Part shown: positions 1 through 64,000 of the stretch, one piece after another
Numbering within the stretch: the stretch's first letter is position 1
How the letters are laid out: each line of letters begins with the position of its first letter
Source: Nitrospirota bacterium
GTDB lineage: Bacteria; Nitrospirota; Nitrospiria; Nitrospirales; Nitrospiraceae
Direction: 5' to 3'
Length of the DNA: 64,000 nt
Assembly: GCA_004296885.1 (NCBI GenBank)
Contig: SCVN01000002.1
Location: forward strand, 62,001-126,000
Notes under the pieces: model-generated
The model's database searches: none
What the model was told of the DNA's origin: nothing
The model's input: only the letters and a program-made list of their open reading frames with translations
Translations under genes and position numbers: made by a program

Positions 1-73
1 CCAGGGGCAGGGTGGGGAGGTCCCCGACCTTCTCGATCCGACGCCGGATTTCTGTGGCAGTCACAGTCGACAT
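1..73 (-). CDS. HDOD-domain protein, N-terminal fragment (runs off the window)
   Basis: Only the first 24 codons are inside the window. They read from an ATG at 73 and include IRRRIEKVGDLPTLP, which matches the start of the HDOD protein at 510-1364 (IKRQIEKMGELPTLP). A GGAAGGAA ribosome binding site precedes the ATG. It follows the 105-residue gene at 94-411 by 20 bases, as expected for the last gene of a minus-strand operon. HDOD domains are HD-like, usually non-catalytic modules found in signalling proteins. The identification rests on this short N-terminus and on its position in a duplicated module. Confidence 0.7.
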   Translation of the reverse strand, partial: MSTVTATEIRRRIEKVGDLPTLPL

Positions 74-93
74 GGCTGCGTCGTTCCTTCCGG

Positions 94-411
94 TCAAACG
101 GTCGTGCGGTGCGTCGCACGGAGATGACGCCGGATGGTTTCCTGCATGCGTGCCAATTCAGCGTCGCCTGCCACTTTCCTGAACCGATGATCGAGGGCCT
201 GCTCCAACTCGGCGAGCGTTTTGACCGGGTCTCCTTCCTCGCCGTGACGATTCTCGATGTGGGCCGACGTCAGCCCCAAGTCACGTAGGCGGGCGATCAG
301 CGAGGCATCCAACGACTTGCCGGCGGGCACGATCATTTGCCCGGTCAGACTGGTGACCGGTTTGGCCAGGACCATGCCCGGGGTGACTTCATCCAAGTGC
401 ATGCGCTTCAT
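94..411 (-). CDS. Small stand-alone domain protein paired with HDOD gene (copy 2)
   Basis: A 105-residue protein beginning MKRMHLDEVTPGMVLAKPV, paralogous to the 112-residue protein at 1361-1699. The N-terminal half (L-x-E-V-x-PGMVLAKPV, then V-PAGKSLD, then IARLRDLGL) resembles the short beta-rich domain that precedes HD-GYP domains, here encoded alone. The C-terminal half is a predicted charged helix. AAAGGAG lies just upstream of the ATG. It sits directly before a second HDOD gene, so the order small protein then HDOD occurs twice. The function is unknown; an accessory role in cyclic-di-GMP or HDOD signalling is inferred from neighbours only. Confidence 0.7.
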   Translation of the reverse strand: MKRMHLDEVTPGMVLAKPVTSLTGQMIVPAGKSLDASLIARLRDLGLTSAHIENRHGEEGDPVKTLAELEQALDHRFRKVAGDAELARMQETIRRHLRATHRTTV

Positions 412-509
412 GCCTCACTCCTTTCCCGACACGTTCTGCCGAGATCCCAATCGCCGGCTCTTCACAGCCGGGCCGGATGGCCGGAACTCGATGGCGATGG
501 TCGTGGTCG

Positions 510-1364
510 TCATAGGTAGTCGTCGATGGTCTCGAACTCTTGGGCGGCCTTGTTGAGACACTCATCCAACCCGGCCTCGTCCAGGTTGATGAGCTTCCAG
601 GCTTTCTGGTTGAGCGGCGGCACCAGATCGTCCCCCGAATCCCCGCACCCCAGCGCTTTCACCAGCACGTCGGCCACGTGGACGACGGCGGTCTGCATGT
701 CCGCGTCGCGGGCGAGCATGGGATGGTGATGGAACATCATGGGGTCCTTGAGCGTGCTCGGCAGGTGCCACATGTCGCCCAGCCAGCCGGCCATGTCCGC
801 ATGGGTCAGGCCCAGGACTTCCTGCTCCGCCTGGGTGCGCGAGCCGTCGCTTTGTTTGAGCACGCGCTCGATCTGCGCGCCCAGCTCCGGCAGCTTGGCC
901 TGCAGCACGACTTTGCCTAGGTCGTGCAGAAGGCCTGCGGCGAAGAGTTCATCCGGGTTTTTGATCCCGCTGCGCGCGGCCAGGATGTGCGCCATCATGG
1001 CCACGCCGAGCGAATGGCGCCAGAGCTGCTCCATGCCGGCGGCTTTCATCATGTCGAACGCCGTGGCGCCCAGCGTCAACCCCTTCACCACGTTCAACCC
1101 CAGCACCACCACCGCGTGACTGACCGAGGCGATGCGGGAGGGAAACCCGTAAAACGGCGAGTTGGCCAGCTTCAACACCTTGGCGGCCAGCACCTGATCC
1201 TTTTCGATGATCTTGCCCAGGTCCTCGGCCGACGTGTCCGAGCGGTTGCTCATCAGGACGATCTTCTGCACCACATGCGGCAGGGTGGGCAGCTCGCCCA
1301 TTTTTTCAATCTGGCGCTTGATGGCCGCCGGATCGTGGGGGGCGGTCGTGATCAGGCTGCTCAT
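510..1364 (-). CDS. HDOD-domain signalling protein
   Basis: A 284-residue protein. The HDOD domain covers roughly residues 15-215: LPTLPHVVQKI, then DLGKIIEKDQVLAAKVLKLANS, then SHAVVVLGLNVVKGL, and an HD-like HDLGKVVLQ segment. The region LARDADMQTAVVHVADVLVKALG is typical of the C-terminal part of the fold. HDOD proteins act as cytoplasmic signalling or scaffold modules and mostly lack the metal site of true HD hydrolases. The ATG overlaps the stop of the upstream gene (ATGA at 1361-1364), indicating translational coupling. It shares an operon with the GGDEF protein at 1709-2644, so involvement in cyclic-di-GMP-linked control is plausible but not shown. Confidence 0.85.
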   Translation of the reverse strand: MSSLITTAPHDPAAIKRQIEKMGELPTLPHVVQKIVLMSNRSDTSAEDLGKIIEKDQVLAAKVLKLANSPFYGFPSRIASVSHAVVVLGLNVVKGLTLGATAFDMMKAAGMEQLWRHSLGVAMMAHILAARSGIKNPDELFAAGLLHDLGKVVLQAKLPELGAQIERVLKQSDGSRTQAEQEVLGLTHADMAGWLGDMWHLPSTLKDPMMFHHHPMLARDADMQTAVVHVADVLVKALGCGDSGDDLVPPLNQKAWKLINLDEAGLDECLNKAAQEFETIDDYL

Positions 1365-1699
1365 GCGGTTCCTCCTGCGGCGGCCTCCGCCTGGGCGACC
1401 TGCTGGACGGTGTGCAGGTGACGCCGGACGGCCTCGCGGATCATGACTTGCGTCGGATCGCCGGCCACTTGTCGAAATCGTCGATGCAGGTCCTGCTCCA
1501 AGTCGGCCGGACTCTTGGCGGCGGCCGCGCCGGCGGCGCCTTCGACGTACACGGCGTTGAGGTTCATCCGATCGAGCCGCTTGAGCAGGTCCTGGTCGAG
1601 CTCGGTCCCGGCGGGAAGAACCGTCACGCCGGTCTGGTTGGTGACGGGCTTCGCCAAGACCATGCCCGGCTCGGCTTCATCCAAGGGCACGCGCTTCAT
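1361..1699 (-). CDS. Small stand-alone domain protein paired with HDOD gene (copy 1)
   Basis: A 112-residue protein starting MKRVPLDEAEPGMVLAKPVTNQTG, clearly paralogous to the protein at 94-411. They share the PGMVLAKPVT segment, a V-PAG-LD step and a C-terminal RFRQVAGD/IREAVRRHL helix. A GAGGAG ribosome binding site precedes the ATG. Its stop overlaps the start of the HDOD gene at 510-1364 by four bases, and it follows the GGDEF gene by 9 bases. The domain resembles the region N-terminal to HD-GYP phosphodiesterase domains. No enzymatic motif is visible; a binding or adaptor role is my inference. Confidence 0.75.
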   Translation of the reverse strand: MKRVPLDEAEPGMVLAKPVTNQTGVTVLPAGTELDQDLLKRLDRMNLNAVYVEGAAGAAAAKSPADLEQDLHRRFRQVAGDPTQVMIREAVRRHLHTVQQVAQAEAAAGGTA

Positions 1700-1708
1700 A
1701 AGGACTCC

Positions 1709-2644
1709 TCAAGTCGAGATGTTCAGCCAGGCACCCTTCGTGGCCACCGCCAGGCTGTGCTGCCCCGGCTGCTTGGCCCTGTACAAGGCCGCTTCGGCCG
1801 CGCAGGCCAGCGCATCGGCCGGGCGCCGCTCCTGCATCCCGCCCGCGGCTGCGATGCCGGCGCTGAGCGTGATGCGGATCGTGCCTTCGTCCAACGCGAT
1901 CGGCTGCGCGGAGACCGAGGTGCGCAGGCGCTCCGCCAGCGCCGTTGCGAGCGGCTCGTCGCAGCCGGGCAGAATGGCCAGGAACTGGTCGCCGCCGTAG
2001 CGGCCCAGGACGTCATAGGGGCGCAGGGAGCGACGGAGACGTTGACCCACCTGGCGCAGGGCTCCGTCCCCGGCGCGCCGTCCGAGCGTATCGTTCACGA
2101 GGCGAAAATCGTCCACATCGAGCAGGACGAAGCCCAGTGGGGCGCCCTCGCGCCGGGCCCGGTCCAACTCGCGGTCCATGCTGTCGGTCAGGGCTTCGCG
2201 GTTCCACAGGCCGGTCACGGGATCCTGTAGGGTCTTGACGCGAAGCGTCTCCTGCGCCGAGGCCAGTTCCCGACGCAACTCCAAGACCTTCTGGCCGGCA
2301 TGGAGACGAAACTGCAACTGGTCGGCATCCACCGGCTTGAGCAGGGCATCATCGGCGCCCGCGTCCAACGCGGCCAGGGGAACTTGGTCCGCGTCCGGCT
2401 TGCACAAGAGCAACAGATACGTCTGCACCGCAGACTGCTTCCTGACCGCCCGGCAAATCTTCGGGCCGTCGAGTTCGGCCAGGCTCCAATCGAGCAGGGC
2501 ATAGTCGAAGGGCGTTGCTCCGAGCAGCAACTGGAGGGCCGCCACCCCGTCGGCGCAGCCGGCGACCTCGTGGCCCCATTGGGTGAGAGCAGTTTCCAGC
2601 ACGCGGCGTGCGAGCGCGTCTGCTTCGGCGATCAGGACCCGCAC
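1709..2644 (-). CDS. Response regulator with GGDEF domain (variant GGDQF)
   Basis: A 311-residue protein starting at a GTG behind an AAGGAGG site. Residues 1-120 form a receiver domain (MRVLIAEADALARR, then YALLDWSLAELDG with the expected phosphoacceptor Asp). Residues about 150-305 form a GGDEF domain: LGFVLLDVDDFRLVND carries the first metal-binding Asp. The signature is GRYGGDQF, so the fourth signature residue, normally Glu and a metal ligand, is Gln. An RxxD inhibitory-site motif (RPYD) lies five residues before the signature. Known family members make cyclic-di-GMP; the Gln change may weaken or abolish activity. It is the first gene of the HDOD operon. Confidence 0.88.
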   Translation of the reverse strand: MRVLIAEADALARRVLETALTQWGHEVAGCADGVAALQLLLGATPFDYALLDWSLAELDGPKICRAVRKQSAVQTYLLLLCKPDADQVPLAALDAGADDALLKPVDADQLQFRLHAGQKVLELRRELASAQETLRVKTLQDPVTGLWNREALTDSMDRELDRARREGAPLGFVLLDVDDFRLVNDTLGRRAGDGALRQVGQRLRRSLRPYDVLGRYGGDQFLAILPGCDEPLATALAERLRTSVSAQPIALDEGTIRITLSAGIAAAGGMQERRPADALACAAEAALYRAKQPGQHSLAVATKGAWLNIST

Positions 2645-3056
2645 GGCGCCTCCTTCAATCTCATTTTGCTCGTTGCTCGGGGTTGGCTTACGGAGGGGGC
2701 GGACCCCTGGATCGACCGCAGCCGTCCGTCCGCCTCACGGGCTCAGGACCCACCCCGCCCTGTTTCCTCATCGGCTCGGCTCGGCAAGAACTTGAGGCCG
2801 ACTCGGTTGATTTTTCAACGGTCTTGGCGTACTTCTAGCTCCTCAAACAAGCAGCGTAATCGGTTGTCAGTACTCAGTTTCCGGAACCGACCAGGGAGCG
2901 CAGAAAACGTCTTGTTCATGCTTCACGCACGACGAACCGGAGGAGGGCCTTTTTGACCATCCTGCGGGGGATTCTCATGTCGTCCCCGGCCATCGAGCCA
3001 TTGGTGTCCGAGTGGGTCCAAAATAGTTTTTCAACAGCCTGTTAGGGGAGAATCGC
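2645..3056. other. Intergenic region with degenerate repeat fragments
   Basis: A 412-base gap between the divergent GGDEF and oxidoreductase genes. I see no convincing gene in it. The stretches tttttcaacgg (about 2812), cctttttgaccatcctgcgg (about 2948) and tttttcaacagcctgttagg (about 3026) resemble the ends of the dispersed elements annotated at 18163, 23817 and 34041, so decayed copies of such repeats probably lie here. The last 14 bases hold the AGGGGAG ribosome binding site of the downstream oxidoreductase. Promoters for both flanking genes must be here, but I cannot place them confidently. Confidence 0.4.
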
Positions 3057-4022
3057 GTGAGCATCGGGATGGGATTGATCGGTTTGGGGCGCCACGGGGC
3101 TCGTTATGCCAAGCATCTCTTGGCCGGAGTGCCAGGCTGCCGGTTGGTTGCCGTGTCGCGTCAGGATATCCGGGCGGGCGCGCAGTTTGCCGAGGAGCAT
3201 GGCATTCCCTTTTATGCCGACTGGCGGGATCTGCTGCGGCGGTCCGACGTGCAGGCGGTACTGGTTGTGACGCCCCCGTCGCTGAATCGGGAGATCTGCC
3301 TGGCGGCGGCCCAGGCCGGCAAAGCCCTCTTGATCGAGAAACCCTTGGCCTGCTCGACGGCCGAGGCCACAGCCATGGTGGAGGCGGCCCAGGCCGCCGG
3401 GGTTCCGCTCATGACCGCCCAGACGCTCCGCTTCACGCCGGTGCTGCGTCGGCTGCGCGAACAGCTGGCGACGATCGGCCCGGTGGAATTTTTCTCCCTG
3501 TGCATGCGGGCGGAGCGGCCGCCTCATGCCTGGTTGGACCAGAAGGACAAAGCCGGCGGCGGGGTGGTGCTGGAGATCGGCATCCACCACTTCGACCTGC
3601 TCCGGTACCTGACCGGGCAGGACGTGATCGAGGTTCGGGCCGAGACGGCCAGACGGCACACCAAGCAAGTCGAAGACCTGGCGCAAGTCCGGTTCACGTT
3701 GGCGTCCGGCGCCGCGTGCTTTGTCGAGTTGTCCCGTGTCTCCGGAGGCCGCCTCTGCCGCGCGGAAGCCATCGGGCAGAAGGGACAGTTGACGGCGGAC
3801 GTGGGGACCAGCACCCTGACCAGGATCGAGGGGTGGAAGGTGGTGGAAGTGGAATCCGTGCCGGATCGCCCGACGATCGAGATCGTGCTGGAGGCATTTG
3901 CGCGCTGTCTGAAGGACAAGGCCCCGATGCCGGTGTCCGGCGAGGACGGCCTGCGCGCCGTGGCCATGGCGGAAGCGGCCTACCGCTCCGCCGCCCTGGG
4001 CAAGCCGGTGGATGTTGGATAA
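3057..4022 (+). CDS. Gfo/Idh/MocA family NAD(P)-dependent oxidoreductase
   Basis: A 321-residue protein starting at GTG 3057 behind AGGGGAG. Residues 1-120 form a Rossmann domain (MGLIGLGRHGARYAKHL, GxGxxG-like). The family motif EKP occurs in LLIEKPLACSTAEA, whose lysine is typically near the active site. The C-terminal alpha/beta domain includes GGGVVLEIGIHHFDLLRYLTG with the conserved H-x2-D-hydrophobic pattern. Family members oxidise or reduce sugar and inositol-type substrates with NAD(P); the substrate here cannot be told from sequence. The gene stands alone, 81 bases before a DedA gene. Confidence 0.88.
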   Translation: MSIGMGLIGLGRHGARYAKHLLAGVPGCRLVAVSRQDIRAGAQFAEEHGIPFYADWRDLLRRSDVQAVLVVTPPSLNREICLAAAQAGKALLIEKPLACSTAEATAMVEAAQAAGVPLMTAQTLRFTPVLRRLREQLATIGPVEFFSLCMRAERPPHAWLDQKDKAGGGVVLEIGIHHFDLLRYLTGQDVIEVRAETARRHTKQVEDLAQVRFTLASGAACFVELSRVSGGRLCRAEAIGQKGQLTADVGTSTLTRIEGWKVVEVESVPDRPTIEIVLEAFARCLKDKAPMPVSGEDGLRAVAMAEAAYRSAALGKPVDVG

Positions 4023-4103
4023 GAGCGTATAGCGAATGGCTGATGGCCGGAATCACGCTCAGCCTCTTGCCATAAGCTATATGCCATCAGCTCTTCTCTG
4101 ATC

Positions 4104-4712
4104 ATGGATGCGAAGGCCCTGTTCATCGACTGGATCGCCAGGTATGAGTATCCGGCCCTGTTCCTGCTGCTCATGCTGGGGATTGTCGGGCTTCCGGTCC
4201 CGGATGAGACGCTGCTTCTCTTTGCCGGTTACCTCACGTTCAAACACCAACTGGCGGCTGCGCCCGCGCTCGCCGCGGCTTTTTTCGGCAGCGCCTGCGG
4301 GATCAGCCTCAGCTATTGGCTGGGGCGGACGCTCGGCCACTCTCTCGCCGGCTCGTTGGGGCCGCGGGTGGGGCTCGATGCGGAGCGGCTGCACGCGGTG
4401 CAGGCCTGGTACCGGCTTCGCGGGAAGTATGGGCTCCTGTTCGGGTACTTCGTGCCGGGCCTCCGTCACCTTACGGCCTTCGTGGCCGGCTCCTCCCGCT
4501 TGCCGTTCCCGGTCTTTGCCGCCTTTGCCTACGGCGGCGGGTTGCTCTGGTCCCTGAGCTTTATCTGGCTGGGCTACCTCCTCGGAGACGAATGGCAACG
4601 CCTCTCGGGCACGATTCACGACGGGCTTCTCCACGTGGCCTGGGTCTCGCTGGTGGGCCTCGCGGTGGTTCTTGCGGTGCGCCGGCGGCAATCGGTCCGT
4701 CCCTCGGCATGA
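4104..4712 (+). CDS. DedA/SNARE-associated family membrane protein
   Basis: A 202-residue integral membrane protein with about five hydrophobic segments. The DedA signature VGLPVPDETLLLFAGYLTF sits near residues 30-50, and the C-terminal family motif GYFVPGLRHLTAFVAGSS has the conserved Arg. DedA proteins support membrane homeostasis, and several family members are now known to move undecaprenyl phosphate or phospholipids across the inner membrane. The gene starts at ATG 4104 after weak ribosome-binding sequence (CTCTTCTCTGATC). It ends about 115 bases before the hybrid kinase start and is not obviously in an operon. Confidence 0.85.
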   Translation: MDAKALFIDWIARYEYPALFLLLMLGIVGLPVPDETLLLFAGYLTFKHQLAAAPALAAAFFGSACGISLSYWLGRTLGHSLAGSLGPRVGLDAERLHAVQAWYRLRGKYGLLFGYFVPGLRHLTAFVAGSSRLPFPVFAAFAYGGGLLWSLSFIWLGYLLGDEWQRLSGTIHDGLLHVAWVSLVGLAVVLAVRRRQSVRPSA

Positions 4713-4827
4713 GCCGCCCCCGTTTTGCCCAATCAGTTGCAAGCCGACCGGGGATTCTCCTACAATACCTCTCCCTAAGAAGTTCCCATCAGCCTCCGGT
4801 CGAATGTACCCGTCGGTGAGGGAAGCC

Positions 4828-6774
4828 ATGAATGTCTTCGTGGTGGACAACGACCCGCGTATTAGCCGTCAGATCGACCAAGCGTTGCAGAAATACGGCC
4901 ACGAGGTGACCGTATTTCAGGATGCCGAGTCGGCCTGGGGGGTCTGCCGGAACCGACTGGCCCCCTTGATCGTGCTGGACCGTGATCTGCCGGGTATGGG
5001 CGCGGACGGCCTCGATCTCTGCCGCCGAATCCGGCAATTGCCGCAGGGCGACCTGAGCGTGATCCTGGTGATGACGGCGCGGAATCAGCCCCAGGAACTG
5101 GCGATGATTTTGGACGCCGGCGCCAACGATTACCTGATCAAGCCGATCGATCAGGCGGTCCTCGCGCTCCGCCTGGCCGTGGTCGAGCGTGTGGCGGCGG
5201 GCCACCAGGCGCGGAAGCAGGCGGAGGCGCAACTGGCGGAACGTCGAGAGGCCTTCGATCTAGCGGTCCAGGGCTCGCGGGACGGGCTGTGGGATGCCAA
5301 GGTGATACCGGGGGAGCGCTGGTACGATCCGCAGACTCCGGTCTGGTATTCGCCCCGCTTCAAGGAGTTGCTGGGATTTGAGGAACAGGAGTTTGAGAAT
5401 GTCTTGCGCAGCGTGACGCTGTGCCTCTTGCCCGAGGACCGGGATCGGGTGATGGACGGCTTGCGGCGCCACATCGAGCGGGAGATGCCCTTCGACGAGG
5501 AATGCCGGATGCGCACGAAGCTGGGGCCGGTGCGGTGGTTCGATCTTCGCGGGCAGGCGGTGTGGAATGAGAAAGGCGAGGTGGTGCGCATCGCCGGGTC
5601 CCTCCGTGACGTCACCGAGCGCAAATCGATAGAGGCCCAGGCGCGGCAGACGCAAAAAATGGAAGCCGTTGGCCGGCTGGCCGGCACTCTCGCCGCCGAC
5701 TTCAACAATCTCCTGACCGTGATCGCCGGCCACAGCGCCATGCTGATGGAGGATCTGGACCGGACGGGGCCGCGATGGGCCAGCGTGAACGAGATCAAGG
5801 AGGCCGGGGAACGGGCCGTGGCCCTGACCAAGCGTCTGCTGGCGTTCGGCAACAATCAGGTGACCCAGCCCCACGAGCTGGACCTCAACGCTCTGCTGAC
5901 GCGCCTCACGCCCAAACTCAAGGGCCTGCTGGGCGAGCAGGTGCGGCTCGTCATGACCCTGGCTGAAGATCTGGGCCTGGTCAAAGCGGACCCCGCGCAG
6001 ATGGAGCAAGTGATTCTCAGCCTGGTCACCAATGCCCGCGACGCGATGCCCCAGGGGGGCAAGTTGAGCCTCCAGACGGCCAGAGTCAGGGTCGAGGAAA
6101 CGGGCCATGCCGTGCCGCCCGGCTCCTATGCCGTGCTCTCGGTCTTCGACACGGGGTTCGGCATGGATGCGGAGACGCAGGCCCGATGTTTCGAGCCGTT
6201 CTTTACGACCAAGCCGTTCGGGGAAGGACAGGGGTTGGGCCTCACGACGGTCTACGGAGTGTTGACCCAGCATCAAGGGGCGATCACCATGTCGAGCGAG
6301 CCGGGCCAGGGGACGGTGTTCACGGTATATCTGCCGAGCTTGCTGACTCCGGTCGCGTTGTCGAGACTTCGCCGGACTGCGGCCGCGCCCTCGGTTTCGC
6401 CGACCATTTTGCTCGTGGAAGATGAGGAGGCTATTCGCGGCGTGGCCCGGAGAATTCTCGAGCAACAGGGCTATTCCGTCCTCGTCGCGTCCAACGGCGC
6501 CGAGGCGCTTCGGGTCCTGGAGCAGTCCACAGAGCCGGTGGACCTCTTGCTGACCGATCTGGTGATGCCGGGGATGAGCGGGCGTGAGCTGGCGCAGCGC
6601 CTGGCCGCGGCGAACTCCTCGATCAAGGTCCTGTATATCTCCGGCTACCCCGCGGACGGGATTACCCACCACGGGGTGCTGGAGAGCGGGATGGCCTTCC
6701 TGGCCAAGCCCTTTACGCCGGCGCTGCTCATCGAGAAGGTCCGCGAGGTGTTGGGCATGCCGGCCCCCGCATAG
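4828..6774 (+). CDS. Hybrid sensor kinase (REC-PAS-HisKA-HATPase-REC) with H-box His replaced by Ala
   Basis: A 648-residue cytoplasmic protein; ATG 4828 is chosen because GAGGGAAG lies just upstream. A receiver domain occupies residues 1-125 (phosphoacceptor Asp51 in LIVLDRDLPGM). A PAS domain follows at about 150-270, then a HisKA region, a HATPase (N box VTNARDAMPQGG; G boxes DTGFGM and GQGLGLTTVYG) and a C-terminal receiver (Asp577 in LLLTDLVMPGMSG). The H box reads AGTLAADFNNLL: residue 290 is Ala where related kinases, including the one at 26572, have His (VAHDFNNLL). The ATP-binding motifs are intact. Autophosphorylation at the usual site should be impossible, so it may be a pseudokinase or phosphate router. 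Confidence 0.88.
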   Translation: MNVFVVDNDPRISRQIDQALQKYGHEVTVFQDAESAWGVCRNRLAPLIVLDRDLPGMGADGLDLCRRIRQLPQGDLSVILVMTARNQPQELAMILDAGANDYLIKPIDQAVLALRLAVVERVAAGHQARKQAEAQLAERREAFDLAVQGSRDGLWDAKVIPGERWYDPQTPVWYSPRFKELLGFEEQEFENVLRSVTLCLLPEDRDRVMDGLRRHIEREMPFDEECRMRTKLGPVRWFDLRGQAVWNEKGEVVRIAGSLRDVTERKSIEAQARQTQKMEAVGRLAGTLAADFNNLLTVIAGHSAMLMEDLDRTGPRWASVNEIKEAGERAVALTKRLLAFGNNQVTQPHELDLNALLTRLTPKLKGLLGEQVRLVMTLAEDLGLVKADPAQMEQVILSLVTNARDAMPQGGKLSLQTARVRVEETGHAVPPGSYAVLSVFDTGFGMDAETQARCFEPFFTTKPFGEGQGLGLTTVYGVLTQHQGAITMSSEPGQGTVFTVYLPSLLTPVALSRLRRTAAAPSVSPTILLVEDEEAIRGVARRILEQQGYSVLVASNGAEALRVLEQSTEPVDLLLTDLVMPGMSGRELAQRLAAANSSIKVLYISGYPADGITHHGVLESGMAFLAKPFTPALLIEKVREVLGMPAPA

Positions 6775-6946
6775 CGGGGTGGGTCGAGCAGGCTCGTCCT
6801 TCCTGTGCTGGTCCCGGTCTTGGGCCATCCGTCCAGGCGGGAGCCGCGGCGCGCTTCGGTGACCGATTCCCCATCGTTCTTCCACCTCTGACCGGTCCGG
6901 CTTTGCCCGTGACGCATCGGCGGCGCGGCAGGAAAGGAACGAGCCG

Positions 6947-8281
6947 ATGCTGGAGCGATGGTTTCATCTGCAGGCGAACGGCACCACCGTCCGGACCGAA
7001 GTCCTGGCCGGGACCACCACCTTTCTGGCCCTCTCCTACATTCTGTTCGTGCAGCCGGCGGTCCTCTCGACGACCGGGATGGACTTCGGCGCCGTGATGA
7101 CGGCCACCTGCCTGGCCAGCGCCTTCGCGACGCTGCTCATGGGACTCTCCGCCAACTATCCGATCGCGCTGGCTCCGGCCATGGGGCACAACGTCTACTT
7201 CGCTTTCACCGTCTGCGGCGCGGTGGCGGCCGGGGGCATGGGCGTGCCGTGGGAAATGGCGCTGGGCGCGGTCTTCGTGTCGGGCCTCTTATTTCTGGGG
7301 CTGTCGCGGTTCGGCTTCCGGGAGCGGTTGCTGAACGCGGTGCCGGATTCGTTGAAGCAGGCGATCTCGGTCGGCATCGGATTGTTGATCGCCTTCGTCG
7401 GTCTGCAATGGGCAGGCATCGTCGTGGCGCGGCCCGGGATTCTCGTCGGCCTGGGCCGCCTCGGCTCGCCGCCGGTGCTCCTGTCCCTGTTCGGGCTGGT
7501 TCTCACCGCGGGGCTGCTGGCCAGGGGCAACCGGGCGGCCATCCTCTGGGGGATCACGGTGACGACGCTGGCCGGCTTGGCTCTGGGGCTGGTGAGTTAT
7601 CACGGCATCCTCAGTGCGCCGCCCTCCTTGCGCCCGACGCTGTTCAAGCTGGATTTGCGCGACCTGTTCTCGCATCAGGGACTCCTGATCGTGTTCGTGT
7701 TTTTCTTCCTCGCCCTCTTCGACACGATCGGGACGTTGGTGGGAGTGAGTCAGCAGGCCGGGTTCCTCAAGGACGGCCGGCTTCCCCGGGCCGAAAAGGC
7801 GTTGACGGCGGACGCGGCGGGCATGACCGTCGGCGCGCTGCTGGGCACCTCTACGGTCACGAGCTATGTCGAGAGCGCCGCGGGCGTGGCGGCCGGCGGA
7901 CGGACCGGGTTGGCCAATGTGATGACTGCCGGCTTGTTCCTGCTGGCGCTCTTTTTCGCGCCGCTGGCCAAAATGGTGGGCGGGGGCTACGTGACGCCGG
8001 AGGGGGCGCATTTGTATCCCGTGATCGCGCCGGCCTTGATCCTGGTCGGGAGTTTCATGCTGCGGGGGATCAAGGAAGTGCCATGGGACGATCCGACGGA
8101 AGCCATCCCGGCCTTCTTCACGATCCTGCTCATGCCGCTCACCGTGAGCATCACCGACGGGATCACTTTCGGGCTGGTCTCCTATACGGTCCTCAAGCTC
8201 GTCACCGGCCGCTTACGGGACGCCCACTGGCTGATGTATCTGTTCGCGGGCTTGCTGGCCGTTCGCTATGTCGTCCAATGA
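6947..8281 (+). CDS. NCS2 family purine permease (AzgA/PbuG type)
   Basis: A 444-residue polytopic membrane protein with about 12-13 hydrophobic segments. The N-terminus is typical of the guanine/hypoxanthine branch (TTFLALSYILFVQPAVL), followed by APAMGHNVYFAFTV and, in the middle, FFFLALFDTIGTLVGVSQQAG. TSTVTSYVESAAGVAAGGRTGL is the diagnostic loop of this branch. Known members import hypoxanthine, guanine or adenine with protons. The start is ATG 6947 behind AGGAAAGGA. No purine-metabolism gene is adjacent. It converges on the small gene at 8338-8667, with a GC-rich inverted repeat between them. Confidence 0.88.
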   Translation: MLERWFHLQANGTTVRTEVLAGTTTFLALSYILFVQPAVLSTTGMDFGAVMTATCLASAFATLLMGLSANYPIALAPAMGHNVYFAFTVCGAVAAGGMGVPWEMALGAVFVSGLLFLGLSRFGFRERLLNAVPDSLKQAISVGIGLLIAFVGLQWAGIVVARPGILVGLGRLGSPPVLLSLFGLVLTAGLLARGNRAAILWGITVTTLAGLALGLVSYHGILSAPPSLRPTLFKLDLRDLFSHQGLLIVFVFFFLALFDTIGTLVGVSQQAGFLKDGRLPRAEKALTADAAGMTVGALLGTSTVTSYVESAAGVAAGGRTGLANVMTAGLFLLALFFAPLAKMVGGGYVTPEGAHLYPVIAPALILVGSFMLRGIKEVPWDDPTEAIPAFFTILLMPLTVSITDGITFGLVSYTVLKLVTGRLRDAHWLMYLFAGLLAVRYVVQ

Positions 8282-8293
8282 TGCGTCGATCGG

Positions 8294-8329
8294 GCCGGCC
8301 GGCGCGCAGTCGCCTGCACGCCGGCCGGC
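8294..8329. terminator. GC-rich inverted repeat between convergent genes
   Basis: An 11-bp perfect stem (GCCGGCCGGCG at 8294-8304 pairing with CGCCGGCCGGC at 8319-8329) with a 14-base loop lies between the permease stop and the stop of the minus-strand gene at 8338. The position suits a bidirectional terminator, but neither side has a long T tract, so intrinsic termination is only possible. Confidence 0.4.
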
Positions 8330-8337
8330 TGATGCCC

Positions 8338-8667
8338 TTACTTGCCCATCCTGGTGGCTTCATTAACCGGCGGTTCGATCTTGATGTTGGGCCCCTGCAC
8401 CTTCGGTAGTCGCCCCGCTCCTTCCTTCTGAACGATCCGTTGATTGTTGGCATCCCTCAGGTTTTGCACGGCATGCTGGTCGTCAAAACCCGCCGCCTCT
8501 TGCAGGGCCTTTTCCCCTGTCTGGTTGGATTGCCCCTTGTCATAAGCGAACTCACCCCCTGAGGGGTACCCCGGGTGCTTCGGGAGCAAGGCGGGGTTGG
8601 CGAACACGACCGTGGCCAGGAGCGCGACGAGCAGCGCCGCGCCGACAATAGCAAGATAGGTCTTCAT
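8338..8667 (-). CDS. Small secreted protein of unknown function
   Basis: A 109-residue protein. ATG 8667 is chosen because AAAGGAG stands 8-9 bases upstream and because the protein then begins with a clear signal peptide (MKTYLAIVGAALLVALLATVVFA, cleavage near residue 23). The mature part is hydrophilic, with KHPGYPSGGEFAYDKGQSN and a C-terminal basic/proline segment. No conserved domain is recognised. It is predicted periplasmic. An upstream hairpin followed by a T tract (8695-8730) lies in its 5' leader and may control it. Confidence 0.7.
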   Translation of the reverse strand: MKTYLAIVGAALLVALLATVVFANPALLPKHPGYPSGGEFAYDKGQSNQTGEKALQEAAGFDDQHAVQNLRDANNQRIVQKEGAGRLPKVQGPNIKIEPPVNEATRMGK

Positions 8668-8694
8668 GGCCGTCACTCCTTTCGTTGAGGACAT

Positions 8695-8730
8695 AAAAAA
8701 GCCTTCTCGGGCGGCAAAGCCCAAGAAGGC
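8695..8730 (-). terminator. Hairpin plus T-tract in leader of the 8338-8667 gene (possible attenuator)
   Basis: Read on the minus strand, GCCTTCTTGGGC (8730-8719) pairs with GCCCGAGAAGGC (8712-8701) with one mismatch across a six-base loop, and is followed by TTTTTT (8700-8695). This is a good intrinsic-terminator shape 28 bases upstream of the ATG at 8667. No minus-strand gene lies upstream for several kilobases except antisense to plus-strand genes, so it more likely acts as an attenuator in this gene's own leader than as the end of another unit. Confidence 0.55.
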
Positions 8731-8823
8731 CTGATCGGAGGTGCCGATGAGGATGAACGAGAGAATCGAAGGGCCCGGCTGTCTTACCCCGGTGCCATGG
8801 CAAGCCCTCACAGAAACAGCTTC

Positions 8824-8852
8824 AGCTTGCTACGCCATTGGCGGTTTGTCAA
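8824..8852 (-). promoter_or_regulatory. Possible sigma-70 promoter for the 8338-8667 gene
   Basis: On the minus strand TTGACA (8852-8847) is followed after 17 bases by CAAGCT (8829-8824), a poor -10. The perfect -35 and its place ahead of the hairpin leader make it a candidate for the leader transcript; the -10 match is weak. Confidence 0.3.
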
Positions 8853-9010
8853 CCGGCGGTTCGGCCTGAATTGGAAACGATGAGCCTTCGGCCCTCAGCC
8901 TTCAGTTCGTGGCTGATCGCTGAGCGCTGACGGCTATTCCCGCTTGACTCGACCGGGGCTTTTCCACAGAATCACCCGAGAGCTGCGATTCACCCACGGA
9001 GACCGGCACC

Positions 9011-10492
9011 ATGATCAACCGGCACCGTTTTACGATCGGACCGGGGATGCGACAGGGCGCCACGACGTGCGCGCCGATCCCCACCAGACTCGTGTCGAAC
9101 GAGGAATGTCCTCCGTTGCCCCAAACGCCGATGCAGGCGCAGGTCGAACGGCTGGTGGAGGCGATCGGAGACCGGGCGGGGAAGCGGCTGGGTCTGAGCC
9201 GGCGCGACTTCCTGCGGACGACCGGCGGCATGGCCGCGGCCCTGTTGGCGATGAACTCGGTCTTCGGCAAGTTCTTCGACGTCTTGGATGTGGAGTTGGT
9301 CGAGGCGGCGGCTTTTGCCGAACGGCAAGGCGATCCCTATTTCATCTTCGATGTCCAGACGCACTACGTCGGGTCCACCTATGATCCCTTGAACGAGGAG
9401 GCGGAACGCAAGGGAGCCGTGACGAAAGACCGGCTGCTGGCGATCCGCAAACGGGCGCGCGAGGCCGGGCTCAATCCGAAACTGGCCGGGGACCGGGGCA
9501 CGTTGGCGGACCTGTCCTGGGAGAACTTTCTGCGCGAAGTGTTTCTCGACAGTGAGACGTCCATCGGGTTGATCAGCACGCCGCCCGGCCCCTATCCGCA
9601 ACTGGCCGTCGTGCCGCCGAAGGAAATGGCGCACATCCGGGACGAGGTGAACCGGGTCGCCGGCTCGCAGCGGATGCTGGCCCATGGGCTGGTGACGCCG
9701 CAATTGGGGCGGGAGGACCGGGACTTCATGGCGCAGCAGGTGGCACAACTGAAGGTGGATGCCTGGAAATGCTATACGGGCGCACCGCCCAAGGGCCATG
9801 ACGCTGGTTGGTGGATGGACGATGAGAAAATCGCCTATCCCATGCTGGAGAAGGCGCGGGCCTTGGGCGTGCCCCGCGTCTGTGTCCATAAGGGCTTGCC
9901 TCTCGGACCGGTGGAGGACTACAACCATCCCAAGGATCTAATCAAGGCGGCCAAGGATTTTCCGGACATTCAGTTTCTGGTCTACCATTCCGGCTTTCGC
10001 AGCGCCGCGGGGCTGGCGATCAATTTCGAGCGGACCGGGGAGATTCCTTGGGCCAGCGAATTCTGCCGGATGAAGCAAGCCGAGCCCAAGATCAACAACA
10101 TCTTCATGGAACTGGGCGGGACTTTTGCGCAGCTGGTGACGACCCATCCGGGGATCTGCGCCCACTTGCTGGGCGAGGTGCTCGGCGCCTTCGGTCCGGA
10201 CCATGTGGTGTGGGGGACGGACTCGATCTGGTATGGCTCGCCCCAATGGCAGATCGAAGCCTTCCGGCGCTTCCAGATCCCGGATGAACTGATCCAGCAG
10301 AAGGGCTTCGCGCCGCTCACGCGGGAGGTCAAAGCACGGATCTTCGGATTGAACGCGGCAAAAATTTTCGGGGTGGACGTGGCGGCAAAGCGGAATGACC
10401 TGCCGAAGGATGCGCTCAGCCGGATCAAGATGGCCTATCGCGGCGGAGCGACCGAGCCGAGCCATCGAATCTACGGCTGGGTCACGGGGTAG
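9011..10492 (+). CDS. Tat-type amidohydrolase family (metal-dependent hydrolase) protein
   Basis: A 493-residue protein with an internal Tat-like segment near residues 62-90 (LSRRDFLRTTGGMAAALLAMN), unusually far from the ATG at 9011. The alternative start GTG 9092 would shorten the leader by 27 residues; GGAG nine bases before 9011 supports the longer form. The body is an amidohydrolase-2-like TIM barrel: the first strand reads FIFDVQTHYVG, later strands include GVPRVCVHKGLPL and FLVYHSGF, and the last has WGTDSIWYGSP. The usual D-x-H-x-H metal motif here is D-V-Q-T-H, so one ligand is Gln. The substrate is unknown. Confidence 0.75.
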   Translation: MINRHRFTIGPGMRQGATTCAPIPTRLVSNEECPPLPQTPMQAQVERLVEAIGDRAGKRLGLSRRDFLRTTGGMAAALLAMNSVFGKFFDVLDVELVEAAAFAERQGDPYFIFDVQTHYVGSTYDPLNEEAERKGAVTKDRLLAIRKRAREAGLNPKLAGDRGTLADLSWENFLREVFLDSETSIGLISTPPGPYPQLAVVPPKEMAHIRDEVNRVAGSQRMLAHGLVTPQLGREDRDFMAQQVAQLKVDAWKCYTGAPPKGHDAGWWMDDEKIAYPMLEKARALGVPRVCVHKGLPLGPVEDYNHPKDLIKAAKDFPDIQFLVYHSGFRSAAGLAINFERTGEIPWASEFCRMKQAEPKINNIFMELGGTFAQLVTTHPGICAHLLGEVLGAFGPDHVVWGTDSIWYGSPQWQIEAFRRFQIPDELIQQKGFAPLTREVKARIFGLNAAKIFGVDVAAKRNDLPKDALSRIKMAYRGGATEPSHRIYGWVTG

Positions 10493-10725
10493 GGCGGTGC
10501 GGCGAGGGACGGTCGTCAGGCTCGGGCTTGCCGCGATGCGATGGAACCGTGTCGCCGCCCATGTCATGCTGTTGGCCGGCTCGCCTCATCGGAATAGAGG
10601 AACGGCGCCCGGCAGCTTTCAGGCCACCATGACACATGCCCGCCGTGGCGTCAGCCTCGCCCGGCGACCGTCCCTTCCGCACCTGGGTGGCAGGAGAGGG
10701 AAGAGAAGAAGAGGAGACTGATGCG

Positions 10726-11409
10726 ATGAAAAGCGAAATCTTGTATCCGGGGGCGTTTCCGATGGTGCGGCTGGAGCTGACTGCGGGCGAGACCGTCAAG
10801 GCCGAATCGGGCGCGATGGTGGCCTGTTCGCCCACGGTGGACATAGAAAGCAAAATGGAAGGCGGGTTTCTCGGCGCGCTGTCCCGCCGGATGCTGAGCG
10901 GCGAAAAATTCTTCTTCCAGACGTTGCGGGCGACGCGCGGCGCCGGGGAAGTGCTCCTGGCCCCCACCGTGCCGGGCGACATCATCGTGCTGGAACTGGA
11001 TGGGGTGCATGAATATCTGGTCCAGAAGGACGGATTCCTGGCCGGGGCGGACAGCGTGAAAATCGAGAGCAAGATGCAAAGCCTCAGCCGTGGCTTGCTG
11101 GGCGGAGAGGGCTTTTTCATCCTCCGCATGAGCGGGACCGGCACCTTGGTCCTGAACAGCTTCGGGGCCATCCACAAGGTCGAGCTCAAGCCGGATCAGG
11201 AATACATCGTGGACAACAGCCACTTGGTGGCCTGGACCGCCACGACCTCGTACAACATCGAAAAGGCCGCCGCCGGCTGGATCGCCAGTTTCACCTCCGG
11301 CGAAGGACTCGTCTGCCGCTTCCGCGGTCCCGGTGTCGTCTACATCCAGAGCCGCAATCCCGGCGGATTCGGGAACTGGATCAGGCAGTTCATTCCGGTC
11401 TCCGAATAA
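10726..11409 (+). CDS. AIM24 / TIGR00266 family protein
   Basis: A 227-residue protein beginning MKSEILYPGAFPMVRLEL at ATG 10726, behind GAGGAG. Family features are the early ETVKAESGAMVAC segment, repeated glycine-rich strands (GGFLGALSRRMLSGEKFFFQTLRA), and a C-terminal GPGVVYIQSRNP motif, all typical of the AIM24/TIGR00266 beta-rich fold. The biochemical role of bacterial members is not established. It is soluble by appearance, with no signal peptide. The 230 bases upstream contain no recognisable gene. Confidence 0.85.
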   Translation: MKSEILYPGAFPMVRLELTAGETVKAESGAMVACSPTVDIESKMEGGFLGALSRRMLSGEKFFFQTLRATRGAGEVLLAPTVPGDIIVLELDGVHEYLVQKDGFLAGADSVKIESKMQSLSRGLLGGEGFFILRMSGTGTLVLNSFGAIHKVELKPDQEYIVDNSHLVAWTATTSYNIEKAAAGWIASFTSGEGLVCRFRGPGVVYIQSRNPGGFGNWIRQFIPVSE

Positions 11410-11421
11410 AGAACAGTTGGA

Positions 11422-11497
11422 AAGTCGGAAAGTTGAAAAGTCCACAAGTCGGCGCAAAACGGCGGTCGAACCACAGACTTTCAAACTTGACGGACTT
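11422..11497. repeat. Imperfect inverted repeat between AIM24 and M48 genes
   Basis: The stretch at 11422-11442 (starting AAGTCGGAAAGTTG) is an imperfect inverted copy of 11476-11497 (starting GACTTTCAAACTTGACG). The arms are about 21 bases and 33 bases apart. It lies in the short gap before the M48 gene and may be a decayed mobile or regulatory repeat. Confidence 0.4.
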
Positions 11498-11528
11498 GAA
11501 AGACTCGATTGGACAGTAAACTCTCACC

Positions 11529-12632
11529 GTGAAAAATTTCCCCAACGCTCTTTGTTTCGGGGATGACCTGCCTGGCGCCGGCGTTCCGTGCCATGTCGAA
11601 GTCTCTCCGACCGGATTGACACTTCACTTGGGCGAAGCATCTGCGGAGACGATTCCCTTCTCCAGCTTCTCGATCGATGCCGGCGGGTTCGACCATGATC
11701 ACCTTGTTCTCAAATGGCAATCTCGTAACGCCGGCCGCACGCTCTACCTGAAAGATCCGGACCTGATCCGAACGTTCCGGCAGGCGGCTCCGCTTGAATT
11801 GACGGCCCATGTGGAACGGACCGCACAACAGGTGCGCCGTGCCAGACACGGCCGGCGGACGCTCTTGCTCGTGGCGCTCGGGTCCATTGTTGGACTTATC
11901 CTGTTGCTCTGGCTCGGCTCCGATGCCCTCGTGCAGATGGCGGTGAACCGGATTCCCGTCGAATGGGAGCAACCGATCGGGGAGGCGGCGAGAAGCCAGT
12001 TCCTGGCCGGACAGACGATCGTGAAGGAAGGGCCGGCGGTGGCGGCGGTGCAGGAGATCACCAAGCGACTGGCCGACGCGGCTCCAGGCAACCCCTACAA
12101 GTTCGAGGTCACCCTGGTTCGAAGCGACGTCGTCAATGCCTTCGCCCTACCCGGCGGCTATGTGGTCGTGTTCACAGGGCTGCTCAAAAAATCAGAAAGT
12201 CCGGAGGAAGTGGCCGGCGTCCTGGCCCATGAGCTGAACCATGTGCTGCTGCGCCATGGGCTGGAACGGATCGTCAAGACGGCGGGGATCATGGCGGTGG
12301 TGACGATTGTCGTGGGCGATCAACAGGGGCTGGTGGGCCTGGCGAAACGGTTGGGGGTCGAGTTGCTGACGCTCAAATTCGGACGGGAGCAGGAAACGCA
12401 GGCGGACGTCCAGGGCCTGCACCTGCTGCACCGGGCGAAGATCGCGCCGAACGGCATGATCCGCTTCTTCGACCGCCTGTCGGAATCGGACAAGCTGCAA
12501 GTCGAAATTCTCTCGACCCATCCGATGAGCGCGGCCCGCGCCGAACGGCTCAAGGCCGAGGCATCATCCTTGTCCCATCAGGACCCGGAGCCGTTTACCT
12601 TCGACTGGAGCGCGGTGCAGGCGGGGCTGTAA
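11529..12632 (+). CDS. M48 family metalloprotease with N-terminal cytoplasmic domain and TM segment
   Basis: A 367-residue protein starting at GTG 11529. Residues 1-100 form a small beta-rich domain seen N-terminal to some M48 proteases. A hydrophobic segment (about 117-138, LLLVALGSIVGLILLLW) anchors it to the inner membrane. The catalytic domain has the zinc motif HELNH at residues 234-238 (VLAHELNHVLLRHG) and a downstream ETQADVQGL segment supplying the third ligand Glu. Family members are HtpX/BepA-like quality-control proteases; the substrate is unknown. It is 14 bases upstream of the phosphodiesterase gene and may be co-transcribed with it. Confidence 0.87.
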   Translation: MKNFPNALCFGDDLPGAGVPCHVEVSPTGLTLHLGEASAETIPFSSFSIDAGGFDHDHLVLKWQSRNAGRTLYLKDPDLIRTFRQAAPLELTAHVERTAQQVRRARHGRRTLLLVALGSIVGLILLLWLGSDALVQMAVNRIPVEWEQPIGEAARSQFLAGQTIVKEGPAVAAVQEITKRLADAAPGNPYKFEVTLVRSDVVNAFALPGGYVVVFTGLLKKSESPEEVAGVLAHELNHVLLRHGLERIVKTAGIMAVVTIVVGDQQGLVGLAKRLGVELLTLKFGREQETQADVQGLHLLHRAKIAPNGMIRFFDRLSESDKLQVEILSTHPMSAARAERLKAEASSLSHQDPEPFTFDWSAVQAGL

Positions 12633-12646
12633 GACAGGGTGTTGCG

Positions 12647-13204
12647 ATGAGTCCAAAGCCCGGACCGATTCGCATCGGTGTGATTGCCGACACCCATGGG
12701 TTGTTCGACCAAGCCATCCTGCGGCATTTCGTTGGCGTCAATCACATCCTGCACGCGGGGGACATCGGAGGTCGGCCACGGGGAGGGGACGCGTCTTGGC
12801 GCGTCCGGGGTGGGAGGGTGAAAAAGCTCATTGAGCAACTGGAGCGGATTGCCCCGGTCACGGCCGTGTCGGGCAATGTGGACGGCTACGAGCAGAGCGG
12901 AGTTCCGGGCGAAACGGTCATGGAGCTTGGCGGCAAACGGATCGCTCTCCGGCACATCCTCTACGAAGGCGGCAAACTGACCAAAGGGGGGCGGGCATTT
13001 CTGGAGCGGGAACAGCCGGACATCTGCATCTTCGGCCACACGCACCAGCAGAAGGCCGAGTGGCTGGGCAAGTCCTTCCTCTTCAATCCCGGCTCAGCCG
13101 GCCCTAAGCGCTTCAGGTTGACCCGCGGGCTGGGAATTCTTACCATCGAGTCCGGTGCGATCACGACGAAACACATCGCACTGGCTGACCGGCCCGAGGC
13201 ATAA
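12647..13204 (+). CDS. YfcE-like metallophosphoesterase with in-frame repeat insertion
   Basis: A 185-residue calcineurin-like phosphoesterase: IGVIADTHG (D-x-H), HAGDIG, GNVDG (GNxD) and IFGHTHQ (GHTH) supply the two-metal site. Members such as YfcE and MJ0936 hydrolyse phosphodiesters. Between HAGDIG and KKLIEQLERIAP there are about 17 extra residues (GRPRGGDASWRVRGGRV), where homologues normally go almost directly into the next helix. The DNA under this insert (about 12775-12826) resembles the intergenic repeat at 23931-23980, so the insert looks like a repeat element that kept the frame. The surface position suggests the enzyme may still fold. Confidence 0.85.
   Translation: MSPKPGPIRIGVIADTHGLFDQAILRHFVGVNHILHAGDIGGRPRGGDASWRVRGGRVKKLIEQLERIAPVTAVSGNVDGYEQSGVPGETVMELGGKRIALRHILYEGGKLTKGGRAFLEREQPDICIFGHTHQQKAEWLGKSFLFNPGSAGPKRFRLTRGLGILTIESGAITTKHIALADRPEA
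12775..12826 (+). repeat. Dispersed repeat inserted in frame within the phosphoesterase gene
   Basis: The segment containing GCGTCTTGGCGC (12791-12802) followed by a GGGGTGGGAGGGTG tail aligns with GCGTCTTGGCGC plus GGGTGGGCGGGTG at 23948-23976. Similarity also extends upstream (GCCACGGGG against GCCACGGGA). About 26 of 30 bases match in the core. One copy is intergenic and one is coding. Confidence 0.6.
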
Positions 13205-13217
13205 GACGCCCGCGCGT

Positions 13218-13787
13218 TTATTTCATGTCGAGCTTCGTGAACTTGGCGCCTTCCAATGTGATCCCCGCCATCAAGCCCCGCTGGTTCAGGACGAAGGCCA
13301 AGATGGGCTCCGCCAGCTTTGTCGTATCCAACGACCCCTTGGCGCCGACGGTGACCAGCGTCGCGCTGGCATCCACCCCCAACTCGAAGCCTGCGCTCTT
13401 TCTGAATTTTTCCAGCGCCGCGTCCTTCATGAACATCAGAATCAGCGCGGTCTTTTCCGCCCCGATCTGAAAGCCGAAGGAGGCGGCCGCGGTATTGTAG
13501 TAATCGGCGGTCTTGCCGTCGATGCGCAGGGCGCCCTCGCCGTATTCCGCGCCGAAGATAAATCCCGCCTTGTAGATGGCGGGAAACACGAGAACGCCCT
13601 TGGCGGTTTTGAGAAATTCGTCGGAGCCCGTGATCTTTTCGGCAAAATCTTTTAAGGTCACGTCCACATCGGCGTCAATGGCCTTGGCATCGGCGGCACA
13701 GGCCGAAGCGGGCAACAAACCAAGGCCCATCACCATGAGGACGCCGGTGAGCAGGATGGTTCGCTGGATCGGGCGGTCGGCAAACAT
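13218..13787 (-). CDS. YSC84/SYLF-domain lipid-binding protein
   Basis: A 189-residue exported protein with an N-terminal signal (ILLTGVLMVMGLGLLPASACA). The SYLF/YSC84 domain follows: FLKTAKGVLVFPAIYKAGFIFGAEYGEGAL, then ASFGFQIGAEKTALILMFM, then GFELGVDASATLVTVGAKG. Proteins of this family bind lipids; bacterial exported members are thought to act in the periplasm. GAGGAGGCGCG precedes the ATG at 13787. It is divergent from the lipoprotein pair at 13922-14703 and converges with the phosphoesterase gene. Confidence 0.88.
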   Translation of the reverse strand: MFADRPIQRTILLTGVLMVMGLGLLPASACAADAKAIDADVDVTLKDFAEKITGSDEFLKTAKGVLVFPAIYKAGFIFGAEYGEGALRIDGKTADYYNTAAASFGFQIGAEKTALILMFMKDAALEKFRKSAGFELGVDASATLVTVGAKGSLDTTKLAEPILAFVLNQRGLMAGITLEGAKFTKLDMK

Positions 13788-13843
13788 ACGCGCCTCCTCT
13801 CGGTAAGTCGTGAACGATCACGATGGAGAAATTGACTCCCTTG

Positions 13844-13886
13844 GTCAAGCGGCTCGCTTGACAGACCAAAGGCCCCGGCGTAAAAA
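13844..13886 (+). promoter_or_regulatory. Promoter with overlapping inverted repeat (operator-like)
   Basis: TTGACA (13858-13863), a 17-base spacer and TAAAAA (13881-13886) make a good sigma-70 promoter reading toward the lipoprotein genes at 13922. An inverted repeat, GTCAAGCG-gct-CGCTTGAC (13844-13862), overlaps the -35 box and is a plausible repressor site. Confidence 0.6.
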
Positions 13887-13921
13887 GATCGCACGTCAGA
13901 ATGATACGCGTAGGCTGGCCG

Positions 13922-14362
13922 ATGAACAAGTGGTTTCCGTCTGCATTGATGTTGTTGCTGGCTTGTGGCGCTTCGGGCTGCACGTCGGCGCTTGCCGTCT
14001 TTCCGACGACGCAATCGCATCAGATTCCCGGGGATGCCAAGATCGTTCCTCTCGGGCAGGCCGAGGGTACCGCCGACCACTTTGAAGCCACCTTCGGTGG
14101 GCTGCCCGATCTGCTGGACCCGAACAGCCAGCAAGCGGCCGTCCGGGATGCTATCCAAAAAAAGCAGGGCGATCTGCTCACCGACTATGTGCTGTCGTTC
14201 TACGCAGTCCGCGCAGGCATTCCCGGGATTGACCTGCTGACGTTCTGGTGGGTGCATTGGAAAGCGGAAGGCACCGTTGTCAAGGTGGACACGGCGCAAT
14301 CCGTGCCTTCAGTGCCGCCTGGCAGTCTGCCCTCCAAATCTGAACGGGAGCCCCGACGATGA
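13922..14362 (+). CDS. Putative lipoprotein of unknown function
   Basis: A 146-residue protein. ATG 13922 (MNKWFPSALMLLLACGASGC) gives a lipoprotein signal ending in the lipobox ASGC. The mature part has FPTTQSHQIPGDAKIVPLG and a hydrophobic stretch YVLSFYAVRAGIPGIDLLTFWWVHW. No known domain is recognised. Its stop overlaps the next lipoprotein start by four bases (ATGA at 14359-14362). Both mature proteins contain a K-Q/N-G-D-L/V-L motif, hinting at distant relation. Predicted to be anchored in the envelope. Confidence 0.7.
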   Translation: MNKWFPSALMLLLACGASGCTSALAVFPTTQSHQIPGDAKIVPLGQAEGTADHFEATFGGLPDLLDPNSQQAAVRDAIQKKQGDLLTDYVLSFYAVRAGIPGIDLLTFWWVHWKAEGTVVKVDTAQSVPSVPPGSLPSKSEREPRR

Positions 14363-14703
14363 GGCGGCTACTGCTGCTCGTGGCTTGTTATGCGGCCGTG
14401 ACGGGCTGTACGACGGTGATGGGGACGAACATCGCCCAGGACAGACTGCTGCCCGCCAATGCCGTGGTGGAAAAGCTGGGCCCGGTCTATGGTTCCGCCT
14501 CGGCCGGCCACTGGTTCTGGGCCGTCTGGGCCGACAAGACACTCTATGAGGAGGCCAAGCAAGATGCGCTCCGGCAGAAGAACGGCGACGTGCTCCTGAA
14601 CGCCAAAATCACGACCTCGCTCACCTCGTACCTGTCGCTCTATTACAGAACCGAGATTGCCATCATGGGCACGGCGGCGAAACTTCTGACGACATCTCAG
14701 TAA
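14359..14703 (+). CDS. Putative lipoprotein of unknown function
   Basis: A 114-residue protein with lipoprotein signal MRRLLLLVACYAAVTGC (lipobox VTGC). The mature part includes KLGPVYGSASAGHWFWAVWADKTLYEEAKQDALRQKNGDVLLNAKI, resembling small lipoproteins in which a KxGDxLLN-type segment precedes beta strands. It is translationally coupled to the preceding lipoprotein gene. Function is unknown. Confidence 0.72.
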   Translation: MRRLLLLVACYAAVTGCTTVMGTNIAQDRLLPANAVVEKLGPVYGSASAGHWFWAVWADKTLYEEAKQDALRQKNGDVLLNAKITTSLTSYLSLYYRTEIAIMGTAAKLLTTSQ

Positions 14704-14778
14704 CCTCCATTGCCTCGCTAGACAAACGGGTGAGGGGAAAAAGCGTGAACCCGAGCCGGCCAGATATGGCCCTCTTTC

Positions 14779-14807
14779 TTGGAGTGTCCGATTCGCCGTG
14801 CTATGCT
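14779..14807 (+). promoter_or_regulatory. Candidate sigma-70 promoter for the DUF3015 gene
   Basis: TTGGAG (14779-14784) and TATGCT (14802-14807) are separated by 17 bases, about 65 bases before the ATG at 14873. Both boxes are partial matches, but the spacing and location suit a promoter. Confidence 0.45.
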
Positions 14808-14872
14808 CTGCTCCGGCTCAGCAAAAGCCCGGGCGGCTTCTTTACTCGTTCATCTAACTAAGGAGGGTTGGA

Positions 14873-15397
14873 ATGACAAAAAAGCTTCTCGTTCTGCAAC
14901 TCGCAGCGGCGTTCATCTTGGTGCAGGGCGGCTTGGCCTTGGCTGCTAATCCTGATAACGGTCCTGGTTGTGGTCTAGGTAAGCTGGTTTGGAGCGAATA
15001 CAAGCATCAGAAGAATATCGCGCCCCAGGTCCTGATGGCCACAACCAACACTGGCTTCGGGGTTCTATTTACTACCCAGACTTTCGCTATCAGCTCTGGG
15101 ACCTCTGGCTGCACGAACGATGGTGTGGTGATGGCGGAGCACAAAGCGGAAGTCTTTGCCGCCAGTAATTTCGAGGGGCTCTCACAAGATATGGCGCAAG
15201 GCCGCGGTGAACACCTGGCGTCGCTGGCAACGCTGATGGGGGTGCCGGTTGAGCAACAGCCTGCGTTCTTTGCATTGAGCCAGGAGCGGTATCGGGAGCT
15301 CCTGCAGGCCGGGCAGACCTCTACGGCGGCGATGCTGACCGCGCTCCACGACGCGATGGCCCAGCATCCGGTGCTGGCCAAGGTCTCCACCCGCTAA
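14873..15397 (+). CDS. DUF3015 family exported protein
   Basis: A 174-residue protein with a signal peptide (MTKKLLVLQLAAAFILVQGGLALA) behind an AAGGAGGG site. The mature N-terminus NPDNGPGCGLGKLVW and the downstream SGTSGCTNDG and MAEHKAEVFAASNFEGLSQDMAQGRGEHL segments are typical of DUF3015. Members are periplasmic or outer-membrane-associated proteins of unknown role, with two conserved cysteines likely to form a disulfide. The gene is monocistronic, with its own promoter and a strong terminator (15406-15433). Confidence 0.88.
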   Translation: MTKKLLVLQLAAAFILVQGGLALAANPDNGPGCGLGKLVWSEYKHQKNIAPQVLMATTNTGFGVLFTTQTFAISSGTSGCTNDGVVMAEHKAEVFAASNFEGLSQDMAQGRGEHLASLATLMGVPVEQQPAFFALSQERYRELLQAGQTSTAAMLTALHDAMAQHPVLAKVSTR

Positions 15398-15405
15398 GCT
15401 TCTCA

Positions 15406-15433
15406 GGGCTCCCGGCCGTACGGCCGGGAGCCC
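15406..15433 (+). terminator. Strong intrinsic-type terminator after DUF3015
   Basis: A perfect inverted repeat GGGCTCCCGGCCG-TA-CGGCCGGGAGCCC is followed by the pyrimidine tract TCTCTTTCTC, nine bases after the DUF3015 stop. The T-tract is imperfect, but position and stem strength support termination. Confidence 0.75.
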
Positions 15434-15495
15434 TCTCTTTCTCATTCCTCGCACGTCTCTCTTACTCAGATTCAACGCTTGCCAGAGGCGCCGGC

Positions 15496-15540
15496 TTGAC
15501 AAGAATATAGTCATCTGGCATATAGGTTCGTGACCATATT
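15496..15540 (+). promoter_or_regulatory. Promoter and operator of the VapBC-type operon
   Basis: TTGACA (15496-15501) is followed after 17 bases by CATATA (15519-15524). Two 10-base arms, AATATAGTCA (15504-15513) and TGACCATATT (15531-15540), are inverted repeats with one mismatch and flank the -10 region. This is the usual arrangement for autorepression by an antitoxin-toxin complex. Confidence 0.6.
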
Positions 15541-15549
15541 GGAGGGTGT

Positions 15550-15819
15550 ATGCGAAGCGTGAACATCGCGACGCTGAAGGCCAAGCTCAGCGAATATGTG
15601 CGGCTGGCCAAACGAGGCGAGCGGATTCGTATCCTCGACCGCCGCCGCGCGGTTGCCGAGCTGTCGGGGCTGCAGGTTTCCGACGATCAGCGGATTGCCC
15701 ATGATTTGCTCCGTGCCGGACAGGCTGAATGGCATGGCGGAAAACCTCAGGTTCGACCCATGAAACTTCGAAAGGGCCCGGCCAACATTGCCGATGCCGT
15801 GCTTGAAGACCGCGGATGA
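15550..15819 (+). CDS. Antitoxin, Phd/YefM or VapB type
   Basis: An 89-residue protein with the Phd/YefM-like start MRSVNIATLKAKLSEYVRLAKRGERIRILDRRRAVAEL; the N-terminal half is the DNA-binding fold. The C-terminal half (KPQVRPMKLRKGPANIADAVLEDRG) would wrap the toxin. TTGGAGGG lies just before the ATG. The gene overlaps the PIN-domain gene by four bases (ATGA at 15816). It likely represses its own promoter through the inverted repeat at 15504-15540. Confidence 0.85.
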   Translation: MRSVNIATLKAKLSEYVRLAKRGERIRILDRRRAVAELSGLQVSDDQRIAHDLLRAGQAEWHGGKPQVRPMKLRKGPANIADAVLEDRG

Positions 15820-16241
15820 TTTTGTACCTGGATACATCGAGCCTGCTGAAGTTGTTCATGGAAGAGGCGGGCGCCGGCGACGTGATCGCCAGGGTGGAAT
15901 CCGCTGGAATTGTCGCTACCTCGGTGATCGCCTATCCCGAGGCGCATGCCGCTCTTGGCCGTCGCCACCGCGAGGGAGCGATCACCAAAACGGAATTTCA
16001 CAGTCTGCTTTCTCGATTCAGGGACGGCTGGTTGCAAGTACTTGTCATCTCGTTGTCTGCTCCTGTGTATGCGCGCGCCGGTCTCTTGGCGGTGCAATAC
16101 GCGTTGCGCGGTATGGATGCGATCCACCTGGCCTCTTATGGCGAAGTTCTCGATCGGGGCGATGCCGAGTTTTTGTCTCACGACGGCCGGCTCACGGAGG
16201 CGGCGGAGAAATACCGACGGCACTATCGTCGGAAGTCATGA
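15816..16241 (+). CDS. VapC-type PIN-domain toxin (ribonuclease)
   Basis: A 141-residue PIN-domain protein. Acidic residues expected to bind Mg2+ are visible in MILYLDTSSLLKLF (Asp6), in AYPEAHAALGRR, in RGMDAIHLAS and in EFLSHDGRLTEAA. VapC toxins cleave RNA, often tRNA or rRNA, and are neutralised by the cognate antitoxin encoded just upstream. Its stop codon overlaps the ATG of the Lnb-like gene (16238-16241). That is unusual for a toxin-antitoxin operon and may couple the two. Confidence 0.88.
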   Translation: MILYLDTSSLLKLFMEEAGAGDVIARVESAGIVATSVIAYPEAHAALGRRHREGAITKTEFHSLLSRFRDGWLQVLVISLSAPVYARAGLLAVQYALRGMDAIHLASYGEVLDRGDAEFLSHDGRLTEAAEKYRRHYRRKS

Positions 16242-18157
16242 TCGTTCTCCGGGGACCCGCCTACTCCTTCTTGCTCTGGTGCGTCTTTTGTTGGGTGGCC
16301 CCAACGTATGCGGCAGACACAGGGCACTCGCACCTTTCTGAACTGATCCAACGCGCTGCCCAAGCCAAGCTTGCCGAGCAGCGCGAGTGGCATCTCCTGC
16401 TCCATTACAAGCCCAATCTTTTCGGCGGCGTCACCAGCGAGGCGGACGATCCTGGGTTCTTTCTCTCCCCCGACGGCAAGACCGATCCGCAAGCCGAACT
16501 CAACGCCACACTCAGACAGTTCTTTTCAGAGGAGCTGGTCGGCCGCTCCAAGCAACCGGCCCAATGCGCCTTCGTCGCCCGCTACCACTGGCTGAAGGAG
16601 AAGCTGACCTTCGACGACCGCCGGTTGCCTCCCCTGCGCTGCGAGCGGTTCGACAATTGGTTCAAAGAGATGAATGCCCAGTCCCTGACGATGATCTTCC
16701 CCTCGTCATTCATGAACAATCCCGCCTCCATGTTCGGCCACACGTTCCTGCGCGTGGACCAGAAAGGCCAAACGGAACAGACCCGCATCCTGGCTTACAC
16801 GATCAATTATGCCGCCGATGCCCCGCCGGACCCGGGTTTCTCCTACGCGATCGATGGGTTGCTCGGCGGCTACAAGGGGTTTTTCTCCACGATGCCCTAT
16901 TACCTGAAGGTGCAGGAATATCGGGACATCGAGAACCGAGACATCTGGGAGTACCGGCTGAACCTCACGGATGACCAAATCCGACGGTTGTTGATGCATG
17001 CCTGGGAGTTGGGCAACGCTTATTTTGACTACTTCTTTTTGAAAGAAAACTGCGCGTACCACATCCTGTCGTTGCTCGAATATGCGAACCCGGCCTGGCA
17101 TCTCACGGACCGGTTCGTCCTGTTTACCATCCCGGCCGATACGATCCGGGCGTTGATCGAGCAGCCTGGCCTGGTCGGCGAAATTGCCTACCGGCCGTCG
17201 CGGAGCACGCAGATCAGGCGCAAGCGGGAGGTGCTGAGCGACGACGAACTCCGCTGGTTCCGACAGATCATCGCGGACGTGTCGGTCGTCAAATCGGAGG
17301 CCTTTGCGTCACTCCCGATGGCGCGAAAGGCGTTTGTGCTTGATCTCGCCTCCGATTACTTCCGGTATCGCCGTGTTACGGATGAAGCACGTGCCGAGAG
17401 CTACAAGGAAGCCAATCGAAACATCTTGCTGGCACGGAGCGAGTTAAGGATTCGATCGGAGGATTTCCACGTCGAGCCCTATGTCGTCTCGCCGGAGCAG
17501 GGCCACAAGACCTCGCGTGCCGACCTGGGGGTCGGCTGGCGCAGGGGTCAATTGTTCCAGGATCTGAGCGTCCGCGCGGCGTATCACGATCTGCTCGACC
17601 CGGACAAGGGGTACAGCCCGGATTCACAGATCCAGATCGTGGCGCTGAGCGTTCGCCATTACCAACCGCACAATCAGACCAGGCTGGAGCGGTTCACGCC
17701 GGTGAATATCGTGTCGCTGACGCCGATGGACGGGGACTTCAAAGCTCTCTCGTGGAAGGTGAATACCGGCTGGGAGACCGTCAACCGGCCCGGCTGCGGC
17801 TACTGCGGCAACATGAATGTCAACGGCGGCCTCGGCGGGGCCGTCGAGACTCACTGGTGGCGGCGGGTCGTGGCCTTTGCCTTTGCGGAGGTGGACGCGA
17901 ACTGGAGTCACGCCTACCAGGAGAATCACCGGATCGGCGGCGGGGGCACGGCCGGCTTGTTGGCCACGCTGACGGATCGCTGGAAGGTCTTAGCCTCCAC
18001 GACGTATTTGAAGTATCCGCTCGGCTACCGATCGGAGGATTTCCGCTACTTCGTGGGGACGCGCTACACGTTGGAGCAGAACCTTGCGGTACGGTTCGAG
18101 TTCAGCCGCCGCTATGACGACAGCGAGGCGGTGTTCTATGTACAGGCGTTTTTTTGA
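16238..18157 (+). CDS. DUF4105 / Lnb-like N-terminal periplasmic domain protein with C-terminal barrel
   Basis: A 639-residue exported protein; ATG 16238 gives signal peptide LLWCVFCWVAPTYA. Residues about 60-330 hold the DUF4105 domain: NPASMFGHTFLRVD places His168 in the S-x-F-G-H motif, and FFLKENCAYHILSLLEY places Cys272. Together these resemble the His/Cys centre of permuted papain-like enzymes, as in Lnb lipoprotein transacylases. The C-terminal half has alternating strands (WRRGQLFQDLSVRAAYHD, then YTLEQNLAVRFEFSRRY) ending in VFYVQAFF, typical of an outer-membrane beta barrel with a terminal Phe. Earlier starts exist in this frame but lie inside the toxin gene. Confidence 0.83.
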   Translation: MIVLRGPAYSFLLWCVFCWVAPTYAADTGHSHLSELIQRAAQAKLAEQREWHLLLHYKPNLFGGVTSEADDPGFFLSPDGKTDPQAELNATLRQFFSEELVGRSKQPAQCAFVARYHWLKEKLTFDDRRLPPLRCERFDNWFKEMNAQSLTMIFPSSFMNNPASMFGHTFLRVDQKGQTEQTRILAYTINYAADAPPDPGFSYAIDGLLGGYKGFFSTMPYYLKVQEYRDIENRDIWEYRLNLTDDQIRRLLMHAWELGNAYFDYFFLKENCAYHILSLLEYANPAWHLTDRFVLFTIPADTIRALIEQPGLVGEIAYRPSRSTQIRRKREVLSDDELRWFRQIIADVSVVKSEAFASLPMARKAFVLDLASDYFRYRRVTDEARAESYKEANRNILLARSELRIRSEDFHVEPYVVSPEQGHKTSRADLGVGWRRGQLFQDLSVRAAYHDLLDPDKGYSPDSQIQIVALSVRHYQPHNQTRLERFTPVNIVSLTPMDGDFKALSWKVNTGWETVNRPGCGYCGNMNVNGGLGGAVETHWWRRVVAFAFAEVDANWSHAYQENHRIGGGGTAGLLATLTDRWKVLASTTYLKYPLGYRSEDFRYFVGTRYTLEQNLAVRFEFSRRYDDSEAVFYVQAFF

Positions 18158-18162
18158 AGTGC

Positions 18163-18286
18163 CAGGATGCTGAAAAAGCCCCCCAACTTTGTTCTCAGTC
18201 GCTCGACCCCCTCAACGTACTTTTTCAGTACGCCTCGGGGCCCTCACTCCCTGCGGCCTCGTTGGCTGGTCTTTTTGAGCATCCTG
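18163..18286. repeat. 124-bp dispersed inverted-repeat element
   Basis: The ends are inverted repeats: CAGGATGCTGAAAAAG plus CCAAC at the left, GTTGG plus CTTTTTGAGCATCCTG at the right. The interior carries ACTTTTTCAGTACGCCTCGGGG. A diverged relative lies at 34041-34230 and a partial one at 23817. It has no coding capacity and resembles a non-autonomous mobile or REP-like element. Confidence 0.7.
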
Positions 18287-18306
18287 ATAGTGATGGATAG
18301 AAACAA

Positions 18307-19071
18307 ATGAGTCTCCTCGACCGATTTTTCGTCTACCATCCGGCGCCCTGGATCGACCGGGACTGGGCCCGTGTCAGCGGATTGCCGCTGCAGGAGGTCT
18401 GGTTTCAGGCCGAGGATGGGACGAAGCTCTTCGGCTGGTACGTGGAGAATCGGGCGACGCCTGTGGTCCTGCTCTGGTGTCACGGCAATGCAGGGAACAT
18501 CATCCACCGGCTGGAGAATCTTGTCGAACTGTACCGATTGGGCTTCTCCGTCTTTCTCTTCGATTACCGCGGCTACGGCCGCAGCCAAGGCCGGCCCACC
18601 GAGGAGGGGATGTACCAGGATGCGCTGGCCGCTTATGACTACCTCGCCACCAGCAGGCATGTGGCTCCGGAACGCCTACTGCTCTTCGGCCGTTCGCTCG
18701 GTGGAGCTGTGGCCGGGCATGTGGCGGTCCGGCGGCAGGCAGCCGGGCTGATCCTGGAGGGGGCCTTTCCGTCCGTTGCAGCCGTGGCCCGCGCCCATTA
18801 CTTCGGGCTGCCGGTGGACTGGCTGCTGGGGGCGGAGTTCAACCTGACCGACCGGTTGGCGGTATTGTCCCTGCCCGTGTTGGTCATTCATGGTGGGCGG
18901 GACGAGATCATCCCCGCCGAGCTGGGCCGGCAAGTGTTCGACGCGGCGCGGGCGCCCAAGGACTTTTACCTGGTTCCGGGGGCCGACCATAACGACCTCT
19001 ATGTGGTCGGCGGGCGGGCTTATTTCCAACGGCTGCGGCAGTTTGCGGAACAGGTCGTCAGGGTGAGATGA
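18307..19071 (+). CDS. Alpha/beta hydrolase (YfhR/BEM46-like)
   Basis: A 254-residue protein with the alpha/beta hydrolase fold: VVLLWCHGNAGN (oxyanion HGN), FLFDYRGYGRSQG, nucleophile motif GRSLGG (LLFGRSLGGAVAG), acidic residue in VIHGGRDEIIP, and catalytic His in PGADHND. This arrangement matches the BEM46/YfhR group of serine hydrolases, whose physiological substrates are mostly unknown. No strong signal peptide is present. The gene starts 20 bases after the inverted-repeat element, so its promoter may lie in or near that repeat. Confidence 0.87.
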   Translation: MSLLDRFFVYHPAPWIDRDWARVSGLPLQEVWFQAEDGTKLFGWYVENRATPVVLLWCHGNAGNIIHRLENLVELYRLGFSVFLFDYRGYGRSQGRPTEEGMYQDALAAYDYLATSRHVAPERLLLFGRSLGGAVAGHVAVRRQAAGLILEGAFPSVAAVARAHYFGLPVDWLLGAEFNLTDRLAVLSLPVLVIHGGRDEIIPAELGRQVFDAARAPKDFYLVPGADHNDLYVVGGRAYFQRLRQFAEQVVRVR

Positions 19072-19093
19072 GCGCCCCCGATTCAAACAATAC

Positions 19094-19123
19094 TTGGCTC
19101 TCCAGGGGCTCTTTTGGTAAAGT
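19094..19123 (+). promoter_or_regulatory. Candidate promoter for the MlaA-like gene
   Basis: TTGGCT (19094-19099) and TAAAGT (19118-19123), 18 bases apart, lie about 60 bases before the GTG start at 19186. The match is moderate. Confidence 0.4.
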
Positions 19124-19185
19124 GCGCCGATCTGATTGGGGCTCCGTCGCCCCACACGATAGACCGTTGCAGATAGGAGGTCGCG

Positions 19186-20385
19186 GTGCAGGACAAGCTG
19201 ATGATTCGCTGGATGTTCGGTGCGGGCTTTGCGTTGGGGGTGGTCGGCTTGAGCGGATGCGCCACCGGCTCCGATTCCCTGGGCAGCCTCGACGCGACTT
19301 TGGGCCTGCCTTCCGTGACCGTTTCGGTGGCAGGAACGGATGGGGACGGACGAAGCCTGATGGACGCGCTGTCCGGCGTCACGATGCCATCGGTGCAGTC
19401 GGAGCACTCTTCCGCGGTGCCGTCCTCTTCCGAAGATCGGTCGGCAACCCCTCCGGTGCTGGCCCAGGCTGACGGGGCCAGCCATCTTGGCCCCCATGAC
19501 ACGAGTCCGGCCCAGGGCCTCCAGGCCCCGAGTCAGCTCAGCCCGCAGGAAACGAGCCCTGCTCAGCCGGAAGCCCCTCCGCCTCCGGTTGAGAAAGTCG
19601 TTGCGCCACAGGCCCAAGCGGCCGAGCCGCCGGCAGCACCCACAGCGGAGCCCGTGACGAGCGAGCCGGTCAAAGATGAGAACTACGATCCGTTTGCCAA
19701 GGCTGAAGGCTCGGCCGACGGAATGGAAGAATACGATCCCTGGGAAGTGCTCAACGTCAAGACGTTCCTGTTCAACCGCAAGCTGGACGAATGGATCGTC
19801 AAACCCGTGGCCACGGCCTACGATACAGTCGTGCCGGATGGCGCGGAGCACGGGCTCAGCAACATCTTCCACAATATGCGCACGGTGCCCCGCCTGATCA
19901 ACAATTTGTTCCAAGGCAAGTTCAAAGGCGCCGGGATCGAGTTCGGCCGGTTCCTGCTCAATACCTCTTTCGGGTGGGGCGGTTATTTCGATTTCGCCAA
20001 GGAAGCCTATGGGATTACGACGCCGGACGAAGATTTCGGTCAGACTCTGGGAGCCTACGGTACGAAGCCCGGTCCCTATCTGGTGATCCCGATCCTCGGC
20101 TCCTACACGGTCCGGGACATCAGCGGTTTCGTGGTCGATTTGGCCCTCGATCCCTTCAACATCCTGCTGTTCCCCTTCGTGGACGTCAAGAGTTGGCCGC
20201 AGGTGGTGACCAATGAAGATACGATCCTCTTTGCCCAGATCGGCATCCGGGCCGGGTATATGGCGAACGAGCGGGCCATCAACATCGAGACGACTTTTGA
20301 AGGCGTGGAGGAAACCGTCGTGGACCTCTACGGAGCGGTCCGCAACGCGTATCTGCAAAAGCGGGCCAGAGCGATCCGAGAATAG
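19186..20385 (+). CDS. mlaA: MlaA (VacJ) family outer-membrane lipoprotein
   Basis: A 399-residue lipoprotein starting at GTG 19186 behind ATAGGAGG. The signal ends in LSGC (Cys25). Residues about 30-165 are a Pro/Ala/Gln-rich low-complexity linker, much longer than in most MlaA proteins. The conserved MlaA domain follows from about residue 180: DPWEVLNVKTFLFNRKLDEW, then NIFHNMRTVPRLINNLFQGKF, then FLLNTSFGWGGYFDFAKE, DEDFGQTLGAYG, GPYLVIPILGSYTVRD. MlaA removes phospholipids from the outer leaflet and hands them to the Mla pathway. No other mla gene is adjacent, so partners must lie elsewhere. Confidence 0.9.
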   Translation: MQDKLMIRWMFGAGFALGVVGLSGCATGSDSLGSLDATLGLPSVTVSVAGTDGDGRSLMDALSGVTMPSVQSEHSSAVPSSSEDRSATPPVLAQADGASHLGPHDTSPAQGLQAPSQLSPQETSPAQPEAPPPPVEKVVAPQAQAAEPPAAPTAEPVTSEPVKDENYDPFAKAEGSADGMEEYDPWEVLNVKTFLFNRKLDEWIVKPVATAYDTVVPDGAEHGLSNIFHNMRTVPRLINNLFQGKFKGAGIEFGRFLLNTSFGWGGYFDFAKEAYGITTPDEDFGQTLGAYGTKPGPYLVIPILGSYTVRDISGFVVDLALDPFNILLFPFVDVKSWPQVVTNEDTILFAQIGIRAGYMANERAINIETTFEGVEETVVDLYGAVRNAYLQKRARAIRE

Positions 20386-20599
20386 CGGGTTTTCGAACAG
20401 ACCCTCAGGCGCAAGCCTCAATAGTTCTCGGTCATCAGTTTCTTGAGCTGGTCACTGAGAACCGAACACTTCCTTTCGAACGGCCCCTACCTTGAACCGC
20501 CGTTTCTCTTGACAGGGCGACGTGTCCGGCGGAAGCTGGACGCGTCGTTCTGCCATGCGCCCTGTCCCGGCCGTCCGGCCCGCACGAGAGGTGGACATC

Positions 20600-21727
20600 A
20601 TGAACCCAGTTCGGCGTTCCTCCATACAGTACGTCCAGGTGAGCGTCGCTGCCCGTTTCGCTTCCCGGCTGCTTCTGAGCCTTCTCCTCGGCCTCGCGTT
20701 CGGAGGTCCGAACGCCTGGGCACAGCAGGGCGGGCCGAAGCCGGTCTCCGACACGGCGACACTGACGATTTTGAAGGGGACGGTCCAATGTATAGCGGGG
20801 GGAGGCACCCAGGCTCAACCGGCGACGGACGGGATGAATCTGGCGGCGGGGGACCGTGTGCTGACCGGTCCGAACGCGGAGGCTTTGATCACCTTCCTGG
20901 ACGGGAGTACGCTCACGGTCATGCCGAACGGCGATGTGGCGGTCAAGCAGGCCGATGTGGGCAAGCCGCGTTCGACGATCGCCATCCGGATCAATCTCGG
21001 CAAGGTCTGGGCCCGGGTGGTCCGGCTGGCGGATCAAAAATCCAGCTTCTCGTTGGAATCCAACACGGCGACGGCCACGGTGCACGACGGGCTCATCGGC
21101 AGCCAGCAGGAGGCGGACGGAACCTTCACCTGTTGGACCAAGGCCGGGCCCTTGACCGTCACGGATCGACAAGGGCGGACCCTGACCTTGTCGCCCGGCC
21201 AAAAGGCGGTCGTGAAAGGCGCGGCGGCTCCGACGCCGCAGCCCTTCGCCGTGCACCAGAGCGTGCTCGCCGTCGTGGCCTCGTCGAACGTGCTCCCGCT
21301 GGTGCTGATGGACGACGAAGTCCGGGTGGCGGGGTTCGTGGCGCCCGGCGTGGAAGTCAATCAGGTGTTCGGGTCCTTCACGGGCCAAGGCGAGGGAGGG
21401 ACGCGGACCGTCGAAGTGCCGGCCGGCGTGCCCGGCCCCTTCACGCTCGTGCTGGAAGGAAAGGAGGACGGTCCCTTCCATATCACCCTCAGCGGGTCCT
21501 TCAAAGGGACGCTGACGTATCTTCAGCCTCTGTCCGGGACTATCGCGAAAGGCCAGCGTCTGCACACCCGCATCAACCAGGTCCTCGACCAGACCACGAG
21601 CGGCGATCCCAAGCAGGCCAAGGTCCGGTCCGGGGCCGCGTCGGCGTTCACGCCGCTGGCCGGGCCGCTGCCGGGGAAGATCCTGCTCGCACCGGATGAA
21701 CTGGCGTCAGCAGGCGGGAGCCGCTGA
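20600..21727 (+). CDS. FecR-domain exported protein
   Basis: A 375-residue protein; ATG 20600 is chosen for the GAGAGGTGG upstream. A long n-region is followed by the hydrophobic segment LLLSLLLGLAFGGPNAWA, then a FecR domain: NLAAGDRVLTGPNAEALITFLDGSTLTVMPNGDV, with KVWARVVRLADQKSSFSLES typical of FecR repeats. The C-terminal region (from about residue 220) contains beta-rich segments with no recognised domain. Such FecR proteins often sit beside CHASE2 adenylate cyclases. Here the cyclase gene is next door but convergent, six bases away. Confidence 0.8.
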   Translation: MNPVRRSSIQYVQVSVAARFASRLLLSLLLGLAFGGPNAWAQQGGPKPVSDTATLTILKGTVQCIAGGGTQAQPATDGMNLAAGDRVLTGPNAEALITFLDGSTLTVMPNGDVAVKQADVGKPRSTIAIRINLGKVWARVVRLADQKSSFSLESNTATATVHDGLIGSQQEADGTFTCWTKAGPLTVTDRQGRTLTLSPGQKAVVKGAAAPTPQPFAVHQSVLAVVASSNVLPLVLMDDEVRVAGFVAPGVEVNQVFGSFTGQGEGGTRTVEVPAGVPGPFTLVLEGKEDGPFHITLSGSFKGTLTYLQPLSGTIAKGQRLHTRINQVLDQTTSGDPKQAKVRSGAASAFTPLAGPLPGKILLAPDELASAGGSR

Positions 21728-21733
21728 TACCGT

Positions 21734-23803
21734 TTACTTGTGCTGGGCCACGTAGACCCCGTTCCAATCCTCGGGCGGGGGCGAAGCCAGCAAGGCCCGG
21801 CTGCGGCGCAGGTAGAGCGAACTGGGTCCGTCCTCTGGCATGTCGGCCTGGATCGTTTCGAACAAAGCCGCCGCCTCCGCCCACCGCCGGGATCGGTAGA
21901 GCGCGATGCCCCGCTCGTAGGCGGTCACGAAGGCCGCTCTCGCCGGTTCGAGCTCGCCCGCCCGGCTCAACACTTCATAGACCGCCAACGGCTCCGCCCG
22001 CCCTTTCACCGCGACGAGGTCGAGAAACCGGTAGAGAAAGGCCTCGCCTGCCTCGGCCTTGACGGCCTCGCCGACCACGAGCCTGGTCCCATATTCCTTG
22101 CTGAGGCCCTCCAGCCGCGCCGCGACGTTCACCGTGTCCCCCATCACCGTGTACGCGAGCCGGTCCCGCGAGCCCATGTTCCCCACGACCATCGGACCGG
22201 TGTTGATGCCGATCCCCACATCCAGGTTGCGCAGGCCCCGTCGTTGCCAGTCGGCGTTCAGCAAGCGGAGCCGTGCGATCATGTCGAGCGCGGTGCGGCA
22301 GGCGCGCCGGGCATGGTCCGGCTGTGCCATCGGGGCGTTCCAGAAGGCCATGATCGCGTCGCCGATATACTTGTCCAGCACCCCGTCGTGCCGGAACACG
22401 ATCTCGGTCATCGCCGTCATGTATTCGTTCAGCAGGGCCACCAGCGCCTGGGGTTCCAGCGCGTGGGACAGGGTGGTAAAGCCGCGCAGATCGGAGAAGA
22501 GCACCGTCATGGTCCTGGTGTCGCCGCCCAGCTTCAGCCGCTCCGGGTCCTTCAGCGCCCAGTGGCTGACGGACGGCGACAGATAGCGGGCCATGACGCC
22601 CCGGATCATCTTCTGCTCCGCCTGCTCGAAGGCCACGCGGTAGACCATGGCGGCGGCGAAGCCGAGCAGCAGCGCGCCGGGCGGGTAGACGAGATTGAGC
22701 ACCACTCCGTTGTCAAACAGCAGGCCGGCGGCCAACCAATACAGGCCGAGGGCCCCGATCACCCCGAGGGCGGCATGGCGCGGGCCGCCGACCGCCACCA
22801 GCAGCGAGGCCAGGACGGCCGAGGCGACGATCAAGAGGATGGTGGTCCCGTCCGACACAGGGACCAGGAACCGCTGACGGAGAATGGTTTCCACCGCGTT
22901 GGCCAGGACCTCGACGCCCCACATACGTGTCTCCGCCGTGGTCGGGGTGGCAAACTCATCCACCCCGCGGATCGTTAGGCCGATCAGCACGATCTTGTCC
23001 CGTACCAGCGCCGGGTTGAAAGAACTGTCCAGAATCGAAGCGAAAGGCAGGATCGTGAACGGGCCGCCATGCTCGGGACTGGAGGGGCCGCCGAGGAAAT
23101 TGATCCGCATGCTGCCGGTCTGTCCGACGGGAATGGCCCGCCCGGCGCCGAAGATCAGGGCCCCGGCCGCCGGTTCGTCGATCACGCCGGGCCGCCGGAC
23201 GAAGCGCGCCACGGCGGTCAGGGCCAGCGCCGGCACGATGTCGGGCCCGGCTGTCAGTTGGAGCGGCAAGCTGCGGACCACCGTGTCCTGGTCGGTGGTC
23301 ACGTTGACGAACCCTTCGGCGACGGCCGCATCCCTGATCGCGGCGGTGGGACGCACGAAGACGTCGAACTCCTGGGCAATACCGGGACGCGGGACGAGGT
23401 CCTTGGGGCCCTGGGCTTCGACCGGGGTGACGACGATCCCCGCCCGCCGGATGGCCGCCGCGACCGTCGGGTCTTCCGGCGTGGGCGCATCGAAGAAAAT
23501 ATCGAACGCTACGACCCTGGCGCCGGCTTCATGCAGCCGGTCCACCGCCTGGGCATAGAGGGTCCTGGGCCAGTTCACCAGCGGACCGTACCGGGGGAGC
23601 AGGGCGCGGTAGCTGCGCTGGTCGATGCCGACGATCACCGTGGCCTGCGCCGGGTCCGTCCCTTGCGACGCAAACAGGAAATCGGTGCTGTGGATCTGGG
23701 TCGTGGACAAGAAGGTCAAGCGGTAGGCTGCGGTCAACAGCGAGGCGACCGCCAGGGCCAGCGCGCCGCTGACGAGCAACCGCCGCTTGGTGCTCCGCGT
23801 CAT
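21734..23803 (-). CDS. CHASE2-domain class III adenylate/guanylate cyclase
   Basis: A 689-residue membrane protein. After an N-terminal membrane segment, CHASE2 (about 25-330; TVIVGIDQRSYRAL, VAFDIFFDAPTPEDP, LRDKIVLIGLT-type motif) would sense a periplasmic signal. Three hydrophobic segments follow. The class III cyclase domain begins near residue 435: VLFSDLRGFTTLS supplies one metal Asp and LDKYIGDAIMAFW the second Asp plus the substrate-choosing Lys. MGDTVNVAARLEGLSKEYG carries the Asn and Arg of the transition-state site. All key residues are present, so it should make cAMP. It ends six bases from the convergent FecR gene. Confidence 0.9.
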   Translation of the reverse strand: MTRSTKRRLLVSGALALAVASLLTAAYRLTFLSTTQIHSTDFLFASQGTDPAQATVIVGIDQRSYRALLPRYGPLVNWPRTLYAQAVDRLHEAGARVVAFDIFFDAPTPEDPTVAAAIRRAGIVVTPVEAQGPKDLVPRPGIAQEFDVFVRPTAAIRDAAVAEGFVNVTTDQDTVVRSLPLQLTAGPDIVPALALTAVARFVRRPGVIDEPAAGALIFGAGRAIPVGQTGSMRINFLGGPSSPEHGGPFTILPFASILDSSFNPALVRDKIVLIGLTIRGVDEFATPTTAETRMWGVEVLANAVETILRQRFLVPVSDGTTILLIVASAVLASLLVAVGGPRHAALGVIGALGLYWLAAGLLFDNGVVLNLVYPPGALLLGFAAAMVYRVAFEQAEQKMIRGVMARYLSPSVSHWALKDPERLKLGGDTRTMTVLFSDLRGFTTLSHALEPQALVALLNEYMTAMTEIVFRHDGVLDKYIGDAIMAFWNAPMAQPDHARRACRTALDMIARLRLLNADWQRRGLRNLDVGIGINTGPMVVGNMGSRDRLAYTVMGDTVNVAARLEGLSKEYGTRLVVGEAVKAEAGEAFLYRFLDLVAVKGRAEPLAVYEVLSRAGELEPARAAFVTAYERGIALYRSRRWAEAAALFETIQADMPEDGPSSLYLRRSRALLASPPPEDWNGVYVAQHK

Positions 23804-23816
23804 GGGCGGATTCTAG

Positions 23817-24002
23817 CAGGATGTTGAAAAAGTCCGCCAGCTTTGTTCTCGCATCGCTCTTGAACCCTGTGCATCGTGAGGCGTGAAGCGTAGGGCACAG
23901 AGAAAACGGATGGAAGGCGCGCTGCGGACGAGCCACGGGAACGGCGTGCGTCTTGGCGCATGCGGGTGGGCGGGTGTGACGGTGGCCTTTTGCCCATCCT
24001 GC
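23817..24002. repeat. Dispersed intergenic repeat (partial, second type)
   Basis: It begins CAGGATGTTGAAAAAGTCC, close to the left end of the 18163 element, and ends TGGCCTTTTGCCCATCCTGCGG. The middle (23931-23980) is the segment also found in frame inside the phosphoesterase gene at 12775-12826. It probably represents a composite or diverged member of the same repeat family. Confidence 0.55.
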
Positions 24003-24085
24003 GGTCCTTGTTACGAAATCAGAGAAGGCTTGCCTTCGGCTTGGGCTTTGCTTACCTTGTGGGAACGATCGGAGGTGAGCGCATC

Positions 24086-24946
24086 GTGAGCCAAACCGCA
24101 ACCGAGAAGAAAGCCAGCTTGACGGGCACCGTCCATACCGCACCGGAGGATATTTCGGTGAAGGACGTGGCGCGGCTCATGACGGCCCGGGGCATCGGGT
24201 CGGTCGTGGTGGTGGATGAACGGACGATGCCGATCGGGATCATCACCGACCGGGACATTGTGGTGCGGGTGACGGCTGCGGGACAGGATGCCAGATCGGT
24301 CCTGGTGGGCGCCGCCATGTCCAAACCCTTGGTGACGATCACGAAGAGCCAGGACATCGGCACGGCCGTCGGCGTGATGGTCCGTCATGGCATTCGCCAA
24401 CTGCCCATCGTGGATGAGACCGGGCGCCTGGCGTCCATCCTGACGCTGGACGATATCCTGCGGTTCAAGCTGGCCGATCCGGCCGAGCTGACTCAGATCG
24501 TCCGGGACCGGCCGCAGTCCTTGCCTCCGGAGCCGGGGGCCAAATCCCTTGCGCCGGGGATGCCGGCGCAAGAGGCGTCGAAAGCTTTTGAGACCGGGTT
24601 GGACTTTAAGCCGGCTGTTTCATCCTCCGATGCGGGAACGGCGACCTCGTCTGCGCGGCCGGTGGCCTCCCTGACGAGAACGACCAAGGTCGTGACGATG
24701 GTCAGGCGCCGCCGCCGCCGCACCATGCTCGAAGAAGTCCGATACCTGATCTTTGCCAACAAAACCTGGGTGGCGGTGCTCCTCGCGCTGGCGGGACTCC
24801 TCGTTCTCGTGTCCTTCTTCCTGGCCTACTTCGGCGATCGGTTCGATTCCTATTCGCAAAGCCGCTATGAACCCAAGGACGAAGAGCGCCGGGTCTACAT
24901 GGAGGAGCGGCAGCGGCTGCATGGAGGGAAAGTCCCGTCCCGGTGA
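24086..24946 (+). CDS. CBS-domain pair protein with C-terminal membrane segment
   Basis: A 286-residue protein; GTG 24086 (start MSQTATEKKASL) follows GGAGGTGAG, which decides the start over upstream in-frame codons lying in the repeat. Two CBS motifs span residues about 15-145 (VKDVARLMTARGIGSVVVVDE with PIGIITDRDIVVRV, then GVMVRHGIRQLPIVDETGRLASILTLDDIL), a typical adenylate-binding Bateman module. A Ser/Thr/Pro-rich linker leads to a single TM segment (VAVLLALAGLLVLVSFFLAYF) and a charged tail. CBS pairs sense adenosine nucleotides; what this one controls is unknown. Confidence 0.87.
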   Translation: MSQTATEKKASLTGTVHTAPEDISVKDVARLMTARGIGSVVVVDERTMPIGIITDRDIVVRVTAAGQDARSVLVGAAMSKPLVTITKSQDIGTAVGVMVRHGIRQLPIVDETGRLASILTLDDILRFKLADPAELTQIVRDRPQSLPPEPGAKSLAPGMPAQEASKAFETGLDFKPAVSSSDAGTATSSARPVASLTRTTKVVTMVRRRRRRTMLEEVRYLIFANKTWVAVLLALAGLLVLVSFFLAYFGDRFDSYSQSRYEPKDEERRVYMEERQRLHGGKVPSR

Positions 24947-24988
24947 TCGAGGGGCCAGCGCCGCGGGCATCATCGTGCCCCGTGCCGG

Positions 24989-26197
24989 CTACCGAATGAT
25001 TCCCAATTCCCGTCCCACCTTGGCAAAGGCCTTGACCGCCTGCTCCAGCTGTTCGTGGCTCAACGCCGCCGACATCTGCACCCTGATCCGCGCCTGTCCT
25101 TTCGGAACCACCGGGTAACTGAACCCGACCACGTAGACGCCTTCCTCGAGCAACCGGTCGGCCATGCGCGTGGCCACCATCGCGTCACCCAGCATGATCG
25201 GGATGATCGGATGTTCGCCCGGCGTCACGGTGAAGCCGAGGCCGGTCAGTTGGGTCCGGAAAAACGCCTGGTGTGCGCGCAGAGCGGCTCGGAGTGCTTC
25301 CCCTTGCGCCACCAACTTGAGGGCTTGCAGCGCCGCCGCCGTGATCACCGGCGGCAGCGCGTTTGAGAACAAGTAGGGGCGGGAGCGCTGGCGCAACAGC
25401 TCGATGACTTCGGCGCGGCCCGAGGTGAATCCTCCGGAGGCTCCGCCGAGCGCTTTCCCCAGCGTGCTGGTGATCAAATCCACCCGGTCGGTCAGGCCGA
25501 AATAGTCGGGCGTCCCGCGTCCGGATGGACCGAGGACCCCCGTGGCATGGCTGTCGTCCACGAGGACGGCCGCATCGTAGCGCTCCGCCAGGCCGACGAT
25601 CTCCGGCAACCGGGCCAGATGCCCGTCCATTGAGAAGACCCCGTCGGTGGCGATCAAGCGCAGGCGGCAGGCCGACGCCTGCTTGAGGGCCGTCTCCAAC
25701 TCCCCCATGTCCGAATGGCCGTAGCGGAACCGTTGCGCTTTGCAGAGGCGGATGCCGTCGATCAAGCTGGCGTGGTTCAGCGCGTCGCTGATGATGGCGT
25801 CCCGTTCGTCCAGCACGGTTTCAAACAGACCGGTGTTCGCATCGAAGCAGGAGCTGTAGAGGATCGTATCGGCGGTGCCCAGGAACGTCGAGAGGGCTTG
25901 CTCCAGGCGCTTGTGCAAGTCCTGCGTGCCGCAGATGAAGCGCACCGAGGCCATGCCGTAGCCATGGTGCTGCAGCCCCTCGGCCGCGGCTTTCAGGACT
26001 TCCGGATGGTTGGCCAGTCCCAGGTAATTGTTGGCGCAAAGGTTGAGGACGGTGTCCGGCGCGTGACCGTGGCCGGAGGCAACCCGAACCTGCGCCCCTT
26101 GCGGGCCCACCAGCTGCCGCTCCGTTTTGTACAGGCCCGCCGCACGGATCTCGGCGAGCCGCGCATCCATGACGGGTTTGAACGTCCGGTAGGCCAT
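24989..26197 (-). CDS. kbl: 2-amino-3-ketobutyrate coenzyme A ligase
   Basis: A 402-residue PLP enzyme of the alpha-oxoamine synthase family and of Kbl's usual length (about 397). [48 protein letters not shown], and the PLP lysine Lys248 in [13 protein letters not shown] are diagnostic. Kbl cleaves 2-amino-3-ketobutyrate with CoA to glycine and acetyl-CoA, the second step of threonine degradation. The first-step enzyme (tdh) is at 30581-31615 on the same strand, separated by the large kinase gene, which is unusual since tdh and kbl are normally adjacent. Confidence 0.93.
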
Positions 26198-26571
26198 TTT
26201 TCGCCCTCGCTCTCGCGCCGATTGTAATGCATTACTGGCGGTTGAAGCACATTATTTTCAGGCCCCCATCTTGGGCGGCCTTGGCGGTTGACACGCCTTG
26301 GTTCGCCCGCTAGGATGCGCGCGCAATGCACCACGGATTGCGGCCTGCAGCGACTTCTTGCAAATGGCCCAGCGGCTCTTCTTGTCCTGCCTTGAGGCCC
26401 TGCGGTTTCTCTGGCCCGTAAGGGCGCGACATAGATTTCCTCACAACAAGGACGTTGGAGACGGTACCCCTGGCGCGCTGTGTTGCTTGGCGCAGCCGTC
26501 AGGCATCTCGATATCTGCGCGCATGTGTCCGCCGCCTGGAGCGAGCGGGAAAACAGGAGAGGACAACGTCC

Positions 26572-29500
26572 ATGCAGCCATCCGTTGCACGATCTTCCTA
26601 CCGGCGAGTGCCCCTGCTCATCGCCGCGATGACGGTGTTTGCGCTAGGGATCGGCGCCCTGGCTCTGCGCTACATCGAAACGCGCCTCGTGGCGGCGACT
26701 GGCCAGAGCTTAGCTTTGGCCGCGACCGATATTGCAGACAAACTCGATCAGGTCCTGTTCGAGCGGTATGCCGATGTCCAGGTCGCGGCCGCGGCTGTTG
26801 CTCCGCATATGCAAGATCCGACAACGCTGGCGCTGCACCTCAACAGGATGAAGGAATTGCATCTGGTGTATCGGTGGATCGGTGTCGCTGATCGCCGAGG
26901 CCGGTTGGTGGCGGCCACCAACCCGGCCGATGTGGGCCTCGACCGGAGCGCAGAGCGTTGGTTTCAGGCGGTCCGTGACGGCAAGGCCGTCTTCATGCAG
27001 GATGTGCAGCAAACCGGGGAGGACAGCAGAAGCCCGAGCGTGGGATTCTCGGCCCCTATTGTCGACTCAAGGGGACAGTGGCTCGGCGTGATGAGCGTGC
27101 GTGTCGGGCTTTCCGAATTGGAGGAAGTGTTCGCTCGGACGGTCACCGATTTCCAGTCTCAGCGAGGCGGGGTCGGCAAGGTCGAATGGCAGTTCATCAG
27201 CCGCGACGGCACGGTGATCGCCGATTCTCTGCTGCGGGAGGAAGGACGGGTCAATCTGAGACGGGAAGGCCTGTCGTCCGCATTGTTGAGTCAAGCGACC
27301 GGGTCCGGCTATGTCGAGGAGGAGCACCTGCGCCGGCATGTGCCGGTCGTGACCGGCTTTGCGCGGACCGACGGACACGGAGAATTTCCCGGCTTTCGGT
27401 GGGGGATTTTGGTGCGAGCGGACCGGGCCGACATTCTGGCCCCGATCCGGTCCGTCCTCTTGAAATTGGGGTTGGGCGGGGCCGTGGTGTGGCTGCCGAT
27501 GCTCGGGTTTCTGATCTGGATGACCGGGCGCCTGCGGGCCGAATGGAGCACGGCGGAAGAACGGGGGCAGCGGCTCGCTACGATCCTGGCCAGCATCGGC
27601 GACGCGGTGGTCGTGACCGATGCGCAAGGCCTGGTGGTCTTCATGAATCCCGTGGCGCAGGGGCTGACCGGGTGGAGTCAGGAGGAGGCGTCGGGGAAGA
27701 ATCTGGACACGGTCTTCGTCATCGTCAATGAATCCACCAGGCATCCGGTCGAGAGTCCCGTCACCAAAGTGCTCCGCGAAGGGACGATCGTGGGGCTTGC
27801 GAACCACACCGTGCTGATCGCCAAGCATGGGGCGGAACATCCGATTGACGACAGCGGGGCGCCGATCCGCAATGCCGACGGGACGATCACCGGCGTAGTG
27901 CTGGTGTTCCGCGATGTGACCCAGCGGAAGCAAGCGGAGACGCTGGTGCGGCAGCGGACCGAGGCGCTGTTGAAGCTGGTGGAGGTCGCGCAGCGCGTGA
28001 CCATCACAACGGACCGACGCCGACTCTTGCGCGTGGTCGTGGAATCCGCGGCGCAGTTGACCGCGGCCCGGTACGGCGCGCTCGGCGTCTTCGGCGAGGG
28101 CGGCGTAGGCCTCGACGACTTCCTCACGGTGGGAATGGACGAGGCCACCGAGCGGGCGATCGGCGGGCGTCCCGAGGGGCGCGGCCTCTTGGGCGCGTTG
28201 GCGGACGTGGAGGGCCCCATCCGGCTCCGCGATCTCACGCAGCATCATGCCTTCAGCGGGTTTCCTCCGCACCACCCGTCCATGCGGTCGTTCTTGGGCG
28301 TCCCGATCCGCGCCCACGGCCGGCTGTTCGGGAGCCTCTATCTGACGGAGAAGCAGGGGGCGGCCGAGTTCACGGAGATCGACGCCGAAGTGGTCGGCGC
28401 ACTGGCGGCCATGGCCGGCGCCGCGATCGAAGAAGCGGCGCTTGTCGATCAGATCCGCGAATCCGGTCTGCGGTTCCGCTCGGTGGCGGAGTCGGCCGCC
28501 GATGCGGTCATCATCGCGGACGGGGAGGGGTGCATTCTCTCATGGACCCCGGCGGCGCAGCGCCTCTTCGATTATGCCGAGGAGGAGGTGGTCGGACGTC
28601 CCCTGACGATCCTGATGCCGGAACGCTACCGGGAGCCCCACCGTCGGGGGCTGGAGCGCATGCGGGCGGTCGGCGAATCGCGCCTGATCGGGACTACCTT
28701 GGAGGCCTATGGATTGCGGAAAGACGGCCGGGAGTTTCCCCTGGAATGTTCGCTGGGCATGTGGACCGCCGGCTCGAAGACCTTCTTCAGCGGCATTCTC
28801 CGTGACGTGACCGAGCGCAAGCGCGGGGAGCGCTGCCTGGCCGCCCAGTACGAAGTGACGCGGGCTCTTGCCGAGTCCCCCACCCTGAATGAGGCAGGCA
28901 CGCAGGTCCTGCAGGCGATCGGCGAGAGCTTGGGCTGGGATATGGGGGCGTTCTGGATCGTGGACTCGCGCGCCAACGTGTTGCGCTGCCTGGACATCTG
29001 GCGTGGAGCCTCCACGAGACGGGGAGAATTCGAGACGGTCACCAGCCAGATGACCTTCGCGCCGGGAGTGGGGCTGCCCGGCCGGGTCTGGGCGAGCGGG
29101 GAACCGGTCTGGACTCTGGACGTTACCAGGGACGACAACTTTCCCCGAGCGCCGATTGCGAAACAAGAGGGGGTGCACGGGGCCTTCGGCTTTCCGATCC
29201 GGCATGGCGATATGATCCTGGGGGTGCTGGAGTTCTTCAGTCAGGAGGTCCGGCACCCGGACGAGGCCTTGCTGAACATGATGCAGGACGTGGGGCTCAA
29301 GATCGGCCAATCCGTCGAGCGGATGCGCTTGGAAGAACAGCTCCGCCACTCGCAAAAGATGGATGCCGTGGGGCGTCTGGCGGGCGGCGTGGCCCACGAC
29401 TTCAACAACCTCTTGACCGTGATCAACGGGTGCAGTTCGTTTCTGCTGCGCCGCCTGAGTCCGGACGATCCGCTGCGGCGCTATCCGCAGGAGATCCAGC

Positions 29501-30492
29501 GGGCCAGCGAACGGGCCGCTTCCTTGACCTACCAATTGCTGGCGTTCAGCCGGCGGCAGATGCTGGAGCCCAAAGTGCTGAACCTGAACGAGAGCGTGTC
29601 CGCCATGGACTCCATGCTCCGCCGGTTGCTCGGCGAACAGATCAACCTGGTGACCGTCCTCGGCGCGGGCGTGGGCCGCGTGAAGGCCGATCCAGGGCAG
29701 GTCGATCAGGTGATCATGAATTTGGCCGTCAATGCGCGCGACGCGATGCCGGAGGGCGGCAAGTTGACCATCGAAACGGCCAACGTCGAACTGGACCAAG
29801 CCTATGCGAGTCGGCACATGGCTGTGGAACCGGGCCCCTATGTGATGCTGGCGATCAGCGATACGGGACACGGGATGGACGAAACGACCCAGGCGCGTCT
29901 CTTCGAACCCTTCTTCACGACCAAGGAAAAGGGGAAGGGCACCGGGTTGGGGCTGTCCACCATCTATGGGATCATCAAGCAAAGCGGCGGGACGGTCTGG
30001 ATCTACAGCGAGGTGGAGCGGGGGACGACATTCAAGGTGTACCTGCCCCGGGTCATGGACATTATGGAGCGGTCCCCGCTTGCCGCGGCCGCTCATGCGG
30101 CATCGGTCGGTGGCGCGGAGTTGATCCTGTTGGTCGAGGACGAGGCGTCGGTCCGCGCCTTGGCGCGTGAGGCGTTGGAGGAGGCGGGTTTCCAGGTGCT
30201 GGAGGCCCGCCACGGATCCGAGGCGTTAGTGGTCAGCCACCAGCACCAAGGGCCGATCCATCTGTTGCTCACGGATGTGGTGATGCCGGAAATGAGCGGG
30301 CGGGTGCTGGCGGATCGGCTGGCGCCGCAGCGCCCGGCGCTGAAAGTCCTCTACATGTCGGGCTACACGGACAACGCCATTGTCCATCAAGGCGTGCTCG
30401 ACCCGGGGACGAACTTTTTGCACAAACCCTTTTCGCCGGAAACGCTGGTGCGCAAGGTGCGTGAGGTGCTGGACGCGCCGCCGCAGCCGTGA
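26572..30492 (+). CDS. Large hybrid sensor histidine kinase (membrane sensor-PAS-GAF-PAS-GAF-HisKA-HATPase-REC)
   Basis: A 1306-residue protein; ATG 26572 follows GGAGAGGA. TM segments near residues 13-33 and 315-345 enclose a periplasmic dCACHE-like sensor region ([26 protein letters not shown]). Then come PAS (about 360-480, [12 protein letters not shown]), GAF (490-650), PAS (665-790, [13 protein letters not shown]), GAF (800-950), HisKA with phosphoacceptor His942 ([13 protein letters not shown]), HATPase ([27 protein letters not shown]) and a receiver domain (Asp1235). The ligand is unknown. It lies between kbl and tdh on the opposite strand, so a link to threonine use is possible but unproven. 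Confidence 0.9.
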
Positions 30493-30580
30493 GTCGTACA
30501 GGGTAAGGTGTGAAGGGGGGGCGGGGCGAGGAGCGGCGAGATCGTTTCCTCACGTGTCACGCCTCATGCTTCACGTCCGG

Positions 30581-31615
30581 TTACGGGAACAGCACCACTT
30601 TGCCGCATTGCCCCGACTGGATCAGGTCGAACCCTTGCGCGAAGTCGGCCAGCGGCAGTCGATGTGTGATCACCGGCCGGATGTTCAGCCCCGCCTTGAA
30701 CAGCCCGGCTAACCGATACCAGGTGTTGAACAGCCGCCGGCCGGTCACGCCGTAGACGCGAATCCCTTTGAAAATGATCTCGTTGGGCAGGTCGAAACAG
30801 ACCGGTCCGGTGGGAATGCCGAAGAGGGTCACGCGGCCTCCGTTTTTCACGGATCGGAACGCCTGGTGCAACGCGCCCGGATCGCCGGACATCTCGAGCG
30901 CACAGTCCACCCCATCCCCGCCCGTGAGGTCCAGCATCGCGCCGGCGATGACTTCGGGCCGGTCGGTCCTCGCATTCAGCACATGGTCGGCTCCCACCTG
31001 CTTGGCGAGCCCCAGCCGGTATTCGCTGATATCGGTCGCGATGATCGTGGCGGCGCCGGAGACGCGGGCCACGGCCGTGGCGAACAGACCGGTGGGGCCG
31101 CATCCGCTGATCAGGACCGTACGGCCGGACAAGTCCTCGACCAGGGCCGCATAGACCGCATTCCCCAGGGGCTCCTGCACGCAGGCCAATTCCGGGGGAA
31201 TGTCCGGGGAGGTTTTCCAGAGGACCCGTTCGGGGAGCACGACATACTCCGCATAGGAGCCGTCCACATCGATGCCCAGCAGGCGGTAGATCCGGCACAC
31301 ATGGGCCTGGCCGGTCCGGCACTGGAAGCATTGGCCGCAGGTGATGTGGGATTCGGCCGCGACATAGTCTCCGACGCGGACCGACGAGACGCCGGCGCCC
31401 AGCTCCACCACCTCGCCGCAGACTTCGTGGCCGAGGATGCGGGGCGGGTGGATGCGCCCCCGCGCCCATTCATCCCAGCGGTAGACGTGCGCGTCGGTTC
31501 CGCAGAGGCTGGTGGCCTTCACCCGGATCAGCACCTCGGCCGGCCCGGGGCGGGGATCGGGAACCTCCATCAGAGTCAGGCCCGGCTCCGGCTTGGTTTT
31601 GACGAGCGCTTTCAC
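30581..31615 (-). CDS. tdh: L-threonine 3-dehydrogenase
   Basis: A 344-residue medium-chain zinc dehydrogenase matching Tdh length. TSLCGTDAHVYRWDEWA contains the catalytic Cys and the W-x-x-WA pattern of Tdh; GHEVCGEVVELG supplies His-Glu. The structural zinc cysteines are in CGQCFQCRTGQAHVC, and EPLGNAVYAA and ISGCGPTGLF (nucleotide-binding) follow. It oxidises threonine to 2-amino-3-ketobutyrate with NAD+, which Kbl (24989-26197) then cleaves. It is convergent with the kinase gene and divergent from YceI. Confidence 0.92.
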   Translation of the reverse strand: MKALVKTKPEPGLTLMEVPDPRPGPAEVLIRVKATSLCGTDAHVYRWDEWARGRIHPPRILGHEVCGEVVELGAGVSSVRVGDYVAAESHITCGQCFQCRTGQAHVCRIYRLLGIDVDGSYAEYVVLPERVLWKTSPDIPPELACVQEPLGNAVYAALVEDLSGRTVLISGCGPTGLFATAVARVSGAATIIATDISEYRLGLAKQVGADHVLNARTDRPEVIAGAMLDLTGGDGVDCALEMSGDPGALHQAFRSVKNGGRVTLFGIPTGPVCFDLPNEIIFKGIRVYGVTGRRLFNTWYRLAGLFKAGLNIRPVITHRLPLADFAQGFDLIQSGQCGKVVLFP

Positions 31616-31744
31616 GGTAAACTCCCGGGCTCATTATCGCACAGCCCTTCCATGCGTGCCATGCTCTTGACCCTCCGACCCAAGCCGGGTAGTCTGTCGC
31701 CTTTCCAGCGTTGACGGTGATCCTAGCAAGGCAAGGAGGAATCC

Positions 31745-32365
31745 ATGAGGCGCAGGCGACGAAACAAGGCCGGCTGGCAGGCGGCCCTGGGGCTGATGCT
31801 GGGCCTGGTGCTCGGGCTGGGGCAGTCGGCTCTGGCCGAGACGGCCCGGTACGACGTGGATCGGGACCATAGTGCGATCGAGTTTCGGGTGGCGCACATG
31901 GTGGTCTCCAAGACCACGGGGCGGTTCATGGACTACAGCGGGTTCATCGAGATGGACCCGGAGGCCCTTACGGTCAAGACGATCGACGCGACGATCAAGA
32001 CGGCCTCGGTCAATACGAACCACGAGAAGCGGGATGCGCACCTGCGGGGACCAGACTTCTTCAACGCGGAGAAGTTTCCCACGATGACCTACAAGCTGAA
32101 GTCCTACCGCAAGACCGGCGAGGACTACCAGGCCGTGGGCGAGCTGACCTTGCTGGGCGTGACCAAGGAGATCACGCTGGTGGGGAAGTTCAATGGGGTG
32201 GCCAAGGACCCCTGGGGCAACACCCGCGCGGGCTTCACGGCGGAAGGCAAGCTGCACCGCAAGGAGTTCGGGATGAACTGGAGCAAGCAGCTGGATAACG
32301 GCGGGCTGGTCGTGGGTGATGAGGTCTTCATCAAGCTGGATATCGAATGTATCAAGGCGAAGTGA
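31745..32365 (+). CDS. YceI family periplasmic protein
   Basis: A 206-residue exported protein with a basic n-region and signal LGLMLGLVLGLGQSALA. The YceI fold is evident: YDVDRDHSAIEFRVAHMVVSKTTGRF, TIKTASVNTNHEKRDAHLRGPDFFNAEKFPTM, and GELTLLGVTKEITL. YceI proteins are lipocalin-like and bind isoprenoid-type lipids; their physiological role is often unclear. AAGGAGGA stands just before the ATG. The next gene, also exported, begins about 150 bases downstream. Confidence 0.92.
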   Translation: MRRRRRNKAGWQAALGLMLGLVLGLGQSALAETARYDVDRDHSAIEFRVAHMVVSKTTGRFMDYSGFIEMDPEALTVKTIDATIKTASVNTNHEKRDAHLRGPDFFNAEKFPTMTYKLKSYRKTGEDYQAVGELTLLGVTKEITLVGKFNGVAKDPWGNTRAGFTAEGKLHRKEFGMNWSKQLDNGGLVVGDEVFIKLDIECIKAK

Positions 32366-32515
32366 CGGCGGTCGGCTGAGCCCCTGCTCCCGCACCTCTT
32401 GCGGTACCCACTCGGCGGCGGTTTGAATCGGAGTCCCGGTCGTCTCACCGGCTCGAAGGGTGCCGGCACAGTCAGAGATAGAATGGCCTCCCTTGCTATG
32501 GTAAGGTCTGTTGTG

Positions 32516-33109
32516 ATGACGCGCACGCTTGTTTTGATCGTTCTCGTGGCTTCCTGGGTCACGAGCGAAGCGCCTGCTCTGGCCCTGGAATTTACGGCGG
32601 ACCAGTACACCAGGGTCAACGGCCATAGCCGGAAGGCGAACATCTACTACCGGGACAGCATGTGGCGGCTGGAGCATCATGAGCTGGGGCCGGTGAACGT
32701 CACGATCGTGCGCAAAGACAAACAGGTCATGTGGCTCCTGCTCTCGCGCATGAAGCATTTCAAGACGCTTCCGTATGATCCCGAACAGGCGCCCAAAGTC
32801 GCGGAGCGGCTGGAGGGAGAGATCGCGCGAGAAGAGATCGGAACGGAAACCCTGGACGGGCACCCCACGACCTTGTATCAAGTGACGGTCCGGCAGGGAA
32901 GCCAGGATGTCGCCTACTATCAATGGCTGGCCACCGATATCCGGTTTCCGTTGAAGCTGGCGCGGAAGGACGGCAGTTGGACCGTGGAATACAAGAACGT
33001 GAAGCTGCGCAAGGTGACGGATTATCTGTTTCAGTTGCCGGTGAATTTTCAGCCGCTGGAACAGTTCGATGAGCCGGTCAAGAAGGACGATGTGAAGCCG
33101 ACGATGTGA
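32516..33109 (+). CDS. Exported LolA/DUF4412-like protein
   Basis: A 197-residue protein from ATG 32516 (alternatives at 32498 and GTG 32513) with signal LVLIVLVASWVTSEAPALA. The mature part (FTADQYTRVNGHSRKANIYYRDSMWRLE, then VWLLLSRMKHFKTLPYD-like segments, then DGHPTTLYQVTV) resembles the half-barrel of LolA-type and DUF4412 proteins. A binding role in the periplasm is likely; no ligand can be named. It precedes a SUMF1-like gene by 40 bases and may be co-transcribed with it. Confidence 0.6.
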   Translation: MTRTLVLIVLVASWVTSEAPALALEFTADQYTRVNGHSRKANIYYRDSMWRLEHHELGPVNVTIVRKDKQVMWLLLSRMKHFKTLPYDPEQAPKVAERLEGEIAREEIGTETLDGHPTTLYQVTVRQGSQDVAYYQWLATDIRFPLKLARKDGSWTVEYKNVKLRKVTDYLFQLPVNFQPLEQFDEPVKKDDVKPTM

Positions 33110-33149
33110 CGTGGTCGTGATTGTCAGGGAGGAATGGAAAGACGCTATC

Positions 33150-34040
33150 ATGAACAAGAAGAGGGTTGCCATCATTGGATTGCTGGTCGCGATGCTCTGT
33201 GGGGGCGGGCTCGTCCGTGGGGAAGGGGTCGACGTGGCGGACATCACGGTCGAATGGACGCCGGCAGGCAAGGCCCTTGCCGCTGAGCGGGCAAAATTGC
33301 CGGCCAAGGATGAGATGGTATCGGTGCCGGAAGGCTGGTTTTTGATGGGCAGCAACAAAAAAGAGGACCGGTATGCCTATCTGACCGAGATGCCGCAACG
33401 CAAGGTGTTTCTGGATGCCTTCGACATTGACAAGTACGAAGTCACGACGGTGCAGTTCCTGAAATTCGTGCTGGCCATGGGCCGGTCGCCGTTGATCGAT
33501 TGGCGTTACGATGGGGGCAATTTCCAGGACACCATGGCCAATCACCCGGTCATGCATGTCTCCTGGTTCGATGCCGAGGCCTATTGCAAATGGGCCGGGA
33601 AGCGGCTCCCCACCGAAGCCGAATGGGAGAAAGCGGCGCGGGGCGAAGATGGGCGGATCTATCCCTGGGGGAATCAGGCGGCCGGCTTGAGCCGCTCGAA
33701 TTTCGGCCGGACGGGACTGTCCGGGCCGGTCCGGGATCGCCCGGAGCGGCTCTTGCTCTATCCGCCGATCATTTCGGTGGACAAGTATGATAATGGGGCC
33801 AGCCCCTACGGCGTCTTTCAAATGTCGGGCAACGTGGCTGAATGGGTGGCCGACTGGTACGACAAGGACTATTACAAGACGGCACCCGATCGAAATCCGA
33901 AAGGTCCGGAGAAGGGGACGCAGAAGAGTTTCCGTGGCGGAGGCTGGATCGACAGCACTCCCAGCGTGCGCGTGGCCCAGCGAAACGGGACAGATCCCAA
34001 CACCAAGATGAATTGGCTGGGCTTCCGTTGCGCGAAATAG
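33150..34040 (+). CDS. SUMF1/FGE-like exported protein lacking catalytic cysteines
   Basis: A 296-residue exported protein (signal KKRVAIIGLLVAMLCGGGLVRG). The formylglycine-generating-enzyme-like domain covers about 50-295: MVSVPEGWFLMGSNKKEDR, DIDKYEVTTVQFLKFV, HVSWFDAEAYCKWAGKRLPTEAEWEKAARG, QMSGNVAEWVADWYDKDYY, RGGGWIDSTPSVRVAQRNG, LGFRCAK. True FGE has cysteines around the RGGSW-x-C segment; here that region reads RGGGWIDS, so oxygenase activity is not expected. A paralogue lies at 35109-35978. Confidence 0.85.
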   Translation: MNKKRVAIIGLLVAMLCGGGLVRGEGVDVADITVEWTPAGKALAAERAKLPAKDEMVSVPEGWFLMGSNKKEDRYAYLTEMPQRKVFLDAFDIDKYEVTTVQFLKFVLAMGRSPLIDWRYDGGNFQDTMANHPVMHVSWFDAEAYCKWAGKRLPTEAEWEKAARGEDGRIYPWGNQAAGLSRSNFGRTGLSGPVRDRPERLLLYPPIISVDKYDNGASPYGVFQMSGNVAEWVADWYDKDYYKTAPDRNPKGPEKGTQKSFRGGGWIDSTPSVRVAQRNGTDPNTKMNWLGFRCAK

Positions 34041-34230
34041 GATGCCGATAATGGCCCCCAACCTCGTTCTCGGTTGCTCGTCCCCCTCGACGGACGGCAA
34101 GGCTAGAGGCAAAGTGACTATCCGCTCGCATATGATCGAAGCGAGCGGCTCAAGCGAAGCTTGGTATGTACCTCCTCGGGGGTCGAACTGCCCTGCGGCC
34201 TTGTTGGTTGGCCATTTTGAGCATCCTCAT
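34041..34230. repeat. Diverged copy of the dispersed inverted-repeat element
   Basis: It starts GGATGCCGATAATGGCCCCC plus AAC and ends GCGGCCTTGTTGGTTGG then TTTTGAGCATCCTC, matching both ends of the 18163 element. The centre is larger (about 190 bp) and contains CGCTCGCATATGATCGAAGC, with inverted CGCTCG/CGAGCG arms. It sits right after the SUMF1-like stop, before the convergent hemD gene. Confidence 0.6.
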
Positions 34231-34266
34231 GGAATCAACGCACCGTCTGTTGCGCAACCGGCGGGA

Positions 34267-35109
34267 TTACGCTGACCGTTTCCGTGCAAGCAGCGCCTGG
34301 GCCCGTTCGCTGCTTTCTTTGACCAGGATGCCCATCTTGGGGTGGGAGGGTTCCACATCCACAGGCCATCCGTGAGCGCGCAGCCGCTCGCTGGCGGTGG
34401 GGCCGATGGACGCCACGACCATCCGGTCCAGAGCGTGCCGGAACAGCTGCGCGTGTCCCTCTTGCGTCAGCAGTTGCATCACATGCTCCACCTGTGCTGC
34501 GTTGGTGATCAGCAGCACGTCAACCTGGCCGGTTTGGATGCGCTGTAAGGCTTCCCGCAAAGGCCCGACATCCTCCGGCAGGGCCCAGCGATAGACCGGG
34601 ACTCGCGTCACCTCAGCTCCCCGTTCCCGCAACCCCTGCAATAGCTCTCCGTTCGACACTCCGTATTCCTGGACCGCGATCCGGAGGCCGTGCAAGGGCC
34701 GGTCTGCATCGAGGGCGTGCAGCAGGTCTCGCCAGGTGTTCGGCTCCGGCACGGTGATCGTGGGCGTGAGCCCGAGGGCTTTGAGGGCAGCGACCGGTTT
34801 GGGACCTCTGGCCACCAGGCTGAGACGTGCGCAGGCGGCGAGAATCCGGTCCTGGGGGTAGCGGGTTTGCAGCACCTCGAACAATGTGTTGGTGCCGGCG
34901 CCGGTGAGCAGGATCACCATGTCGCAGGCGCCGGCGAGCAGCTGTTCGCCGAACGCGAGGGCTTCCGGATTGTGTTGCAACGGGATCTCCCGCAAGGCCG
35001 GTGCGATCAACGGCTGTCCGCCGTAGCGGCTGATCAAGCGGGACATCTCTTCGGCCATCCGGCTTTCGAAGGCCGCGACGCGCAGGCCGTTGAAGCCGGA
35101 GGGACCCAT
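34267..35109 (-). CDS. hemD: Uroporphyrinogen-III synthase
   Basis: A 280-residue two-domain protein. LRVAAFESRMAEEMSRLISRYGGQPLIAPALREIPL opens the fold, MVILLTGAGTNTLFEVL and KALGLTPTITVPEPNTWRDLL follow, then RIAVQEYGVSNGELLQGLRERGAEVTRVPVYRW, DVLLITNAAQVEHVMQLL and VASIGPTASERLRAHGW. These are typical HemD motifs. The enzyme closes hydroxymethylbilane to uroporphyrinogen III, the branch point to haem, sirohaem and cobalamin. The ATG overlaps the stop of the upstream SUMF1-like gene by one base (TAATG), so the two are coupled. No other hem gene is nearby. Confidence 0.88.
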   Translation of the reverse strand: MGPSGFNGLRVAAFESRMAEEMSRLISRYGGQPLIAPALREIPLQHNPEALAFGEQLLAGACDMVILLTGAGTNTLFEVLQTRYPQDRILAACARLSLVARGPKPVAALKALGLTPTITVPEPNTWRDLLHALDADRPLHGLRIAVQEYGVSNGELLQGLRERGAEVTRVPVYRWALPEDVGPLREALQRIQTGQVDVLLITNAAQVEHVMQLLTQEGHAQLFRHALDRMVVASIGPTASERLRAHGWPVDVEPSHPKMGILVKESSERAQALLARKRSA

Positions 35110-35978
35110 TACTTTGCCGGGGCGTCGGCCGCGCAGCGGAAGCCGGTCGATTCGTTGCGGATCAGCGGATCGCTTTTCACGCGCGTGAAGATCCGAACCA
35201 GCGGGGTCTCGACTTGCCAGCCGGAACTCCGGAGCACTTTGTGTGTTCCGCTCTCTGGACCATGGGGATTGCGCGGAGGGCTCTTTTCATAATAGGCGGG
35301 GTCATACCAGTCGGCGACCCATTCCCAGACATTTCCGGCCATATCGTAGGCGCCGAAGGGGCTCTTGCCGGCCTCGTAGCTGCCGACCGGCATGAGGGTC
35401 TTTTCCCCCTGCCAGCGCTGGTTGAAGTTCAGATGCTTGTGGGTGGGCTCGACGTTGCCCCAGGGAAAGCGGCTCGACTCGGTCCCGTGGGCTGCCTTCT
35501 CCCATTCGGCTTCGGTGGGGAGCCGCTTCCCGGCCCATTTGCAATAGGCCTCCGCGTCGTACCAGTCCACGTTGATCACCGGCCGGTCGCTCACCGATTC
35601 CGGCATCAGCGATCCTTGCCACAGGTTTCGCTTCGGGTTCTGAGGATGCTGAGGTGGACGGTGGCCCGTGGCCTTGATAAACTCCAGGTACCGCCCGTTG
35701 GTCACCTCGAACTTGTCGATATAATACTTATCCAGGTAGATCTCATGGCGGGGATACTCGTCCCGTCCTCCGTCCCGGTCGCCCTTGGGCACGCCCATGG
35801 GGAACGAGCCGGCCGGCACCGGGACCATCGGGGCTCCGTCCTTGCCGACGAGGTCGGCGCCCTTGGTGACTTCGCTCGACGGGGGAACTGATGTCGGGGG
35901 TTCGGCCGATGCCTGGCCACCGAGGCCGAGCGCACAAACGATGACAGCTAGTGTGACTGCCTGCTTCGTGGATGACAT
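35109..35978 (-). CDS. SUMF1/FGE-like exported protein, paralogue coupled to hemD
   Basis: A 289-residue protein; ATG 35978 follows AGAGGAG and opens a signal peptide (AVTLAVIVCALGLGGQASA). The FGE-like domain reads MVPVPAGSFPMGVPKGDRDGG, YYIDKFEVTNGRYLEFIKATG, INVDWYDAEAYCKWAGKRLPTEAEWEKAAHG, YDMAGNVWEWVADWYDPAYY, LRSSGWQVETPLVR and STGFRCAADAP. The Cys residues of genuine FGE around the GGSW motif are absent. It shares long segments with the protein at 33150-34040, though they lie on opposite strands around hemD. The last codons overlap hemD. Confidence 0.85.
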   Translation of the reverse strand: MSSTKQAVTLAVIVCALGLGGQASAEPPTSVPPSSEVTKGADLVGKDGAPMVPVPAGSFPMGVPKGDRDGGRDEYPRHEIYLDKYYIDKFEVTNGRYLEFIKATGHRPPQHPQNPKRNLWQGSLMPESVSDRPVINVDWYDAEAYCKWAGKRLPTEAEWEKAAHGTESSRFPWGNVEPTHKHLNFNQRWQGEKTLMPVGSYEAGKSPFGAYDMAGNVWEWVADWYDPAYYEKSPPRNPHGPESGTHKVLRSSGWQVETPLVRIFTRVKSDPLIRNESTGFRCAADAPAK

Positions 35979-36181
35979 GGCACTCCTCTTGTTAGCGGTC
36001 CTCGAGAATCGGGATGATGGTATCACAGCCTCTTGCCTGAATCGACAGTCGAGCGTGAGCCCTGTCCAACGGCTTGGACAGGGGGACGGCATAAGGCAAA
36101 TTTCGGATTGACCTGCTCGAGCCCCCACGCCTACTATGAGTTTCGTTGAGCCATTCTGAAAAGGCAGCGGAGGGGCTGTGC

Positions 36182-36616
36182 ATGGGGGCGTCGGGCGTCA
36201 AAGGACTCTGGCATCTGGCTTTGCGGGTGAAAGACCTGTCTCGCTCACGGGCCTTCTATGAGGGGCTGTTCGGGATGAACGTCGTCTGGGCGCCTGATCC
36301 GGACAACCTCTATTTAAGTTCCGGACGCGATAACCTGGCCTTGCATCAAATTCCGCCGGGGGAGTTGTCCCAATACCACGCGTCGCACGGCCAGCTCCTG
36401 GACCATCTCGGGATCGTCGTGGACTGTCCGGAGACGGTCGACCGTCTGTTCCAGCGCGTGGAGCAAGACGGCATCCCGATCGTCCATCGCCCTCGGCGCC
36501 ACCGCGATGGGAGCTATTCTTGTTACATCGCCGATCCGGATGGGAATACGGTCCAGATCCTCTATGAACCGACGATCAGCGCGGGCGGACCCGGCGTGAA
36601 AGATCGGGACAACTAG
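36182..36616 (+). CDS. VOC/glyoxalase-like protein
   Basis: A 144-residue protein; ATG 36182 behind GGAGGGG is preferred over upstream in-frame TTG/GTG codons. The vicinal-oxygen-chelate fold shows as two beta-alpha-beta3 modules: LWHLALRVKDLSRSRAFYEGLFGMNVVW and LLDHLGIVVDCPETVDRLFQRV, ending CYIADPDGNTVQILYEP. Potential metal ligands are His in LWHLAL, His in DHLGIV and Glu in ILYEP. Members include glyoxalases, dioxygenases and resistance proteins; the activity cannot be chosen here. It lies 27 bases before the MBL-fold gene, perhaps in one operon. Confidence 0.85.
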   Translation: MGASGVKGLWHLALRVKDLSRSRAFYEGLFGMNVVWAPDPDNLYLSSGRDNLALHQIPPGELSQYHASHGQLLDHLGIVVDCPETVDRLFQRVEQDGIPIVHRPRRHRDGSYSCYIADPDGNTVQILYEPTISAGGPGVKDRDN

Positions 36617-36643
36617 GCATCAGGAGTTTGCCAAGCGGGGACG

Positions 36644-38257
36644 ATGAGTAACTTCTGGAACAGCCTGCGTAGCGACCAATATCTCGGCCTGGCGCCCTGG
36701 GCTTGGGTCCAACTGGAAAGTGCGGAGCCCCCCGGGCCCTTTCCCTTTATCGGGGGGGTGGCGCCGGAGGTCGTCGCCAGCTTGCAGGAAGCCCATAGCC
36801 TGCTGCTGAGTGCGATCGAAACCGCGATCAGCGATGTGTTTTCCCGTCGGGCTCCGCTGGATGATCCCTCCCTGCGGGTGAGACTGGAGGATGCCTATGC
36901 GGAACTCGTCGCCTCGCGCCCGCACCTGAGCGCCCACATCCGTTGCGGACGTCGGCCGGCCGGAACGTTCCAATGGGAGTTTCCTCTGGACCCAACCAAG
37001 TCCGCGACGATGACCTATACGGGCTTGCGCGTCTTTAATGCGGTCAAGCGGCAAGCCATGCCGATCCCGTTCGACCGGCCCATCGCGCCGATGATCGGCA
37101 AACTGCTTGGCTTTCTGGACGGCAGCTATCGGGTCGCCGAGGTGAAGACAGTGGTGACCGCGTCAGGGCGAGATGTGGAGCGGCATTTAACGAGGCTTCT
37201 GGAAGCGCTCAAGGCTCAGGATTGCCTCGCTGTGACGGACAAGGCGACGGTGCGGGACCAGTGGCTGGCTGCGACGGGCGATCGGGATTTGCTCCATCTG
37301 GGCCATGCGGCCCTGCTCTATCGGACGCAAGAGCAGTTCCTGCTCTTCGATCCCTGGTTGATGCCCTGGTTTGCCGAGTCTCCAGTCCCCTCCCTCTGGA
37401 CCTCGCTGCTGCCTCGGCCCGCCGCGGTCTTTCTCTCGCACGATCATGACGACCATGTGGACCCGCGCACCCTCCTGCACCTTCCCAAAGACATCCCGAT
37501 CGTCATTCCCAGCCGGCGGAACCGCCGGACTCTGTATTTCGATTATCTGGCGTTGCTGCGGGAGCTGGGCTTTACCCAGGTGATCGAACTGGCACATGGA
37601 GAAGCCTGGAATTTTGAGGGGGGCGCCGTTGTCTCCGTGCCTTTTTTTGGGGAAGACCCCTGTGACTTGGAGATGCCCCGTAATTGCTACCTGATCGCGG
37701 ATCGGGGGCGAAACACGCTCATCCACGTGGATAGCGGGCCGACGAACAACGGCCGATCGGCGCTGAAAGAGGGGGTGATCGACGGGCTGGTCAGGAAATA
37801 CGGGCCGATCGCCACCCTCTGTGCTTCCCAGCAACAGCTGCTGGAGCTCCGGTCTTATGCAGCCCATGCCTGTCTCTCCCATCCGGGGCGGTGGCTGGAG
37901 GTGGGGGAAAACGGCTACCTGACCAACGGATACCTGGCGGATCTCGCCGCCGCGGCCAAGGCCCGTTTGTTCGTCTCCTATGCGACCGGGGGGGCCGACT
38001 GGTACCCGGACCATCTGTCCTTCATGTTCAGCCGGCGGAACCCGGCCCGCACGGCCCTCCTGACCGCCAACTGGGAGTCGCCGAGTGACCTCAAGGCCAA
38101 ACTGGCCCCAAGCGGCTGCGCCTATCACTACAGCCAGGCCCTCGACCTGTTCAGACCTGCCGCCGACGGAGGGACAGAGGTGGTGCCTGGTACCAAGGCC
38201 CTGGCTCCGGTTCCCTTGTACTGTCTGGACCATGGTCACCCTCCGTTTTTGAAATAA
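36644..38257 (+). CDS. MBL-fold metallohydrolase with PqqD-like segment
   Basis: A 537-residue cytoplasmic protein. Residues 1-140 match nothing I recognise. Residues about 150-200 (MIGKLLGFLDGSYRVAEV, then DVERHLTRLLEALKAQDCLAV) look like the winged helix of PqqD/RiPP recognition elements. A metallo-beta-lactamase domain follows with H266-D-H268-D-D270-H271 (FLSHDHDDHVD), and later LIADRGRNTLIHVDSG and HACLSHPG. UlaG- and PqqB-like hydrolases share the fold. A role in peptide or ether-lipid chemistry is conceivable, but no partner gene is visible. Confidence 0.75.
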   Translation: MSNFWNSLRSDQYLGLAPWAWVQLESAEPPGPFPFIGGVAPEVVASLQEAHSLLLSAIETAISDVFSRRAPLDDPSLRVRLEDAYAELVASRPHLSAHIRCGRRPAGTFQWEFPLDPTKSATMTYTGLRVFNAVKRQAMPIPFDRPIAPMIGKLLGFLDGSYRVAEVKTVVTASGRDVERHLTRLLEALKAQDCLAVTDKATVRDQWLAATGDRDLLHLGHAALLYRTQEQFLLFDPWLMPWFAESPVPSLWTSLLPRPAAVFLSHDHDDHVDPRTLLHLPKDIPIVIPSRRNRRTLYFDYLALLRELGFTQVIELAHGEAWNFEGGAVVSVPFFGEDPCDLEMPRNCYLIADRGRNTLIHVDSGPTNNGRSALKEGVIDGLVRKYGPIATLCASQQQLLELRSYAAHACLSHPGRWLEVGENGYLTNGYLADLAAAAKARLFVSYATGGADWYPDHLSFMFSRRNPARTALLTANWESPSDLKAKLAPSGCAYHYSQALDLFRPAADGGTEVVPGTKALAPVPLYCLDHGHPPFLK

Positions 38258-38278
38258 TCCTCTTCCTCTGGTTAGTTA

Positions 38279-38299
38279 GGGGGCATGCCTCATGCCCCC
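38279..38299 (+). terminator. Hairpin after the MBL-fold gene
   Basis: GGGGGCATG (38279-38287) pairs perfectly with CATGCCCCC (38291-38299) around a three-base loop, 22 bases after the stop at 38257. No T tract follows, so rho-independent termination is uncertain. Confidence 0.4.
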
Positions 38300-38770
38300 A
38301 ATGATGGGCTAATGGGCTGTGGATAGACCCAAAAAATACCGGTAAAAACCTTGGACCGGTATCGTCGATGAAGTTATCCAATCTCTTGACTATTCTTCAG
38401 AAAAATGCGAAAAGAAAGTCTGCTTATTGGGTTCCAATTCCCTTGTCCGTGGAAAGCTGCTCGCTTGTCGCCTCTTGTTGAATGAGCGGGGGCTGCGTTG
38501 GCCCGGCGATAAGATCGAAATTCACCAAGAGCTTGCTGATAATTGCACAACAACGAGGCACCCGAAGAGATAGCCATCCCCCGCGTTTTCCCACGCCGCA
38601 GGCCAGCAGACGGTCGTGTGATTCCTCAGGGAGCGAGTCGTTCACCTCAGGCCACCAGGTAAGGTCGATTCCCGTGGCCTATGGCCATGCGGTAGTCGTG
38701 GCACAGTTAATTCAAGCCCTTCGTTGACGAGGGGTTGTCTGTCGGTCAGGCCTAGGCAGTGGAGCGTGTA

Positions 38771-38793
38771 TTCTCCGCTTTTTGAGCGGAGAA
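38771..38793 (+). promoter_or_regulatory. Leader hairpin upstream of the JUMPstart-like element
   Basis: TTCTCCGCT and AGCGGAGAA form a 9-bp stem around TTTTG, 25 bases before the repeated element at 38819. It may be a pause or recruitment structure for the NusG paralogue, or an ordinary attenuator. Confidence 0.45.
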
Positions 38794-38818
38794 ACGGAGT
38801 TGCCGGATTTTTTCCTTA

Positions 38819-38843
38819 CTGTAAGTGAGAGGGCGAAGCTGTG
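38819..38843 (+). promoter_or_regulatory. JUMPstart/ops-like element, copy 1
   Basis: The 25 bases start CTGTAAGTGAGAGGGCG and end AAGCTGTG, and 23 of 25 are repeated at 59124-59148. The core GGCG-AGC-GT resembles the enteric ops core GGCGGTAGC, and CTGTAA precedes it as in JUMPstart. It also contains the ribosome binding site (GAGAGGG) and ends on the GTG start of the NusG paralogue, so it may alternatively be a conserved translation signal. Confidence 0.5.
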
Positions 38844-39347
38844 CCTGAGACCGGGGATCGCCCGCAGTGGTATGCACTCCGGACGCGATCACGACATGAA
38901 AAGCTCGTTCGAGATCGGCTCATAAAGCAAGGGGGCGAGCCATTACTACCGACGCTCATGCGGGTAAGCCAGTGGAAGGATCGCAAGAAAACCATAGAAG
39001 TCCCTTTGTTTGCCGGTTACTGTTTCGCACGCTTCTCCTGGCAGGAGCGCCTTCCAATCCTCACCGTTCCCGGCGTTATAAGCATCGTGGGTAGCGGGAT
39101 ACAGCCGCAGCCGATCCCTGATGGGGAAATCAACTCACTGAAGTCCCTCATGGACAGTGCGCTGCCGTATGACGCACACCCCTATCTGCGGGAGGGGATG
39201 TCCGTCGAGGTCATCCGTGGCCCGCTTGAGGGGGTGCGGGGCGTGCTGCTTCGGAAAGATAAACGGTATCGCTTGGTCTTGTCCGTTCACCTCATCAAGC
39301 AGGCGGCAGCGGTGGAGATTGATGCCGCCGATGTCATGCCGATATAG
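38841..39347 (+). CDS. NusG-family antiterminator (UpxY/RfaH-like) of the polysaccharide cluster
   Basis: A 168-residue NusG paralogue starting at GTG 38841. The N-terminal NGN domain (about 8-100) reads WYALRTRSRHEKLVRDRL, VSQWKDRKKTIEVPLFAGYCFARFSW, ILTVPGVISIVGSG; the KOW domain follows (REGMSVEVIRGPLEGVRGVLLRKDKRYRLVLSVHLI). Specialised paralogues such as RfaH, UpxY and LoaP bind RNA polymerase in the leader of long surface-polysaccharide operons and prevent premature termination. Its place as first gene of a cluster over 25 kb long fits that role. The element at its start, repeated at 59124, is the candidate recruitment site. Confidence 0.9.
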   Translation: MPETGDRPQWYALRTRSRHEKLVRDRLIKQGGEPLLPTLMRVSQWKDRKKTIEVPLFAGYCFARFSWQERLPILTVPGVISIVGSGIQPQPIPDGEINSLKSLMDSALPYDAHPYLREGMSVEVIRGPLEGVRGVLLRKDKRYRLVLSVHLIKQAAAVEIDAADVMPI

Positions 39348-39354
39348 CCGCCCG

Positions 39355-39969
39355 ATGCTCCCCTCCCTATCGCAGACCGCTGAAGCTAGTTGTCACGATA
39401 TCGTACGTGCTGATGCAGCCCTGGGATGTTTACCGGCTGGAACGCACGCAGCGATCTGGCTGCTCTGTCATTATCCGGACACCGCCGAAGCCGACGAGAG
39501 AATTGAAACAGTCGTCCAGCTCCACCGTCAGTGGGGGCTCCCTATCTGGCTCTATGGGAGCAGCACGGCGCGCTATCCCGAGTCGGTCGAACGGATCATC
39601 AGAGGGAAGCTACTCGACCGCGGGGTCGATTCCGAAGTCGTCATCTGCTCCGGGGATCTGTCGTCTTCAACGCTTTCACTGGATACGGTTCAGGAGGCGC
39701 AGAACGTGGCTTCGGCGGCCAGGCAGAAGGGTATCCAGACTCTGCTGTGCGTGTCGAATCGACTGCAACTGTTACAGGTCCGGGCCTTGTTGCGGCGTGA
39801 GCCTCTCTCTTTTGTCTGGATTCCCACCCGGCTGCGTGATTGGCGCTGGTGGTATGTCGGCGGCCGGCTCTTGCTGATTCCTTTGGCCTTCCTGGGCATC
39901 GGACCCCGATTCGCCCCATTGATATTTGTACGTTGGGCCCGCGCACGCTTGGAGACGTGGCCTTTTTAA
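39355..39969 (+). CDS. DUF218/YdcF-like protein
   Basis: About 204 residues; ATG 39355 (eight bases after the NusG-paralogue stop) is a guess, as ATG 39331 is also in frame and no ribosome binding site is visible. AAIWLLCHYPDTAEADERIETVVQLHRQWGLPIWLYGSS, then RGVDSEVVICSGDLSSSTLDT-like text and EAQNVASAARQKGIQTLLCVSNRLQLL, follow the DUF218 pattern (multimer of Rossmann-like strands with an acidic S/D-x2-T segment). The C-terminus is hydrophobic and basic. In polysaccharide clusters such proteins (ElyC/SanA/YdcF) affect envelope carriers; the exact role is unknown. Confidence 0.65.
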   Translation: MLPSLSQTAEASCHDIVRADAALGCLPAGTHAAIWLLCHYPDTAEADERIETVVQLHRQWGLPIWLYGSSTARYPESVERIIRGKLLDRGVDSEVVICSGDLSSSTLSLDTVQEAQNVASAARQKGIQTLLCVSNRLQLLQVRALLRREPLSFVWIPTRLRDWRWWYVGGRLLLIPLAFLGIGPRFAPLIFVRWARARLETWPF

Positions 39970-40049
39970 CCAAAAAAGTTGCCTGGCGATGGAGGGATGC
40001 TCCCAACCTGACTCGCCGGGCTGAAGCTCCGCGTCCCAGGGCCCGACAA

Positions 40050-40083
40050 TGAGGGCTCACTGAGGGCTCACTCGTTCGAGCCC
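40050..40083. repeat. Tandem 11-base repeat and short hairpin
   Basis: TGAGGGCTCAC occurs twice in direct succession (40050-40060, 40061-40071), and the second copy's GGGCTC pairs with GAGCCC at 40078-40083. It lies just before the SDR gene. Function unknown. Confidence 0.45.
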
Positions 40084-40128
40084 ATGTTGCGGCGGAGCTG
40101 TTGCAAATCTTTGCGCTGTGGGTATTAC

Positions 40129-40944
40129 GTGACACCAGGCACGCTCCAAAGCAAGGCGGTGCTCATTACGGGATCATCCAGCGGTATCGGGCGAATGACG
40201 GCGTTGGCATTGGCGAACGCCGGTGCTCGGCTCGCGTTAGTTGCCCGCCGAACGGACCGGCTTGCGGCGGTCGTGGAGGAAGTCAGGGCGTGCGGGGGTG
40301 CCGCGGAAATGTTCCCTTGCGATGTGACGGTCCCCGGGGCGATGGAGGCCGCTGTTCGTGGCTGCGCTGATCTATACGGGCGGATGGACGTTTTGGTGAA
40401 CAATGCCGGGGTCGGATTCTTCGCCACGGTCGAACAGACGACGGCTGAGGACCTCGACCGGATCTTGGCCATCAATTTGAAAGGGACGTTTCATGGCATT
40501 CGCGCCGCATTGCCTGTGATGCGGCACCAAGGATCCGGCCATATCATTAATGTCGCGTCCACGGCCGGCCGCCGCGGTTCGCCCTACCTGGGCGCCTACT
40601 GCGCCTCGAAGTTTGCCGTGGTGGGGCTGACCGAGTCATTGCGCACGGAGCTGCTAGGGAGCGGCATCCGAGTGAGTTTGTTTTGTCCTGGCGCGACCCG
40701 GACCGAGTTTTTTTCCGCGGCGCGCCGGCGCACCGAGCATCACCGCGGGTTGGTCGGTCCGGTAGAGTCGGCGGAACGCGTGGCAGAGCGGCTTGTGGAC
40801 TTGATCAGGCGGCCCCGCGCGGAAGTGATCGTCCAGCCGGTCCGCCGGAAGCTGTTTTTGATGCTCAATCTGATCGCCCCGGCCGTAGTGGATCGTCTGG
40901 TGGCGCGCATGATCGCTGCAGGGGGAAGGGTCGGACGGGCGTAA
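40129..40944 (+). CDS. Short-chain dehydrogenase/reductase
   Basis: A classical SDR of about 271 residues. VLITGSSSGIGRMTALALANAGA gives the TGxxxGIG cofactor motif, LVNNAGVGFF the NNAG motif, and INVASTAGRRGSPYLGAYCASKFAVVGL the catalytic Ser and Y-x3-K. A membrane-seeking C-terminal helix (KLFLMLNLIAPAVVDRLVARM) is present. The start is uncertain: GTG 40129 gives the usual short lead before the first strand, and ATG 40084 would add 15 residues. SDRs of this shape act on lipids, polyols or sugars; the substrate is unknown. It is in the polysaccharide operon, 70 bases before an epimerase gene. Confidence 0.83.
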   Translation: MTPGTLQSKAVLITGSSSGIGRMTALALANAGARLALVARRTDRLAAVVEEVRACGGAAEMFPCDVTVPGAMEAAVRGCADLYGRMDVLVNNAGVGFFATVEQTTAEDLDRILAINLKGTFHGIRAALPVMRHQGSGHIINVASTAGRRGSPYLGAYCASKFAVVGLTESLRTELLGSGIRVSLFCPGATRTEFFSAARRRTEHHRGLVGPVESAERVAERLVDLIRRPRAEVIVQPVRRKLFLMLNLIAPAVVDRLVARMIAAGGRVGRA

Positions 40945-41013
40945 GTCGTGCGATCGAACCGGCGCTGGACAAGCGGCGCGGATCGGAACACATCAAGGGA
41001 GCGGGGTGGGATC

Positions 41014-42000
41014 GTGAACGTCATTGTAACCGGCGGGGCCGGCTTTATCGGAAGCCATCTCGCGGAACTGCTGCTGCAGCGCGGGCATCAGGTCATCGTG
41101 CTGGACAACTTGTCCACCGGCCGTCTGGAAAACCTCGCCCATCTGAAGGGCAGCGCCGGGTTGTCGTTCCACCGGGTGGACGTGGGGGATGCGGAGGCGA
41201 TTCGCCCGCACTTTGACGGGGTGGACTGGGTATTCCATCTGGCGGCCCTGGCCGACATCGTCCCGTCGATTCAACGGCCGCTGGAGTATCACCGAGCGAA
41301 CGTGGACGGCACGGTCTCGGTGGTGGAGGCTGCGCGTCTTGCCGGTGTCAAGCGCTTCCTCTACACGGCGTCCTCCTCCTGCTACGGAATTCCCGATGCC
41401 TTTCCGACCCCGGAGACCGCGGAACTCCGCCCCCAGTATCCCTATGCACTGACGAAGGCCCTGGGAGAGCGCATCGCGTTGCACTGGGGACAGGTGTATC
41501 AGCTCCCCGTGGTCTCCTTGCGGCTGTTCAACGTGTATGGCCCGCGCTCCCGCACGTCGGGGACCTACGGGGCGGTCTTCGGCGTGTTCCTGGCACAGAA
41601 GCTGAACGGCAAACCCTTTACGGTTGTGGGAGACGGCACGCAAACCCGGGACTTTACGTTCGTGACCGACGTGGCGAAGGCGTTTCTGGCCGCGGCCGAG
41701 TCGGACGTGCAGCAGGAAATCTTCAACGTAGGGTCCGGCGGGACCTACAGCGTGAACCGACTGGTCGAACTGCTCGGCGGCTCGGTGAGTCACATTCCGA
41801 AACGTCCCGGGGAACCGGACTGCACCTTTGCCGACACTGCCAAGATCCGTCGACAGTTGCAATGGAAACCTGAGGTAACGTTCGAGGAGGGGGTCGCGCG
41901 GTTGCTGACTGCCATCGACGACTGGCGGATGGCGCCGGTCTGGACGCCGGAGGCCATTGCCGGCGCGACCAAGGAATGGTTCCAGTATCTGGGCAAGTAG
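41014..42000 (+). CDS. NAD-dependent sugar epimerase/dehydratase (GalE-like)
   Basis: A 328-residue extended SDR; GTG 41014 (MNVIVTGGAGFIGSHLAELLL) is favoured since the Rossmann strand begins directly. Diagnostic motifs are TGGAGFIG, VLDNLSTGR, VFHLAALADIVPSIQRP, ASSSCYG and YPYALTKALGER (Y-x3-K), then LRLFNVYGPRSRTSGTYGAVFGVFL and DGTQTRDFTFVTDVA. Members interconvert UDP-sugars or make dTDP-sugars. SSCYGIPDAFPTPE is common in UDP-glucose/GlcNAc 4-epimerase-like enzymes of EPS clusters, so a nucleotide-sugar 4-epimerase is the best guess. Confidence 0.85.
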   Translation: MNVIVTGGAGFIGSHLAELLLQRGHQVIVLDNLSTGRLENLAHLKGSAGLSFHRVDVGDAEAIRPHFDGVDWVFHLAALADIVPSIQRPLEYHRANVDGTVSVVEAARLAGVKRFLYTASSSCYGIPDAFPTPETAELRPQYPYALTKALGERIALHWGQVYQLPVVSLRLFNVYGPRSRTSGTYGAVFGVFLAQKLNGKPFTVVGDGTQTRDFTFVTDVAKAFLAAAESDVQQEIFNVGSGGTYSVNRLVELLGGSVSHIPKRPGEPDCTFADTAKIRRQLQWKPEVTFEEGVARLLTAIDDWRMAPVWTPEAIAGATKEWFQYLGK

Positions 42001-42025
42001 GCATGCACCAGACAGCGGGGGGGTC

Positions 42026-43561
42026 ATGAAAGCGCTGGACGTGACGAACAAGGTCAAGGAACTGGAGGAATTGGCGGACATCCTCACGAGGCTTCGCCAA
42101 CATGGAAAGACGATTGTGCACTGCCACGGCGTGTTCGACCTGATTCACCCGGGCCACATCCGGCACTTCGAGGCGGCCAAACGGGAAGGCGACGTGCTGG
42201 TCGTGACGATCACCCAGGACGGGTTTGTGAACAAGGGACCAGGCCGGCCCGTCTTCAACCAGCGGCTACGGGCGGAATCCGTGGCGGCGCTCCAGGCCGT
42301 GGATTTCGTAGCGGTCAACCGGTGGCCCAGTGCGGTGGAAGTAATCAAGTTGCTCAAACCGACCGTCTACGTCAAGGGCGGTGAGTATGCCGCGCCGGAG
42401 AGCGACGTCACTGGCATGATCGCGCACGAGGAGGCGGCGGTCAAGGCCGGTGGCGGACGCATTCATTTCACCAACGAAATCACCTTCAGCTCCACCGAAC
42501 TGCTCAACAGCCATTTCGACGTCTATCCCGACGATGCGCAGGCGTTTCTCAAGGGGTTCCGACAGCGGTACTCGGCGGGAGAGGTCATCAAGCAGCTCGA
42601 CACCCTCCGCAAGCTAAAGGTGTTGGTGATCGGCGAGGCGATCATCGATGAGTATCATTACTGCCAGGCCATGGGCAAGTCGCCCAAGGAACTGTTGGTG
42701 ACTACCAAGTATCTGCGAGATGAGGTATTCGCAGGCGGGGTCCTGGCCTGCGCCAACCACATTGCCGGCTTCTGTGAGGATGTGCACCTGGTAACCTGCC
42801 TTGGATCCAAGGATTCCCACGAGGAATTCGTGCGCACCCATCTCAAGCCCAACGTGACGGCTCAATTTTTCCACCGCGACGATTCCTCCACGATCGTGAA
42901 GCGTCGCTACCTGGACCATACATTCCTGTCCAAGATGTTTGAAGTCTGTTTTCTTGACGACAGTGCGATTCCGCCTCATATCGAACGGCAGATTTGCTCC
43001 TATCTCAAGAGTGTGATTGGTGAGTATGACCTGGTTCTCGTGGCCGACTATGGCCACGGCCTGATGGGTCCGGAGATCATCAACTCGCTCAGCGCTGAGG
43101 CCCGTTTTTTAGCCGTCAACACCCAGACCAACAGTGCCAACGCCGGCTACAATCTGATCACCAAGTACCCGCGCGCCGACTTCATCTGCATTGACGAGCC
43201 GGAAATGCGTCTGGCCTGCCATGACCGTGTGAACGATCTTCGCAACCTCATCACGGGCACGGCATCGAAGCTGAGGAGTCGGCGGGCCGTGGTTACCCGG
43301 GGACATCTGGGCTGCATGAGCTATGCGGCCGAGGATGGGTTTTTCGAGATACCGGTTTTTTCTAGCAAGATCGTGGATCGGGTGGGCGCTGGGGATGCCT
43401 ATTTGTCGGTGGCGGCGCCCTGCGTGGCTACCGGTATGCCAATGGACTTGGTTGGATTTATCGGCAACGCCGTGGGCGCACTGGCGGTGCGCATCGTGGG
43501 CAACCGGTCGGCGGTGGAGCCGGTGCCTTTGTACAAGTTTATTACGGCGCTGCTGAAGTAG
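42026..43561 (+). CDS. Cytidylyltransferase-PfkB kinase fusion (HldE-like, reversed domain order)
   Basis: A 511-residue bifunctional protein. Residues 20-165 form a nucleotidyltransferase of the RfaE/TagD type (VHCHGVFDLIHPGHIRHFEAAK, HxGH-like motif at 41-44; VYVKGGEYAAPESDVTGMIAHEEAAV; SSTELLN). Residues about 190-505 form a PfkB/ribokinase domain (VLVIGEAIIDEYHYC, VFAGGVLACANHIAGF, VDRVGAGDAYLSVAAP with catalytic Asp457). In HldE of heptose synthesis the kinase comes first and the transferase second; here the order is reversed. It should phosphorylate a sugar and activate it as a nucleotide sugar, but the substrate may not be heptose. Confidence 0.85.
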   Translation: MKALDVTNKVKELEELADILTRLRQHGKTIVHCHGVFDLIHPGHIRHFEAAKREGDVLVVTITQDGFVNKGPGRPVFNQRLRAESVAALQAVDFVAVNRWPSAVEVIKLLKPTVYVKGGEYAAPESDVTGMIAHEEAAVKAGGGRIHFTNEITFSSTELLNSHFDVYPDDAQAFLKGFRQRYSAGEVIKQLDTLRKLKVLVIGEAIIDEYHYCQAMGKSPKELLVTTKYLRDEVFAGGVLACANHIAGFCEDVHLVTCLGSKDSHEEFVRTHLKPNVTAQFFHRDDSSTIVKRRYLDHTFLSKMFEVCFLDDSAIPPHIERQICSYLKSVIGEYDLVLVADYGHGLMGPEIINSLSAEARFLAVNTQTNSANAGYNLITKYPRADFICIDEPEMRLACHDRVNDLRNLITGTASKLRSRRAVVTRGHLGCMSYAAEDGFFEIPVFSSKIVDRVGAGDAYLSVAAPCVATGMPMDLVGFIGNAVGALAVRIVGNRSAVEPVPLYKFITALLK

Positions 43562-43604
43562 TGCCCACCGCGCAGCACGTGAACGATCATTGATTGGCAG
43601 CTTC

Positions 43605-44630
43605 ATGTCTCGACGGACGCTCCTTCATCTGCTTCCCGGTGTTCTCATCAGCGCAATTTGCTTGTGGTATGCGTTCCGTGGAGTAGATTTCTCCGCGATG
43701 GCCGGCGATATTGCCCAGGTCGGTGGTGGCTGGGTGGCGGTCAGCATTCTGGTGGCTCTTTCCAGTCTGGTCCTCCGCGGCATGCGGTGGCGTTACTTGC
43801 TCAGCGAGGAACGCATCATCGGATACTGGTCGTTGGTGTCAGCGACGTTTGTGGGCATGATGGCCAACAACCTTCTGCCGGCCCGCTTGGGCGAGATTGT
43901 GCGAGCTTGGGTCCTGGCGCGCCGGGAGCGGACGAGTACCTCCAGCGTTCTGGCCAGCGTCTTTATTGAACGGTTGGCGGATGTGGTGACGGCGCTGCTT
44001 CTACTCGGACTCGGTCTCATGTTCTCTCCGGCTTTGGGCAGCGGGACAGCCGATCTGCTCGGGCGTGCCGGTATGGTGGTGCTGGCCGGGGTGGTCATTC
44101 TTGCGGCGGGGTTCGTTCTGGTGATCTACCGACGGGAGCAGTTCATATCGGCCGGTGAAGCTTGGGCCCGCAAAAGCGGTCGTCCCTGGGTTCTGCGCGC
44201 GGTGGAGCAGGGGCGGCACTTCCTGGATGGGCTCTGTGTCCTCCAAGGCGGAAGGCAGTGGCTAATGGTCATTGTCCTGTCTGTCCTCGTCTGGAGCCTG
44301 TCCATCGCGTCTTTTTATGCGATGGGGAGGGGCGTGGCCTTGCCGCTCACCGCTGTGCAAGCGATTCTGGTCTGGGTGATCGTGTTGTTCGGCGTGGCCA
44401 TTCCCTCAGCGCCAGGGTTCGTAGGTACGTTTCACGGCTTCTGCGTGGCTGCCTTGGCGCTGGTGGCCGGCGCCGATCCAACCAGAGCGGCCGTATATGC
44501 TACGCTTCTCCATGGGAGCCATTGGCTGGCGATCAACGGGGTCGGTCTTGGATGTCTCCTGGCTGACCGCTCCGTAAGCTGGACCGGCCTGCTTGCAATG
44601 ACACGGCCAGACGTCAAGACGGCTCGCTGA
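43605..44630 (+). CDS. Lysylphosphatidylglycerol-synthase-like membrane protein (flippase family)
   Basis: A 341-residue polytopic membrane protein from ATG 43605, with about eight hydrophobic segments. VGMMANNLLPARLGEIVRAWVLARRE matches the LPxRLGE-hRa signature of the lysylphosphatidylglycerol synthase TM/UPF0104 (AglD-like) family. SSVLASVFIERLADVVTALLLLGLG is the second family hallmark (E-R-x-x-D). In polysaccharide clusters members are thought to act in lipid or glycolipid translocation. It lies after the kinase fusion with a 43-base gap and overlaps the next start (TGATG). Confidence 0.85.
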   Translation: MSRRTLLHLLPGVLISAICLWYAFRGVDFSAMAGDIAQVGGGWVAVSILVALSSLVLRGMRWRYLLSEERIIGYWSLVSATFVGMMANNLLPARLGEIVRAWVLARRERTSTSSVLASVFIERLADVVTALLLLGLGLMFSPALGSGTADLLGRAGMVVLAGVVILAAGFVLVIYRREQFISAGEAWARKSGRPWVLRAVEQGRHFLDGLCVLQGGRQWLMVIVLSVLVWSLSIASFYAMGRGVALPLTAVQAILVWVIVLFGVAIPSAPGFVGTFHGFCVAALALVAGADPTRAAVYATLLHGSHWLAINGVGLGCLLADRSVSWTGLLAMTRPDVKTAR

Positions 44631-45157
44631 TGTTGAAGGGACTGTTCCTGGCATCGGGCGGGTTCCTGATCTTTTTGGTGGCCCATGCCGCCCTGTTTCG
44701 CTGGTTTATGCCAGAACGACGGTTCGTGGCTATGGTGCGACTGGCTGCAGCGATCGGTGTGGGCATGATCGCGTTTCATAGGATGACCCCGTCGGATCTG
44801 GGGTTCTTGTCGGCCTCCTCCACGGGTGCCGGTTGGGGCGTCGATCTGCTCAATGGGACGTTGGTATACGGCTTCCTGTTTATCGGCTACTGCATGTTCT
44901 ACTTCCTCGTGGATCGGGGATTTTCTGGCCGCATCATGATTGAAATCGAACAGTCGCCCGAGCGTCGGCTCCGCCGGCCAGATATTGTGGCGCGCTATTC
45001 AATGGAGACGGTGTTGCGGCGCCGGCTCGGAGAAATGCTGGAAATCGGCCGCATCGTTGTCAAAGAAGGCAGATTTTGCAATACCGCCAAGGGGCAATCA
45101 GCGGCCGCGATGTTCGCCTTTGTAAAGCGCTTCCTGCAGCTGGGAGAAGGTGGGTAA
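44630..45157 (+). CDS. Membrane protein of unknown function, tandem paralogue 1
   Basis: A 175-residue protein with three to four hydrophobic segments (GLFLASGGFLIFLVAHAALF, LAAAIGVGMIAF, GFLFIGYCMFYFLV) and a C-terminal soluble part (IMIEIEQSPERRLRRPDIVARYSMETVLRRRLGEMLEIGRIVVKEGRF) that looks like a winged-helix. It is paralogous to the next gene: both share YGFLFIGY/YFFLFMGY and a GR-x-MIE-L/I start to the soluble domain. The start codon overlaps the flippase-like gene. No known family is recognised; a membrane-bound sensor or assembly factor is possible. Confidence 0.75.
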   Translation: MLKGLFLASGGFLIFLVAHAALFRWFMPERRFVAMVRLAAAIGVGMIAFHRMTPSDLGFLSASSTGAGWGVDLLNGTLVYGFLFIGYCMFYFLVDRGFSGRIMIEIEQSPERRLRRPDIVARYSMETVLRRRLGEMLEIGRIVVKEGRFCNTAKGQSAAAMFAFVKRFLQLGEGG

Positions 45158-45681
45158 TGCGGGGGCTGGTCGCGGGCTTGCTGGCGTTTGCGGTCTATTT
45201 CATCGTCCAGGTGGCGGTGTTTCATTCAATCAAAGTAACCCGTCGCGCGACGGTGCTTGTTACCATCTGGATTGCAGGACTGGCGGTGTATGCTGGGCTG
45301 TACGCCGCGCTGCCAGACGATAGTGCCTTATGGCCGGCGCCTTTCGTCGCAGCATCGGACGGACTGACCTTTACTTGTGGGGTGCTCCTGTATTTCTTTC
45401 TGTTCATGGGGTATGCCCAGTTCATTTACATGGCTGAAAGTTCCGTGGGGGCCAGGACAATGATCGAGTTGTCCGTAAGCCCAGAGAAGGGGCTCACCCT
45501 GGAGGAGTTAACCGGGCGGTATCGGCATGATTGGATGCTGGGTCGCCGGCTGGCCCGTATGGTACAGGCCGGGTACCTGATCGAAGAGAATGGATGGTAT
45601 CGGACGACGGGTCGTGGGCGTTTGGTTGCGGGCGTCCTCGCTCGCTGCAAACGTATCCTATGCCTGGGGCCTGGGGGGTAG
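45157..45681 (+). CDS. Membrane protein of unknown function, tandem paralogue 2
   Basis: A 174-residue protein starting at ATG 45157, overlapping the stop of paralogue 1 (TAATG). Hydrophobic segments: LLAFAVYFIVQVAVFH, TVLVTIWIAGLAVYAGLYAAL, LTFTCGVLLYFFLFMGYAQFIYM. The soluble end, MIELSVSPEKGLTLEELTGRYRHDWMLGRRLARMVQAGYLIEENGWYRTTGRGRL, has the helix-helix-wing pattern of a winged helix, clearer than in paralogue 1. It may bind DNA, RNA or a partner at the membrane; nothing shows which. Confidence 0.75.
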   Translation: MRGLVAGLLAFAVYFIVQVAVFHSIKVTRRATVLVTIWIAGLAVYAGLYAALPDDSALWPAPFVAASDGLTFTCGVLLYFFLFMGYAQFIYMAESSVGARTMIELSVSPEKGLTLEELTGRYRHDWMLGRRLARMVQAGYLIEENGWYRTTGRGRLVAGVLARCKRILCLGPGG

Positions 45682-45809
45682 CGCCTCCACGTGGCAAGAT
45701 TGAGCTTGCATTGACGAGGCTTTAGGCTGTAGGCTGACCGCCCTCAGGGCTGTCGACCGTGGCTTCACTAAGGCGGCGGCTATCTCTATCACATTTCCCG
45801 GAAGCGATC

Positions 45810-46910
45810 ATGGACCTGTACCGCATTGATTCTCATAAGCTGATGTACCATCCCGACCGCATTGCTCAATGGAAAGCGGCCGGGGATGAATGGGAAAAGG
45901 CCAAGTCGGTTTACCCTTTGTATGTCGAAATCGCGACGGCCGGAGCCTGTAACCACCGCTGTACCTTCTGTGCGGTGGATTACATTGGTTACAAGACCCG
46001 AAGTTTGGAAAAGGATTTGCTGAAACGGCGAGTCGCCGAGATGGCCGAACGCGGCGTGAAGAGCATCATGTATGCAGGCGAGGGAGAGCCACTCCTGCAC
46101 CGGCACATCGGCGAGATCATCGTGCACACGAAAAAGGTGGGGATCGACGTGTCGCTGACCACCAACGCGGTGGCGCTCAACGAGCACCTGATCCAGGAGG
46201 CGCTGGGTTCCGTCACCTGGATCAAGGCCAGTGTCAACGCTGGCACCAGAGAGACTTATGCGGCGATCCACCAGACCAAGGCGGATGACTTCGACCGCGT
46301 GTTTCGGAACCTGGCCAAGGCCGCCGAAGTCAAGCAAGCCAACCGCTATGCCTGTACGATCGGGGTGCAGATGGTCCTGCTTCCGGAGAATCAGCACGAG
46401 GCCGTCACGCTGGCATTGAGGGCCAAAGATGCCGGGGCTGATTACGTGGTGATCAAGCCCTACTCCCAGCACCTTCTGAGTCCCGGCACGATGGAGAAAG
46501 ACTACAAGGACTTCGACTACAGCAGGATTTTCCCCATGGAGAACGAGCTGATCGCGCTGGAGGACAACCGATTTAAGGTGATTTTCCGCCGCCGGACCAT
46601 GGAAAAACTGCTGGAAGGGGACCGGCATTATTCGGTCTGCCAAGCCACCCCCTTCTTCTGGGCCTACGTGATGGCGAGCGGGGACGTCTACGGCTGCAGT
46701 GCCTATCTGGAAGATCCCCGCTTCTGCTACGGCAATATCAATGAGAAGAGTTTCACTGAGATCTGGGAGGGCGAGGTCAGGCAGCGGAGCTTCCATCACG
46801 TCCGCCACGAACTCAACATCTCTGAGTGCCGTCAGAACTGCCGGATGGATGAAGTCAACCGCTACTTGTGGGACCTCCAGCATCCCCCCGCACACGTCAA
46901 CTTTATCTGA
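45810..46910 (+). CDS. Radical SAM/SPASM-domain enzyme
   Basis: A 366-residue protein from ATG 45810. The radical SAM cluster motif is GACNHRCTFCAVD (Cys47, Cys51, Cys54), followed by GEGEPLLHRHIGEIIVHTKKVGIDVSLTTNA and KPYSQHLLSPGTM. The C-terminal auxiliary cysteines (CQATPFF... GDVYGCSAYLEDPRFCYGN, SECRQNCRMDE) form a SPASM/twitch domain that binds additional Fe-S clusters. SPASM enzymes modify peptides or sugars, and relatives occur in polysaccharide clusters. Its exact substrate here is unknown. It is followed by the only minus-strand gene of the cluster. Confidence 0.88.
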   Translation: MDLYRIDSHKLMYHPDRIAQWKAAGDEWEKAKSVYPLYVEIATAGACNHRCTFCAVDYIGYKTRSLEKDLLKRRVAEMAERGVKSIMYAGEGEPLLHRHIGEIIVHTKKVGIDVSLTTNAVALNEHLIQEALGSVTWIKASVNAGTRETYAAIHQTKADDFDRVFRNLAKAAEVKQANRYACTIGVQMVLLPENQHEAVTLALRAKDAGADYVVIKPYSQHLLSPGTMEKDYKDFDYSRIFPMENELIALEDNRFKVIFRRRTMEKLLEGDRHYSVCQATPFFWAYVMASGDVYGCSAYLEDPRFCYGNINEKSFTEIWEGEVRQRSFHHVRHELNISECRQNCRMDEVNRYLWDLQHPPAHVNFI

Positions 46911-46933
46911 GCCTGAGCCGGGCCCGCATGGTT

Positions 46934-47368
46934 CTAACCCTGAAGCAGGATGTATGCGAGTACCGCGAACAGTCCTAGCAGGACGGTGATCAAGCAGCCT
47001 GGCTTGAAAGTCCGTGTTGTAGTGGTCTTGAAGGTGATCCAGCTTAGGGGAACCTCTTGATCCGCTTGCACTGAGATGTCGCCCACCCATTCTATTCGGT
47101 CAAATACGGTGCTATCCCGGATGAAGGTCTCGGATATGACGGTTGCCCCTGGCGCGATATTTTCGGCGAATAAGTCGTCCTCCTGAAAGCATTCATCACC
47201 TTTCATTAATCGATAGTGGGCGCTTACCTTTTGCAGGAAAGCCGGAGAACGATTTTCCACTGCAAGATGGAAAAATTTGACCACAGTGAACCCACCCCCA
47301 GACCCCTCATGAGAGGACTTGTCTTGAACCAGGTAGCAGTTGATCCAGGGCTTGGGCTGTGTGTCCAT
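46934..47368 (-). CDS. Small tail-anchored protein, opposite strand
   Basis: A 144-residue protein on the strand opposite to the cluster. It has a soluble domain (MDTQPKPWINCYLVQDKSSH, VKFFHLAVENRSPAFLQKVSAHYRLM) and a C-terminal hydrophobic segment (LITVLLGLFAVLAYILLQ) with no signal peptide, so a tail anchor is likely. AAGGAG precedes the ATG, and a promoter-like TTGATT/TACACT pair (47430-47401) lies upstream, supporting a real gene. No family is recognised. Its divergent position before the radical SAM gene at 47660 suggests a later insertion. Confidence 0.65.
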   Translation of the reverse strand: MDTQPKPWINCYLVQDKSSHEGSGGGFTVVKFFHLAVENRSPAFLQKVSAHYRLMKGDECFQEDDLFAENIAPGATVISETFIRDSTVFDRIEWVGDISVQADQEVPLSWITFKTTTTRTFKPGCLITVLLGLFAVLAYILLQG

Positions 47369-47400
47369 GCGGGTGCGGGCTCCTTGGGAAAACGGGGCGC

Positions 47401-47430
47401 AGTGTAACGAAAATGTCCCAGTAGAATCAA
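47401..47430 (-). promoter_or_regulatory. Promoter for the tail-anchored protein gene
   Basis: On the minus strand TTGATT (47430-47425) and TACACT (47406-47401) are separated by 18 bases and lie 33 bases before the ATG at 47368. Confidence 0.5.
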
Positions 47431-47503
47431 GTGGGGGAAAGCGAAAGGTTCGTTCCGGCCACCGTGCTTAAGCATTGAAATATTAAGAAAAATGGCAAAA
47501 ATC

Positions 47504-47532
47504 TTGACAGCCTATGCCATGGCATGTACCCT
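47504..47532 (+). promoter_or_regulatory. Internal promoter with palindromic spacer
   Basis: TTGACA (47504-47509), 17 bases, then TACCCT (47527-47532). The spacer contains the 12-bp palindrome ATGCCATGGCAT, a possible regulator site. It reads toward the radical SAM gene at 47660, so this part of the cluster may have its own transcript. Confidence 0.5.
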
Positions 47533-47659
47533 ACCTTCTGCTACTTTCGGTTATCACCTTCGCCCTGGTTTCAATGGTCGCGTCGGGTGAATGCAAATCC
47601 TAGAATTTCCGCGAAGCCGTATGTAGCCTTCGCGCCGCTTCAATAAAGAGAGGAAGATC

Positions 47660-49339
47660 ATGCTGCTGATAAATCCGGCCTCCGAAAAGTTCGGAGGGTT
47701 CCTTTCCCGTTATGTCCCCATCGGTATCCCGGTGGCTGTTGGCAGTTTGGCGGGATATCTCCGACAGCATGGCATCAAGGTTAACATTCTGGACGAAGAG
47801 GTCACGGACGTCACCCCTGATTCATTGGCAAAAGCTCTGGAGGGTCTCGATAAGCCCTATGTCATCGGATTCAGCTGCCTCACGGCTCACGTGGCACGGG
47901 CCTATGAGATGTCGAAGATGGTCAAGCGCCTGTATCCGGATTCCATCGTCATCACGGGAGGCTTGCACGCATCGGCTCTTCCTGAAGAGTCCCTAGAGCA
48001 TGACACCATCGACATCGTGGTCCGAGGGGAAGGGGAACAAGCCCTGCTGCATTTGTATCAGGCCATTCGTGGGGGGAAGCCCTGGCATGATATCGGGGGC
48101 TTGTCCTACCGGCAAAATGGAGCGATCAAGCACAATCCCGAAGCGCCGTTGATTCCGGATCTGGATAGCTTGCCGATGTTTCCCTACGACATGTTTACAC
48201 ACCCGCGCTACGAGATGGGTTTTATCACGTCCTCTAGGGGCTGTCCTTACAAGTGTACCTATTGTAGTCAGCGGATGCTGACGGGAACCTCGTATCGGTA
48301 CAAGTCTGCGAAACGGATCGTAGAAGAGCTCCAAGTTTTGATCGAGGACTACGGGCAGAAGCAGATTTTATTCTATGACGACAATTTCAGCTTTATGCAA
48401 CGGCGTGTGATCGAAGTCTGCGACCGGATCGTCGAGCGGGGCCTCCATCGGAAATGTAGTTTTTCGATTCAGACTCGAGCAGATAATATTCCAGATCCAA
48501 TCATTCCCCACATGCGGAAGGCCAACTTCGTGCATGTTGGGTTTGGCATGGAAACAGGCAGTGAGCGACTCGCCAAGATTATTGTAAAAGGCGAGACGGT
48601 CGCGGATCACATTGATGCCGTTAAGCGGTGTCAGAAGGCAGGGTTCGAGACTTCGTTGTTTATGATTTTTGGACTGCCGACGGAAGTGGCTCAAGAACGG
48701 GAAGACACATACAAATTGGTCCAGAGTCTCAATGTCCAGATGTCCAAATACAATAACTTGATCCCCTATCCAGGCACTCCCCTCTATACTGACCTTAAGG
48801 ACTCGCCACGCGTGAAAAAGCTGCCCGGTTGGGCCAACTTTAACAGCACCCTTTCGGCAACTCGGAGTATTTTCGATAAGATACCACTTCCATATGTCCC
48901 TGAAACCATGGGCGAGTTTGAGTTAAAGCGCGACATCATCCGCTATAACTTCCGGACCTACCTCAAGTTGAAGCCGATTTTGGCCATTCTCACAAGACAA
49001 AAAGGGGTCGGATGGGTGAGCCTTCCGGAGAGATGGTATTTCAAGCCGGTAGAGCTCTATCACGTAACAAGGGTGGCACTTAACGTGGCGACAAATCTGC
49101 TGATCGCATACTTGCCTCGCTGGATGACCCAGCCGCTCATGCATGCGCTCAATCCCGCTCTGAAAGAGCGTATGCCAGTTCCAATGGAAAAGGAGTACGT
49201 GACGAGTGGATGGGGGCTTCCGCCGGAGCATACCAAGATGTCTGTGATCAATGCACAAAAGCCCTCGACCCAAGCCCATCCGGAGAGTACTCCTGCGCTC
49301 ATTTCTCCCGTTCGCAGGAAAGAGCCGATTGGCGTGTAG
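47660..49339 (+). CDS. B12-binding-type radical SAM protein 1
   Basis: A 559-residue protein. Residues 1-140 form a B12-binding-like Rossmann domain (LLINPASEKFGG, VAVGSLAGYLRQHGIKVNILDEE, VIGFSCLTAHVARAYEM, IVITGGLHASALPEE, IVVRGEGEQALLHL) without the full cobalamin DxHxxG motif. The radical SAM core has SSRGCPYKCTYCSQ (Cys195, Cys199, Cys202) and VGFGMETGSERLAKII. A C-terminal helical region (YFKPVELYHVTRVALNVATNLLIAYL) is long. The AGAGGAAG site precedes the ATG. Such proteins methylate or rearrange lipids, sugars or cofactors; the substrate is unknown. Confidence 0.87.
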   Translation: MLLINPASEKFGGFLSRYVPIGIPVAVGSLAGYLRQHGIKVNILDEEVTDVTPDSLAKALEGLDKPYVIGFSCLTAHVARAYEMSKMVKRLYPDSIVITGGLHASALPEESLEHDTIDIVVRGEGEQALLHLYQAIRGGKPWHDIGGLSYRQNGAIKHNPEAPLIPDLDSLPMFPYDMFTHPRYEMGFITSSRGCPYKCTYCSQRMLTGTSYRYKSAKRIVEELQVLIEDYGQKQILFYDDNFSFMQRRVIEVCDRIVERGLHRKCSFSIQTRADNIPDPIIPHMRKANFVHVGFGMETGSERLAKIIVKGETVADHIDAVKRCQKAGFETSLFMIFGLPTEVAQEREDTYKLVQSLNVQMSKYNNLIPYPGTPLYTDLKDSPRVKKLPGWANFNSTLSATRSIFDKIPLPYVPETMGEFELKRDIIRYNFRTYLKLKPILAILTRQKGVGWVSLPERWYFKPVELYHVTRVALNVATNLLIAYLPRWMTQPLMHALNPALKERMPVPMEKEYVTSGWGLPPEHTKMSVINAQKPSTQAHPESTPALISPVRRKEPIGV

Positions 49340-49515
49340 CATCTCTCCCTGTCGTTCGTGATGAGGCAAGCCTTGAGGAGCCGTCTAGGGGGGTGGTGTG
49401 ACTAACTTCCGGCCATTTCGTTGAGATGCGAGGCGCGGGCAAGTACCGTGCTCTCATACTGGTCATAGTGTTCTCCTCCTCTCTCTTTACCCTTCTTGGC
49501 ACAATCCTATAGCAC

Positions 49516-50502
49516 ATGGGGAAAGCGCTCGCTATGGACGCTGGGTTAGCCCGGGACCTCTATTTTCGGATGCTTCGCATTCGCACGGTGGAGGAGAAGA
49601 TCGCCGAGCTCTATCCGGAGCAGCAGATGCGCTGCCCCGTCCACCTCAGTGTCGGACAGGAGGCCGTGGCCGTGGGTGTCTGCGCGGCCCTGGCGTCCGA
49701 GGACTATGCGTTCAGCACCCACCGTTCCCATGCCCACTACCTGGCCAAGGGAGGGAACCTGAAGGCCATGCTGGGGGAACTCTACGGACGGGTGACCGGC
49801 TGTTGTCAGGGCAAGGGCGGCTCCATGCATTTGGTGGATCGGTCTGTGGGATTTCTGGGCGCTGTACCGATCGTGGGCAGCACCATTCCGATCGGGGTCG
49901 GAGCCGCGTTCGGGACCCTGCTGCGCAAGGAGCGCCGTGTGACCATCGTGTTTCTGGGCGATGGGGCCACGGAAGAAGGGGTCTTCCATGAGGCAGTCAA
50001 CTTCGCCGTGCTGAAACGGTTGCCGGTCGTGTTCGTCTGCGAGAACAACTTTTTCTCGGTCTATTCTTCATTGGACGTGCGTCAGCCTTCTACCAGGGAA
50101 ATCTATGAGCTGGTTCGCGGATACGGACTGGAGAGCCTGCAGGGCGATGGGAACGACGTCGAGGCGGTCTACGGGTTGACCAAGGCGGCAGCGGAGAAGG
50201 CGCGGGCGGGACGCGGCCCCACGTTCCTGGAATTCAAAACGTACCGCTGGCGGGAGCATTGCGGGCCTCATTACGACAATCACGTCGGGTACCGTTCGGA
50301 GCAGGAGTTCGAGGAGTGGAAGGCGCGCTGCCCGGTCGCACGCCTCAAACAACGCCTGCTGCAACGGGGGCTTGTCGCCCAGCAGGACCTCGATGGGGTC
50401 GAGGCAACCCTCACCGACGAGATCGAAGCAGCGGTAGCATTTGCGAAGGCGAGCCCATTCCCCGATCCGCAGCTCCTGGGGGCGCACTTGTACGCACCGT
50501 GA
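49516..50502 (+). CDS. Pyruvate-dehydrogenase-E1-like alpha subunit
   Basis: A 328-residue thiamine-pyrophosphate enzyme subunit. SVGQEAVAVGVCAAL, FSTHRSHAHYLAKGGNLKAMLGELYG, and GCCQGKGGSMHLVDRSVGFLGA are classic E1-alpha motifs, and GDGATEEGVFHEAVNFAVLKRLPVVFVCENN (Gly148-Asp149-Gly150 onward) binds ThDP-Mg. The neighbour encodes the beta subunit. E1 enzymes decarboxylate 2-oxoacids and pass the acyl-anion on. No E2 or E3 gene is in the window, so the pair may transfer a two-carbon unit to a sugar, as in branched-sugar pathways; that is inference. Confidence 0.9.
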   Translation: MGKALAMDAGLARDLYFRMLRIRTVEEKIAELYPEQQMRCPVHLSVGQEAVAVGVCAALASEDYAFSTHRSHAHYLAKGGNLKAMLGELYGRVTGCCQGKGGSMHLVDRSVGFLGAVPIVGSTIPIGVGAAFGTLLRKERRVTIVFLGDGATEEGVFHEAVNFAVLKRLPVVFVCENNFFSVYSSLDVRQPSTREIYELVRGYGLESLQGDGNDVEAVYGLTKAAAEKARAGRGPTFLEFKTYRWREHCGPHYDNHVGYRSEQEFEEWKARCPVARLKQRLLQRGLVAQQDLDGVEATLTDEIEAAVAFAKASPFPDPQLLGAHLYAP

Positions 50503-50527
50503 CCCGCGGATTTCACTCCGAGACATC

Positions 50528-51592
50528 ATGACCAGAGACCTCAGATTCTTTCAGGCAATCCACGAGGCGACCGACCTCTGCATGGCGCGCGATCCGTCTG
50601 TCTACCTGATGGGCCTGCACGTCCCGGCTGACCCAAAGGGCATCTTTGGAACCGTCTCGGGGCTGCAGCAAAAGTATGGGTCGGATCGGGTGATGGATAT
50701 GCCGACGTCGGAAAACGGCATGACGGGGGTGGCCATCGGCTCGGCCCTCGTCGGGATGCGGCCGATCATGGTGCACCAGCGGATCGAATTCGCACTCCTG
50801 GCGGTGGAACAAATCATCAATCAGGCCGCCAACTGGCACTATATGTTCGGCGGAAAAGACGCGATGCCCCTGGTCATTCGCATGATGATCGGCCGGGGCT
50901 GGGGCCAGGGACCCCAGCATTCGCAGAGCCTCCAAGCCATGTTTGCCCACGTGCCCGGGCTCAAGGTGGTGATGCCCGTGACGCCCTATGACGCCAAGGG
51001 ACTCTTGATTGCCGCCATCGAGGACAATAACCCCGTCATCTACTTGGAGCACCGGTGGCTTCACAACATCTTCGGGCCGGTCCCCGAGGGGCACTATACG
51101 GTGCCGATCGGAAAGGCCAGGACGGCGAGGCCGGGCCGGGACGTTACGATTGTCGCCACCTCCTACATGGTCCTGGAGTCGCTGCGTGCGGCCGACCTGC
51201 TGGCCAGGGACGGCATCGAGGCCGAGGTGGTGGACGTGCGCAGCCTCCGCCCCCTCGACACAGCGCATATCCTTGGGTCCGTCCAGAAGACCGGCCGGGT
51301 GCTGGCGGTGGACGGAGCGTGGCGGTCGCTGGGATTTGCCGCGGAAGTGCTGGCTCTGGTGGCCGAGCGGACCTATGGCACGTTGAAGGCTGCTCCCCAA
51401 CGGGTGACCTTTCCCGATCTCCCCTCACCCAGCACCCCGGCCCTTGCGCAGCATTTCTATCCACGCACCGTGCACATCGTGAACGGCGTCCGGACGATGC
51501 TGGGGCTGCAGGAGGTCACGGAGGCGCAGCTGGGTATTCAGCACGAAACGCCGCTGGATGTGCCCGACAAGGCCTTTACCGGTCCGTTCTGA
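50528..51592 (+). CDS. Pyruvate-dehydrogenase-E1-like beta subunit
   Basis: A 354-residue E1-beta/transketolase-like protein beginning MTRDLRFFQAIHEATDLCMARDPSVYLMG. Hallmarks: MDMPTSENGMTGVAIGSALVGMRPIMVHQRIEFALLAVEQIINQAA, VIRMMIGRGWGQGPQHSQSLQAMFAHVPGLKVVMPVTPYDAKGLL, and EVVDVRSLRPLDTAHIL. It pairs with the alpha subunit 25 bases upstream. DMPTSENGM replaces the usual DTPISE(x)G. Together with the alpha gene it forms an isolated E1 in a polysaccharide cluster. Confidence 0.9.
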   Translation: MTRDLRFFQAIHEATDLCMARDPSVYLMGLHVPADPKGIFGTVSGLQQKYGSDRVMDMPTSENGMTGVAIGSALVGMRPIMVHQRIEFALLAVEQIINQAANWHYMFGGKDAMPLVIRMMIGRGWGQGPQHSQSLQAMFAHVPGLKVVMPVTPYDAKGLLIAAIEDNNPVIYLEHRWLHNIFGPVPEGHYTVPIGKARTARPGRDVTIVATSYMVLESLRAADLLARDGIEAEVVDVRSLRPLDTAHILGSVQKTGRVLAVDGAWRSLGFAAEVLALVAERTYGTLKAAPQRVTFPDLPSPSTPALAQHFYPRTVHIVNGVRTMLGLQEVTEAQLGIQHETPLDVPDKAFTGPF

Positions 51593-51605
51593 TATCGGCT
51601 TATTT

Positions 51606-52349
51606 ATGAACTGTACCGTGAGCATCATCATCCCGGCTCTGAACGAAGAGGGAAACCTCGCTGACGCGGTTGGCACGGTGCTGGGGGCCATCGGCGACCG
51701 GTTCGCCGACTACGAGTTGCTGATCTTTGACGATGGCAGCATCGATCGGACGGGCGCCATTGCCGATGAGTTGGCTGCCGGGAACCCGCACATCCGAGTG
51801 ATCCACAACCCGCGCAACATGGGATTTGGGTACAATTACAACCGAGGAGTGGAACTGGCTCGCATGGAGTACGTCACGATGTTTCCTGGGGACAATGAGA
51901 TCCCGGGCGAAGCGATTCGCACGATTCTGAACGCAGTGGGCGAGGCGGACATCGTCGTTCCTTACATTTCCACCCCTGCGGTGCGGAGTGGTAGCCGCCA
52001 GGCGATCTCAGCCACCTTTGTCGCCCTGGTCAATGTCCTGTTTGGGCTTCGGCTGCGCTACTTCAACGGTCCCTGCGTCCACCGACGGTCCTTGCTGCAG
52101 TCCATCCCCATGCGGACGCACGGGTTTGCCTACATGGCGGCGATCCTGGTCCGTCTGATCCGGTCCGGCTGCAGTTATGTCGAAGTCCCTATGCCCCTAC
52201 AGGCCCGCCAACATGGCCGGTCGAAGGCATTCAAACTGAAGAACATCGTGAGCGTGCTGAGTACCCTCGGCGAGCTCTTCTGGGAAGTCCGGGTCACGGA
52301 GCGTCGTAAATATGCCGGAGCCGTGCGACGGATCGAGTCGCGCGCGTGA
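51606..52349 (+). CDS. Family 2 glycosyltransferase (dolichol-phosphate-mannose-synthase-like)
   Basis: A 247-residue GT-A protein from ATG 51606. VSIIIPALNEEGNLADAVGTVL, LLIFDDGSIDRTGAIADEL, NMGFGYNYNRGVELARMEYVTMFPGDNE (GDNE at the usual metal site D-x-D) and VEVPMPLQARQHGRSKAFKLKNI match polyprenol-phosphate glycosyltransferases. It would transfer a sugar from a nucleotide donor to a lipid or acceptor. It is the only obvious glycosyltransferase in the window; more probably lie downstream. Confidence 0.88.
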   Translation: MNCTVSIIIPALNEEGNLADAVGTVLGAIGDRFADYELLIFDDGSIDRTGAIADELAAGNPHIRVIHNPRNMGFGYNYNRGVELARMEYVTMFPGDNEIPGEAIRTILNAVGEADIVVPYISTPAVRSGSRQAISATFVALVNVLFGLRLRYFNGPCVHRRSLLQSIPMRTHGFAYMAAILVRLIRSGCSYVEVPMPLQARQHGRSKAFKLKNIVSVLSTLGELFWEVRVTERRKYAGAVRRIESRA

Positions 52350-52379
52350 CGGTTGTGCGATAGAGAGAAGGATACGGTT

Positions 52380-54173
52380 ATGAAAATCATGTTCGTGATG
52401 GTCAAGGAAGACTATATTGACCCAATGAACATCGAGTTGTTGTCGGCCATGGCCAAGCAGGAGGGGCACGAAACCTTCCTGAATGTTCTCGAACACGACA
52501 ACCTCATGGAAGAAGTCGGGGCGATCCGGCCGGACATTGTCGCGTACAGCGCCAAGACCGGTGAAAGCAACGTCATGTACCGGGCCAACCGGGCCATCAA
52601 AGCGACGTACAAGGACAAGATCTTCACGGTCATGGGCGGGCCACATCCGACCTTCAACTCCATGCGTATGCAGCTCTATGGGGAAGACTTGAAGCTGCCG
52701 TTGACGTTCTCCGGCCCCGCCATGCCGCGGGTGGTGGAAGACACGCAGTTGGACGCGTTGGTGGTCGGTGAAGGGGATGAGCCATGGCCGATGATGCTGA
52801 AAGCCTTGGCCGTTGGCAGCAGCCTCGATGGGATCTCCAATGTCGTGACCCGCAGCAACCGCCGTGCCGACGGCAGCGTGGCGTTGCAAGAGCGGAACAT
52901 GACCCTGGACGAACTTCCCTACCTGGATCGGGATGTCGTCTATGGAAAGACGCGCTTGAAGGAGTTCGGCATGCGCAGCCTGATGGCGGGCCGCGGCTGT
53001 CCCTTTCCCTGCACCTATTGTTTCAATGCGAAGTACAACGCGATGTACAAGGGCAAGGGAAAGATGCTGAACCGCTACAGCGTGGACCGGCTGCTGGCCG
53101 AGATGGAGGACATGGTCCGGCGCCACAAGACGCAGTTCGTCAAGTTTTACGACGACGTCTTCGTGTTTCGCACCGACGACTGGCTCATCGAATTCGCAGA
53201 CAAGTATCCACGGGCGATCGGGTTGCCCTTTCATTGCCTGGTCCGCTCCGATCTGGTCCGCCGCGATCCGGAGATCCTGACCTATCTCAAGAAGGCCGGC
53301 ATCAAGTCCATCAGCATGTCCATCGAGTCCGGGAATCCCTTCATCCGGGAGCAGATCTTCAAGCGTGGGATGGACGCGGAGGACATCCGGTTTGCCTTCG
53401 ATCTGTGTCACAAGCAGGACATCCATACCTTCTCGAACACGATTCTGGCCGTCCCGGTCCCGATCATTCCCAGCACGGCCGACCCGGACTTCGATCAAAA
53501 AGCCAAGGATCTTGTCTCCCATCTGGAGACGTATCACAAGATGAACCTGGGCACCTTGCGGTCGGACGTGGATCTTGCTGGCACGTTGGATCAGGCCGCC
53601 CGGAAAAAGCTGGTGGAATATTTCGAATCGATGGGCTTGCGGCACCGGGTCCTGGACTACGACATCGAGTCGATCGACATCAACATCCAGAACGGGGTGG
53701 TCTTCGGGGAGTTTCCCGAATTGCATCCCTATCCGGGCACACCGGTCTCCCAGTACACCATTGACGTGAAGGCGTTTGACGGGGATTTTGAAAAGCTCCA
53801 CCAGAACTATCAGACGGAGTCCCCCTTCTCCTGCTTCACGGCCCAGGAGAAACTGGAGCAGGTGAACTTGTCCCTCCTGGGGCTGGTCCTGCTGGTCTTC
53901 CCATCCTGGCGGGGGGTAGTGGTCAACCACCTCATCAAACGGCGCTGGACGAAGCTGTATTTCGTCATGTACTACCTGGCCAAGGCGTACCTGATCGGGA
54001 CCAAGATCTATCCGATGAAGTATTCGGCGGGGCATATCCTCCGGACGGTCAAAGAGAGCTTCTTCTCGGAACTGCTTAAGCATTCCCGTGACGAGGGGGA
54101 AAAGTTTTATCAGAAGCGAAAAGGGCTGAATGCCCAGCCGAGCGAGGTGCTAGGAGGACCATGGCAGAGCTAG
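52380..54173 (+). CDS. B12-binding-type radical SAM protein 2
   Basis: A 597-residue protein from ATG 52380 behind AGAGAGAAGG. The N-terminal Rossmann region contains MIELLSAM-like MNIELLSAMAKQEGHETFLNVLEHD, VAYSAKTGESNVMYRA and TVMGGPHPTFN. The radical SAM motif is AGRGCPFPCTYCFNAKYN (Cys207, Cys211, Cys214), then FVKFYDDVFVFRTDDWL and GIKSISMSIESGNPFIREQIF. The C-terminal extension carries a hydrophobic LGLVLLVFPSWRGVVV segment that may contact membrane. It overlaps the next small gene by 13 bases. The substrate is unknown. Confidence 0.88.
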   Translation: MKIMFVMVKEDYIDPMNIELLSAMAKQEGHETFLNVLEHDNLMEEVGAIRPDIVAYSAKTGESNVMYRANRAIKATYKDKIFTVMGGPHPTFNSMRMQLYGEDLKLPLTFSGPAMPRVVEDTQLDALVVGEGDEPWPMMLKALAVGSSLDGISNVVTRSNRRADGSVALQERNMTLDELPYLDRDVVYGKTRLKEFGMRSLMAGRGCPFPCTYCFNAKYNAMYKGKGKMLNRYSVDRLLAEMEDMVRRHKTQFVKFYDDVFVFRTDDWLIEFADKYPRAIGLPFHCLVRSDLVRRDPEILTYLKKAGIKSISMSIESGNPFIREQIFKRGMDAEDIRFAFDLCHKQDIHTFSNTILAVPVPIIPSTADPDFDQKAKDLVSHLETYHKMNLGTLRSDVDLAGTLDQAARKKLVEYFESMGLRHRVLDYDIESIDINIQNGVVFGEFPELHPYPGTPVSQYTIDVKAFDGDFEKLHQNYQTESPFSCFTAQEKLEQVNLSLLGLVLLVFPSWRGVVVNHLIKRRWTKLYFVMYYLAKAYLIGTKIYPMKYSAGHILRTVKESFFSELLKHSRDEGEKFYQKRKGLNAQPSEVLGGPWQS

Positions 54174-54502
54174 ACAGCGAGTTCATTGCAGAGACGCTCA
54201 ACTCGCGTCAGTTGCTGGCGCTGCTGTTTGTGTGCGAGAGCCAACGAAAAAAAGTCCTATCCACATTGAATTTTTGCGGGACGGATAAGCCCCCGGCATG
54301 GACCGAGTTCCTGGATCGCTTCGCCGCGCGCTTGATCAAGCTGCCGGAGTCTGAACGGGTCTATCTGATCAATTCCCACCTCCAATCGTCTGAGGAGATC
54401 GACATTTATTCCAATGCGGAAATCGAAGCACTGCTCGGGCAGCATCATACTCTTCTTGCCACGTTGGCCCGAGAATTAGAGCATGATAGAAGATTTTTCT
54501 AG
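54161..54502 (+). CDS. Small soluble protein of unknown function
   Basis: A 113-residue predicted helical protein beginning MAELDSEFIAETLNSRQLLALLFVCESQRKKVLSTLNFCG. AGGAGG lies immediately before its ATG inside the end of the radical SAM gene, which supports translation and coupling. No domain is recognised. It is charged, with no signal peptide, and could be an accessory to radical SAM protein 2, as suggested only by the overlap. Confidence 0.65.
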   Translation: MAELDSEFIAETLNSRQLLALLFVCESQRKKVLSTLNFCGTDKPPAWTEFLDRFAARLIKLPESERVYLINSHLQSSEEIDIYSNAEIEALLGQHHTLLATLARELEHDRRFF

Positions 54503-54793
54503 CCCGCGAGCCTAATCCGGCCAGTTGCAAACGGAGCCTGCTTGCTCCAATCGCTCCGAGCGTACCTCGCGGTGCGATTGCAGGGCTGCCGTCGTGGTGA
54601 GCAGGGCCACCCCTCCTCTTTTTCCCTTCCCACCTCTCAGGTATTAGCGGTGAGGTTCCTTCGAAATCTGAGGGGCTGGTGTGTGCTGGGGGCATTCCCT
54701 GAACGAACACGGCACTGGGGTGGCAGTGAATCATCTGAGGAGATTGATCAGTTTTCATGGGAGACGGGAAAGTAGTGCTTCCCCGGTGGGATC

Positions 54794-57304
54794 ATGAGCG
54801 CTCTGCCTGATGGCCAGATTCACGTCCAAACTTCTCGTGCTCTGCGGCCACGGTTGCTTGTCCACATGCTCATGGGATTGGCTACTCCGGCAATCCTCTT
54901 TACCTGGGTGATTCTTTTTGGCTCCCAGAGCTATCAAGAATGGAACGACCGGTTCACCTACGAGCTGACCAATCGGTACTTGTTTTCCCAGATCCCGACC
55001 GGGACCATATTAGGGCCTCTGTGGCGAGAGGATATTCTGAGCGGAAGCGTCTGGGCCACTAATAAGGGGCCGACTCCCCTTTCGCTCCAGATCGGAGCCG
55101 CGCGGATGTTTGAGCTTACGCCGGTCTGGATTGAATTAGCGGGGAATCTCCTCCTCTATTTTGTAGCTTCGGCCTCGATGTACCTATACTCACGGCGAGA
55201 ATTGCTAATGGGGATCGAGGGCGCCGGCATTTCCGCAGTGATGTTTGGCGCAACGGCCTATTGGCTTTCCTTCTGGGTAGGGAATCCAGACCTCCCGATG
55301 GCCGTCGCCTGGGTCCCCGTGTTATTTCTCCTGTCCCACTGGATTGAAAGAGCGGTGGAGGCGGGGAGGATCGTTTCTGTCGCCACTCCGACGGTGGCGC
55401 TTGCCATTGCATTCTACGCATGTGCTACTCATAGCGTCCTGGCTTCTCTGCCAGTGATCCCGGTTATTCTGTTGGCCTATGCATGGTGGGTGCTTGAGCT
55501 CCGTCAATCTGTGCTATGGGTCGCTGGTGGATTAGGGTTAGGGCTGGCTTTATATTCTCCGTTCCTCTGGTCCGTTGTCGAGGCGACGAGTCTGTCGGGG
55601 CGCTTTGTGGGGGCTGGGTTTTTGAATGCCGTCGACTCGCCGTTTAATCCGGCAGGATGGTTGGTCAACGCGCGCGCGATCTTGTCTCAGGTGGCGGTCG
55701 GACACAACCAATACGGGATATACCTGGTCTCAGTGTTGGGAGTGGTGGTGTGGCTCAGCCTCGGTACGGCATGGCGTCATGAGCAGCCGCGAACTCGAAG
55801 AATCCTGCAGTTTAGCGCAGGAGCGGCTGCGGTAAGTCTCATCATTGGAATTTTTGATGTGACGATCGATTATTTGAAGATGTGGATCCCGCTCATTGGA
55901 GCTTGGCATGTCAAACGATTTGAGCACTTTTTGTTCTTTCCGGTGCTTACTCTTGTGGGGTGGATGATCGATCGGTCCCTGTTTCAAACGGTGAGGGAGC
56001 CTCGATCTCACAGGAGAATTGACGCATTCAGATGGAGTATCGTGGCTGTGGGAGGGCTGGGTTGCCTTCAAGTCGGATATTCAGCCTATCGGATGCACTT
56101 GGTGCCCTCGTCCATCTATCCGCAAAATCTGATCCTCTACGCCTATTTGTTTCTGTATGCTGTGGTCACGACATATCTGTTGGTTGTTTTGTATCGATGG
56201 GCGTTATGGCCAGCCACGGACCATGGTCCATTTGCATGCGGAAGGCAGCGGACTGTGGGAGTCGTGTTACTCATTTCATCTGTTTCGCTTGCGGTATCGG
56301 TTCACACCTATCGCGCCGCAGTCCTGGAGCCGAAGATCGGTGTGGCCGGCACAGCCGATCCCATCATGACCTACTCGCAGCGGTATGCCGTTCCATCCGA
56401 TATCGCGACCGCCAAAGAGATGAATCGGACCAACGGACGGGTCGTTGATTTGACGCGGCCCTGGTTTTCCGACACGTTGGGGCCCGCGAGCGAAACGGCC
56501 CTACTTCCTCTCGCCGGTCTCAGGACCCCATCTGGCTATAACCTTGGGCCAACACGATGGTACGAAAGCTTCGTCCGCCACGGCATTAATGGGAGGGCGA
56601 GCGCATTAAAGTATATCGTACAGATTGAGAACACCAAGGATTCAAATTTGGAAGCCTTGGGACTGCTGGACGTGGAATACATCCTGGCGATACGCGGGAC
56701 CGATGTGCCGGGCTATGTGCCAGTGAAAAGCCTTGAGCCAGATAGCAAGGTGCTGTATGTGCCTGCGGACAGCGCCCTGGTGGAGCAGGCGTTTATTTCC
56801 GATGGCATTGTCTGTTTCTCGCGAGAGGATGACGCGTTGGAGTACATCCACCATGCCCGACTGCGAGATCTTCGGGCTCGGGCTGTGCTGGTCTTGAGTG
56901 ATCCTGAGGGCAGTGCCATCTGCAGGGGGGGCGGATCACCTCAGGCGATTGCTGGAGCAGAATCGCCGCAGATTCGTCTCAAGCGTGCGCCAGATCGAGT
57001 ACACCTTGAAATTGAGAGCCCATCTCGAGGCATTCTGACTCTTACGGATGCCTACTATCCCGGATGGAAGGTTATGGTCGATGGCGTCGAACGGCCTTTG
57101 CTGAGGACGTACATCACCTTGCGAGGAGTGGCGATAGGCCCGGGGCGTCACACTGTAGAGTTTCTGTATGCCCCGAGGATGTTTGGCTTGTTGTGCCAAT
57201 TCTCCAGCGTTCTTCTGGTGGTATCCATGCTGGTTGCTGCAGTGGCATGGGGAATGGATCATGCCTCTCGACGGTATGTAGGGACCTATGAGATCGGCAA
57301 GTGA
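54794..57304 (+). CDS. YfhO-like large membrane protein
   Basis: An 836-residue membrane protein with about 13 hydrophobic segments, starting at ATG 54794 (weak ribosome binding site GGTGGGATC). Its N-terminal half has GPLWREDILSGSVWATNKGPTPLSLQ, resembling YfhO. The C-terminal end has TLTDAYYPGWKVMVDGVERPLLRTYITLRGVAIGPGRHTVEFLYAPR, the periplasmic tail of YfhO-family proteins, which act in glycosylation of lipoteichoic acid or polysaccharide. A role as lipid-linked sugar transferase is likely. The following epimerase gene begins just after its stop. Confidence 0.75.
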   Translation: MSALPDGQIHVQTSRALRPRLLVHMLMGLATPAILFTWVILFGSQSYQEWNDRFTYELTNRYLFSQIPTGTILGPLWREDILSGSVWATNKGPTPLSLQIGAARMFELTPVWIELAGNLLLYFVASASMYLYSRRELLMGIEGAGISAVMFGATAYWLSFWVGNPDLPMAVAWVPVLFLLSHWIERAVEAGRIVSVATPTVALAIAFYACATHSVLASLPVIPVILLAYAWWVLELRQSVLWVAGGLGLGLALYSPFLWSVVEATSLSGRFVGAGFLNAVDSPFNPAGWLVNARAILSQVAVGHNQYGIYLVSVLGVVVWLSLGTAWRHEQPRTRRILQFSAGAAAVSLIIGIFDVTIDYLKMWIPLIGAWHVKRFEHFLFFPVLTLVGWMIDRSLFQTVREPRSHRRIDAFRWSIVAVGGLGCLQVGYSAYRMHLVPSSIYPQNLILYAYLFLYAVVTTYLLVVLYRWALWPATDHGPFACGRQRTVGVVLLISSVSLAVSVHTYRAAVLEPKIGVAGTADPIMTYSQRYAVPSDIATAKEMNRTNGRVVDLTRPWFSDTLGPASETALLPLAGLRTPSGYNLGPTRWYESFVRHGINGRASALKYIVQIENTKDSNLEALGLLDVEYILAIRGTDVPGYVPVKSLEPDSKVLYVPADSALVEQAFISDGIVCFSREDDALEYIHHARLRDLRARAVLVLSDPEGSAICRGGGSPQAIAGAESPQIRLKRAPDRVHLEIESPSRGILTLTDAYYPGWKVMVDGVERPLLRTYITLRGVAIGPGRHTVEFLYAPRMFGLLCQFSSVLLVVSMLVAAVAWGMDHASRRYVGTYEIGK

Positions 57305-57323
57305 CGGGAGGGCGGAAGCGATC

Positions 57324-58361
57324 GTGAGCAGCCCGTTCGAAGCGGCTAAGCATAAGATTTTGGCTATGCCATGCCGGTGGTTGGTTACCGGTGTCGCTGG
57401 TTTTATCGGCTCCAACATTCTGGAGTTGCTGTTGAAGTGTGGGCAGGAGGTTGTCGGCGTGGACAATTTCTCGACTGGCCATAGGAGCAACTTGGAGGAT
57501 GTTCGAGCGGAAGTTGGACCGGATTCGTGGAAGCAGTTCAGGTTCATCGAGGGGGATATCGCTTGTCCGGAAATATGCAGGGAGGCGTGCGCAGAGGTAG
57601 AGTACGTCCTGCATCAAGCCGCACTGGGGTCTGTGCCCCGATCCATAGCCGATCCACAAGGCACGAACCGATCAAATGTCGATGGCTTTGTAAATATGCT
57701 CGTCGCGGCCAGAGACGCGGGAGTCAAGAAGTTTGTGTACGCAAGTTCTGGTGCTGTATATGGCGATCACCCCGCGTTGCCAAAAACCGAAGATGTTATC
57801 GGGAAGCCGTTGTCCCCCTACGCAGTGTCGAAATATGTCAACGAACTGTATGCTGAAACATTTAGCAAGGTCTACCAGATTCGCTGTGTGGGGTTACGCT
57901 ATTTCAACGTTTTCGGGAGAAGGCAGAGACCTGGCGGACCGTACGCGGCGGTGATCCCCGCCTGGGTTTCCAACTTCCTGCAGGGTAGCCCTTGCGTGGT
58001 GAATGGGGACGGGAAAACCAGCCGAGACTTTTGCTACGTTGAAAATGTTCTGCAAGCTAATCTCCTAGCAGCGATCACTGATACTCAGGGTGATACTCAC
58101 GTAGTGTGCAACATTGCGGTCGGGGAACGCACCACACTCCTTGATCTCTATTACATCATCAGGGATCAATTGGCCAAGTTCCAATCGGACGTAAAGCATG
58201 TGGAGCCGCAGTTTGGACCGTTTCGGCCGGGGGACATCAGGCATTCGCTGGCAGATATTTCACAGGCCAGAAAACTGCTCGGTTATGCACCCACACACGC
58301 CGTCAAGGACGGACTGAGAGAAGCCATTCCCTGGTATTGCGCAACTCTCCGGCCTTCATGA
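57324..58361 (+). CDS. wbpP: UDP-N-acetylglucosamine 4-epimerase (WbpP/TviC type)
   Basis: A 345-residue epimerase; GTG 57324 (after GGAAGCGATC) gives a 17-residue lead before CRWLVTGVAGFIGSNILELLLKCGQEVVGVDNFSTGHRSNL, the same lead as in Pseudomonas WbpP. EYVLHQAALGSVPRSIADP, ASSGAVYGDHPALPKTEDVIGKPLSPYAVSKYVNELYAE (Y-x3-K), RYFNVFGRRQRPGGPYAAVIPAW and DGKTSRDFCYVENVLQANLLAA are near-diagnostic for the WbpP/TviC group, which makes UDP-GalNAc or UDP-GalNAcA precursors of Vi-like or O antigens. Confidence 0.9.
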   Translation: MSSPFEAAKHKILAMPCRWLVTGVAGFIGSNILELLLKCGQEVVGVDNFSTGHRSNLEDVRAEVGPDSWKQFRFIEGDIACPEICREACAEVEYVLHQAALGSVPRSIADPQGTNRSNVDGFVNMLVAARDAGVKKFVYASSGAVYGDHPALPKTEDVIGKPLSPYAVSKYVNELYAETFSKVYQIRCVGLRYFNVFGRRQRPGGPYAAVIPAWVSNFLQGSPCVVNGDGKTSRDFCYVENVLQANLLAAITDTQGDTHVVCNIAVGERTTLLDLYYIIRDQLAKFQSDVKHVEPQFGPFRPGDIRHSLADISQARKLLGYAPTHAVKDGLREAIPWYCATLRPS

Positions 58362-58408
58362 GCAAGTATACTCATAAAAAACGTAAACTTTTAACGGGTC
58401 ATTGTATC

Positions 58409-58443
58409 TTGACATGCTATCCTGTAGTGTTCAAAATATGAAC
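58409..58443 (+). promoter_or_regulatory. Promoter with inverted-repeat operator before the MarR-like gene
   Basis: TTGACA (58409-58414), a 17-base spacer and CAAAAT (58432-58437) form a good promoter. The inverted repeat GTTCA-aaata-TGAAC (58429-58443) covers the -10 box. A likely repressor site for the regulator encoded at 58470. Confidence 0.6.
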
Positions 58444-58469
58444 GCTATGAAGCCATAGAATGATCCGGC

Positions 58470-59057
58470 ATGGAACTTCAGGAGCAACGACTTCTTAAGC
58501 TTCTCAACGAGGTTGAGAAGAACGAAGATGTCACCCAACGGGCTCTCTCCAGGAAGCTAGGGGTGGCTCTTGGTTTGACGAACCTCTATGTCAAACGGTT
58601 GGCCCGCAAGGGCTACATTAAAATCAGGACGATCCCCAGGAATCGCATTAAGTATCTTTTGACTCCTCGCGGGGTCCTTCAAAAGTCGAAGCTCACCTAT
58701 GAGTACATGCAGTATTCCTTCGTCTATTATCGTGAGGTGCGTCAAGTTCTTGGCAAAGCTCTCATCCAGTTGGCAGGCTCGGGTTCAAAGCAAGTGGTAA
58801 TTTACGGAACCGGCGAACTGGCTGAAATGGCCTATCTGTGTGTGCTTGAGGTGAATCTTCAGCTGGTTGCTTTCATTGATTACGTCGAAAAGGGACGATT
58901 TCTCTCGTGTCCCGTTCTGTCGGTTGAAGCGCTGCCCGAGCTGGAATTCGATGCAGTGCTGGTGGCGAGCTTAGAGAACCTAGCCGATGTCACGGCTAGG
59001 ATGATCCGCTTGGGAATTCCCAAGAAGAAGATCGTCACCCTGCGGCTGCTGGCATAG
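58470..59057 (+). CDS. MarR-like winged-helix regulator with C-terminal Rossmann-like domain (EPS-associated)
   Basis: A 195-residue protein. Residues 1-75 form a winged helix (LLKLLNEVEKNEDVTQRALSRKLGVALGLTNLYVKRLARKGYIKIRTI) like the MarR-type regulators found in exopolysaccharide clusters. Residues 95-195 form a Rossmann-like domain (VVIYGTGELAEMAYLCVLEVNLQLVAFIDYVEKG, ALPELEFDAVLVAS) like those in sugar O-acetyltransferases of the PglD type, a sensor for a sugar metabolite or NAD. It is preceded by its own promoter and an inverted repeat at -10, suggesting autoregulation. Confidence 0.85.
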   Translation: MELQEQRLLKLLNEVEKNEDVTQRALSRKLGVALGLTNLYVKRLARKGYIKIRTIPRNRIKYLLTPRGVLQKSKLTYEYMQYSFVYYREVRQVLGKALIQLAGSGSKQVVIYGTGELAEMAYLCVLEVNLQLVAFIDYVEKGRFLSCPVLSVEALPELEFDAVLVASLENLADVTARMIRLGIPKKKIVTLRLLA

Positions 59058-59105
59058 CCTCCAGCACTGTCGCTGGGGGGGGGCAGCAAACGCACATGCA
59101 CCGAG

Positions 59106-59124
59106 GACGGCTTGATCAGCCGTC
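59106..59124 (+). promoter_or_regulatory. Hairpin adjoining JUMPstart-like element copy 2
   Basis: GACGGCT (59106-59112) pairs perfectly with AGCCGTC (59118-59124) across TGATC. It directly abuts the repeated element at 59124. It could pause RNA polymerase or end transcription of the regulator gene. Confidence 0.45.
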
Positions 59125-59148
59125 TGTAGGTGAGAGGGCGGAGCTGTA
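59124..59148 (+). promoter_or_regulatory. JUMPstart/ops-like element, copy 2
   Basis: Bases 59124-59148 differ from 38819-38843 at two internal positions (A to G each, at 59129 and 59141) and at the final base, where copy 1 has the G of the GTG start. Shared core: GTGAGAGGGCG and AGCTGT. Here no gene starts at the element; the radical SAM gene begins 120 bases downstream, supporting a regulatory rather than a purely translational meaning. Confidence 0.5.
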
Positions 59149-59160
59149 CTATCATGCTGC

Positions 59161-59265
59161 ATGGCCGGTCATCTCATTTGCACGGTCAAGGAAATCATTA
59201 TTGTCAGCCAGGGTAATGACCAGACTCCGATGCTGCAACGGTTCCAGATATTGCGCAGGAGGTGA
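59161..59265 (+). CDS. Possible 34-residue leader peptide
   Basis: ATG 59161 opens MAGHLICTVKEIIIVSQG and runs to TGA 59263-59265, ending just before the radical SAM start at 59269. The frame is open from GTA 59146, the position equivalent to the NusG-paralogue GTG in copy 1. There is no clear ribosome binding site near the ATG. It may be a leader peptide, a vestige or chance. Confidence 0.25.
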   Translation: MAGHLICTVKEIIIVSQGNDQTPMLQRFQILRRR

Positions 59266-59268
59266 GTG

Positions 59269-60855
59269 ATGGCTTCATCGACCAACGGCCGAGTTGATTG
59301 CGTTCTTATTTATCCTCCTTGGACTGTATTGCAGGGTAGGGCATTTCTGACGAATTGTCTGCCTCCCCTCGGAATCCTCTCGATTGCTGCCGTTCTGCTG
59401 GAACGCGGATTCACCGTCAAGGTGATTGATGTTCACGCCGAACGCATGAGCCCCGTGCGACTCCGGGCGCTGCTGTCTGAATACCGCCCGCGGTATGTTG
59501 GAGTTTCGGTGTTATCGTCGATGGTCGTTTCGGCCAACATGATCGCCAAGCTGGTGAAGGAATTGGTTCCTGACTGCGTGGTCGTGATGGGCAACGTGCA
59601 TGCGGAAGCCTACCCTGAGCGCATGCTCCAGAACAGTGCAGTTGATCTGGTCGTCCGAGGGGACGGGGAGCGTCCGATGGCTGATATCGTGGCAGGGAAG
59701 GCCTGGGAAACCATTCCCAGCGTAAGTTTTCTTTGCCCGGATGGGACTGTGCATCATACCCCCATTCAGGAAATCGTGATGGATCTCGACCAATACCCGA
59801 TGCCGGCCTATCACTTGGTGGACTTCAAACGATATTTCCCGTCCGCGTCGTCCTATAGGAACCTGCCCGCCATCAACGTGCTCATGACCCGCGGATGCCC
59901 CGGCCTCTGCACTTTTTGCAATTCTGCCAAGACGACGCTCAGATACCGGAGCCCCCAAAAAGTCTATGAGCAGATTCAACATCTTCGGAAGATGTACAAA
60001 ATCCGCCAGGTTCAGTTCTTCGATGACACGTTCACCGTGAACAAGCCGGCCGTGCTGGAGCTCTGCCGTCTGCTCAGAGAGAACAAGGTCGACATTACGT
60101 TCTCATGTTATGTACGGGGCGATTGCTTTAGCGACGAAATGGCGAAGGCGCTCAAATCCGCGGGCTGCCACCAGGTCATGGTTGGCATCGAAACCGCCAG
60201 CGAGCGGATCATGCAGATCATCCAGAAGCCCATCAAAAAAGAACGGTATGCCGATCTGGTCAGGATCGCGCACAAGTATGCCATCGAGGTTCGGGCGGGA
60301 TTCATCATTGGCAACTTGGGTGAAACCTGGGAGACGATGGAGGAGAGCCTGCAATTTGCCATTAACTTGGATGTGGATTTCTTCCAGCCCAGTATAAGCA
60401 CGCCTTACCCGGGCACCGCGTTGTTCAAGCAGGCGGTGGAAGAAGGCCGGCTCAAGCACCTGGAGTTCAAACGCTATGGCCAGGGACTTGAGGTCATCGT
60501 TCGGCTGGATGGCCTGACTGCGGAACGGGTGCTGGAGTTCGACAGTTATGCCTGGCGAAGATTCTACCTTCGGCCACGCATGATCTGGCGGCAGCTGATG
60601 CGCATATCCAATTTCCGGCAAATCAAAGACCTGTACAACGCCTTCTCGCAGTTGATCATGAATAAGCTGGTCAACCCGGATCCGGATTGGATGGAGTGGG
60701 ATAAGGGCACGGAAGAAGCCCAATACGACCGTCAGGTCATCCACCGGAACGCGATCCGGCTGACGCACGAACTGCGGAAGAAATGGGTCGACGATGACGA
60801 AGGTATGGAGAGCCCTGTCCTCCAGGAAGAATCTGTTCCCACACCGGCCAGATGA
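59269..60855 (+). CDS. B12-binding-type radical SAM protein 3
   Basis: A 528-residue protein; ATG 59269 follows AGGAGG by six bases (GTG 59266 is too close). The N-terminal Rossmann part: VDCVLIYPPWTVLQGRAFL, PPLGILSIAAVLLERGFTVKVIDVHAE, VGVSVLSSMVVSANMIAKLV. The core motif TRGCPGLCTFCNSAKTTLRY carries Cys210, Cys214 and Cys217; QVQFFDDTFTVNKPAVLELC, QVMVGIETASERIMQII and ISTPYPGTALFKQAV follow. The C-terminal region is helical. Related proteins alter lipids, hopanoids or cell-wall sugars. It lies downstream of the repeated element. Confidence 0.88.
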   Translation: MASSTNGRVDCVLIYPPWTVLQGRAFLTNCLPPLGILSIAAVLLERGFTVKVIDVHAERMSPVRLRALLSEYRPRYVGVSVLSSMVVSANMIAKLVKELVPDCVVVMGNVHAEAYPERMLQNSAVDLVVRGDGERPMADIVAGKAWETIPSVSFLCPDGTVHHTPIQEIVMDLDQYPMPAYHLVDFKRYFPSASSYRNLPAINVLMTRGCPGLCTFCNSAKTTLRYRSPQKVYEQIQHLRKMYKIRQVQFFDDTFTVNKPAVLELCRLLRENKVDITFSCYVRGDCFSDEMAKALKSAGCHQVMVGIETASERIMQIIQKPIKKERYADLVRIAHKYAIEVRAGFIIGNLGETWETMEESLQFAINLDVDFFQPSISTPYPGTALFKQAVEEGRLKHLEFKRYGQGLEVIVRLDGLTAERVLEFDSYAWRRFYLRPRMIWRQLMRISNFRQIKDLYNAFSQLIMNKLVNPDPDWMEWDKGTEEAQYDRQVIHRNAIRLTHELRKKWVDDDEGMESPVLQEESVPTPAR

Positions 60856-60960
60856 CCGGTGATCGGGGCCGTTGTGTTTATCCCGTCGGTCAACCCGGCT
60901 CTTGGGGTCCTCACCCCCCCCGGTCTTTTCCGCAGCCGCTGAGTGCATAGGGTTGAAAGA

Positions 60961-62175
60961 ATGCCGCCTCGGACCAGACCGATAACTGTCCTGCTGATTC
61001 TTGGCACCAGGCCGGAGGCGATCAAGCTGTTTCCGGTCTTGCAGGCGCTCCAACGGCGTCAGGATAAATTTCGCGCCCTGCTGTGTGTGACCGGCCAGCA
61101 CCGCGAGATGGTCGATCAGATGCTCGATTTGTTCGAGGTGAAACCCGATTATGATCTCTCGCTAATGACAGAGAATCAAACCCTGACGGAGATCTCTGCA
61201 CGGGCGCTGACAGCCGTGCGATCGGTGCTCTTCAGTGCCAAACCGGATTTGGTTTTGATTCAGGGCGATACCACCACCGTCATGACCGCCGCGTTGGCCG
61301 CCTATTACGAGCAAATCCCCGTCGGCCACGTCGAAGCCGGTCTGCGGACCGGCCTCAAATACGCGCCGTTCCCCGAGGAGATCAACCGCCGGGTCGTCAG
61401 CGTGGTGGCGGACTTTCATTTCACGCCAACACCGCTTGCCCGCAAAAACCTTCTCGCTGAAGGGGTTCGGAGTGACTCGATTTTCGTTACGGGAAACACC
61501 GTGGTCGACGCGCTGCTGGAAATCGGTCGCCGCGTCAAGACCCCGGGGATGGAGCGGACGATACTCTCTGGCCTGAAGGCCCAGCTGACACCAAGTTGTG
61601 TAGCGGCGCTCACCGGCGATCCCGGGGCGGGCCGGATCATCCTGGTGACCTGCCATCGACGGGAGTCCTTTGGGAAACCACTGGTGAATGTCTGCACGGC
61701 TCTCCGCAGCCTTGCCGAACGCAACCCGGAGGTGGAGATTGTATATCCGGTTCATCGGAACCCCAATGTGCTGAATGTGGTAGAGGCGATGTTTGGCGGC
61801 CGGAAACCCAAATTGTCGAATGTCCATTTGCTGCGGCCAGTGGACTATCTTACCTTTGTCTTTCTTATGCTCCGCTCATACTTCTTGCTGACGGACTCCG
61901 GAGGCATCCAAGAGGAAGCTCCCACCTATGGCAAGCCCGTCCTGGTGTTGCGGGATGCCACGGAGCGACAGGAAGCGATCGCGACCGGGACTGCCCGCCT
62001 CGTCGGAACGTCACCGCAGCGCATATTGAGGGAGTCGGAGCGGCTGCTGCGCGACCTGGCCGCCTACCGGTCGATGATAAAGAAAAAGAACCCGTTTGGA
62101 GATGGGCATGCCAGCGAGCGCATCGCGGATATCCTATGTCGGAAATTTCGAAAATCGAGGAAGGAGGACGCCTAA
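60961..62175 (+). CDS. wecB: UDP-N-acetylglucosamine 2-epimerase (non-hydrolysing)
   Basis: A 404-residue protein from ATG 60961. LLILGTRPEAIKLFPVLQAL, VTGQHREMVDQMLDLFEV, LIQGDTTTVMTAALAAYYEQIPVGHVEAGLRTG, FPEEINRRVVSVVADFHFTPT, TCHRRESFGKPL, YPVHRNPNVLNVV, LTDSGGIQEEAPTYGKPVLVLRDATERQEAIATGTARLVG are the standard WecB motifs. It converts UDP-GlcNAc to UDP-ManNAc, which the next gene product would oxidise. Translation of the two is likely coupled. Confidence 0.93.
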   Translation: MPPRTRPITVLLILGTRPEAIKLFPVLQALQRRQDKFRALLCVTGQHREMVDQMLDLFEVKPDYDLSLMTENQTLTEISARALTAVRSVLFSAKPDLVLIQGDTTTVMTAALAAYYEQIPVGHVEAGLRTGLKYAPFPEEINRRVVSVVADFHFTPTPLARKNLLAEGVRSDSIFVTGNTVVDALLEIGRRVKTPGMERTILSGLKAQLTPSCVAALTGDPGAGRIILVTCHRRESFGKPLVNVCTALRSLAERNPEVEIVYPVHRNPNVLNVVEAMFGGRKPKLSNVHLLRPVDYLTFVFLMLRSYFLLTDSGGIQEEAPTYGKPVLVLRDATERQEAIATGTARLVGTSPQRILRESERLLRDLAAYRSMIKKKNPFGDGHASERIADILCRKFRKSRKEDA

Positions 62176-62177
62176 CC

Positions 62178-63416
62178 TTGAACATTGAGAAATGCGTTCC
62201 CGAAAGGGACATGAGCCGCGTATGCGTCATCGGGTTGGGGCACATTGGTCTGCCGACGGCCAGCGTGCTTGCCACGGCAGGGGCCCAGGTCATCGGGGTT
62301 GATGTCAATCCTCGGGTCGTCGAGGTGATCAACTCCGGCAATATTCACATTCAGGAACAGGACCTTGACGTACTCGTGAGAGCAGCGGTCCTTTCGGGGC
62401 AGCTCCGGGCGACCTGTAAGGTCGAAGAAGCCGACGCGTTTCTCATTGCCGTCCCGACCCCATTTCGCGAGAACTATGCGCCGGACCTGACAGCCGTACA
62501 GCATGCTGTGAATGCCGTGCTCCAGGTCGTCAAGAAAGGGAACCTGATCATCCTAGAGTCGACGTGCCCTGTCGGCACCACCGAGGATCTCGTCGCGGCT
62601 CCGCTCGAAGAGCGGGGCTACAAGGTGGGCACCGATGTGTTTGTCGCCTATTGTCCGGAGCGAGTGCTCCCCGGTCAGGTGCTGAAGGAGTTGGTGGACA
62701 ATGATCGGGTTATCGGCGGGATGACGCCGACTTGCGCGCTGCGGGCCACCGAGCTCTATGGGAAATTTGTGCGCGGGCAGTGTCACGTCACCAGATGCCG
62801 GACGGCGGAAATGGTCAAGCTCGCCGAGAACGCCTATCGCGATGCCAACATTGCGTTCGCCAATGAAATGTCGATGGTCTGCTCGGAAATGGGCATCGAT
62901 GTGTGGGAACTGATCGGACTGGCCAACCGTCACCCGCGGGTGAACATTCTACGTCCGGGGCCCGGCGTCGGCGGGCATTGCATCGCCGTGGATCCCTGGT
63001 TCATTGTCTCGCAAGCCCCGTCCACGGCCCAGCTCATCCGCAAGGCGCGTGAGGTCAATATGGAGAAGGCTCACTGGACCGTGGAGCGGATCATGAAAGC
63101 GGCCAAAGCCCTGGATCGGCCGACCATTGCCATACTTGGCGTCGCCTACAAAGCGGACGTGGATGATGTCCGGGAATCGCCGGCCCTGGAGGTTGCCAAG
63201 GAACTGCAGGTCTGCCAAGCCGGACGGGTTGTCCTCGTCGATCCCCATGTCCCGGAAATCCACGGCTTCGAGATGCGTTCGCTCGCGGAGGGTATCGCGG
63301 AAGCCGACATCGTCGCGGTCATGGTGCCGCACCGGGCTTTTCGCCCATTGCCGTCGCTTGACGGCAAGAAACTCCTCGACTTCTGCGGGCTGACCTCCGA
63401 GGTCCAGGATGCTTAA
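62178..63416 (+). CDS. wecC: UDP-N-acetyl-D-mannosaminuronate dehydrogenase (WecC/WbpA type)
   Basis: About 412 residues. The start is uncertain: TTG 62178 follows AAGGAGG by ten bases, ATG 62211 begins close to the Rossmann strand, and ATG 62135 would overlap wecB. VCVIGLGHIGLPTASVLATAGAQVIGVDVN binds NAD; VPTPFRE, STCPVGTTEDLV, YCPERVLPG, AEMVKLAENAYRDANIAFANEMS and GPGVGGHCIAVDPWF (catalytic Cys268) follow, then GVAYKADVDDVRESPALEV. These motifs match WecC. With WecB it yields UDP-ManNAcA. A WbpA-like preference for UDP-GlcNAc cannot be excluded. Confidence 0.88.
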   Translation: MNIEKCVPERDMSRVCVIGLGHIGLPTASVLATAGAQVIGVDVNPRVVEVINSGNIHIQEQDLDVLVRAAVLSGQLRATCKVEEADAFLIAVPTPFRENYAPDLTAVQHAVNAVLQVVKKGNLIILESTCPVGTTEDLVAAPLEERGYKVGTDVFVAYCPERVLPGQVLKELVDNDRVIGGMTPTCALRATELYGKFVRGQCHVTRCRTAEMVKLAENAYRDANIAFANEMSMVCSEMGIDVWELIGLANRHPRVNILRPGPGVGGHCIAVDPWFIVSQAPSTAQLIRKAREVNMEKAHWTVERIMKAAKALDRPTIAILGVAYKADVDDVRESPALEVAKELQVCQAGRVVLVDPHVPEIHGFEMRSLAEGIAEADIVAVMVPHRAFRPLPSLDGKKLLDFCGLTSEVQDA

Positions 63417-64000
63417 AGACCTCCGCATCGTTGTCTCGGGGGGAGCCGGAGCCATCGGCTCCAACCTGGTAGCGGCTCTCGCGGCACGCAACACGGTGGT
63501 GGTGGTTGACGACCTCTCCTCGGGGGTGGCGGAGAACCTGCCTCCGTCCGTTGATCTGCTCATCGGCGATATCCTTGATCCGGATATCCTGGCGCGCGCG
63601 TTCCGCGACACGACGCAGGTCGTGTTCCATCTCGCGGCCCTGTTTGCCAACCAAAACTCCGTCGATCACCCCGAACGGGACCTGCAGGTCAACGGCCTGG
63701 GCACCCTGCGGATGCTCGAGCAGGCCAGGCAGGCGGGAGTGGAGCGCTTCATCTATGCCTCCTCCTCCTGCGTCTATGGGCCTAAGAGCCGGAAGTGCAG
63801 CGAGGACGACGTCGAATTCCATCCTGAAACGCCCTATGCTTTCAGCAAGCTGCTCGGCGAGCGGTACACGAATTTCTTTCACCAGACCTACGGTCTGCCG
63901 ACTGTGATCGTCCGGTATTTCAACGTCTATGGTCCGGGCGAGCGGCCCGGTCTGTATCGCAACGTCATCCCGAATTTCTTCGCCAGGTCGTTGAAGAACG
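63409..64000 (+). CDS. NAD-dependent sugar epimerase/dehydratase, N-terminal part (runs off the window)
   Basis: The first 197 codons of an extended SDR starting at ATG 63409, overlapping the wecC stop by eight bases. RIVVSGGAGAIGSNLVAALAARNTVVVVDDLSSGVAENL has Ala and Ser variants of the usual TGGAGFIG. VFHLAALFANQNSVDHPERD, ASSSCVYGP, TPYAFSKLLGERYTNFF (Y-x3-K) and RYFNVYGPGERPG follow. It probably continues with LYRNVIPNFFARSLKN. Product specificity is unknown, but the position suggests another nucleotide-sugar step. Confidence 0.85.
   Translation, partial: MLKDLRIVVSGGAGAIGSNLVAALAARNTVVVVDDLSSGVAENLPPSVDLLIGDILDPDILARAFRDTTQVVFHLAALFANQNSVDHPERDLQVNGLGTLRMLEQARQAGVERFIYASSSCVYGPKSRKCSEDDVEFHPETPYAFSKLLGERYTNFFHQTYGLPTVIVRYFNVYGPGERPGLYRNVIPNFFARSLKN

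Follow-up and report, generated by a model that had tools for sequence, protein, structure and literature searches.

Introduction

The palindromic repeats best known for entering proteins are the Rickettsia palindromic elements (RPEs), which measured about 150 bp as first reported, according to the excerpts of PMC10969869. RPE-1, RPE-4, and RPE-6 lie between genes and also in frame inside unrelated genes. A second group is represented by the GTAG and CGTC REPs, described in the excerpts of PMC3733652 as small hairpins, mostly intergenic, some of which lie in frame in enzyme genes; intragenic REPs are known there from several species (e.g., Opitutus terrae and Thauera), and the CGTC REPs have no dedicated transposase. 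The original prediction for the locus studied here, according to which repeat DNA that becomes protein without breaking the frame is rare outside Rickettsia, was thus right about the insertion of such DNA and too restrictive about its hosts: in-frame palindromes outside that genus were already known (PMC3733652, in part), and what appears to be new is a unit of the Nitrospiraceae that lacks the REP tags.

In the present work we analysed a stretch of 64,000 nucleotides from a Nitrospirota bacterium (assembly GCA_004296885.1, contig SCVN01000002.1, positions 62,001 to 126,000; hereafter, the window), in which a repeat unit of 45 nt lies within a gene of the YfcE family. Like RPE-1, RPE-4, and RPE-6, this palindromic unit occupies intergenic DNA as well as unrelated genes, where it is in frame and is missing from the orthologues; it differs from the RPEs, which were compared by description, in being 45 nt long rather than about 150 bp (PMC10969869, in part), in belonging to another phylum, and in consisting of one hairpin and a G-rich tail, with exact 45-nt steps and self-nesting. 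With the GTAG/CGTC REPs, it shares the small size of the hairpin, the mostly intergenic location, and the occasional in-frame presence in enzyme genes, but it carries no terminal GTAG or CGTC tag and has conserved unpaired arms; moreover, its copies are arranged head-to-tail or nested, in contrast with the head-to-head dimers of the REPs (PMC3733652, in part). In its behaviour, the unit resembles the RPEs and the intragenic REPs.

The string "Nitrospir" is absent from the main text of PMC3733652. RepRanger predicted 3,788 REP-like hairpins in Nitrospira moscoviensis (PMC12306157, in part), and the excerpted passages of that paper do not describe the unit; a search for Nitrospira repeats, REPs, MITEs, and palindromes among open-licence papers retrieved none dealing with it. 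The best explanation of the data as a whole, to which we assign a probability of about 85%, is that the yfcE insert is a copy of a discrete, non-autonomous, mobile hairpin module of 45 nt belonging to the Nitrospiraceae.

The YfcE-family gene and its insert

The phosphodiesterase gene spans positions 12647-13204 of the window (plus strand) and codes for a protein of 185 residues containing the insert; the 45-nt unit occupies positions 12777-12821 (plus strand) and is in frame, corresponding to residues from about 44 to 58. The product, which had been proposed to be a YfcE-like phosphoesterase, exceeds the curated cut-off of TIGR00040 (74.6 bits against 56.25) and harbors a Metallophos_2 domain. 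Both the insert and the intergenic repeat that it was said to resemble (23931-23980) were located where the original prediction had placed them, and the similarity between them was retrieved by BLAST (E 1.8e-4, 80% over query bases 10-55). The predicted insertion was confirmed, and its predicted length of 17 residues was not: the net gain compared to the orthologues is 48 nt (16 residues), made up of the discrete unit of 45 nt (12777-12821) and of 3 nt that sit beside it. The match of the covariance model to this copy corresponds to G000:C2:74772-74824.

The comparison of orthologues included 36 gene-bearing loci (L014-L049), three of which (L032, L034, and L037) gave no single alignment across the site. 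The insert is present in three loci, that is, the window's own copy (L047), that of the sister genome G001 (L048), and L014; it is absent from all 30 of the other loci aligned across the site, which range from Nitrospira to other phyla. The number of independent loci is slightly below 30, since identity values are equal for L014 and L048 and again for L015 and L049, and each pair probably represents one genome in two collections. In a fourth genome of the genus (G003), no match to the YfcE protein was found at E ≤ 1e-20. On the basis of these alignments, the insert is a derived character, with the sister genome as the sole sharer among the aligned loci.

The presence of the insert in the sister genome might also be explained by assuming that the added residues were present in the ancestral protein and were lost by the other lineages, and that their likeness to the repeat is due to chance. 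This possibility appears extremely improbable: no distant orthologue among those spanned shares the insert; its DNA matches a repeat family with E values down to 1e-13 (with a model trained on it) and with a BLAST E of 6.8e-10; and other genes read the unit in different frames and from the opposite strand. The ancestral reading was therefore rejected through the orthologue comparison, and the insert-free orthologues, together with the repeat family, bear out the idea of repeat DNA inserted in frame.

The AlphaFold2 model of the protein (19 aligned sequences) has a mean pLDDT of 88.2, and the only stretch of at least three residues with pLDDT below 50 comprises residues 44-54, inside the insert. 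The model fits a flexible loop located just after the GDIG motif, a metal-site motif of the YfcE family.

Some Nitrospira yfcE genes are apparently broken by other sequences: in L033 (about 3153-3337) and L034 (about 3110-3340) by a different palindromic repeat with ends like GCCCGCATTATTCATGAA, and in L035 (about 1904-3001) by a longer segment that contains small ORFs and a unit-free copy of the carrier repeat described below.

Structure of the 45-nt unit

The unit runs from CACGGG through a hairpin to GGGGTGGGAGGGTGA. In the yfcE gene, the hairpin (GGACGCG-TCTTGG-CGCGTCC) occupies positions 12787-12806 (plus strand; z -4.1 when folded as DNA), and the G-rich tail GGGGTGGGAGGGTGA, which is conserved in the family alignment, occupies positions 12807-12821 (plus strand). 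The second copy in the window, found with both BLAST and the covariance model, is intergenic and 44 nt long (23934-23977, plus strand). Overall, the unit has precise ends, C[AT]CGGG ... GGGTG[A/T]; its stem measures about 7-8 bp and closes a conserved TCTT/TCTTGG loop, and the conserved, unpaired arms measure about 10 and 15 nt; four of the eight pairs of the hairpin show changes on both sides in the family alignment. The unit is stop-free in several reading frames. The length of the copies varies by at least one base, the model matches being 53 nt long in 96 cases out of 181, 52 nt in 46, and 54 nt in 18.

The tail at 12807-12821, like those of other copies, contains three runs of G, and the 5' end frequently supplies a fourth one; judging from the sequence, a G-quadruplex could conceivably form around the hairpin.

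Distribution of the repeat family

Probing the window's own 3.26-Mb genome with the 64 nt around the yfcE insert retrieved, besides the query itself, nine places with E values between 6.8e-10 and 1.8e-4, together with three weaker matches. A covariance model (R1) was built from ten copies (53 positions and 8 pairs); both window copies are among them, so their matches, including that of the intergenic copy (E 7.2e-11), are obtained by construction. At E ≤ 1, R1 matches the window's genome 24 times (22 of them at E ≤ 2.5e-5), and the three other genomes of the same genus 9, 17, and 7 times. Out of 118 Nitrospirota genomes sampled, R1 matches at E ≤ 0.001 were found in 21 of the 22 Nitrospiraceae (family f1) and in none of the 96 from outside this family (77 match-free genomes being reported as a tally rather than individually). 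In a sample of the family, 134 genomes out of 147 have a match at the laxer threshold of E ≤ 0.1, and in 129 of these, by our reading, the best E value does not exceed 0.001; the copy numbers of this sample are to be read as "at least", 39 candidates per genome having been scored. The search of eight loci against Rfam gave nothing at the unit, and two weak matches elsewhere (23.3 and 19.9 bits, against gathering thresholds of 40 and 90).

For the analysis of the genomic context, 184 R1 matches (80 + 104) were considered and 181 were used, after dropping L014 (the same as L059), the second match of L237 (the same place as in L081), and the weak match of L279; the removal of one more with an equal context left 180 distinct contexts. 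These copies, fetched as R1 matches, are a non-random set, including all those listed in the four genus mates and in G007, G018, G020, G022, G024, G026, and G033, as well as the best matches from other genomes. They are short, numerous, and mostly intergenic.

Carrier repeat, nested, and tandem copies

The second window copy is embedded in a longer carrier repeat, CAGGATGTTGAAAAAG ... CATCCTG, delimited by eye at 23817-24001 (plus strand), with approximate limits and degenerate ends. The carrier, whose pattern is CTGCGGCC..GC ... GCCTTTTTGA.CATCCTG, was found both with and without the unit. In the unit-free form the spacer is of 5 nt in 16 cases out of 21 (4 or 6 in the other five), and in the unit-bearing form it is of 50 nt in 39 out of 72 (49-52 in 66 of them); the modal values, 50 versus 5, thus differ by the same 45-nt step. 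The carrier loci were mostly fetched via the unit, and the ratio between the two forms is therefore meaningless. A carrier-like context surrounds 74 of the 181 copies. Between positions 23700 and 24100 of the window, no inverted repeat of at least 12 nt was found around the intergenic copy. The better copies of the carrier have inverted ends, as MITEs do; the unit, unlike MITEs, ends in no more than CAC...GTG and has no visible target duplication.

In L081, L089, L092, and L107, the unit lies in a second type of flank, with GCGCGCAG just downstream, which suggests that it may occupy at least two carriers. Moreover, the 3' end of the carrier runs into the apparent signal-peptide starts of downstream ORFs in L004 (about 1440-1500, minus reading) and L002 (about 1555-1620).

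The unit also enters itself. In two FAD-dependent oxidoreductase genes (L133 and L138), the insert is 90 nt long, with a second unit within the loop of the first one, and is in frame; L131 harbors an insert of 102 nt and L132 a remnant of 24 nt, both in frame. Nested units were found in L290 and L292 too, and head-to-tail copies in L289 and L250, the L289 array extending over positions 1110-1247 with a 44-nt period by our own count.

Copies inside other genes

The original prediction called for the repeat to be looked for within further genes, and this search was positive. Within open frames, and with coding-like flanks on either side, copies were found in genes for FAD-dependent oxidoreductases (L007 and L060), a CusA-like pump (L095 and L096), MiaB (L211), citrate synthase (L291), and alpha/beta hydrolases (L085 and L290), as well as in a short protein (L075) and in a membrane-protein-like ORF (L265). 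MiaB and citrate synthase score above the NCBIfam cut-offs; family matches of the oxidoreductase and of the L290 hydrolase stay below the cut-off, and L075 has no NCBIfam match. The names of the CusA-like pump, the L085 hydrolase, and the L265 product are putative and based on motifs; L265, L290, and L075 were taken as genes by coding score alone. The reading frame of the unit differs among genes, and the unit is antisense in L085, L290, L075, and L265. A control on the flanks of the 180 distinct contexts gave ten copies with coding-like flanks in one open frame and one (L120) with discordant flanks; L059 and L085 fell below the score threshold of this control. The open frames over the copies of L206, L221, L223, L253, L100, and L111 were rejected as genes, having a weak coding score or being antisense to a likely gene.

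Insert-free orthologues were compared for yfcE, the oxidoreductase, CusA, the L085 hydrolase, and MiaB. The insert is lacking in 17 of the 24 oxidoreductase rows, in 30 of 32 for the CusA-like pump, in 23 of 25 for the hydrolase, and in 29 of 30 for MiaB, and the step relative to these orthologues is of 45 nt in all four genes (for CusA, relative to the 11 closest orthologues, the remaining 19 having loops of other lengths). For citrate synthase, the PDB sequences leave a gap at the insert in both alignments shown, and the gap at the MiaB site relative to the PDB sequence is of 10 residues, not 15. Judged by these predicted proteins, which look intact, repeat DNA would now be part of several enzymes.

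The same nucleotide occupied in separate lineages

In the oxidoreductase gene, the insert lies at one nucleotide in separate lineages. The tree of this gene is based on the 24 places, out of 39, for which there were loci; seven of its 24 rows bear the insert, and it requires four changes of state, at least three of them forced by well-supported branches, the inner branches being partly weak (11 out of 21 starred). Similarly, the two hydrolase copies do not form one clade (p-AU 0.018, for a group defined after seeing the data). Repeated insertion is the preferred reading for these two sites. That the inserts are old, and were later removed precisely or propagated by local gene conversion, represents a less probable though serious possibility, in keeping with the likeness of the nested 90-nt form in three lineages (L131, L133, and L138); the changes of state on the oxidoreductase tree, set against its many empty rows, argue for repeated gain instead, as do the separate placement of the hydrolase copies and the flanks of L133, which resemble those of its genus mate L139 and not those of L131.

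The identity within the insert exceeds that of the rest of the gene, being 43/45 versus 425/513 for yfcE, 43/45 versus 1149/1283 for the oxidoreductase, 37/45 versus 558/812 for the hydrolase, and 45/45 versus 2339/2780 for CusA. In the last case, the copy is common to two genera, with all of its bases equal and the gene outside it 84% identical, and transfer is possible in this case.

Insertion mechanism and Y1 transposases

According to the best explanation, the module enters as a block of 45 nt, mostly in intergenic DNA (often inside the carrier repeat) and sometimes in genes. Since 45 is divisible by three, each copy within a gene lengthens the predicted product by 15 residues, which would probably form a loop that the host protein tolerates. 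No target duplication is visible at the insertions. In three clean empty sites, the insertion point is directly followed by GA (GAA in the oxidoreductase, GAC in CusA, and mostly GAC in MiaB); the empty site of the hydrolase has no GA there. The two bases following the 178 copies with a GGGTGN end are GA in 95 cases and AA in 61. We infer that the module moves as a whole, that it prefers sites directly 5' of GA, and that its intragenic copies are translated and tolerated. No transposition event or mobilising enzyme was seen. Insertion beside GA without target duplication recalls, by analogy, single-strand transposition next to a short fixed site.

These features, together with the small hairpin and with the presence of a Y1 gene in 96 of the 147 genomes of the family, would also suit a REP that a Y1 (RAYT) transposase mobilises in trans via single-stranded DNA. 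We consider this unlikely: the terminal tags are lacking, CGTC being found only at the stem and loop; no Y1 gene was found at E ≤ 1e-5 in G000 (the window's genome), G001, G002, G007 (which has 44 copies of the unit), and G026; and, unlike in a REPtron (a REP with its RAYT), the unit does not flank the Y1 gene in any of the 30 Y1 loci inspected (about 1.5 kb on each side; 30 of a larger number of Y1 places). As far as tested, an association with RAYTs was thus rejected.

A more far-reaching proposal, which we put forward tentatively and hold to be rather less probable than its contrary, is that the module is a site-preferring mobile hairpin locked at 45 nt, which is moved by non-RAYT machinery, revisits one nucleotide in separate lineages, and enters its own loop, representing a natural element for the frame-sparing insertion of peptides.

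Conclusions

PMC3733652 leaves open, as far as its excerpts go, how small hairpin repeats can move when they have no dedicated transposase. The exact step of 45 nt offers a handle on the movement of such repeats, as do the nesting of the unit in itself and the changes of state at a single nucleotide, and the clean empty sites make the fate of the inserts traceable among close relatives. For the annotation of Nitrospira enzymes, loops of this kind are to be regarded as insertions. The mobile 45-nt module would extend protein-coding selfish palindromes to a widespread, free-living family.
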